A DNA stretch of 36,347 nt from NCBI GenBank assembly GCA_014238535.1, contig JABAAW010000005.1, forward strand, positions 22,692 to 59,038. Direction: 5' to 3'. Made by a program: the position numbers and the translations under genes. This DNA is from Alphaproteobacteria bacterium. Its GTDB lineage: Bacteria > Pseudomonadota > Alphaproteobacteria > JABAAW01. The notes under the pieces are model-generated. The model was not told the origin of the DNA and searched no databases. It worked only from the letters and a program-made list of their open reading frames with translations. The first letter of the stretch is position 1. Every line of letters begins with the position of its first letter. Below, piece after piece: positions 1 through 36,347 of this stretch.

Positions 1-1
1 A

Positions 2-73
2 ATCGAGCGCGGCGAGTCGTTGATTACTTTGCTCGAAATGGAGGCTTTTACTGCTCCAACATCTAGGCAATAG
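2..73 (+). CDS. 3' end of an unidentified gene (partial)
   Basis: The reading frame starting at base 2 is open from the window edge to a TAG at 71-73 and encodes about 23 residues ending in APTSRQ. The only support beyond the open frame is that the stop codon is followed one base later by a terminator-like hairpin, as expected at the end of a real + strand gene. Frame 1 is also open to a TAG at 64-66, so the frame choice is inferred from the terminator position. The fragment is too short to assign a family. Confidence 0.35.
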   Translation: MERGESLITLLEMEAFTAPTSRQ

Positions 74-74
74 G

Positions 75-94
75 GCAAGCTTGTGCTTGCTTTT
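75..94 (+). terminator. Intrinsic terminator-like hairpin
   Basis: GCAAGC (75-80), loop TTGT, GCTTGC (85-90) form a perfect 6-bp stem followed directly by TTTT (91-94). It lies one base after a + strand TAG, so it probably ends transcription of the gene entering from the left. Confidence 0.55.
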
Positions 95-134
95 GCTATC
101 GCCAAACACTACCATGTAACGTTAATCTTGTATC

Positions 135-164
135 TCTAGCATGGAATGTTTTTTATATGCTAGA
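135..164. repeat. 8-bp inverted repeat upstream of tRNA-Asp
   Basis: TCTAGCAT (135-142) and ATGCTAGA (157-164) are perfect inverted arms around a 14-base T-rich spacer. The repeat sits just before a consensus-like TTGACA (167-172) upstream of the tRNA-Asp gene. A good -10 at normal spacing from that TTGACA is not visible. It could be an operator or a weak hairpin; the role is unknown. Confidence 0.35.
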
Positions 165-199
165 TATTGACAAGTCCTTCTATGTGTAATTTTTCGCAA

Positions 200-273
<74 letters not shown>

Positions 274-281
274 CATCAGCT

Positions 282-304
282 AGATTATCGAGAGATAGTC
301 TTTT
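282..304 (+). terminator. Terminator hairpin of tRNA-Asp
   Basis: GATTATC (283-289) pairs with GATAGTC (294-300) through one wobble, around a GAGA tetraloop of the GNRA class, and is followed by TTTT (301-304). It is placed 10 bases after the tRNA end, as expected for a Rho-independent stop of the tRNA transcript. Confidence 0.55.
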
Positions 305-314
305 AGTTTATGTT

Positions 315-348
315 GCATTAGCTTGTGCTGCATTAGCTTGTGCTGCAT
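315..348. repeat. 15-bp tandem repeat next to the mfd stop codon
   Basis: GCATTAGCTTGTGCT occurs twice head to tail (315-329, 330-344), followed by the first four bases of a third copy. It lies in the short spacer between tRNA-Asp and the end of mfd. The copies are identical, which suggests a recent slippage duplication. Confidence 0.8.
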
Positions 349-349
349 T

Positions 350-3300
350 TTATGTGTATTGGTTAGCTGACATTTCTGCGAGTAATCGTACCAAACATCG
401 CGAAGCGCGCTTGCGACGTACGCTACTCTTTCCAAGAGGTATTCGCCACAGTAGATTTTGCTCTTTACCCAACTTCAACCGCTTGCCTGCGTGTCGTTGT
501 AACAACAAGATGAGCTTTTCCGGTGCCGCAAAACGCTTTTCGGCGAAACGCACGGTTATACCGCCTCCCCCCGCCTCGAGAGATTCGATATTCGCAAGAG
601 CCGCCCACTCTTTGATTTGAAAAATTTCAAGCAAATTATCAACCTCTTCAGGAATTTCTCCAAATCGGTCTTGCAATTCATCTCTAAAATCTTGCCGCGC
701 TACTTCGCTTTCAAGCATTGACAATCGACGGTACAGAGCCATACGCAAACCTTCTTCTCTCACATAGCGTGGCGGTATTAACACAGGTATTCCTAAAGAG
801 ATTCGTACTTCTTTAGCAATTGGAGTTACGGATTGACCATCCTCATCGACATCACTATGGGCAACAGCTTCTTTAGTAGCTACATTGCTAGGCTCAATAC
901 CGGACTTATCTTTATCTTTGTTCCTATTGTTTTTTTTCTTCTCTGCAATAGCGTTGCTCAACAATTTACGATACAGTTCAACACCTATTTCGCGTATTTT
1001 CCCTGACTGCTCCTCGCCAAGCAAATTTCCAGCACCTCGCATATCGAGGTCTTGCATCGATACGCGCAACCCCGCACCTGCACTATCTAACGTCTCCATT
1101 AGTTGTAGGCGTTGCATCGCGTGTTTTTGTTTGCGCGCATACTCTGGTATGAAAAAATAGCAATACCCCCGTAGTTTTGCACGCCCAACACGCCCTCGGA
1201 GCTGATATAGCTGTGCCAAACCAAAGCGATACGAATCGAGAATGACCATCGTGTTGGCGCGAGGAATATCTAACCCTGCCTCTACTATATTGGTAGAAAG
1301 CAATAGGTCATACTCACCTTGTATGAACGAACGTACACGTTGCTCTAATATTGTTGGTGGCAAACGTCCGTGTGCGACGACAATTTTTGCATCGGGTGCT
1401 ATTTTTTTTAGCAATACTTGAGTTCGTGCTAAATCGGTAATCCGCGGCACAACACAAAAAGCCTGCCCTCCGCGCAAATGTTCGCGCCGTAAGGCTTCTC
1501 CCAGTGAAACAGCATCGAAATCTAGGACGAAGCTGCGCACGAGTAATCGGTCATGCGGTGGTGAAAGTATTGTCGAAATATCACGCAATCCTGCAAGAGC
1601 CATGTTCAATGACCGCGGTATTGGCGTTGCGCTTAATGATAGTAGATGCGCATCGCTTTTTTTCCACCGTTCTTTCTGCTCGACTCCGAAAGATTGCTCC
1701 TCGTCTATTATTTGCAACGCTAGATTCGGTAAGACGATATTTTTAGCAAGTGCTGCATGCGTTCCGATCAAAATCTGTATCTCACCGCGTTCGGCGCGCT
1801 TGCGAGTTTCAGCGCGTTCTTTCGCTGTGCGTAGACGCGATAGCACTCCGATATTGATTGTAGAGGACATTGGCACATGAGCGAATCGATCTTTAAATAA
1901 ACGCGCGTGTTGCTCTGCTAGCAGTGTTGTTGGAGCGAGCATCAAGACTTGTGCGCCTTCGGCGACGACGATGAATGCAGCCCGCAAAGCTACTTCGGTT
2001 TTACCAAAACCAGCATCACCACAGATAATTCGGTCCATAATTCTTCCAGACTTCAGGTCATCGACGACGTCTTGTATCGCAGTAGACTGGTCATCCGTTT
2101 CGGCGTATGGGAATCCCATTTGGAATTTTTGCCATTCATCTTGCCGCACTTGGAATATAGGTGCGGACTGCATGTGTCTAGCTGCCATTGTCGCGACTAG
2201 TTTATCTGCGAGTTCTTTGATTCTGTGTTTGGCGCGTGCTTTGCGTATCGCAAAACCACTACCTCCTAGTCGGTCTAGAGTTGGCTGCTTTTCCCCTCCA
2301 ACACCGAATCGAGAGAGACTTTCCAAACCTTCGACTGGCAAGTATAAAACTTCGTCCTCGGCATAGATAATTTTGACGCAATCGTGCGGAGCTCCACCTA
2401 TCATTACACAAAGCAAACCATCGAAACGCCCGATACCATGCTCGCTATGTACAACAATTTCACCTACCACCAACGTACGTGCTTCGGTTAGCAGAGCCTC
2501 CAGAGAGCATTTACGCCTCCGTACGCGAGCACCAAAGCGCTCGCCAAACAGCTCGAACTCGCTCACCACAGCTAGTTGTGGTGCATCAAATCCTCGGCGT
2601 AGGAATAGAGGGGCAGCTGCTGGTATCCCTTGTGGCAAATCTACCAATGACGAGTAACCACGAATCGTCTCGATAGGCACGGCATTTTCGCGTAACCGCT
2701 CGGCAAGGCGCACAAGTGCTGCTTGCGTACGGGCTGTAAATAGATGAGGCTTACGCTGTGTGCGTGCGCGTAAATCTTCGTACAACCTATCTTCACGCAA
2801 AGCGAGTGTAAAGTCAGGGCAAGTCCGTCCCCCGCAATCGATCGGCGATAAATGGTCTTCAGCGCAGGGATTGGCATCCGAGAGCGGTGCTAGCCCAGAC
2901 GCACGATGAAGATACGCGTAGGAAAAGGACGAAAGTTTACCTTCGTTCGACGCATCAGTAAAATTTTGCCACTCGTCTTGCGAGAGGTACAGCGCATCTG
3001 GCGGTAGCACAGCACGTAATCGAGCCTCATTACCATCGATGGCTTGTGGTAAGGTTTTTTTATTTTTGCGCGCTAGCTGTTCTTCCTCTTGTTGCAATAG
3101 CTTGCGAGCCTCGAAATGGTCTTCGATTGTCTCGCGCCGTAGCAAAGACGCCTCGCGCGTATCCTGCCCAAAGACAACTACACACTCACGAGGAAGGTAC
3201 TCTGCAAGCGTTGCCATTCGATCGAAAAACAATGGTAGCAGATGTTCGAATCCATTGATTCCGTTTTCGTGTTCTGCTTCCGCGAATAGCGGATCGCGTG

Positions 3301-4192
3301 ATGAAAAGGCTACTCCGAAACGTTGCAGATAACGCGCGCGAAATGCGCTCCAGCTATCATTTGACAACGGGGCTTCACTCGCAGGTAACAAGTGCACACT
3401 TTGCAGGGATTCAAAACTCCGCTGACTTATTACATCAAATGATTTTACAGAATCGATCATATCACCATCGCAGTCGATACGAATTGGTGATGGTTCGTTA
3501 GCCGGGAAGATATCGATAAGACTTCCACGCACAGCATAATCGCCAATGCGACGCACGACATCCTCGCGTTGATAACCGTTGCGCAAGGCAAAATCACCAA
3601 ACTCTCTCCTATCGAATTTACCTCCTTTAGCTATGGTTAGAGGCGGGTTGTTTTCTAGAAAGTTTTTTGGAACAACTCGCTGCAATAGAGCAGCCACGGT
3701 TGTTAGCATAAATGGTGGCGCCTCGTTATTATTTGCGTTATTTTTTTTATTGTTAAAAACATCAGCGATACGAGCGAGGAAATTCAACCTAGCAGCGACT
3801 TGCTCGCGCGAAGGTGACACGCGGTCATATGGCTGACAATCCCAAGACGGATAACATATACACTCAGAGTTAGCCGCGAAGAAAGTTAGGGCGTCTTCAA
3901 CCTCGCGCATCGCGCGCTCGTCAGCGGCAACAAACAACAATGGACGTTGAAAGCGCATCTGTAGTGCTACAAGCACTACAGCAGTCATACCAAGCGGAAC
4001 TCCGCATAGCGGCAATCGCACACCTTGCCCTAAATTATCAGGGAAACTGTTCTCCAAGTACCTTAACATGTCTGCATGCGAGACTTGCTTCGATGTCTGC
4101 GTTGATTTTTGTAGCTTTTGCTTTTGTCTCTCCGCGTTAGTGTTGTTCTTCACCTCAACGAACATAGAGATTTGTTCTGTATTTTTTACCAC
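350..4192 (-). CDS. mfd: Transcription-repair coupling factor Mfd
   Basis: Mfd is the cytoplasmic ATP-dependent translocase that removes RNA polymerase stalled at DNA lesions and recruits the UvrA excision machinery. At 1280 residues it is somewhat longer than the usual 1150-1170. In order it shows a UvrB-like N-terminal region (residues 40-330), the RNA-polymerase-interacting CarD-like domain (about 575-630), Walker A GDAGFGKT (725-732), DEEQ (830-833), SATPIPR, a motif V containing TNIVEAGLDIPRA, a motif VI containing QLRGRVGRA, and the C-terminal TRCF domain. Extra length comes from an Asn/Lys-rich insert near residues 147-158 and a Lys/Asp/Glu-rich linker before the C-terminal domain. The start used is GTG at 4192; an in-frame ATG at 4165 is an alternative and neither has a good ribosome site. 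It lies 42 bases after folC and is the last gene of that operon. Confidence 0.96.
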   Translation of the reverse strand: MVKNTEQISMFVEVKNNTNAERQKQKLQKSTQTSKQVSHADMLRYLENSFPDNLGQGVRLPLCGVPLGMTAVVLVALQMRFQRPLLFVAADERAMREVEDALTFFAANSECICYPSWDCQPYDRVSPSREQVAARLNFLARIADVFNNKKNNANNNEAPPFMLTTVAALLQRVVPKNFLENNPPLTIAKGGKFDRREFGDFALRNGYQREDVVRRIGDYAVRGSLIDIFPANEPSPIRIDCDGDMIDSVKSFDVISQRSFESLQSVHLLPASEAPLSNDSWSAFRARYLQRFGVAFSSRDPLFAEAEHENGINGFEHLLPLFFDRMATLAEYLPRECVVVFGQDTREASLLRRETIEDHFEARKLLQQEEEQLARKNKKTLPQAIDGNEARLRAVLPPDALYLSQDEWQNFTDASNEGKLSSFSYAYLHRASGLAPLSDANPCAEDHLSPIDCGGRTCPDFTLALREDRLYEDLRARTQRKPHLFTARTQAALVRLAERLRENAVPIETIRGYSSLVDLPQGIPAAAPLFLRRGFDAPQLAVVSEFELFGERFGARVRRRKCSLEALLTEARTLVVGEIVVHSEHGIGRFDGLLCVMIGGAPHDCVKIIYAEDEVLYLPVEGLESLSRFGVGGEKQPTLDRLGGSGFAIRKARAKHRIKELADKLVATMAARHMQSAPIFQVRQDEWQKFQMGFPYAETDDQSTAIQDVVDDLKSGRIMDRIICGDAGFGKTEVALRAAFIVVAEGAQVLMLAPTTLLAEQHARLFKDRFAHVPMSSTINIGVLSRLRTAKERAETRKRAERGEIQILIGTHAALAKNIVLPNLALQIIDEEQSFGVEQKERWKKSDAHLLSLSATPIPRSLNMALAGLRDISTILSPPHDRLLVRSFVLDFDAVSLGEALRREHLRGGQAFCVVPRITDLARTQVLLKKIAPDAKIVVAHGRLPPTILEQRVRSFIQGEYDLLLSTNIVEAGLDIPRANTMVILDSYRFGLAQLYQLRGRVGRAKLRGYCYFFIPEYARKQKHAMQRLQLMETLDSAGAGLRVSMQDLDMRGAGNLLGEEQSGKIREIGVELYRKLLSNAIAEKKKNNRNKDKDKSGIEPSNVATKEAVAHSDVDEDGQSVTPIAKEVRISLGIPVLIPPRYVREEGLRMALYRRLSMLESEVARQDFRDELQDRFGEIPEEVDNLLEIFQIKEWAALANIESLEAGGGGITVRFAEKRFAAPEKLILLLQRHAGKRLKLGKEQNLLWRIPLGKSSVRRKRASRCLVRLLAEMSANQYT

Positions 4193-4234
4193 TTTTATTG
4201 ACGCTTCTTATTACCATCGCTTGTTGGCAACGGT

Positions 4235-5920
4235 TTACTTTTTTGCATTCCGCATAAAGGTTTCTAGTTCTTGCATTAGATTGGCTTCCTCTTCGTTCAG
4301 TGGCTTTTCACTACCACGAAGTAGCGCGAGTAATTCTGGTTCTGTACGCTCGAGCAAACGCTCCAGTTGATTTAATAGCACGGTGTTCAAGTGTTTGTTG
4401 GCAGCTAGCTTTTTAACCCACTCACCAAAAGTTATGTCTAACTCGCGCATGCCGCGATGGCAAGCACGATAAACGAGACGCTTTTGCCGTTCCTGCAAAG
4501 AGATACCAGCACTAGCGCAACTGAGCGATAGGATTTCTCCAGCCAAATACAAAGAACCTATGATCAACAGACGCCGAGGCAAGTCTTTATCTTCCATCAA
4601 AATAGTACAAGCCTGCGTCAAACTACTTATGGGTTGCAATTCAAGATTCGCCTTACTCGCCTGTTCCGCCAACGCGTGCGCTGCAAAGAAGTCATTTTCT
4701 TCTCCGCTACCGCCGTATGCGAATCCACGCGCGATGCTGTTTGCGAAGGGTAAGGTGAAGGCGCAAGCATCCTTACCTTTCAACATAGCTATTATCAAGC
4801 AATATTTCTGCCCGCACCAATGTTCGTGTAATGCTTTAGCAACCGCGCGAGCTGCATGCGGGTTGTGTGCGCCATCTAGGCGCACCTCCCAATTTTTATC
4901 TAACGGCACTAGTGTAGATGATATCACCGTTGGAGATAGTAGTTCTAAACGCGCGGGCTGCGAGAAAGAAGATATACCAGTGCTCAACCCTTCGAGCAAA
5001 CGTCCGCGCGAACAGTTTATCCGCTCTTCCGCATGCAGTGCGAGCAAGGTGACTGCTGCGAGAGTGGCATTAACTGCTTGATGCTCTCCTAGTGCGCTAG
5101 GGGCGGGAAAGTTAATTTCTTCTTCCGCCTCTTTTACTTCCTCTTCTTTTTGCGTTGCCTTTGTTATTGCACCTTTAGGGGCCTGTAGTTTACCGCGCAG
5201 GGATATGGATAGCGATTCGGCACCGATATGCCTATTAGGTTTTCTAATAAAATCTTGCCCCTCAAGGTATAGTGGTATACCAAGTTCTCGTGCGTGAGTT
5301 GTGATAACTTCTATACACTCTTGCTGCGCTGATACGAGAACTGCGCCCCGTTTGGAGATCGCCACTTTTTCGTTAGTTATCGTTGCAAGGTCATTACCTA
5401 GGAACTGCGCGTGATCATAATCGATCGGCGTTAGCACTGCAGCACAAGTTGTTTCGACAAGATTAGTAGCGTCCAACCTACCGCCTAAACCGGTTTCTAA
5501 TATTAAGAAATCGGTTTTATGCTCGGCGAAGGCTAAGAATGCGGCAGCAGTTGTTATCTCAAAAAAAGTAATTTCGTTTTGCGAGTTAGCCGTACTCGCT
5601 CGTTGTAGATATTCTGCCAATCGCTCTGATTCTATTGGTTTTCCGTTAAATCTAATCCGCTCGTTGAAGGAGCATAAGTGTGGGGAGAGGTATGCTTGCG
5701 TCGAGAAGCCAGCAGCAAGCAAGCTAGCCTCGATACAAGCCAAGGTTGACCCTTTGCCATTCGTTCCTGCGATATGAATTGTCGGAGCTAATTTTTTTTG
5801 CGGAGCACCAAGCACGCGTAACAAACGCTCACAGCGATGTAGCGATAGGTCTATTTTTCGCGGATGTAACGCACCTAATTGCGCTAAGATATCCGAGTTG
5901 CTGGCTGGCTTTTTATTCAG
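4235..5920 (-). CDS. folC: Folylpolyglutamate/dihydrofolate synthase fused to SdhE-like flavinylation factor
   Basis: The first ~470 residues are FolC, the ATP ligase that makes dihydrofolate and adds glutamates to folates. The P-loop GTNGKGST is at about residues 53-60. The last ~89 residues (4235-4504) are a complete SdhE-like domain (DUF339) with the RGxxE motif in YRACHRGMRELD. SdhE assists covalent FAD attachment to succinate dehydrogenase. No stop separates the two parts. The first ATG/GTG/TTG in frame is a TTG at 5824, but conserved FolC N-terminal sequence (LHPRKIDLSL) lies upstream of it. The best start is CTG at 5918-5920, overlapping the accD stop as CTGA, which gives 561 residues. 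A Lys/Glu-rich insert precedes the second FolC domain. Both activities are family inference; the fusion is read directly from the frame. Confidence 0.9.
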   Translation of the reverse strand: MNKKPASNSDILAQLGALHPRKIDLSLHRCERLLRVLGAPQKKLAPTIHIAGTNGKGSTLACIEASLLAAGFSTQAYLSPHLCSFNERIRFNGKPIESERLAEYLQRASTANSQNEITFFEITTAAAFLAFAEHKTDFLILETGLGGRLDATNLVETTCAAVLTPIDYDHAQFLGNDLATITNEKVAISKRGAVLVSAQQECIEVITTHARELGIPLYLEGQDFIRKPNRHIGAESLSISLRGKLQAPKGAITKATQKEEEVKEAEEEINFPAPSALGEHQAVNATLAAVTLLALHAEERINCSRGRLLEGLSTGISSFSQPARLELLSPTVISSTLVPLDKNWEVRLDGAHNPHAARAVAKALHEHWCGQKYCLIIAMLKGKDACAFTLPFANSIARGFAYGGSGEENDFFAAHALAEQASKANLELQPISSLTQACTILMEDKDLPRRLLIIGSLYLAGEILSLSCASAGISLQERQKRLVYRACHRGMRELDITFGEWVKKLAANKHLNTVLLNQLERLLERTEPELLALLRGSEKPLNEEEANLMQELETFMRNAKK

Positions 5921-6948
5921 TCCGCTGCAGCCTTGATATCGTTTTCGCCGAGAGGCGTTGGGAAGTTCTGCAGATTATCCTGTACTCTAATTCTATCCCC
6001 TGCCTGCATATTAGCAACTGTAGCAGAGCTCTTTCCATCGCTGAGGTGTTGTAAAACTTTTGCGATAGTTCCACGTAACATACGTCTTTCGACAACGATG
6101 TCTACGGTGCCTTTTTCGCGTAATCTTTCGGCACGCTGAAAACCTTCGGGTAGTTTTTCACGCACTGTTTGCTCTATCACACGAGGACCTGCAAAGCCTA
6201 TACGCGATCCCTGCTCGGCTATTTGTATATCACCCAACATTCCGAAACTTGCGGTCACCCCTCCCATAGTCGGGTCTGTTAATACCACGATATATGGTTG
6301 CCGAGTTGCGCGAAAGCGTTGTAGTGCTACGATGGTACGCGGTAACTGCATCAACGAGAAAGGGCCTTCTTGCATGCGTGCGCCGCCACTTGCGGTTAAG
6401 CAAATCAGAGGTAGATTTTTTTCACTAGCCCTCGCTATTCCTGCGAGAAACCCGCTTCCGACAGCGATTCCCATGGAGCCTCCCATGAAATCAAAGTTCA
6501 AGCCGATGAATACAATTCGTTTACCATGTATCCGCCCTTCGGCGACTATTACAGCATCGTCCTCGCCGGTACGAGCTCGTTGCTCTTTCAGACGGTCTGT
6601 GTAGCGTTTAGAATCACGAAATCGTAGCGGGTCTTCAGGTGGAGCGTCGTATGCTATACGCTCTATACGCCCATCGTCAAAAAGGTTTTTTAAGCGTGCG
6701 CTAAGCGGCATACGCAAATGATATCCGCAATGCGGACATACGAAGGCCCAATTTCCTAAATCGCGGCTATATAGGGTTTCGGCACATCCATCACATTTAC
6801 TCCATAGTGTACGAGCTCGCGCAGATTCCTCTTCCAAACTCTCACCAACGATCGCCTTGATACGCGGGCGCACGATATCCTTTAACCACGACATGAGAAC
6901 AGAACTTTTTTCCATTTTTTTGGCAAATTCGCCAACTATTCGCGCCAA
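5917..6948 (-). CDS. accD: Acetyl-CoA carboxylase carboxyltransferase subunit beta
   Basis: AccD is the beta subunit of the carboxyltransferase that transfers CO2 from biotin to acetyl-CoA, the first step of fatty-acid synthesis; its partner alpha subunit is encoded at 11131-12087. The N-terminal zinc ribbon has C52, C55, C71 and C74. The crotonase-like core contains FDFMGGSMG and TASGGARMQEG, typical of AccD. Length is 343 residues. The start is TTG at 6948, chosen because a GAGGTG ribosome site lies 6 bases upstream; this adds 18 residues before the usual MSWLKD-type start (ATG at 6894). The stop TGA overlaps the apparent folC start. Confidence 0.96.
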   Translation of the reverse strand: MARIVGEFAKKMEKSSVLMSWLKDIVRPRIKAIVGESLEEESARARTLWSKCDGCAETLYSRDLGNWAFVCPHCGYHLRMPLSARLKNLFDDGRIERIAYDAPPEDPLRFRDSKRYTDRLKEQRARTGEDDAVIVAEGRIHGKRIVFIGLNFDFMGGSMGIAVGSGFLAGIARASEKNLPLICLTASGGARMQEGPFSLMQLPRTIVALQRFRATRQPYIVVLTDPTMGGVTASFGMLGDIQIAEQGSRIGFAGPRVIEQTVREKLPEGFQRAERLREKGTVDIVVERRMLRGTIAKVLQHLSDGKSSATVANMQAGDRIRVQDNLQNFPTPLGENDIKAAAD

Positions 6949-6954
6949 CTATAA

Positions 6955-6960
6955 CACCTC
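6955..6960 (-). promoter_or_regulatory. Ribosome binding site deciding the accD start
   Basis: On the minus strand GAGGTG lies 6 bases before TTG at 6948. Neither downstream ATG (6915, 6894) has such a site, so the TTG is preferred. Confidence 0.6.
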
Positions 6961-7044
6961 AATATATGGCTAGCAATATAAGAGCGCGGAAGATTATGTT
7001 CTTCGTATATTTTTTATTGTCTATTCTTGTTGATGGCTTTGCTG

Positions 7045-7869
7045 CTAACTACTTTGATTATTTTTTCCAAGACCTTTTTGTAGTTCGGCAACAGTTTTTT
7101 GCAAGCGCGCACATGCATCTTCGCACGAATGGCTATTAGCAACCTCCTCTACGAGAGCCGATCCAACTACGACTCCATCAAAATATCTAGCAAACATTGC
7201 AATCTGCTCGCGCGAGCGTACACCAAATCCTGCAACTAACGGCAATGATGAATTTTTACGCAGGCGTGCTGCCAACTGTTCCAAATCTCCTTCTAGTGCT
7301 TGCTTACGACCTGTTGTCCCGGCGACAGATACGACATAAATAAACCCCTTACACTTATCCGTATTACAGATTGTATGCAAACGCGCATCATCCGAAGTTG
7401 GAGTGACTAGGCGTATCAACGCGATATTGGATTTTTTTAAAGCGCTAATGTATGGTGCGTCTTCCTCAGGTGGCACATCTACTAATATCACCCCATCGAT
7501 ACCGCTTTGCTCGGCTTGAGTTGCAAATTTCTCTATGCCAAAGCTATGTACTGGGTTTGCATAACCCATTAACACTATTGGTAAATCTAAATATTTTCTG
7601 CGTAGTTCAGCTGCAAGCGCAAGAACAGAGGTAAGCGTTGTACCTTGTGACAACGCACGCTTCGAGGCAAGTTGTATCGTCTCACCGTCTGCAACCGGGT
7701 CTGAAAACGGCATTCCAATCTCTAGTAAGTCCACAGAACTTTCGGCTAGCTGTTCGAACAATCTCTGCGAACATTCTCGGTTAGGGTCACCAGCCGTCAG
7801 GAATGTTACAAGCGCACATCGTTTCTGAGCGCGGACTCGAGCAAAACAATTTTGTAGTCGCTTGCTCAC
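7045..7869 (-). CDS. trpA: Tryptophan synthase alpha subunit
   Basis: TrpA cleaves indole-3-glycerol phosphate to indole, which is channelled to TrpB in the cytoplasmic alpha2-beta2 complex. The protein is a 274-residue TIM barrel of usual length. Catalytic residues are E50 (in [11 protein letters not shown]) and D61. The phosphate-binding loops are visible as VAGTTG and GFGVRS. The start is GTG at 7869, overlapping the trpB stop as GTGA, so the two subunits are probably translationally coupled. About 96 bases separate it from accD downstream. Confidence 0.97.
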
Positions 7870-9119
7870 CTATCGCTACTTACTTTACTTTGATTTTCGC
7901 TAATATCCTCGCCACGCGCACGCGCAACGGTAAAGACGTCCTTGTCGCCACGCCCACAGAGGTTGACGATTATTATACACTCTTTCGGCTCAAGCGGAGC
8001 GATACGCATAACAGTAGCAAGAGCATGCGACGGCTCTAATGCGGGGATGATCCCCTCTAAGCGTGCGCACAAGTCGAAAGCTTGCAGAGCCTGCTCGTCA
8101 TCGACAGCCTGATACTCAACGCGCCCGCTATCCTTCAGATATGCATGTTCAGGACCTACACCTGGATAATCAAGTCCTGCAGAAATGGAGTGCGCTTCTT
8201 GGATTTGCCCGTCATCATCCTGTAAGACATAGCTTCTGCTACCGTGCAATATTCCAGGCGATCCACCTGTCATAGTTGCAGCATTTTTTTTACTATCCAC
8301 TCCTTTACCAGCTGCTTCGACTCCGATTATTCGTACCTTTTCATCGAGCAAGAAAGGATGGAATAATCCGATGGCATTCGACCCACCTCCGACACAAGCT
8401 ACTAGCAAATCTGGCAACCGCCCTTCGCGTTCGAGTATTTGCGCGCGAGCCTCACGCCCGATAATTGCTTGTAACTCGCGCACCATTTCCGGGTATGGAT
8501 GTGGTCCGGCGACGGAACCGATCAGGTAATAGCTATCATCTACGTTAGAGACCCAATCGCGTAATGCTTCGTTCATGGCATCCTTCAAGCTAGCCGAGCC
8601 ACTTTCGCAAGAAACTACCTCGCACCCCAAGAGCCGCATTCTAAAGACATTCGGCGATTGGCGTGCGATATCTTTAGCCCCCATGTAAACTCTACAAGCT
8701 AACCCGAAACGAGCACAAATCGAAGCGGTCGCAACCCCATGCTGTCCGGCACCGGTTTCGGCGATGATACGCTGCTTACCCATACGACGCGCAATAAGAA
8801 TCTGCCCTAAACAATTATTGATCTTATGCGAGCCGGTGTGATTTAGCTCGTCGCGCTTGAAGTATATTTTCGCTCCGCCCAAATGCTCGGTTAAACGCTC
8901 AGCAAAGTATAGGGGGCTTGGTCTGCCTACATAATTTTGTGCGAATGAATCTATCTCAGCATGGAACGATGGATCATCGCGAGCTGACTGCCATGCTTGA
9001 TCCAACGCCAACAGCAATGGCATAAGTGTCTCTGGCATGTAGCGTCCACCGTATGCCCCAAAGCGACCATTTACATCAGGTAAATAGTTAGCAAGGTGCG
9101 AGGAATTCATAATTGGCAT
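7866..9119 (-). CDS. trpB: Tryptophan synthase beta subunit
   Basis: TrpB is the PLP enzyme that condenses indole with serine to give tryptophan. It has 417 residues. The PLP-binding lysine is K99 in HTGSHKINN, followed by ETGAGQHG and the phosphate-binding GGGSNAIG loop. The start is ATG at 9119; an ATG at 9110 is also possible. It is the first gene of the - strand trpB-trpA-accD-folC-mfd run. In many alphaproteobacteria trpF precedes trpB, but here the upstream ~300 bases contain no trpF, so that gene must be elsewhere or missing. Confidence 0.97.
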
Positions 9120-9418
9120 GTTTAGACTGCTCTATTAGCATAGGATGCTTTTCTGTATTATTTTTTTAGCATTTGGCAATTGTGTATGTCATTTAATCAT
9201 TATCTAGATCAAAATCGAACCCAAGCATTTCCACTTGCACTATATAGATAAGCACTCTAACATTCTGCTTATGACATGCGCAATCATAGATAGAAGTTTG
9301 CTAGTAATTTGCTTCAATGATTTGCGCGAAGTAATTTACATCTGGGTGTCTACCTTCAGTATGGAAACTGTAAAGAAAGCAAGCATTCTTAACAAAAAAT
9401 TTCTCGGAGACGATTAAC
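9120..9418. other. Divergent spacer between trpB and a small membrane-protein gene
   Basis: About 300 AT-rich bases separate the divergent trpB (-) and the membrane protein (+). It must hold promoters for both directions, but no pair of -35 and -10 boxes stands out. A 60-codon open frame here (9235-9417, TTG start) has no supporting features. No trp leader peptide with adjacent Trp codons or attenuator hairpin was recognised. Confidence 0.4.
9406..9410 (+). promoter_or_regulatory. Ribosome binding site of the 9419 gene
   Basis: GGAGA lies 8 bases before the ATG at 9419. This supports the small open frame as a translated gene. Confidence 0.6.
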
Positions 9419-9742
9419 ATGTTTATCATTCGTATTATTCTCGATCTTATAGCCTTGGTTTTAGTTGTCGCTTGTTTAGCGATTTTTGGACTTGAAGGAT
9501 TAATTTACCTCAGCGGTCTCGACATGGGCGTACCTCTTGGCGAGTTGTGGTTTTCTCACCTACCTAAAGGTTTGAATTTAACTCAATCTATAGTACAGCG
9601 TTATATTAGCCCAGCGCTATGGGAGATCGCTTTTGTACCGGTACTGTTGATGCCAGCTTGGAAGGGCATGGCGGTAGTTGGTGGCATTTGCCTACTTCTG
9701 AGTGCTATTTTTCGTCAAATTGCCGCTTGGCTACACCGTTGA
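9419..9742 (+). CDS. Small two-helix inner-membrane protein, unknown function
   Basis: The 107-residue protein has a hydrophobic helix at about residues 4-32 (IIRIILDLIALVLVVACLAI) and a second at about 72-100, joined by a soluble loop containing LGELWFSHLPKGLNLTQSIVQRYISPALWE. The loop resembles small conserved membrane proteins of alphaproteobacteria, from memory of the family only; no function is known to me. A GGAGA ribosome site precedes the ATG. The 3' end overlaps the convergent recO gene by 38 bases. Confidence 0.75.
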   Translation: MFIIRIILDLIALVLVVACLAIFGLEGLIYLSGLDMGVPLGELWFSHLPKGLNLTQSIVQRYISPALWEIAFVPVLLMPAWKGMAVVGGICLLLSAIFRQIAAWLHR

Positions 9743-10502
9743 TTACTTGTTTTGGGCGGGGGTAGCAATGTTGCGCCGCCGCCAGAAGTTGCAGACGTGC
9801 AGGTGGCATCGGTGATATAAACTTGTTTAGAAAAAAGCTAAGCACGCGTAATCCGTCGTACCAATCTTGCGGTGACATGCACTCGATGCTATCCTCGCTC
9901 GCGTTTTCCAACAACACTGGTGGCAAGGAGAGTAATCTAGATCGATAGGGAGCTACTTGTGGATTTTCTAGTGCTTTGACGCTGATGGCGCGCCCTGTGC
10001 GAGGAGATAAGAATAACAACCCCGTACTGCTACCGGTTGTGCAGCAGCGTGATAAATCCAAGCCGAAACCACAGATAGCGAGCAGTCTACTTTCCCAGCG
10101 CAAGTACTTGCCGAACCATTTTTCGCTACGGTCTATGCATTCACTCACAGCTATCACATCGTTATAGAATTCCCTGCACGGCTCGCGTTCAGGCATAGCG
10201 GTTTCACATAATGCGCACAGCGATTGCAGCGCAAGTAAAGCATGAGGAAAATCAAAAAGTTTCGCTGCTTGCGCCTTTAAGCTTTCGATTTGAAAATATC
10301 CTAAATGACTATCGAGCCGTGCTGACCATCCTACAGCAAGCTTAGTTCCTAATGGCGGGAAAGATGCTGATGACTTGCCAGTTTTGAGTGCTCGAGCAAG
10401 CCCATTACACAACCCATGCTCGCTCGTAAGAATTGTCAGACGAGCCGACCCTTCACCATGGCGAGTGATTGATAGCAAAAGCCCTTCATCTTGCCAACGC
10501 AC
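9705..10502 (-). CDS. recO: DNA repair protein RecO
   Basis: RecO works with RecR and RecF to load RecA onto SSB-coated gaps in recombinational repair. The 265-residue protein starts with the typical alphaproteobacterial pattern (WQDEGLLLSITRHGEGSA: an OB-fold beginning with an E-G-hydrophobic-hydrophobic pattern) and continues into the helical RecO C-terminal domain. The four-cysteine zinc motif of some RecO proteins is not evident. The start is GTG at 10502, 7 bases after the stop of the acetyltransferase gene, so it belongs to the accA-GNAT-recO run. The last codons overlap a convergent small gene. Confidence 0.88.
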   Translation of the reverse strand: MRWQDEGLLLSITRHGEGSARLTILTSEHGLCNGLARALKTGKSSASFPPLGTKLAVGWSARLDSHLGYFQIESLKAQAAKLFDFPHALLALQSLCALCETAMPEREPCREFYNDVIAVSECIDRSEKWFGKYLRWESRLLAICGFGLDLSRCCTTGSSTGLLFLSPRTGRAISVKALENPQVAPYRSRLLSLPPVLLENASEDSIECMSPQDWYDGLRVLSFFLNKFISPMPPARLQLLAAAQHCYPRPKQVINGVAKRQFDEK

Positions 10503-10509
10503 CGTATTT

Positions 10510-11124
10510 TCACCCTACTTCTATTTTTTCGGCAAAAACCTTTCCCTTCGCGCTGCTGAGGTAATTGGGCTTTAACTCCAACCCCATTAGCACATGTCCT
10601 GGCGATGGCTGCGGCATTGCAATATTGGCAACGCACGCGGCCTTGAACCCGAAGGGGCGGTAATATGCGCTTGCGCCTGATATCAAGATTCCGCCGTGCT
10701 GCAGACGTCGCGCATCTTCAATGCCACGCTGGACAAGTTTTTTCCCTAGTCCCAACCCTTGCATTTCGCAATCTACGGCAAGAGGTCCGAACAGCAACGC
10801 ATCTTTAGTACCATCCCGATTTATGTTATAGTCGTATGTACTCTGCTTTTCTTGTGAAAGGATACGTACTTGCCAAAATCTTAAGGCTGCTATGATTTGT
10901 TGTTCCCCTCCTTGCTCCTTGCACCACCGTATCACATAGCATAGGTCTCCTACTGGTGGCGTGTTTGTACGCAGTTGATATATCGGACGCCTCCAGCGCG
11001 TAGCACCTCTAAAGTTCAAGTCGTATAGTTTTTCTACACTGCTTGCATCCTGTTTTTGTTCTGGCTCTATAATGCTTTCCTGCACACATATATCGTCAAT
11101 TTTTGATCTGTTATTATTTGCCAT
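10510..11124 (-). CDS. GNAT family N-acetyltransferase
   Basis: This 204-residue protein is a GCN5-related acetyltransferase. The acetyl-CoA loop is LAVDCEMQGLGLGKKL (Q-x-x-G-x-G), preceded by LLFGPL and followed by the YYRPFGF pattern typical of YhbS-like members. The substrate cannot be told from sequence. The first ~45 residues are variable and charged. It lies 6 bases downstream of accA and 7 bases upstream of recO, suggesting co-transcription. Confidence 0.9.
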   Translation of the reverse strand: MANNNRSKIDDICVQESIIEPEQKQDASSVEKLYDLNFRGATRWRRPIYQLRTNTPPVGDLCYVIRWCKEQGGEQQIIAALRFWQVRILSQEKQSTYDYNINRDGTKDALLFGPLAVDCEMQGLGLGKKLVQRGIEDARRLQHGGILISGASAYYRPFGFKAACVANIAMPQPSPGHVLMGLELKPNYLSSAKGKVFAEKIEVG

Positions 11125-11130
11125 TTATGA

Positions 11131-12087
11131 CTACAGATGACTTGCGGAACCGATTGCCAAGTATTTTTCATGACGTTTTTCAACGAGTATTCGCCCGTCG
11201 CTTTCTTTTAGATTTTTTAATTCTTCATTTAAAACTTTTTTTAATATTTCTGCCATTTCGTCTGGTTTTCGATGAGCCCCTCCCAGCGGTTCTTCGATAA
11301 CCCTATCGACAATTTTCAACTCAATCAGGTCTTGTGCAGTTAGGCGCAATGCTTCGGCTGCTTGTGTTGCTCGCGTAGTATCGCGCCATAGTATTGTCGC
11401 GCAGCCCTCTGGGCTGATTAGTGAATATACGGAGTTATTTAGTATCAACACGCGATCGGCACTAGCAAGTGCTATTGCGCCTCCCGATCCTCCCTCACCA
11501 ATAATGACGGTTATGAAAGCAGTGCGGATTTCTAACCCTGTGCTCAAGGCGCGCGCGATAGCTTCGGCTTGTCCTCTTTCTTCTGAACCGACTCCTGGGT
11601 ATGCCCCTGGCGTATCAATTAAGGTTATTACGGGTAACGAGAACTTTTCAGCCAAGCGCATCAGTCGTATCGCCTTGCGATATCCTTCTGGTCGCGCCAT
11701 ACCGAAGTTGTGCTTCAGCCTTGTATTGACGGTTCTTCCCTTTTCCATACCGATGAAAACACAACTGCGTCCTGCCAGAGACCCCAAACCGCCGATTATC
11801 GCCTCATCATCAGCAAAAGCCCGATCACCGCTGATAGTTACGAAGTCGTCAACCATCGATGACATATAGTCAAGGAAATGTGGCCTTTGCGGATGACGCG
11901 CGACCTGTACCTTCTGCCACGGAGTAAGTTTTGCATAAATACTCTTTAACTGGCGTTCGATTTTGCTTTGCAAGCGTGCGATTTCGTCGACGATGTTCAA
12001 ACCTCCTCCATCGCTCAGATGTCGTAGTTCTTCGAGTTTGCTCTCGAGTGCCATAATTGGCTCTTCGAAGTCTAGGAAATCATCCAT
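11131..12087 (-). CDS. accA: Acetyl-CoA carboxylase carboxyltransferase subunit alpha
   Basis: AccA is the alpha subunit of acetyl-CoA carboxyltransferase and pairs with AccD, encoded 4 kb away. The 318-residue protein has an N-terminal helical segment (FLDFEEPIMALESKLEEL), then the crotonase-fold core with DTPGAYPGVGSEERGQ and GEGGSGGA, both diagnostic. The ATG at 12087 matches the usual family N-terminus; an in-frame GTG two codons upstream (12093) is less likely. It is the first gene of an accA-GNAT-recO cluster. Confidence 0.97.
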   Translation of the reverse strand: MDDFLDFEEPIMALESKLEELRHLSDGGGLNIVDEIARLQSKIERQLKSIYAKLTPWQKVQVARHPQRPHFLDYMSSMVDDFVTISGDRAFADDEAIIGGLGSLAGRSCVFIGMEKGRTVNTRLKHNFGMARPEGYRKAIRLMRLAEKFSLPVITLIDTPGAYPGVGSEERGQAEAIARALSTGLEIRTAFITVIIGEGGSGGAIALASADRVLILNNSVYSLISPEGCATILWRDTTRATQAAEALRLTAQDLIELKIVDRVIEEPLGGAHRKPDEMAEILKKVLNEELKNLKESDGRILVEKRHEKYLAIGSASHL

Positions 12088-12134
12088 AAGCACTATTTCT
12101 CATGATAGTTATCCACTGTTTTTATTCTGCGTTC

Positions 12135-12650
12135 CTACCAATTGGGCTCTACAACCTTGTGCGTACCGTCGTTTCCCTGCCCTATGATAGCTTTTTTTAA
12201 CAGACTAAGTTCTCTACATCCCTGCGGGCACAGCTTGTTCAAACGCTCCAAGCGTTCCTGCACTAGTTCAGGTTTTGACATTTCTAAGTACAGCTCGCCG
12301 CTGTACTCTAGAGCAGCTAGATGCTTTGGGTCCAACGACAATGCACGCTCGTATGCTTTCTCAGCTAGATCGTAAGAGCCAGCCTTACGTGCAGCAAACC
12401 CATAAAGGCTCCAAAGGTCGGCGTTTTTTTCGTTCGTTTTCAAAGCTTTTTTCAAGTCTTCGATAGCCGAGATGTATTTCCCTTTTTTAATTTTAGCAAA
12501 AGCGATCTCATAGAGTTTTTTACCTCCACCTTTGGTCGTGCTTGAGCTGTTGGCGGCTAGTGCTTTTTGCGAAGATAGGCATAAATTACCAGCAACAAGA
12601 AAAAAGATAGCGAAAGTAACCATCGTGAATTTAGTTATAATTTTAGTCAT
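12135..12650 (-). CDS. Secreted TPR protein
   Basis: The 171-residue protein begins with a signal peptide (hydrophobic stretch TMVTFAIFFLVAGNLCL, likely cut after QKALA near residue 33), so it is probably periplasmic. Residues ~45-125 hold two to three tetratricopeptide repeats (for example AIEDLKKALKTNEKNADLW and AEKAYERALSLDPKHLAAL). A C-x3-C pair (LCPQGC) sits near the end, a feature of a small conserved TPR family seen in alphaproteobacteria. The partner and role are unknown. It is 41 bases upstream of accA and on the same strand. Confidence 0.85.
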   Translation of the reverse strand: MTKIITKFTMVTFAIFFLVAGNLCLSSQKALAANSSSTTKGGGKKLYEIAFAKIKKGKYISAIEDLKKALKTNEKNADLWSLYGFAARKAGSYDLAEKAYERALSLDPKHLAALEYSGELYLEMSKPELVQERLERLNKLCPQGCRELSLLKKAIIGQGNDGTHKVVEPNW

Positions 12651-12739
12651 GATCTTATTTTTTTATCTTTAGAAGTATTTGTTTTAGCCATATCAATTTT
12701 CCTTTACAAGCCAAGTTATTTTTTGTCACTGTTTACACC

Positions 12740-13348
12740 TCATACACGCTCGGCAATAATAATCGCCAAACGCGAGAGTTTTTTGATAACGCACGTTAGT
12801 AACGTATATGCAGGAGCTGCTTCAGCTTCGTTTATCAAGCCAATTTCGCGATGCTCTGCTTCTTCGGCTTGAAAGCGCTCGATCGTATCGAGCAAGTCTT
12901 CTTCTTCACGGAACCTCCGCAACCATACGAGTTGATGTGCGTAGTGCGCATCGATTACCTCCTCGACAGCGACAGTGCAAGCCATTGCACCACTCACTCC
13001 CAATAAGGCGCTACCGTATCCCAGAGCATATCCGATTCGATGCCAAAACGGTGCGAGTAATGAAGGACGAATTTTTCTCTCGCACAATAGATCATTAAAG
13101 GTTTGATAATGTATCTGCTCCTGCTCTGCCATATGCGTTATCAGGTCTCCTATTTCTCCATCTTTCAAGATTGCCTTCTGCCCGCTATAGATTCGCACTG
13201 CTCCGTGTTCGCCTGCTTGATCTACCCGTATCATACGCTCAAGGCGCTTGCGCGGGGGAAGGTCGCCAGGCAAAAACAAGGCGGCATCCTCTGCATCTAG
13301 CGATGGAGGCTTAGCGGACGGTAATGTAATGTTGTCTATCTGTTGCAT
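12740..13348 (-). CDS. coq7: Coq7-type demethoxyubiquinone hydroxylase
   Basis: Coq7 is the membrane-associated diiron enzyme that hydroxylates demethoxyubiquinone, a late step of ubiquinone synthesis. The 202-residue protein has all ligand positions expected of the family: E47 in DQAGEHGA, E77-x2-H80 in EQIH, E129 or E130 in TVAVEEVIDAHY, and E163-x2-H166 in EAEH. A hydrophobic helix (residues ~105-128) is likely the membrane-docking segment. The start ATG lies inside dsbB (13-base overlap), so the two are probably translated together. Confidence 0.94.
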   Translation of the reverse strand: MQQIDNITLPSAKPPSLDAEDAALFLPGDLPPRKRLERMIRVDQAGEHGAVRIYSGQKAILKDGEIGDLITHMAEQEQIHYQTFNDLLCERKIRPSLLAPFWHRIGYALGYGSALLGVSGAMACTVAVEEVIDAHYAHQLVWLRRFREEEDLLDTIERFQAEEAEHREIGLINEAEAAPAYTLLTCVIKKLSRLAIIIAERV

Positions 13349-13842
13349 TTAGACCACAGTTTAGTTGCTAAAAGAACTGCCAACGAGAGCGAAAAAAGAA
13401 CATTATACTCTGCAAGAGACAAGCCTAGCAGACGTAGAGATGGCTTGTTACAAGTTACCACATCTTGCGTAAGTAGCAAGTCATGTAGCTCTTGCACTGT
13501 CAGGTTCGGTTGAATTTCTAATCCTTTGCAGAATAGTGCCAAACTCCACCACCCACGCTCGCCGCCTGCGTGGTATATGGCTAAACAAGCACTTGCCAAC
13601 ATAAGCAAAGAACAAGCGCAAGCGATAAAATACAGCGCAACGCTTGAGCGCATCAGCTGCGCTATAGTACATATAGCCAGTAATATCCACCAGAAGGCGC
13701 GTTGTTGCAAGCATAGTTCGCATGGCTTGTATCCGAAAAGGTATTGCAGTGCATAGGCAGTAGTCAACAAAGCTAGCGAAAGCAATGCACAGATGAGCAA
13801 ACAGTCGGCAATAGTAAGTGAGTTTTTTTTAAACGGATACAT
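13336..13842 (-). CDS. dsbB: Disulfide bond formation protein DsbB
   Basis: DsbB is the inner-membrane oxidoreductase that reoxidises DsbA using quinone. The 168-residue protein has four hydrophobic helices. The first redox pair is C41-x2-C44 in YKPCELCLQQR; the second pair is C105 (LFCKG) and C131 (VVTCNKPS). The layout of one CxxC and one spaced pair matches the family. It overlaps the yqaA-type gene by 14 bases upstream and coq7 by 13 bases downstream. Pairing with coq7 is consistent with a quinone link but that is inference. Confidence 0.93.
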   Translation of the reverse strand: MYPFKKNSLTIADCLLICALLSLALLTTAYALQYLFGYKPCELCLQQRAFWWILLAICTIAQLMRSSVALYFIACACSLLMLASACLAIYHAGGERGWWSLALFCKGLEIQPNLTVQELHDLLLTQDVVTCNKPSLRLLGLSLAEYNVLFSLSLAVLLATKLWSKCNR

Positions 13843-14494
13843 ATAGCACTAATACTAGTAAGCACAGACAGGCTAGTAGCATAGACAAGACGAATGCCTG
13901 TCGGCTATCCAACCAAGATCGCAGACGCGAGCCGTAGATTTTTAGTAGCAGTGCTATTATTATCATTCGCGCCCCGCGGGCGCACACGGCGGCGAGCAGG
14001 AATGTAGTTATAGGAACGGATACGAAGCCACTAGCCAAGGCTATCATCTTGAAAGGAAGGATGGTAAATCCGAATATAAAGTTTGTCCAAAACGCTACAT
14101 CTGCGGACAATTGTAGCACTATTTTATCGAATACTTGCTGCAGCCCAAACATATTTAGCATCTCTAGGCCAAAGCTGTTGAAGAACCAGGCACCAAGTAT
14201 ATAGCTCGTTGCTCCGCCCAGCACAGAGAACACAGTAACCAACAAAGCGAGTCTCAAGATTCCTTCACTCTTTGCTATCCCGCGTGCTATTAAGAAAGCA
14301 TCTGGTGGAATCGGAAAGAAGATAGCCTCAAGGTATGAAAACAATAGAATCCAAAACTTCGCATAGCGCGAGCGCGCGAGAGAGAGGAAGTAAGACAAAA
14401 TACTCTTATATGCTGAAAAAAATAAAGCGAAGACCTTATTTACGCACATAGATAAATTCTTGGCATAGTATGCCAAGTTGCTGGTTAGTTTCAT
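13829..14494 (-). CDS. YqaA-type DedA superfamily membrane protein
   Basis: The 221-residue protein is an inner-membrane protein of the DedA/SNARE-associated superfamily, YqaA branch. The family signature region is visible as YLEAIFFPIPPDAFLIA near residues 54-70, followed by several hydrophobic helices. The superfamily includes lipid-scramblase-like members; the specific role here is not known. The gene overlaps dsbB, a pairing also seen in other alphaproteobacteria. The start ATG at 14494 has no clear ribosome site, and a palindrome lies within the first codons. Confidence 0.85.
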   Translation of the reverse strand: MKLTSNLAYYAKNLSMCVNKVFALFFSAYKSILSYFLSLARSRYAKFWILLFSYLEAIFFPIPPDAFLIARGIAKSEGILRLALLVTVFSVLGGATSYILGAWFFNSFGLEMLNMFGLQQVFDKIVLQLSADVAFWTNFIFGFTILPFKMIALASGFVSVPITTFLLAAVCARGARMIIIALLLKIYGSRLRSWLDSRQAFVLSMLLACLCLLVLVLYVSV

Positions 14495-14605
14495 ATTTTA
14501 ATTTTGTGTTTTAGGTGTAACCTTATTAGATGTAACCGTATTTGTTAGCATTAATTTGCTGATAAAGGTTTGCCGCTGAATATGCGAGGATACTGTTTTT
14601 TACTA

Positions 14606-16033
14606 CTAGATTTCTTCTTCAGCTGGAGTGACTTTTTTTTGTGAAGACGCAATTACTGCTTGCCTTGCTTCCTTCCTGCTACGCAGCTGTTCCCTGAAAC
14701 GCGAATAAGCTGTTTGTTGCGAGATTGCCACTCCAATGCGCGAAGATATTATCGGTAGGAGTCCACCTCGTTCGTGCATCTGCGCGCCGCGGATATGCAA
14801 TCGGTATACTGTAAAAACAGCAATAGTTGCATGCGCACAAGCGGTAAACACAAAGAAGCCATTTGCACCTACGGTCTGTATGCATACGGCAGTTAGTAGT
14901 GGCGATATCATGCAGCCAATAGCTGATAATAGGTATATCCGCCCGCTTATCGCAACTGATTGTCCTTTCGGGGCTAAGTCATTGATGTGCGCGACACAAT
15001 TTCCGTAAATAGGCAAAGATATTGCGCCGGCGATAGCAAAAAGCGTTATCGTGATTAATGGAGTATTTTTATCGAAGAGGATAAATGATAAAGCAGAGAT
15101 GAAACTCACACTAGTTGCTATGTAAAGTATAACCGAGCGCCTATCTACTTTATCGGAAATATACCCGATGGGCCATTGAAATATTGCACCGGCTACGATC
15201 AACGCAAACAACATCACGGATATTTCTCCGACCGATAGAGCCGCCTTCACCCCAAAATATCCCCCCATGGCGAAGAATGCGGTATGGGTACCAGATATCA
15301 ACGGCACTGCCACCGTCCCGAACGGCGATACTTTGTATAGCGCACGAATTCCAAAACTGATTCTATCTGGTATGCGCGGGGATGGACGAATGCTCATCAT
15401 CATCGGCACAATTGCACTTGATAACAGGACCGAGACAAGTATGAACAAAGTTGCTGAATCTAATGGAGCGACATTCAACAGTAGCTGCCCGATTGAAAAA
15501 CCTATGTAATGGACGAACCAATAGCTAGCAAGTAATCGTCCACGGAACTCGTTTGACACACTTTCGTTCAACCAACTTTCGGCGACGATATACAAACCTG
15601 TATAGCAAAAACCTACAACCATACGCAGTACGAACCAGCTTACCGGCTCAACCCAAATGAAAAATAACAAAATAGCAGCAGAGGCAACGGATGCCATTGC
15701 ACCGAAGACTCGCACATGTCCTGTTCTTTCGACAAAACCCTGCGTCAGCATTCCCCCAAACAGCATTCCAATATAGTATGCAGCGATGACAAACCCACTT
15801 GTAATATCCGAGAACTCCTCTTGCCCTGCCCTAATTGCGATCAGGCTACCTTGTATTCCATTTCCCATCATCAACATCAAGAATCCGAATAATAGCGTCC
15901 ACGAATTTTGATAGACTTCTGGTAGTCTAACGACTGTTATCATGCGCAGGAAGGGACGCAGGTCGAGCTTACTCCAGCGAACGCTTACTGGTGGAGTTCT
16001 ATGCTTTGTATGCGATTGGTGTTTAGATGGCAT
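14606..16033 (-). CDS. MFS transporter (YcaD-like)
   Basis: The protein has about 475 residues and roughly twelve hydrophobic helices, typical of a major facilitator superfamily carrier. The MFS loop between helices 2 and 3 reads GGMLTQGFVERTGHVRVF, and YISDKVDRRSVIL forms the equivalent loop in the second half. The pattern of the first half, including VVGFCYTGLYIVAESWLNE, resembles the YcaD group. The substrate is unknown. A charged, cytoplasmic C-terminal tail of ~60 residues follows the last helix. The ATG at 16033 is chosen because GAGGA lies 5 bases upstream; a GTG four codons earlier has no such site. Confidence 0.9.
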   Translation of the reverse strand: MPSKHQSHTKHRTPPVSVRWSKLDLRPFLRMITVVRLPEVYQNSWTLLFGFLMLMMGNGIQGSLIAIRAGQEEFSDITSGFVIAAYYIGMLFGGMLTQGFVERTGHVRVFGAMASVASAAILLFFIWVEPVSWFVLRMVVGFCYTGLYIVAESWLNESVSNEFRGRLLASYWFVHYIGFSIGQLLLNVAPLDSATLFILVSVLLSSAIVPMMMSIRPSPRIPDRISFGIRALYKVSPFGTVAVPLISGTHTAFFAMGGYFGVKAALSVGEISVMLFALIVAGAIFQWPIGYISDKVDRRSVILYIATSVSFISALSFILFDKNTPLITITLFAIAGAISLPIYGNCVAHINDLAPKGQSVAISGRIYLLSAIGCMISPLLTAVCIQTVGANGFFVFTACAHATIAVFTVYRLHIRGAQMHERGGLLPIISSRIGVAISQQTAYSRFREQLRSRKEARQAVIASSQKKVTPAEEEI

Positions 16034-16038
16034 GATTG

Positions 16039-16043
16039 TCCTC
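16039..16043 (-). promoter_or_regulatory. Ribosome binding site deciding the MFS start
   Basis: Minus-strand GAGGA lies 5 bases before the ATG at 16033. This rules in the ATG over the upstream GTG at 16045. Confidence 0.65.
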
Positions 16044-16092
16044 ACAACTAAAACTATATTCTACTTGCGCCTTTATGCACTCAAGTGAATCC

Positions 16093-16121
16093 TTGTCAAG
16101 TTATTTTTGTACCGTTATTTT
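16093..16121 (+). promoter_or_regulatory. Probable sigma-70 promoter of ileS-lspA-bamF
   Basis: TTGTCA (16093-16098) and TATTTT (16116-16121) are separated by exactly 17 bases. They lie in the divergent spacer between the MFS gene and ileS, about 60 bases before the ileS start. The match is good but is judged by eye only. Confidence 0.5.
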
Positions 16122-16181
16122 ACAGTCGTATAAGCACAAAAAGAAAAAATACAACATCCTTCGAAACACCCCTAAAGACTA

Positions 16182-19079
16182 GTGAAAGACGAAACAAAAC
16201 CAGCTTCTTATCCAGTACTCCTACCAAAAACGACATTTTCTCTACGCGCTGGCATGGCAGAGCGGAGCAAGGATTTTATAAAGAGATGGGAAGAATTCAA
16301 CCTCTGGGATAAGTTGCGCGAACAATCAGCGGACAAGAAGGATACTTTTATTCTACACGATGGACCTCCGTATGCGAACGGCGACTTGCACATGGGGCAC
16401 GCGCTAAATAAGATACTGAAAGACATCATTAATCGCTCGCGCCAAATGAATGGTTTTGATGCGCACTACATTCCAGGTTGGGATTGCCATGGTCTGCCGA
16501 TCGAATGGAAGGTCGAGGAGAACTATCGTGCGCAGGGCAAGAGTAAGGATGATGTATCGATTTCTGATTTTCGCAAAGAATGCCGAAGTTTTGCGAAGGG
16601 ATGGATAGAAAAGCAGAGAGAACAATTCCAAGCACTGGGATTGCTTGGCGATTGGCAAAACCCATACTTGACGATGGATTACAAAAGCGAGGCACGTATC
16701 GTCTCTGAGATTGGCAAATTTTTGTTAAGCGGCAACTTGAGCCAAAATGCGCGACCGGTGCTGTGGTCGATAGCCGAAAAAACCGCGCTAGCCGACGCTG
16801 AGGTTGAATATCACAAGCAGACCTCGCAAGCAATATTCGTAGCCTTTCCATTGAGCGATGATTCTTGCGAGAATCTAGGTTTGGCAACAGATACATCGAT
16901 TCTTATATGGACTACGACTCCATGGACGATACCCGCCAACCGCGCGATCGCTTTCAACAAGGGTTTCACATACTGCCTCGCACAAGATGAGAACAGCGGG
17001 CAAAAATTCCTGATTGAAGATGGTTGCCTAATAAACAAAAGCTTGGCGCGCAACTGGATACATAGAGGGAAGTATTTCTCTGGCACAGATTTGCTAGAGA
17101 AAAAACTAAAGGCGAGTCATCCACTCGCCTACCACCCCGACCCTGCTATCGCTCAGGGCTATAGCTACGAGGTGCCACTTCTCGCTGCGGATTATGTCAC
17201 ACGCGAGCAAGGCACAGGCTTCGTGCACACAGCACCCTCGCACGGCGAGGACGACTTTCGGCTTGGCAAAGAACACGACTTGCTGAGCGAGAATACAGTA
17301 GATGAGGATGGCTACTACACGCAACTAATCCCAGGCTTTGCAGGTGCGCGCATCTACGACGAGCATGGCAAGAAGGGCGATGCGAACGAGCGCGTATTAA
17401 AAGCCTTAGCGCAAACCAATCTGTTGTTAGGCAAAAATGATTATTCACACGACTATCCACACTCTTGGCGTAGCAAAACGCCACTCATCTTCCGCAACAC
17501 GAGCCAGTGGTTTATCCGTATGGATTGGCGTGGCGATGGTGAAAGCCACACTTTGCGCGAGAAGGCATTAGCGGAAATAGAGGGTGTGAATTTTTTTCCC
17601 AAAGAGGGTAAAAAACGCCTGCGCGATATGATAGCTTCGCGCCCCGATTGGTGCGTTTCGCGTCAACGACTTTGGGGCGTGCCGCTACCTATTTTCACAC
17701 ATAAACAAACGGGCGAGCCGCTACGCGAGCAAAGTGTAATCGATAGGGTAAGCGAAATTTTTGCTAATGAGGGCGCGGGAAGTTGGTATAGGCGAGAAGC
17801 GCAAGACTTTCTACCGGAACCTTACAAGGCTTGCGACTACGAGCAATGCCAAGACATAGTCGAGGTATGGTTTGACTCCGGCTCTACACACGCCTTCGTG
17901 CTAGAACCACGCTTGGGGATAGATTGCGCCGATCTGTACTTGGAAGGTTCAGACCAACACCGTGGCTGGTTCCACTCGTCTTTGTTGCAGGCTTGTGGCA
18001 CGAAGGGCAAGGCACCGTATAAATCGGTGCTTACACACGGCTTCGTGCTGGATGAGAATGGACGCAAGATGTCTAAGTCGCTCGGCAACATCATCGCGCC
18101 AGATAAGGTATTAAAAAAGCACGGACCGGACATCTTGCGCCTGTGGGTCGCTTTCTCTTACTACACGGGCGACCTGCGCATCGGCGAAGAGATTCTAAAA
18201 TCTTGCTCCGATACATACCGTCGCTTTCGCAATACCTTACGCTTTCTTCTCGGCAACCTGCCTGAGCGACGCGTAGCCTTACCAGATAACTTACAAGAAC
18301 TACCGATATTGGAACGCGTGCTACTGGCTATGCTCTCACGGCTAGACGAAGAGCTTGCTGGTTGTATTGATAAGCACAACTTCACGCCCTACATCAACGT
18401 TTTGCATGACTTTTGTAATGGCAGTCTTTCAAGCTGGTATTTCGATGTTCGCAAAGACTGCCTCTATTGCGATGGCGAGGGTGACGCAAAACGACAACAT
18501 TGCTTAGCGGTGATGGAGGTGTTGTTCGAGTTTCTCACCAGACGCCTAGCGCCGATTTTATGCTTCACGGCAGAGGAAGCCTACCAAGCCTTGCAGCAAA
18601 AACGCGGTGATGCTAACGAGACGAAATTACACGATTCGATACACCTACAGGAATTCGCCAAGATTCCACAGAGATGGCAAAATAAAAAATTGGTGGAAGA
18701 TTGGCAAGAGTTTCTATCAACCTCCGATTGGCATAGCATAATCAACCGCGAGATAGACGAGATGCGTAAAGACAAGCAGATTGGCTCGTCGCTGGAGGTA
18801 CGCCTTATATTCCCCTCCCCTAGCATTAACACTTGGAATAGAAGACTAGAAAGGCTGAGTATAGCAGATTCGGAAAAAGAAGCTGTGTTTGCCGAGGTTT
18901 TTATCGTATCCGATGTAGTTTTCGACAGAGAATCGCAATCTAGCGACTTGAAACCCCGCGTTGAGAAGATCAGCGACTGGCAAAAATGCGTGCGTTGCTG
19001 GAAGTTTACCGCAGATGTAGGAAAGCAAAAAGAGCACCCCGAACTATGTACGCGTTGCTACAAGGTAGTTACGGAATGA
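16182..19079 (+). CDS. ileS: Isoleucyl-tRNA synthetase
   Basis: IleS charges tRNA-Ile and edits misactivated valine. It is a class I synthetase with the HIGH motif as HMGH at 70-73 (PPYANGDLHMGHALNK) and KMSKS starting at K629. The tryptophan-rich editing-domain segment TTTPWTIPAN is present, and four cysteines near the end (CVRCW...CTRC) form the C-terminal zinc site. At 965 residues the length is normal. The start is GTG at 16182, matching the usual alphaproteobacterial N-terminus, although no strong ribosome site precedes it. It is the first gene of an operon with lspA. Confidence 0.97.
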   Translation: MKDETKPASYPVLLPKTTFSLRAGMAERSKDFIKRWEEFNLWDKLREQSADKKDTFILHDGPPYANGDLHMGHALNKILKDIINRSRQMNGFDAHYIPGWDCHGLPIEWKVEENYRAQGKSKDDVSISDFRKECRSFAKGWIEKQREQFQALGLLGDWQNPYLTMDYKSEARIVSEIGKFLLSGNLSQNARPVLWSIAEKTALADAEVEYHKQTSQAIFVAFPLSDDSCENLGLATDTSILIWTTTPWTIPANRAIAFNKGFTYCLAQDENSGQKFLIEDGCLINKSLARNWIHRGKYFSGTDLLEKKLKASHPLAYHPDPAIAQGYSYEVPLLAADYVTREQGTGFVHTAPSHGEDDFRLGKEHDLLSENTVDEDGYYTQLIPGFAGARIYDEHGKKGDANERVLKALAQTNLLLGKNDYSHDYPHSWRSKTPLIFRNTSQWFIRMDWRGDGESHTLREKALAEIEGVNFFPKEGKKRLRDMIASRPDWCVSRQRLWGVPLPIFTHKQTGEPLREQSVIDRVSEIFANEGAGSWYRREAQDFLPEPYKACDYEQCQDIVEVWFDSGSTHAFVLEPRLGIDCADLYLEGSDQHRGWFHSSLLQACGTKGKAPYKSVLTHGFVLDENGRKMSKSLGNIIAPDKVLKKHGPDILRLWVAFSYYTGDLRIGEEILKSCSDTYRRFRNTLRFLLGNLPERRVALPDNLQELPILERVLLAMLSRLDEELAGCIDKHNFTPYINVLHDFCNGSLSSWYFDVRKDCLYCDGEGDAKRQHCLAVMEVLFEFLTRRLAPILCFTAEEAYQALQQKRGDANETKLHDSIHLQEFAKIPQRWQNKKLVEDWQEFLSTSDWHSIINREIDEMRKDKQIGSSLEVRLIFPSPSINTWNRRLERLSIADSEKEAVFAEVFIVSDVVFDRESQSSDLKPRVEKISDWQKCVRCWKFTADVGKQKEHPELCTRCYKVVTE

Positions 19080-19651
19080 GTATTAAAATTAATTTCTCAC
19101 TTAGACAGCTAGCATTACAAAGACTTCTGCTGCTGCTTCCCGGTGTTCTCGCCTTCGCACTCGACCGAGCGAGCAAGTCGTGGGCTATGGAAAAAACTCT
19201 CGCTATTTGGCAGAGTGCCGATGCCACGCTCGCCTTCTCACCGCAGCTGTTAGACCTGAAGCTAGGCGAGGTCGGTATAGCTTTTTCTCTATCACTCAAC
19301 CGCGGCATCGCCTTCGGCTTTCTTGAACGACTAGGGAGCAACAGTCAGATATCGATAATTATACTTTCGCTATTGGTCGTTGCGCTGTTTGTTAAGCTTG
19401 CGCTCGACAAACGCCCGCTTCTCGCGGCGCTTGGGGCAAGTTTAATAGTTGGCGGAGCACTTGGCAATTTATACGACCGCATATACTATGAAGGTGTGCT
19501 TGACTTTATAGACGCCTACGCCTACGCATACCATTGGTATAAGTTTAACATCGCCGATGTTGCGATAACTTGTGGCGCGTTATTTTGGCTAGTCTCTGAA
19601 CTTTGCAATCCGCGCACTCGCGCTACAACTAAATCTGGTATGCAAAACTGA
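19076..19651 (+). CDS. lspA: Lipoprotein signal peptidase
   Basis: LspA is the inner-membrane aspartyl protease that removes signal peptides from diacylated prolipoproteins. The 191-residue protein has four hydrophobic helices. The family blocks are LNRGIAFGFL, GGALGNLYDRI, GVLDFIDAY and FNIADVAI; the catalytic aspartates are likely D143 and D161. The open frame extends upstream into ileS, but the ATG at 19076, overlapping the ileS stop as ATGA, gives the correct family start. It probably processes the lipoprotein encoded directly after it, among many others. Confidence 0.96.
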   Translation: MSIKINFSLRQLALQRLLLLLPGVLAFALDRASKSWAMEKTLAIWQSADATLAFSPQLLDLKLGEVGIAFSLSLNRGIAFGFLERLGSNSQISIIILSLLVVALFVKLALDKRPLLAALGASLIVGGALGNLYDRIYYEGVLDFIDAYAYAYHWYKFNIADVAITCGALFWLVSELCNPRTRATTKSGMQN

Positions 19652-20100
19652 TGTTATCTACAAAAAAAAACCATGCTACCATGCTACTACTAGCATTCTT
19701 TATGGTACCATTTTCTCCTTTACTTCTGGAGGGATGTTCTAAAAAAGGAGTGAACTCAAGCGTGTTAGTAGCCCAAGAAAGCGAAGCTCTATCGTTGCCG
19801 CACTTGCGTCCGCTCTCGCTTCCACCGCGCTACAACCTTGATGGCGGACAGGATAAACTATCACAGCCGACCGCCTCACTAACGGACAAAGAATCGTTAC
19901 GTATTTCTAATTTTTCGAACAAACAAAACGCTGATTTAGCGGACGGCAAGATAAATAGTAAGGATTCGTTTTTTTTGCAAAAACTTCAAATCGATAGACG
20001 TGATCCAAACATCCGCCGCGAGCTAGCGGAAAACAACAAGCAACCAGTACCACTATCGCAACCATTACTACGTGCTATCCAAGAAAATAGTAAAAAGTGA
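19651..20100 (+). CDS. bamF: DUF3035/BamF-type lipoprotein
   Basis: The 149-residue protein has a lipoprotein signal peptide with a lipobox-like LLEGC, giving lipidated C29. The mature part begins with the family pattern LPHLRPLSLPPRYNL, which matches DUF3035 proteins described as the BamF subunit of the outer-membrane barrel assembly machine in alphaproteobacteria. The rest is hydrophilic and poorly conserved. The ATG overlaps the lspA stop by one base (TGATG). Placement after ileS-lspA is common in alphaproteobacteria. The family call rests on the proline-rich motif and context. Confidence 0.8.
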   Translation: MLSTKKNHATMLLLAFFMVPFSPLLLEGCSKKGVNSSVLVAQESEALSLPHLRPLSLPPRYNLDGGQDKLSQPTASLTDKESLRISNFSNKQNADLADGKINSKDSFFLQKLQIDRRDPNIRRELAENNKQPVPLSQPLLRAIQENSKK

Positions 20101-20401
20101 AAACCAACGCGTAAAAGCTCGCGCAAGCCCAACTCGTCGCAATAGAAAACGAAGTTTTTTTCGCTGTCTGCTACTCACACTATAGTGTGAAGGCATTCCA
20201 TGTATTTCACCTCTTGTAAGAAGAGACATTAGTATAATTTTTGTTGCAAATCCTTATAGATAATTAGAATTATACTCAACGAGTGTAGCCGTTTTAGACG
20301 ATAGGCACTATACTCTTTGAGAGGGCACAGAGGTATTCATACTGCATTTATCCAACTTAAATTAAACATAATCCTACGCTCATCGCATCCTATTCCCCAC
20401 T
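20101..20401. other. 301-base spacer before pyc, with a perfect palindrome
   Basis: No convincing gene is seen. The spacer holds a T-rich run near 20155-20162, a 16-base perfect palindrome at 20175-20190, and AT-rich segments with TATACT at 20271-20276 and 20310-20315 that could be -10 boxes for pyc. No -35 box at standard spacing is clear. Confidence 0.45.
20175..20190. promoter_or_regulatory. 16-base perfect palindrome, candidate operator upstream of pyc
   Basis: TCACACTATAGTGTGA is identical to its reverse complement over all 16 bases. It has no loop and no T-tract after it, so it suits a dimeric repressor site better than a terminator. It lies 212 bases before the pyc start, so it may act on pyc or on a promoter not recognised here. 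Confidence 0.45.
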
Positions 20402-23400
20402 GTGAAGAAACTTCTAGCCGCCAACCGTTCAGAGATAGCGATTCGTATTTTTCGAGCTGCCAGCGAGCTTGGTCTGCGCACGGTGGCCCTATATTCGCAA
20501 GAAGATAGAACTGCACTGCATCGTTTTAAGGCGGATGAAGCCTACCTTGTAGGAGCAAACAAGAAGCCAATCGATGCGTACCTATCTATAGAGGATACGA
20601 TCGACATCGCATTAATGGCAGGCGTTGATGCAATACATCCGGGCTATGGTTTCCTATCTGAAAATCCGCACTTTGCCGAGGCCTGCGAAGCGGCTAAGAT
20701 AACTTTTATCGGTCCGAGCGCTTCGACCATGCGTGCGCTAGGCGACAAGGTATTGGCACGCAAGATAGCGCAGGATTTGCGTATTCCGGTGCTACCAGCG
20801 AGTCTCGAACTTGCCCACACGATGCAGACAGCGGAGTTATTTAGCGAAGGCGAGAGTCTCGGCTACCCACTAATGATTAAGGCGTCTTGGGGCGGTGGGG
20901 GGCGTGGAATGCGCGTTGTGAATAGTAAGGAAGAACTTCTTTCGGCAATCGAACAGGCACGACGCGAGGCTAGAAACGCTTTCGGAAGAGATGAGATATA
21001 CCTCGAACGTTACATAACGCAGGCTCGTCATTTGGAAATACAAATTCTCGGAGATGGGCAAGGTGGAGCTATCCACCTATTTGAACGCGATTGCTCTGTA
21101 CAACGGCGCAACCAAAAAATAGTCGAGCGAGCACCAGCCCCATACCTAAGCAACGAACAGCGCGAACAAGCTACGAACTATGCGCTTATGCTAGCGCGAG
21201 CTACTAACTATCGAGGAGCTGGCACGGTTGAGTTTTTACTCGATTCAGAACGAAACAGCTTACATTTTATCGAAGTAAACCCGCGCATACAGGTTGAGCA
21301 TACGATCACGGAGCAAATAACGGGCATCGATATCGTCAAGGCGCAGTTAGCATTGGCGGAAGGTAAAAGCATCGCCGATGTTTTACCTCGTCAAGAGGAG
21401 ATAATCTGCAACGGACACGCGCTACAATGTCGTATCACAACAGAAGACCCGATCAACAACTTCGTTCCAGACTACGGTCGTATAACAGCCTATCGCTCTG
21501 CGACAGGTTTCGGCATCAGGTTAGATGGCGGCAACGCCTATGCTGGCGCAGTTATATCGGCGGACTATGACCCACTATTAGAAAAGATAACTGTTTGGGC
21601 ACCAAGCGTTGACGAAGCTGTTATGCGCATGGGACGGGCATTGCGCGAATTTCGTATCAGGGGCTTGACAACGAACCTACCATTCTTAGAAAACGTAGTG
21701 CGTCACCCTAAATTTTCTAACTTTGAGTATACAACTCGCTTCATTGATCAAACGCCAGAGTTATTTCAGCAGATTCGCCGTAAGGACCGCGGCACACGAG
21801 TATTACGATACTTAGCGGATGTTACGGTAAATGGTTATCCTGGTTTGCGTGCCCCCACACCGAACAGCATAGGCAAAGATATAAATTTGGAGACGATAGC
21901 ACCGCCTTACTCGCCGCTGTTTTCGTCTTCTAGTAAACAGACACCACCTGCTGGAAGCAAACAACGTCTAGACGCACTAGGCGCGAAAGGCTTTGCGAGC
22001 TGGCTGAAGGCACAAGACGAACCTTTGATAACCGATACGACCATGCGCGATGCCCACCAATCGCTACTAGCAACTCGTCTTCGTAGTTACGACATTTTAC
22101 GCGCGGCTGATAGCTATGCTTATACCTTACCGCAACTGCTGTCGCTTGAATGCTGGGGCGGAGCAACCTTCGACGTTGCCATGCGCTTCCTGAACGAGGA
22201 CCCTTGGCAAAGACTACGAGGTTTACGCGAGCGTATACCTAACTTGTTATTACAGATGTTACTGCGCGGAGCGAACGCGGTTGGCTACAAGAATTACCCC
22301 GACAATGCAGTGCAATTCTTTATCAAACAAGCAGCAAGCGAAGGCGTTGACTTGTTTCGTATTTTTGATTGCCTTAACTGGGTTGAAAATATGCGCGTTG
22401 CAATAGACGCTGCAGGTGCCACAGGCAAGATAGTTGAAGGGGCTATCTGCTATAGTGGCGACCTATTCGATGATAGCCGCGACTATGGACTCGACTACTA
22501 TGTGTCTTTAGCAAAAGAGCTAGAAAAAACGGGTATCCACATCCTAGCTATCAAAGACATGGCAGGTCTTCTTCGCCCAGCGAGCGCAAGTGCACTGATA
22601 ACAGCTTTGAAAGACAGCGTTTCGATTCCACTTCACCTCCACACCCACGATACATCTGGTTTGGGAGCAGCAAGTATTTTGGCAGCTGTTGAGGCAGGCG
22701 TTGATGCCTTCGATGCAGCGATCGATTCTTTATCTGGCACAACATCGCAGCCTTGCCTTGGCTCGTTAGTCGCAGCTCTGAATGACCGCGCTAGCACGCG
22801 CAAAAACGACAAGCCGCGTGACAATGCGATAGATTTAGATGCGGTACGCGCCCTATCGCTATACTGGGAGCAGGTTCGCCTACTATACCGTTCGTTTGAA
22901 AGTGAGCAACGCTCTAGTGCTTCTGAAGTGTACCAACACGAAATGCCGGGGGGGCAATTCAGTAACTTGAAGGAGCAAGCCTACGCGTTAGGTCTAGGCG
23001 ACAAGTGGCTACGAATAGCACAAGCCTACAAGGATACGAATCTTTTGCTAGGTGATATAGTTAAAGTAACGCCATCTTCCAAGGTAGTAGGAGACGTAGC
23101 ACTAATGGTAGCCGCACGCGGTATTAGTGTCGAACAAGCCTTTGCCGAAGACTCTGGGTTTGTGTTTCCCGACTCGTTAGTTGATATGCTGCAAGGAGGA
23201 CTTGGCTGGCCATATGGTAAATCTGATGGCTTTCCACAAGGTGTAGTCGAACGCGTTTTGCGAGATAAGAAGGCTACTGAAAACAAATATCGATTGCGTA
23301 CAGGTGAGCGCGCGAGTGCGAAACTAGCATCCTACGATATGGAAAAGAAACGCGAGGAAGCTACACAGTCTTTGGGCTCGGTTTTAGCTGGCCGACATCT

Positions 23401-23941
23401 AAACGATAGCCAGCTTGCAAGCTACATCATGTATCCGGAGATTTTCTTAAATTTTATGCGCTCGCGCGAACGTTTCGGTCCTGTTGAGACTCTACCTACT
23501 GCAGCATATTTTTACGGTCTTAAACCAGGTCATTCGATTTCCGTCGAAATTGAGCAAGGCAAGACTCTCGAGATAGCCTGCCAAGCACTTGGAGCAGCGA
23601 ACAAACATGGACAGATTAATATCTTTTTTGAACTAAACGGGCAAACTCGAGTTATTTTGATAGACGACCGCTCTGTCAACCTTGGCGAGACACGGCGCAA
23701 AACGCAGATAGACAACCCCCAACATATTGGTGCGCTTATGCGAGGAGTTGTTGCTAAGGTTATTACGAAGATTGGTGCAAAAATCAAGGCAGGCGATGAT
23801 CTGCTTGCGCTCGAGGCAATGAAGATAGAGACTATCGTCAAAGCCAGCAATAATATTAAAGATGGGGCTACCGTCAAAGAAATTCTAGTATCGGAAGATG
23901 ATACAGTAGAGGCTGGCGACCTACTTATCGTGTTAAACTAG
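20402..23941 (+). CDS. pyc: Pyruvate carboxylase
   Basis: Pyc carboxylates pyruvate to oxaloacetate, replenishing the TCA cycle. All domains are in one 1179-residue chain: biotin carboxylase (residues 1-450, with the ATP loop KASWGGGGRGMR), carboxyltransferase (about 535-830, starting ITDTTMRDAHQSLLATR), the allosteric/tetramerisation linker, and the biotin carrier with EAMKIE, where K1141 is the biotinylated lysine. Length is close to the usual 1150. The start is GTG at 20402; no ribosome site is visible. It stands alone between spacers. A birA-type ligase must act on it but is not in this window. Confidence 0.97.
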   Translation: MKKLLAANRSEIAIRIFRAASELGLRTVALYSQEDRTALHRFKADEAYLVGANKKPIDAYLSIEDTIDIALMAGVDAIHPGYGFLSENPHFAEACEAAKITFIGPSASTMRALGDKVLARKIAQDLRIPVLPASLELAHTMQTAELFSEGESLGYPLMIKASWGGGGRGMRVVNSKEELLSAIEQARREARNAFGRDEIYLERYITQARHLEIQILGDGQGGAIHLFERDCSVQRRNQKIVERAPAPYLSNEQREQATNYALMLARATNYRGAGTVEFLLDSERNSLHFIEVNPRIQVEHTITEQITGIDIVKAQLALAEGKSIADVLPRQEEIICNGHALQCRITTEDPINNFVPDYGRITAYRSATGFGIRLDGGNAYAGAVISADYDPLLEKITVWAPSVDEAVMRMGRALREFRIRGLTTNLPFLENVVRHPKFSNFEYTTRFIDQTPELFQQIRRKDRGTRVLRYLADVTVNGYPGLRAPTPNSIGKDINLETIAPPYSPLFSSSSKQTPPAGSKQRLDALGAKGFASWLKAQDEPLITDTTMRDAHQSLLATRLRSYDILRAADSYAYTLPQLLSLECWGGATFDVAMRFLNEDPWQRLRGLRERIPNLLLQMLLRGANAVGYKNYPDNAVQFFIKQAASEGVDLFRIFDCLNWVENMRVAIDAAGATGKIVEGAICYSGDLFDDSRDYGLDYYVSLAKELEKTGIHILAIKDMAGLLRPASASALITALKDSVSIPLHLHTHDTSGLGAASILAAVEAGVDAFDAAIDSLSGTTSQPCLGSLVAALNDRASTRKNDKPRDNAIDLDAVRALSLYWEQVRLLYRSFESEQRSSASEVYQHEMPGGQFSNLKEQAYALGLGDKWLRIAQAYKDTNLLLGDIVKVTPSSKVVGDVALMVAARGISVEQAFAEDSGFVFPDSLVDMLQGGLGWPYGKSDGFPQGVVERVLRDKKATENKYRLRTGERASAKLASYDMEKKREEATQSLGSVLAGRHLNDSQLASYIMYPEIFLNFMRSRERFGPVETLPTAAYFYGLKPGHSISVEIEQGKTLEIACQALGAANKHGQINIFFELNGQTRVILIDDRSVNLGETRRKTQIDNPQHIGALMRGVVAKVITKIGAKIKAGDDLLALEAMKIETIVKASNNIKDGATVKEILVSEDDTVEAGDLLIVLN

Positions 23942-24013
23942 GCACAAAGGTGAAGACACTAGGTAAGATAAAGAAAGTATAGAAAAGCCAATTGATGTTT
24001 TATAATAATTTTC

Positions 24014-24820
24014 TTAAACAGCTGTCCACCCACCATCAACAGCGATGGATTCGCCAGTGATCAGCGCGGATGCGCTACTAGCCAGAAATACGACGGCACC
24101 TGTAATATCCTCGACCTTCCCTAGCCTGCCGAGAGGAATACGCGCGATGATTGCCACTCGTCTACTACCTTCTGTTAGCGAAGATTTCGTCAAGTCTGTT
24201 TCGATGAAAGTTGGGGCGATTGCGTTGACACGGATTCCATAGATAGCCAAATCTAATGCCATCGCCTTTGTCAAACCTTCGAGCCCATGCTTTGAAGCGC
24301 AATAGGCGGTACGTTGTTCTCCACCAACACGCCCCATCTGAGATGTGATATTTATTATCGACCCATGCCTACCTTCCGCCTGCATACGCCGAGCGATAGT
24401 TTGCGATAGGAAGAATGTTGCTCGCAGATTCAGATTTATGATCTGATCATAGACTTTTTCCTCGACTTCTAGGAATGCTTGCGGTTGGTTTGTACCTGCG
24501 TTGTTTACCAGTATATCGAACGGTTCTTCGGCAAGCAGTAGTTCGTCAATTTTTTTCTTATCTTGCACATCGGCTACGAGAATTTCTACCTTGTACCCTT
24601 TACCTTCGAGCATACGCGCAGCCTCTTCGAGATTTTGTCGATTTCGCGCGAGCATGCAAACTCGCGCCCCTGCGTGCGCGAGTGCTAGACTAGCCCCTAA
24701 CCCCAATCCGCGTGATGCGCCTGTTACTAAAGCCCGCAAGCCATCTAGCCGAAAATTTGACACACTAGGTAACTTGATGCTTGATAGATCGCTTTCGTCT
24801 TTTATCATTCCTTGCCCCAT
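24014..24820 (-). CDS. Short-chain dehydrogenase/reductase (SDR)
   Basis: A classical SDR of 268 residues. The NAD(P)-binding TGASRGLG is at 33-40, NNAG at 106-109, and the catalytic S160, Y173 and K177 (YCASK) are all present, so the enzyme should be active. The C-terminal ITGESIAVDGGWT is the usual end. The substrate is not evident; it resembles gluconate 5-dehydrogenase and 3-oxoacyl-ACP reductase types. The start is either ATG at 24820 or ATG at 24808, which has a purine-rich stretch before it. It begins 2 bases after hisN, so it is the third gene of the pgk-hisN-SDR set. Confidence 0.9.
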   Translation of the reverse strand: MGQGMIKDESDLSSIKLPSVSNFRLDGLRALVTGASRGLGLGASLALAHAGARVCMLARNRQNLEEAARMLEGKGYKVEILVADVQDKKKIDELLLAEEPFDILVNNAGTNQPQAFLEVEEKVYDQIINLNLRATFFLSQTIARRMQAEGRHGSIINITSQMGRVGGEQRTAYCASKHGLEGLTKAMALDLAIYGIRVNAIAPTFIETDLTKSSLTEGSRRVAIIARIPLGRLGKVEDITGAVVFLASSASALITGESIAVDGGWTAV

Positions 24821-24822
24821 AT

Positions 24823-25680
24823 CTAATAAATTTTATGAATTTGCGCGAGAGCTTGTTTGTGTAGGTTCTGACTTGCGCTTGCGAGCACATATCCTTGTGA
24901 TTTTATGGTTAGAGGCTCGCCATGCCAATCGCTTATTACCCCACCCGCTCTCTCGACGATAAGCACTAGAGGCATGAAATCGTATGCTTGCAACCCGCTT
25001 TCTAGTAGCAAGTCTATACCACCTGCTGCCAAACGCACGTACATGTAGCAGTCGTGCTCGTAGCGTACACTAGCGACTTCGGAGGTAAGCGCGCGAACGA
25101 CCTCCGGTTCTCCTTGTAGCGTCCTTTCAGCCTCTCCTATAACGATACGCGCCTGCGTTAAATTTTCGCAATGGCTAGTTTGCAACTGTCGTAATTTATT
25201 TCCTTTGGCATCTTCCTCCCAAACCTCTGCGTTCTGAGCTGCGAAGAATCTTCGGCACCCAAGAGCGGGCATGCTAACGCCGCTTGCTTGCAGAGACCCG
25301 TCTTCGTCTATACGCGCGAGCAATATTCCGAATAGAGGATATCCTGCTATGAATGCTTTTGTTCCATCGATTGGGTCGATCACCCACATTGCCGCTTTAG
25401 CGTTTTTAATTTTAAGCTGTTTAGTATTTTCGCCATGCGTCATGCCCATTTCTTCGCCTAGTATGGAGTCTTCTGGAAATGAGTTGTTGATTTCGGTGCG
25501 TAGAGCAGCTTCAGTTTCTATATCAGCGCACGTCATAGGCGAGTCGTCGCTTTTCGTCTGCACTTGGAGAGTGCTACCTCTCTCCATTGTATGAAAATAA
25601 GGCAAAACGCAAGATTCACCTTTTGCAAAAGCCGAGCGCATACAAGTGTGAACTGCTTCGATTATGCTCGGATTAGCCAT
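24823..25680 (-). CDS. hisN: Inositol-monophosphatase family, probably histidinol-phosphatase HisN
   Basis: The 285-residue protein is a Mg-dependent phosphatase of the IMPase fold. The metal-site motifs are present: CADIETE (D53), GEE (75-77), DPIDGTKAF (102-110) and the C-terminal AYDFMPLVLIVERAGG. The LQAYDFMPL form and PLFGILLARIDEDG are closer to HisN histidinol-phosphatases than to SuhB or CysQ, so histidine synthesis is the preferred role, by inference. The start ATG overlaps the pgk stop by 8 bases. Confidence 0.85.
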   Translation of the reverse strand: MANPSIIEAVHTCMRSAFAKGESCVLPYFHTMERGSTLQVQTKSDDSPMTCADIETEAALRTEINNSFPEDSILGEEMGMTHGENTKQLKIKNAKAAMWVIDPIDGTKAFIAGYPLFGILLARIDEDGSLQASGVSMPALGCRRFFAAQNAEVWEEDAKGNKLRQLQTSHCENLTQARIVIGEAERTLQGEPEVVRALTSEVASVRYEHDCYMYVRLAAGGIDLLLESGLQAYDFMPLVLIVERAGGVISDWHGEPLTIKSQGYVLASASQNLHKQALAQIHKIY

Positions 25681-27136
25681 GCGTATCTATGCTAGCCGCG
25701 CTTTTTTGTTTACTTAGGCGCAAAGCTCGCAAGGAAGGTAGTTCTTTTGCGGTCAATAGTTCCAGAAACGCGCCGCCTCCTAGGGATACATGCGTAAAAT
25801 CATCGACGACTCCTGCGCGCTCAAGAATTGCAATAGTATCACCACCACCACAGATTGTGCGCACTAGACCCTGCTTTGTCATTTTTGCCAAAAAACGCAT
25901 TATGCGCAAAGTCGAGCGGTCGTACGGTGGTTTTTCGAAAACACCCAACGGACCATTCACGATAACGCGCGTACTACCTATTGCTTTTTTGCTTACTTGC
26001 TCTAGAACGCTTTCGATGGCATAGCAGCTTCGCTCACCGATGTCCCATAGTGAGTGCTTGGATGAGCCTTTGGCATTTTGCACTACTACCTCTTCGCGCG
26101 TATTTTCTTTTTGAGATAAATTTTTACTACAGTCAGGCGCGAGCGCAACATCGCACGGCAACAGTATATTGCACGATGATGCCAATGCTCCGCCTGAGGA
26201 TTCGTTTGATGATTTGTTGGAATATACGATTGCGTCTATTTCACGCGCGCTTTTTATCTCACATGCGCTGAAAGCAGTAGTATCGATCAAACCACGAGCT
26301 GCGAGGAAGCAATTTGCCATATTTCCGCCTAAACATATTGTTGAGCAACGCTGTATCAAGAACCGCAAGAGATCTATTTTTGTTGACACTTTGCTGCCAC
26401 CGAGTATTGCTATGTTATTTTCGTGTGTCGGCGTAGCGTTTTCTGCGATTAGCGGTAGTAGCATTGCGAGTTCGCGCACGAGTTCGCAACCTGCGTATGC
26501 TGGTAGCAGCTTTGTTATGGCACAAGTTGATGCGTGCTTGCGGTGGCATATAGAGAATGCGTCGTTGATATAGATATCGGCTTTTGCGGCGAGTTTAGCG
26601 GCGAAAGTTTGATCGTTTTGCTCTTCACCTTTGTGGAAACGCAAGTTTTCGAACAAGCCTATAGCTGCTTTTGCGGGTGCTTTTGTGGTCTTGTTTTCTG
26701 GCTGAATTTTCAGACTAGCCAATGCTTCGGCTTCGAGTGCGCCGTCCTTCTGGCTATCGCCGAGGAAAATAACTTTTCTCTGCCACCGCTTTTCAAGGTG
26801 TGGGATTAGGCGTTGCAACGAGAGTTCGGGTTTAACAGTGCCTTTAGGTCGTCCGAGATGCGAGCACAACACTAGTGGATTCGGCGAGGCTAGTTCTATT
26901 AGCGATCGTACGGCATCGATTCGTGCATAGCTCAGAGGTTCGGCTATCGCGGAGTCGCTGTTTGTTGCTAACGGTATGTTTAGGTCTACTCGCGCGAGTA
27001 TTACTTTATCTGGTGGATGCTGCGCTTGCGCGAATATCGGTAGTGCTTCGAGCAAACTATTAGTAGAAGCAGAACTAGTGGGCGTCTGGCTAGATGGAAC
27101 AGAGACAGTAGAATGGAGACTAGGCATAAAGAGCAT
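25673..27136 (-). CDS. pgk: Phosphoglycerate kinase
   Basis: Pgk transfers phosphate between 1,3-bisphosphoglycerate and ADP in glycolysis. Family blocks are ARVDLNIPL, LCSHLGRPKG, ENLRFHKGE, NDAFSICHRKHAST, LGGSKVSTKI, GGNMANCFL, NGPLGVFE, GGGDT and SLGGGAFLE. From the ATG at 27136 it has 487 residues, against the usual ~400. The excess is a Ser/Thr-rich N-terminal extension and a Ser/Lys/Glu-rich insert between CEIKSA and SLWDIG. The frame stays open up to a GTG at 27229, but a TATAAT lies only 5 bases before that GTG, so the ATG (or the one at 27127) is preferred. It heads the pgk-hisN-SDR operon; gap is not next to it. Confidence 0.93.
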   Translation of the reverse strand: MLFMPSLHSTVSVPSSQTPTSSASTNSLLEALPIFAQAQHPPDKVILARVDLNIPLATNSDSAIAEPLSYARIDAVRSLIELASPNPLVLCSHLGRPKGTVKPELSLQRLIPHLEKRWQRKVIFLGDSQKDGALEAEALASLKIQPENKTTKAPAKAAIGLFENLRFHKGEEQNDQTFAAKLAAKADIYINDAFSICHRKHASTCAITKLLPAYAGCELVRELAMLLPLIAENATPTHENNIAILGGSKVSTKIDLLRFLIQRCSTICLGGNMANCFLAARGLIDTTAFSACEIKSAREIDAIVYSNKSSNESSGGALASSCNILLPCDVALAPDCSKNLSQKENTREEVVVQNAKGSSKHSLWDIGERSCYAIESVLEQVSKKAIGSTRVIVNGPLGVFEKPPYDRSTLRIMRFLAKMTKQGLVRTICGGGDTIAILERAGVVDDFTHVSLGGGAFLELLTAKELPSLRALRLSKQKSAASIDTHG

Positions 27137-27234
27137 GCTAGACTGTTTTGTGCGCGCTGTGAATTGGTTATTATTGATACCTCTTCGTGCGCGGTAATGG
27201 GTTATGCGTGGAAATAGAATTTGCCTCACGCATT

Positions 27235-27240
27235 ATTATA
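27235..27240 (-). promoter_or_regulatory. Candidate -10 box of the pgk operon
   Basis: A perfect minus-strand TATAAT is at 27240-27235, about 100 bases before the preferred pgk ATG. No good -35 is seen at 16-18 bases. The call rests on the -10 match and position only. Confidence 0.4.
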
Positions 27241-27250
27241 TTAGACGTTG

Positions 27251-27279
27251 TTGACGGGCTAGTAATTGCTACTCTTTAT
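27251..27279 (+). promoter_or_regulatory. Candidate promoter of tRNA-Ser
   Basis: TTGACG (27251-27256) is followed after 17 bases by CTTTAT (27274-27279), about 20 bases before the tRNA start. The -35 is strong and the -10 weak. Confidence 0.4.
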
Positions 27280-27300
27280 GTTTATGTTTGTATCTTGCAC

Positions 27301-27385
27301 GGAGGGTTGGCAGAGTGGTAATGCAACGGATTGCTAATCCGTCTACCCTTATCGGGTAGCGGGGGTTCAATTCCCCCACCCTCCG
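27301..27385 (+). tRNA. tRNA-Ser (anticodon GCT)
   Basis: A class II tRNA. Acceptor GGAGGGT (27301-27307) pairs with ACCCTCC (27378-27384), with G27385 as discriminator. The anticodon stem ACGGA/TCCGT encloses TTGCTAA, giving GCT at 27333-27335. The long variable arm CTACCC...GGGTAG is typical of tRNA-Ser. CCA is not encoded. It forms the left boundary of the DUF2188/DUF4917 segment. Confidence 0.95.
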
Positions 27386-27527
27386 TTGCCCACTCCCACA
27401 TTTTCTTCTCTCTCGACAGCGATGGCATAGCGAGGCTTCTGGTCTCCTGAGCCCTCGCTCTCCGCGCCTGTGTTTTTAGTTGCATAAATAAAAAGTTATT
27501 GACACAGTTTCTCACCTATGCTTTTTA

Positions 27528-27541
27528 CTATCCAAGGATAG
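27528..27541. promoter_or_regulatory. Short inverted repeat upstream of the DUF2188 gene
   Basis: CTATCC and GGATAG flank a 2-base centre, forming a near-continuous 14-base dyad, 20 bases before the ribosome site. A TTGACA (27499-27504) lies just upstream without a matching -10. It could be an operator; this is a suggestion only. Confidence 0.35.
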
Positions 27542-27560
27542 AATTAGTTTTGGCGATGTA

Positions 27561-27567
27561 GGGAGGT
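27561..27567 (+). promoter_or_regulatory. Strong ribosome binding site of the DUF2188 gene
   Basis: GGGAGGT lies 6 bases before the ATG at 27574. It is stronger than the sites of almost all neighbouring genes. Confidence 0.75.
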
Positions 27568-27573
27568 ATTACA

Positions 27574-27798
27574 ATGGCAGGCAAGACACGCCATGTTGTG
27601 CCACATAAGGATGGCTGGGCAAATAAGAGAGGTGGAGCTGATAAGCCTACCAGTGTGCACAAGAGGCAGAAGGATGCTATAGATTCTGCTCGCGAACAGA
27701 GCCGAAAGGAAGGCTCCGAGTTATTTATTCACCGCAAAGACGGAACTATTAGGGAGAAGGATAGCCACGGCAACGACCCTCGCAATATCAAGGGATAA
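27574..27798 (+). CDS. DUF2188 domain protein
   Basis: The small, basic 74-residue protein is almost wholly the DUF2188 domain. The family pattern is clear: RHVVPHKDGWANKRGGADK, then TSVHKRQKDAIDSARE, then GSELFIHRKDGTIREKD and a glycine-aspartate-rich tail (SHGNDP). The function of DUF2188 is not known; members are small, often found in accessory regions and plasmids. The strong ribosome site supports real expression. It is convergent with the DUF4917 gene. Confidence 0.88.
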   Translation: MAGKTRHVVPHKDGWANKRGGADKPTSVHKRQKDAIDSAREQSRKEGSELFIHRKDGTIREKDSHGNDPRNIKG

Positions 27799-27948
27799 AG
27801 AATGGAGTAGATACAAAGAAAGACCAAAAAAGTAATCACCGAAGAGCAAATACAATAGTAGTTGATAGCACAAGAAATTACCAATCCGTCTCCTTTTCCG
27901 ATAGCAGGTGCTCGCACCCCCTACCATCAGTTTTGCTTGCTTTTTAGA

Positions 27949-29091
27949 CTAACCCCATACTTTTGCACTTTCCGCATCGTAAAAACGCACTTTCAGAGGT
28001 CGAGGGGCGCCGAATTCTCGTCTCTCTCTTGTCCTTGTTTCTGCTAGACTATTCGCCTTTGCAATGATACGTTTATTGTCATCTGATTCAGGATCACCAT
28101 AAATACTTATATAAAGATAAGGAAGACAACCGAAAGCAATTCGTTCAATAACATGATCATCATTCTCTGAAAAAGAGTGACCATGGACGAATAAAGAATG
28201 TTCCTCTTTTTTTACACAAGCAATGAATTTATTATACGAGCTATCCAAATATTCATTACTTTTTATCTTTTTTAATTTAGCTGGACTGTTACCTTCTGCA
28301 ACAAATACAGGAAAGCTATTATTATTTATACGTTCTTTTGCCTGCTCTAGCAGTGCACCATTCTTACTACTCCATTTAAGTTTTTCTACTTCATGTCCAT
28401 GGCTGTATAAATGTAGTGCGCCGTGTAAATAGAAAACTCTTTGCTCTCCTTGAGAATTTCCGCCCAACAACCAAAGAATTTTTTCGCTTCCTGATGGATC
28501 TCTACCAAATCCATCATTTGTATCAAGAAATATAAGATTGTCAGCTGCATCATTCACATTTCCATCATAGTGTGCCTGCATCAATGTCCAATAGAGCATA
28601 AGATCATAATTAAAGGTAAAAACATTACCTGCTTTTCTGTTACGGTAATTTTTATCATCACCATCCTTGCTCCAAGATTTAAGGAAGTGTGAAAGGAAGT
28701 CTATACAAGCAAGAAGTTTCTCTTTTATGACCAAATTAACGGTTTCAGGGTTTTGTTCAATGATAGTCTCTATAAGAACTGCTTTTATAATTTCCGCACG
28801 TGACGATATGCTCCTAGATAATTCGCCTCCACTATCTTTATACAATTCGACCACCTTGCTAGCTTGCTGTAGCATTTTAATGATAATTTCAAAATCGCAA
28901 CCGTATTCATCAAACAAACTACTCAAAGATGGAGGCACTGATTCAATTTTCGATTTTGCTCTATCATAAAGAGAATCGTAGTGAAACAATTCTTTGTCGT
29001 AAGCTAGGCTAAAGCCATTACCAAGCAGTAAATTTCTTGTTGTTTCTTGTGATTTTTCAAGCGCTTCATCAAAACTTAATACTTTAACCAT
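27949..29091 (-). CDS. DUF4917 family protein, SIR2/AbiH-like fold
   Basis: The 380-residue protein matches the pattern of DUF4917. A Rossmann-like start LLLGNGFSLAYD (GNGFS at 24-28), FTFNYDLMLYW (NYD at 161-163), VFYLHGALHLY (LHG 222-224), FVAEG, and HGHSFSENDDHV (303-313) lie in the same order as the nucleotide-binding motifs of SIR2-like and AbiH-like proteins. Such proteins often act as NAD-consuming or abortive-infection factors in phage defence, but activity here is inferred from fold-level similarity only. Base composition is clearly more AT-rich than the neighbouring genes, suggesting transfer. It stands alone between DUF2188 and a tRNA gene. Confidence 0.7.
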   Translation of the reverse strand: MVKVLSFDEALEKSQETTRNLLLGNGFSLAYDKELFHYDSLYDRAKSKIESVPPSLSSLFDEYGCDFEIIIKMLQQASKVVELYKDSGGELSRSISSRAEIIKAVLIETIIEQNPETVNLVIKEKLLACIDFLSHFLKSWSKDGDDKNYRNRKAGNVFTFNYDLMLYWTLMQAHYDGNVNDAADNLIFLDTNDGFGRDPSGSEKILWLLGGNSQGEQRVFYLHGALHLYSHGHEVEKLKWSSKNGALLEQAKERINNNSFPVFVAEGNSPAKLKKIKSNEYLDSSYNKFIACVKKEEHSLFVHGHSFSENDDHVIERIAFGCLPYLYISIYGDPESDDNKRIIAKANSLAETRTRERREFGAPRPLKVRFYDAESAKVWG

Positions 29092-29221
29092 TCAGATTTA
29101 CCCCACAGACTTATCTATTATCTTTCAATAAATATTGAGCATCAAACTATTGATAAATGCAACCATTCCATCAAATTCTTTAATGTTCAGAAACGGAGAG
29201 TAGCTCAAACAATTGAAAGAA

Positions 29222-29296
29222 TGGGCCTGCTAGGACTTGAACCTAGAACCTAACCGTTATGAGCGGTTTGCTCTAACCAAATTGAGCTACAGGCCC
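29222..29296 (-). tRNA. tRNA with CAT anticodon, probably tRNA-Ile2
   Basis: On the minus strand acceptor GGGCCTG pairs with CAGGCCC, the anticodon stem AACCG/CGGTT encloses CTCATAA (anticodon CAT), and the discriminator is A. The CTCATAA loop and the GGGCC acceptor resemble tRNA-Ile2, whose C34 becomes lysidine, rather than the elongator or initiator tRNA-Met. The Ile2 versus Met decision is from memory of typical sequences. CCA is not encoded. It lies 46 bases after rpoD on the same strand. Confidence 0.9.
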
Positions 29297-29310
29297 TTAT
29301 ACTATGAGCT

Positions 29311-29330
29311 CGGCGCATACTAGCACGCCG
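29311..29330 (-). other. GC-rich hairpin between rpoD and the tRNA
   Basis: Minus-strand CGGCG and CGCCG (arms at 29326-29330 and 29311-29315) form a 5-bp stem extendable by two wobble pairs. No T-tract follows, so it may be a processing signal or a weak terminator between rpoD and the downstream tRNA. Confidence 0.3.
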
Positions 29331-29342
29331 CACGAGTGCGCG

Positions 29343-31514
29343 CTACTGATCGAGGAAGCTTTTCAGCTTGCGCGAGCGCGTAGGATGCTTCAGCTTGCGT
29401 AGAGCCTTCGCCTCAATCTGCCTGATACGCTCGCGGGTGACCGAGAACTGTTGCCCGACTTCCTCCAGCGTATGGTCGCTGTTATTGCCGATACCGAAAC
29501 GCATGCGCAAAACACGTTCCTCGCGTGGCGTTAGCGACGAGAGGATTTTCGTAGTAGTCGCACGCAGGTTGCTCTGTATGGCTGCGTCGGTCGGTAGCAG
29601 AGCATTCACATCCTCGATGAAATCGCCGATCGAGCTATCCTCCTCGTCACCGACTGGCGTTTCGAGTGAGATAGGTTCTTTTGCGATTTTCATAACCTTG
29701 CGCACGCGCTCAAGCGGCATGTGCAGTTTTTCTGCTAGTTCTTCCGGCGTTGGCTCGCGCCCGATCTCGTGTAGCATCTGGCGTGAGGTGCGTAACAATT
29801 TGTTGATAGTTTCGATCATATGCACGGGTATGCGTATTGTGCGCGCTTGGTCGGCAATCGAGCGCGTAATAGCTTGCCTTATCCACCAAGTTGCGTATGT
29901 CGAGAATTTATAACCACGTCTATACTCGAACTTATCGACTGCCTTCATCAATCCGATATTCCCTTCTTGTATCAGGTCTAGGAATTGCAAACCGCGGTTT
30001 GTGTATTTTTTAGCGATAGAAATTACTAGGCGCAAGTTTGCCTCGATCATTTCCTGCTTGGCTTCACCCGCGACTCTTTCTGCACGCCTTATCTCGTTAT
30101 GCAGTGCGTTCAGCTCGTCAATAGGCATCAGTGTTATTTCTGCTAACTCGCGCATTTGATCTCGCAACGGCTCTATTTTATCACCGTATTGTTCGACGAA
30201 TAGCTGCCACTCTTTGCTATTTTTGTGATTTTTTTGTAGCCAGCCGTCGGCGATTTCATTCCCGACATATGCCTTGCGGAATTCGGTGATTGGGATACGC
30301 GCACGTCTTGCGAATCCGACGATCTGCATTTCTAGTTTTGATATTTTTTGATGGTATGCTCGCACTGTTTCTATTATCTCTTCTCGGCGTAGTACGTGAA
30401 GATTCAACAGTGTCATTTCTGATATGATGTCGTCCTTCAAAGCTTTGTGCGAAGCTGCGAGTGCTGTGGGTATTGCCTCGCTACGCTGCAAGTGTTGCAA
30501 ACGTTTACTCTGCAATTTTTCGAAGCGTATGTAGTATTTCCCGATAGCAAGGAATTTTTCTACGGACTGCTGCTTTAGCGATTGCTCCATTGCACTTACG
30601 GGTGGAGCGAGTTCATCTTCGCGCGCTTCGTCTTCCTTTCCCTCGACTCCCTCGGTGTCACTGTTAGAGGCATGAGCGTTTTCATCCTCATCTTTTTCGT
30701 CGCCCTGCTCTTCGTCTTTACTTTGCGAGAGTTCGTTTTCATGGTTTATTTCTGCGTTTTCTTGATCTTCTGCCTGTGAGTTCACACTTGTATTTTTATT
30801 GTTGACTTCGTTCCAAGTCTTTTCTAGATCGATGATTTCTCGCAAAACTCGGCTCCCTTGATCGAGTTCATCATGCCATACTTGCAATGCACGTAGAGCC
30901 AACGGACACGAACATAGGGCGCGGATGACAGCACGATTTCCTGCCTCGATTCGTTTAGCGATTGCGACTTCGCCTTCACGGGATAGTAGTTCAACACCAC
31001 CCATTTCCCGCAAGTAGATTCTAACTGGATCGTCGGTATAGCTTGCTTCAGAGCTATCCTTTACTGCAGAGCCTTCTCTTTTTTCACCTTCTGTATTTGT
31101 CTCTGTATTGTTTTTGCCTTTTGCTTGACTTTTTTTTGCAACTATACTTTTTTCTTCTTTAATATGAGAGCGTACGATGCTGTCTTTATCTTTTGCTTGC
31201 AAATCTTTTTTTCTATTGAGTGATATTCCTCGTTTTTCGAGTCTTTGCAAAAGTTCGTCGATATCTTTGGGATTATTAAAATCGTCTGGCAATTCTTGAT
31301 CGATTTTTTGCATATCAATAGGTTGCCGCATGTTTTGACGCACTAATTTTGCGACGAGATCACGCATACGGCGCATATATTTTTCGTTTTCACCAATTAT
31401 GCGATGTGCTGGCTTCTTACCATTGCTTCTATCTTTATGTGAGAACCATCCACTTACATTTTTCCACATAGATTTTTTGTTGGTAATTTTGGTTATTTTT
31501 TTACTGACTGTCAT
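29343..31514 (-). CDS. rpoD: Primary sigma factor RpoD (sigma-70)
   Basis: RpoD directs RNA polymerase to housekeeping promoters. The 723-residue protein shows region 1.1-like sequence at ~45-100, region 1.2 at ~160-195 ([20 protein letters not shown]), a non-conserved region with a very acidic stretch at ~245-302, region 2 at ~488-560 (with [20 protein letters not shown]), region 3 at ~570-640, and region 4 at ~655-715 with the helix-turn-helix [17 protein letters not shown]. The N-terminus has ~40 extra Lys-rich residues, and a Lys-rich linker separates regions 1.1 and 1.2. It is the last protein gene of yqeY-dnaG-rpoD, the usual macromolecular-synthesis order. Confidence 0.97.
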
Positions 31515-31662
31515 TTTTCTCTGTATGTTTTCGCTTATGGTTTTACGCTGTTATCTATTAGTTATTTTATTCTGTATATTTTCTGCCAAGATTTTCACTA
31601 TATCTATCCGACTAGCATTATTTATGTAGCAAAATCTATACCTATACTGCAGCAATTGCTGA

Positions 31663-33519
31663 CTACTGCTGAGTAAATATCCTCCTAGCATCATCGCGCC
31701 AATGAATATTTTGCTCCCTAGCCTCTGGGCTTGTTTTACCTAAGTCGTTGACGGTTTCGATATAGTCGAGAGCTGCAAAGATATTGTCGACAATTTTTTT
31801 GATGGGCAATTTTACGGAATATGGATTATGAGTAAGGGAATTAGATTTCTGCGCAATATGATTCAGCACTTCACCGCCACTCTGCCACAGAGTATGAGCT
31901 ATATTGCTAGCCCCTGCTTCTTCTGTATATGCAAGCAATAAAGCTTGCCTAGTAGCATCCAAATCGTCTGGCAAGGTTAACATAGTGAAGCGTTCTTCGT
32001 ATTCATCCCATAATTCTGGGTTTTTTGCTAATGCTACAACTAGTTTTTCTTGTAAGTTGCGCAACCGACTTGCCTCATCGTTACTAAAGTGCATTATGTT
32101 TGCTTTTTCCACTTGTTTTTTTAGTGTCTTGGACGAAGTATAAATTTTATTCTGGATGGCACTCTGCATTTTACGTCGTTCAGCAAACAGGGCATCTTTA
32201 AAGAAATCTCGGTAGTGTTTTTGCAGTGTATTGGCATTCAGGCTTTTTGTATGCTGCTGCAAAGCTTTGTCGAGTGTTGCGAACTGCTCTGGGTTTTGCA
32301 AGGCTACGTGCCCTGCAAGTCTGAGTTTTCCCAATTCCAGACGCCATAAGAATTCACTCACTGTTTCGGTTTTTTCTAATCTTTTACGCCAATGGGTGAC
32401 GCCAAATTTTTGTATAAAACTATCTGGATCCTCACCTTTGGGTAAAAAGAATAAACGTAAGCTTCTGCTTTCATTTAATAGCGGTAGAGCTTTTATGACG
32501 ACTCGACTTGCGGCTTGCTCGCCTGCGCTATCACCATCGAAGCAGAGTACTGGCTCATCCCCGAGTGACCACAATAGTTCGAGCTGCTTTTCGGAGACGG
32601 CAGTACCAAGACTCGCTAGAGCGCTAGAGAAACCTACTCTATCGAGGGCGATCACATCCATGTAGCCTTCTACAAGAACAGGCTGCTGTTTTTTCTGCCT
32701 AACCTCAGCGCGTGCGCGAGTAAAGTTGTAAAGCATATTGCCTTTCACGAATAAGGAAGTTTCTGGTGAATTTAGATACTTGGGCGGAACGAATTGCGTT
32801 CTACTACCACCTGTATTTTCCGCTATAGTAGTATACTGTTTTAACAACCTGCCCCCAAAAGCGATAGTGCGTCCTTTGTTATCGGCAATTGGAAAGGTTA
32901 TGCGCGAGCGGAAACGTGCGCGTAATTGGTTATTGCTTTTTTCGCTAACGGCTTCTTTATTAAAAATTGCGAGTCCAGCTTCACAGAGTTCTTTTTCTGA
33001 ACATCCCTTATTTTTCATATATTTTAGAAACAAACTCGTATCTTTATCAGCCCACCCAAGCGCGAATTTTTGAGCGCATTCATCGCTGATTCCGCGTTTT
33101 TTTAAGTATGCACGAGCAGGCGTACCAATAGTACTGAGCAACGCGTCGCGGTAGAATTTCTCAGCTACGGCGATTATGTTGCATATCCTCTCGCCGGCTT
33201 CTCGTTTTTGTTGCATTTCTATGTTTTCTGGTTTGTGTCGCAGTACGATTCCTGCTTGTTTTGCGAGCTGCGCGAGGGCTTCTCTAAAAGATACCCCTTG
33301 CGTTTTCTGCACCCAATCGAAGACATCACCTCGAGCGGTACAACCGAAGCAGTAATAAAAATTTTGATTTTCTACGACATGAAAAGAAGGAGTTTTTTCA
33401 TTGTGGAATGGACATAGCCCGACATAGCGTTGTCCTCGCCGTTGCAATGTAACTCGCGCAGAAATCAGAGAATACAAACTGACGCGCCGACGAATTTCAT
33501 CGATTTGTCCTTTGTCCAT
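31663..33519 (-). CDS. dnaG: DNA primase
   Basis: DnaG makes RNA primers at the replication fork. The 618-residue protein has the N-terminal CHC2 zinc site C36, H39, C57, C60 (CPFH and CFGC), the RNA-polymerase core with RFRSRITFPI and GRTIAFGGR, and the TOPRIM domain with E284 (VEGYMDVIAL) and D328/D330 (CFDGDSAG). The C-terminal third should contain the DnaB-binding helices. It is 148 bases from rpoD and 126 bases from yqeY, all on one strand. Confidence 0.97.
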   Translation of the reverse strand: MDKGQIDEIRRRVSLYSLISARVTLQRRGQRYVGLCPFHNEKTPSFHVVENQNFYYCFGCTARGDVFDWVQKTQGVSFREALAQLAKQAGIVLRHKPENIEMQQKREAGERICNIIAVAEKFYRDALLSTIGTPARAYLKKRGISDECAQKFALGWADKDTSLFLKYMKNKGCSEKELCEAGLAIFNKEAVSEKSNNQLRARFRSRITFPIADNKGRTIAFGGRLLKQYTTIAENTGGSRTQFVPPKYLNSPETSLFVKGNMLYNFTRARAEVRQKKQQPVLVEGYMDVIALDRVGFSSALASLGTAVSEKQLELLWSLGDEPVLCFDGDSAGEQAASRVVIKALPLLNESRSLRLFFLPKGEDPDSFIQKFGVTHWRKRLEKTETVSEFLWRLELGKLRLAGHVALQNPEQFATLDKALQQHTKSLNANTLQKHYRDFFKDALFAERRKMQSAIQNKIYTSSKTLKKQVEKANIMHFSNDEASRLRNLQEKLVVALAKNPELWDEYEERFTMLTLPDDLDATRQALLLAYTEEAGASNIAHTLWQSGGEVLNHIAQKSNSLTHNPYSVKLPIKKIVDNIFAALDYIETVNDLGKTSPEAREQNIHWRDDARRIFTQQ

Positions 33520-33578
33520 GATTTAATTGTATTTCAATTACTAGTTATGTTACGCACTCGCAGTTATCCGCAAGACGT

Positions 33579-33597
33579 ACGTATAGAATATATACGT
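33579..33597. promoter_or_regulatory. Inverted repeat upstream of dnaG
   Basis: ACGTATA (33579-33585) and TATACGT (33591-33597) are perfect arms separated by GAATA. The repeat lies in the yqeY-dnaG spacer, 60 bases before the dnaG ATG, where a promoter or operator would be expected. Confidence 0.35.
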
Positions 33598-33645
33598 TGT
33601 AAGTACACTTTTTGTAGCCAGTATACTTTATTTTTACAAGTCTCG

Positions 33646-34125
33646 TCATGAGGTTAGCGCGAGTAGCACTTCCTTACTAATTTTTCCGGCAAGCGCAGAA
33701 TCGATCTCCCCTGGGTATCGTTTTCGCAGTTCACTCATAACGCAACTCATTCCCTTTAGCCCGTCGAGTTTTTTTTCTTGCGCGATTTTTCCAACCGCGA
33801 TTTTTATTTCTTTCTCATTCATTTGTTTTGGTAGGAATTTTTCGATAACGGTAATTTCCAACTGCTCCTGCTCTGCTTGCGCACTCCGTCCTGCGAGTTT
33901 GTATGCGGCTGTACTTTCTTGTCGTTGTCGTATCATAGTTTGAAGCAATGTCATTATTTCGTTGTTCGCAATTTTCTCCTCCCCGTTCCCTCGTGCACGC
34001 ATTGCAATATCTCGATCTTTTACAGATGCGATTATTAAGCGTAATGTGGATACGGCCGGAGCGTCCTTAGATCGCATGGCTTCCTTTAAGGCTTCGTAAA
34101 ATTTTTCTCTAAGTTCACCAACCAT
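33646..34125 (-). CDS. yqeY: GatB/YqeY domain protein
   Basis: The 159-residue protein is the free-standing YqeY domain related to the tail of the GatB amidotransferase subunit, thought to bind tRNA; its cellular role is unclear. Family patterns are LREKFYEALKEAMRSKD, STLRLIIASVKDRDI, ITVIEKFLPKQM and the C-terminal AGKISKEVLL. The ATG at 34125 is chosen because GGAGAG lies 5 bases upstream; the frame also opens at a TTG 24 bases earlier. It is the first gene of yqeY-dnaG-rpoD, the standard alphaproteobacterial arrangement opposite carA. Confidence 0.93.
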   Translation of the reverse strand: MVGELREKFYEALKEAMRSKDAPAVSTLRLIIASVKDRDIAMRARGNGEEKIANNEIMTLLQTMIRQRQESTAAYKLAGRSAQAEQEQLEITVIEKFLPKQMNEKEIKIAVGKIAQEKKLDGLKGMSCVMSELRKRYPGEIDSALAGKISKEVLLALTS

Positions 34126-34130
34126 ATTAG

Positions 34131-34136
34131 CTCTCC
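34131..34136 (-). promoter_or_regulatory. Ribosome binding site deciding the yqeY start
   Basis: Minus-strand GGAGAG lies 5 bases before ATG 34125, selecting it over an upstream TTG. Confidence 0.65.
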
Positions 34137-34328
34137 AGCAATTTAACAAGGGTTTGCGCCTTGTAGAAGATGATAATGCGCTTTTTGGTATGTAGCCACC
34201 GAACCGCTAGCAATCGAATCGCCAGCACTGCGATAGCGACACTCGCCACTATCGGAGCGCAAGACTGCTTGAAAGTAGTCTTTATCAAAGTTACCCCTGC
34301 TTCTGCTCGCAAATTTGACGCCTTGATG

Positions 34329-34350
34329 CGTGTGTACTACACGTCTTTTT
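34329..34350 (+). terminator. Terminator-like hairpin in the yqeY-carA spacer
   Basis: CGTGT (34329-34333), loop GTACT, ACACG (34339-34343), then TCTTTTT. The stem is short. On the + strand it would end a transcript beginning upstream of it, where no protein gene is seen. Confidence 0.4.
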
Positions 34351-34608
34351 GCTTGGTTTTTTCGCAACAATTCACAATAGTCGCATTGTTTAATTTTACC
34401 TGATTCGAGCATAAAGTCGACAGTAAAATAGTCTGTAATCAAAAAAATTACTTTGTGCTTTCGGACATTGAAACCTTGACGCTTGAGCACTTTCGTTGTT
34501 AATGTGAAATTTGTGTAGATAGATAATTTTTGGACGCAGAGGATAAGGTTTATCTTTATACTCCTTACTTTTGGTGTTTGGCGTTAGTGCGTTTTTGTTT
34601 TTTGTAGT

Positions 34609-35904
34609 ATGAATCGTCGTGTTTTTTCCGCGCGTGCGCGTAGCAAGTGTGCTCTTTTGCTAGAGGATGGTAGCCTCTATCAAGGCAAGGGAGTTGGAGC
34701 GCACGGTATGGCAATAGGTGAGCTATGCTTTAATACGACTATGAGCGGCTATCAAGAGGTTATTACCGACCCGTCGTATGCGGAACAAATTATAGTTTTC
34801 AGTTTCCCTCATATTGGCAATGTTGGAGTATGCGCTCAAGATTCTGAAGGTAGTCGTGTTCATGCGCGTGGTTGTATTTTTTCACAAGCCCCGACTGAAC
34901 GCTCTAATTGGCGTAGCGAAGAGAATTTTTCTTCGTGGTTACGCGCTAACGGTGTTATCGGTCTTTATGACTTAGATACTCGGTCTTTGGTGCGTCGTTT
35001 ACGCGAATATGGAGCGCAACGAGCGGCAATTATCAACGAGGAGGGAGGATTTCTTTTGATTAAGTCTTACCTTAGTAAGATTAAAGCTTGGCCAGGTTTG
35101 TCAGGCTCGGAACTAGCGCAAGGGGTTGCCATTAAGAAACAGTACGAATGGCAAGAGCCATTGGGTAATGCTGTATCTAGCTATTCCACAAGCCAAGGTT
35201 CTCGTGAACGCGTTAGGAAGCAGCCTAGCGAGAATAGCAACAGAATAGAAAGCGAAAACATTAGCAGGAATATTAAAAATGGTAATGACAGAGACAACGG
35301 CTTACATATAGTCGCTGTTGACTTCGGTATTAAGCACCAGATTCTGCGTTGCTTGAGTGCGCACGGAGCGCGAGTGACGGTTGTTCCGCCAAGCGCTAGT
35401 AGTGATGATATTCTGTCATTACGGGCAGACGGAGTTTTTCTTTCGAACGGTCCTGGAGACCCTGAAGCTAGCTCGCGTTATGCGAAACGAATGATCGTGC
35501 CATTACTATCGAGTAAGATTCCTATTTTTGGCATCTGCCTAGGATTTCAGCTTTTAGCTCTGGCATTTGGAGGGCGTAGCGAGAAGATGCCATTCGGTCA
35601 TCATGGAGCAAACCATCCAGTAAAGGATTTGAAGACTGGCCGTGTTGAGATAACTTCGCAAAACCATAGTTTTGCGATAAGTTTAGATTCGCTACCTCGC
35701 TCGAAAATTGAGGTGACGCACGTTTCGCTTTTTGATAAGAGCCTTGAAGGCTTTAGCGCAAAAAACTTGCCGGTTTTTGCGGTACAATATCATCCTGAGG
35801 CTTCTCCTGGTCCGCACGATAGCGCGTATCTTTTTGCGCGTTTTTTTAACGATTGTCGTAAGTATGGAGCTAGTCATCGCATTGATGCAAAGTTGGAACA
35901 ATGA
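34609..35904 (+). CDS. carA: Carbamoyl-phosphate synthase small subunit
   Basis: CarA hydrolyses glutamine and passes ammonia to CarB for carbamoyl phosphate, feeding pyrimidine and arginine synthesis. The 431-residue protein has the N-terminal CarA domain (LEDGSLYQGKGVG, NTTMSGYQEVITDPSY) and a class I glutaminase domain with nucleophile C310 in GICLGFQLL, and H395/E397 in QYHPEASPGPHD. Usual length is ~375-400; the extra length is a Ser/Asn/Arg-rich insert at about residues 186-230, between the two domains. carB is not the next gene. The start is ATG at 34609 with no strong ribosome site. Confidence 0.97.
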   Translation: MNRRVFSARARSKCALLLEDGSLYQGKGVGAHGMAIGELCFNTTMSGYQEVITDPSYAEQIIVFSFPHIGNVGVCAQDSEGSRVHARGCIFSQAPTERSNWRSEENFSSWLRANGVIGLYDLDTRSLVRRLREYGAQRAAIINEEGGFLLIKSYLSKIKAWPGLSGSELAQGVAIKKQYEWQEPLGNAVSSYSTSQGSRERVRKQPSENSNRIESENISRNIKNGNDRDNGLHIVAVDFGIKHQILRCLSAHGARVTVVPPSASSDDILSLRADGVFLSNGPGDPEASSRYAKRMIVPLLSSKIPIFGICLGFQLLALAFGGRSEKMPFGHHGANHPVKDLKTGRVEITSQNHSFAISLDSLPRSKIEVTHVSLFDKSLEGFSAKNLPVFAVQYHPEASPGPHDSAYLFARFFNDCRKYGASHRIDAKLEQ

Positions 35905-36347
35905 TGGTTAGTAACTTATCTACAGACTCGAGATGGAAACATACTACCGCTGCTTTCATCTGGCTATTCGCTCTGGCTGTTTCTACGCGCGTTATCTATC
36001 CTGAACCTGTGCAGCTGTTTTTTTTCACGCTTATGCTCGCCTATAGCTGGGCTTCATCTTCATTGCGTTCTAGCGTTTTGGCGTGCCTACAACGATTTTT
36101 TGAACGTAGCGAGGGGAAGGTAATTCTGCTACTCCTGCTTTCTGCAACTATCACAACTATCCTTGCTAGTATGCGCGAAGATATATCTTCAGGCATATTT
36201 TTGTGGCTCAACTGGTTGCAGATTGTCTTGTTCACAACTGCATTGTTCGGCTGTACAGCCTTTCTCGCTCTGCCACCTGACGTGTTGCGTCGTGCTTTCC
36301 GCCTAATCGGAACGCTGTTTGGTATTTCTATAATATTGCTACTTTTG
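35901..36347 (+). CDS. Integral membrane protein, truncated by the window end
   Basis: An open frame of 149 codons runs from ATG 35901 to the last base with no stop. The start overlaps the carA stop as ATGA, so the gene is probably co-transcribed with carA; a second ATG follows directly at 35904. The product has at least four hydrophobic helices (for example AAFIWLFALAVS, LFFFTLMLAYSW, VILLLLLSATITTILA and LQIVLFTTALFGCTAFLAL). The helix pattern with short polar loops could fit an O-antigen ligase/polymerase type protein, but the diagnostic region lies outside the window, so this is a weak suggestion. Confidence 0.8.
   Translation, partial: MMVSNLSTDSRWKHTTAAFIWLFALAVSTRVIYPEPVQLFFFTLMLAYSWASSSLRSSVLACLQRFFERSEGKVILLLLLSATITTILASMREDISSGIFLWLNWLQIVLFTTALFGCTAFLALPPDVLRRAFRLIGTLFGISIILLLL

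Follow-up and report, generated by a model that had tools for sequence, protein, structure and literature searches.

A single uninterrupted reading frame on the reverse strand of the window (the whole 36,347-nucleotide stretch of DNA that was analysed) runs from position 5920 to 4235 and encodes, in 561 sense codons closed by a TAA at 4235-4237, a complete FolC followed by a complete SdhE domain. No stop separates the two, so the protein departs from the stand-alone small-protein architecture typical of SdhE: known members of the SdhE/YgfY/Sdh5/SDHAF2 family are normally free-standing and about 90 residues long, whereas here SdhE is the C-terminal domain of FolC. We consider it probable that the arrangement arose by a lineage-specific loss of the folC/sdhE boundary at a variable junction, giving one two-domain chain in which FolC and the tethered SdhE would both work and the fusion would be near neutral. 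It has the look of a chance event among closely packed genes, not of a new pathway.

The fused frame had been proposed in a first-pass annotation of this DNA, and profile searches bear it out. Pfam analysis of the 561-residue protein, which that annotation had suggested, placed Mur_ligase_M at residues 50-218, Mur_ligase_C at 342-443 and Sdh5 at 480-555, all above curated cut-offs; both domains are highly significant, and a chance match is excluded. AlphaFold2 modelling of the whole chain (mean pLDDT 87.9) ends the FolC fold in a helix at residues 457-469, followed by about five linker residues and by five helices beginning at residue 475, with the junction itself weakly predicted (pLDDT 69-75). 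The coordinates of these features, their flanking genes and the corresponding junctions of four relatives are collected in Table 1.

Table 1. Features of the fused gene and its neighbours in the window, with the folC-sdhE junctions of four related genomes.
Feature	Position	Strand	Remarks
accD, next gene upstream	5917..6948	-	TIGR00515, 327 bits
Candidate start (CTG) of the fused gene	5918..5920	-	Overlaps the accD TGA stop (CTGA); homologues align from about here
FolC part, residues 1-469	4514..5920	-	Complete dihydrofolate/folylpolyglutamate synthase; TIGR01499, Mur_ligase_M, Mur_ligase_C; PDB relatives 1o5z, 1w78; helix 457-469 closes the domain
P-loop GTNGKGS, residues 52-58	5747..5767	-	Invariant in a 7-sequence FolC alignment
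Out-of-frame TAG where FolC normally stops	4512..4514	-	+44 nt relative to GSLY; may be a remnant of a lost folC stop, or a coincidence
Junction/linker, about 5 residues (470-474)	4499..4513	-	AlphaFold2 secondary structure and pLDDT dip; relatives have folC stop and sdhE start here
TTG (L475)	4496..4498	-	No other standard internal start lies at the domain boundary
SdhE (Sdh5/DUF339) domain, residues 475-561, five helices	4238..4498	-	Pfam Sdh5; fold matches 1x6i, 6c12, 6b58, 6vax, 8dyd, 2lm4
RGxxE motif, RGMRE, residues 489-493	4442..4456	-	G and E invariant across 35 SdhE sequences
mfd, next gene downstream	350..4192	-	TIGR00580, 831 bits
Junction in G001			folC stop TGA; sdhE in other frame
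Junction in G002			folC and sdhE in same frame, one TGA between
Junction in G004			folC stop TAG; sdhE in other frame
Junction in G005			folC stop overlaps sdhE start, 4-nt ATGA

The N-terminal part has what is expected of a working FolC. The NCBIfam model TIGR01499 scored 310.3 bits on the fused protein against a cut-off of 162.65 and was covered over positions 1-399 of 400, and the columns invariant among relatives are kept together with the P-loop. With the enzymes of Escherichia coli (1w78) and Thermotoga maritima (1o5z) it shares the full-length domain, the P-loop, the conserved residues and the fold; it differs in carrying an 87-residue SdhE domain after the normal C-terminus and in its likely CTG start. 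This half thus looks functional, with dihydrofolate and folylpolyglutamate synthase activity predicted. Given that the first in-frame ATG, GTG or TTG is a TTG at 5824, already within the FolC core, translation of the fused gene most likely begins at the CTG. The folC genes of G001 and G004 are likewise without a nearby ATG and may start at TTG.

The tail was recognized by Pfam Sdh5 (PF03937) with 46.8 bits in the full protein and 51.1 bits on its own, against a cut-off of 27. Its motif reads CHRGMRELD, exactly as first annotated, and all columns invariant in 35 SdhE sequences (G18, E21, D23 and G27, in the RGxxE region) are retained; the RGxxE motif of SdhE contacts the FAD-attachment histidine (PMC5773532). 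When the tail was modelled alone, its ten best PDB matches were all SdhE, Sdh5 or SDHAF2, including E. coli YgfY/SdhE, the SDHA-SDHE and FrdA-SdhE complexes, yeast Sdh5 and human SDHAF2 (TM-score by query 0.62-0.79, probability 0.97-1.00), with E-values that are weak (0.02-0.47) for a short chain; no high-probability match in the PDB lay outside the SdhE family. The SdhE equivalog PRK10878 (NF008130 in NCBIfam) scored 21.4 bits, below its cut-off of 120, and we assign the tail to the Sdh5 family only, without claiming the equivalog name. Compared with known members (PF03937; 1x6i, 6c12, 6b58, 6vax), it shares the five-helix fold, the RGxxE motif and the presence of a single copy, and it looks functional, with flavinylation of SdhA predicted. 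SdhE of this genus (the window and three further loci) is divergent: it has two extra residues following the second helix, and a D-P-D-L-Y-x-W stretch in which the usually conserved Y-x-W, with its tryptophan, is lost.

We compared the locus with the same region of related genomes, which was found in three of the four congeners examined and in one further genome of the same taxonomic order (G001, G002, G004 and G005 together). All four carry the accD-folC-sdhE-mfd block with folC and sdhE adjacent and separate, so the search for the same architecture in relatives came back empty. Gene order is shared with the window, including mfd downstream of sdhE, the neighbour that the first-pass annotation had named; the difference is that each relative has a stop codon and an sdhE start of its own between the genes, and the window protein has neither. 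The GSLY motif of FolC and the SdhE motif are 99 nt apart in the window, compared with 169 in G001, 138 in G002, 148 in G004 and 98 in G005. G001 has two tandem repeats (4799-4849 and 5143-5198 of its locus, L032): one of 15-nt units within the end of folC, at the folC/sdhE boundary, which lengthens the FolC tail, and one of 14-nt units immediately behind sdhE. G004 has a short direct repeat at the boundary. On these comparisons, the folC-sdhE junction changes readily among relatives. Since four relatives keep the genes separate, we infer that separation is ancestral and the fusion derived.

We were interested in how widely the fusion occurs. The class was sampled, not exhausted, in 172 genomes, in which all 141 sdhE matches were listed with their frame lengths, and the best-scoring sdhE matches were listed from a larger sample of 385; no further FolC-SdhE fusion was found among the matches listed from either. 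Long frames over sdhE in six genomes were rejected as fusions, being open frames antisense to a divergent recG, none of them FolC. Beyond the taxonomic order of the window, the genomes where both positions could be compared have folC at a long distance from sdhE or on another contig, and two of them, which we followed individually, gave that result. A search for related loci with the fused protein returned only distant FolC, and a plasmid search gave only ordinary FolC among the matches listed. The first-pass statement that no such fusion has been described agrees with the literature searched, in which we found no published FolC-SdhE fusion; a Complex II structure paper calls an SdhE fusion 'not anticipated', in reference to fusion with SdhA/FrdA itself and not with another protein (PMC5773532). 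Among the genomes examined, one assembly of one species shows the fusion.

That assembly is a metagenome-assembled genome (MAG) of 1.39 Mb in 91 contigs, 81.6% complete. It yielded one Sdh5 and one FolC match, both in the fused gene, and no second copy of either, including the stand-alone sdhE that would have spoken against the first-pass reading. Unless the roughly 18% of the genome that is missing holds further copies, both functions thus depend on the fused gene. Congeners with an SdhE match have one each as well. The client is also at hand: as in genomes with known SdhE proteins, SdhA is present in the MAG, carrying RSHTVAAQGG with the covalent-FAD histidine, and sdhC-, sdhD- and sdhB-like frames, read by eye from translations, adjoin sdhA.

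Could the genes be separate after all? One base missing at the end of folC, through an error of assembly or base calling, would join two genes that are truly apart, as they are in the relatives. The out-of-frame TAG fits such an error, in that one extra base upstream of it would end FolC 15 residues after GSLY, where most relatives have 14-21, and the fusion is absent from every other genome examined. However, some 10 codons will often contain a TAG by chance, the junction holds no long homopolymer (the longest run is 3), and the remaining genes of the window seem to have their full length, which speaks against frequent frame errors here. An unfused sdhE would moreover be left with a TTG start alone and no visible ribosome site. 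We regard an error as quite unlikely. The same TTG raises another scenario, in which ribosomes also begin at 4498 and release a free SdhE, about 87 residues long, to carry out flavinylation. The codon falls exactly at the domain boundary, its product, MQERQKRLVYRACHRGMRELD, would be near normal SdhE length, and Shine-Dalgarno signals are weak at so many starts in the window that a missing one says little. Yet the absence of a visible ribosome site, already observed in the first-pass annotation, is matched by an anti-Shine-Dalgarno energy of -2.8 against a median of -2.2 for random TTG codons, which is at background; TTG codons are commonplace within genes; and with no stop at the site there would be no coupling of termination to reinitiation. 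Internal initiation is unlikely on this evidence.

A different proposal is that the fusion is adaptive, linking folate or one-carbon metabolism to succinate dehydrogenase maturation, for example by fixing their stoichiometry. FolC and SdhE are physically fused and their gene order is conserved in the taxonomic order, but congeners with that order manage unfused and no fusion occurs in the other alphaproteobacteria examined, which leaves the proposal scarcely credible. We know of no pathway link between FolC and SdhE, and we saw no sign of a functional tie between their activities. A true bifunctional FolC-SdhE, with SdhE at work while permanently tethered, so that the level or location of FolC would govern succinate dehydrogenase maturation, is likewise very improbable. 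The fusion had been called unexpected, which is supported in part: two complete proteins share one frame, but nothing suggests that joining them serves a purpose, the relatives keeping them separate.

The fusion is probably explained by two adjacent genes losing the boundary that kept them apart, given that the same neighbours are separate in the congeners and the genome of the same order. Ancestrally, sdhE would have stood directly behind folC in the accD-folC-sdhE-mfd block, the gene order observed in the taxonomic order, and in one genome the junction, short and variable, would have lost both the folC stop and the sdhE start. From the frame observed, ribosomes would make one chain of about 61 kDa comprising FolC, a linker of about five residues and SdhE. 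The usual synthesis and glutamylation of folates would fall to FolC, and SdhE, though tethered, would remain able to bind apo-SdhA and, by way of RGxxE, to promote its covalent flavinylation; the two activities would share a chain only because their genes were neighbours, and the fusion is probably close to neutral. N-terminally His-tagged human SDHAF2 has been used for in vitro flavinylation (PMC9557727), so a small N-terminal addition is compatible with use of the SdhE family. Three points count against boundary loss with both halves at work: the N-terminal partner here, at 50 kDa, is far larger than any tag, the modelled junction is of low confidence, and a single MAG assembly shows the fusion.

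The fusion opens no new pathway. It provides a natural experiment on whether SdhE can function behind an N-terminal partner of 50 kDa, and a clear example of two adjacent genes becoming one, three congeners still having them apart. It also warns against inferring functional linkage from a fusion in one MAG.

Two further features of the surroundings were observed. Little or no Shine-Dalgarno signal precedes many genes of the window (350-35904), among them trpA and the dsbB-like and carA-like genes, which suggests that initiation without it may be common in the host organism. At six other alphaproteobacterial loci, sdhE has a divergent recG on one side and mfd on the other; in the taxonomic order of the window, recG is elsewhere and folC stands upstream of sdhE instead.
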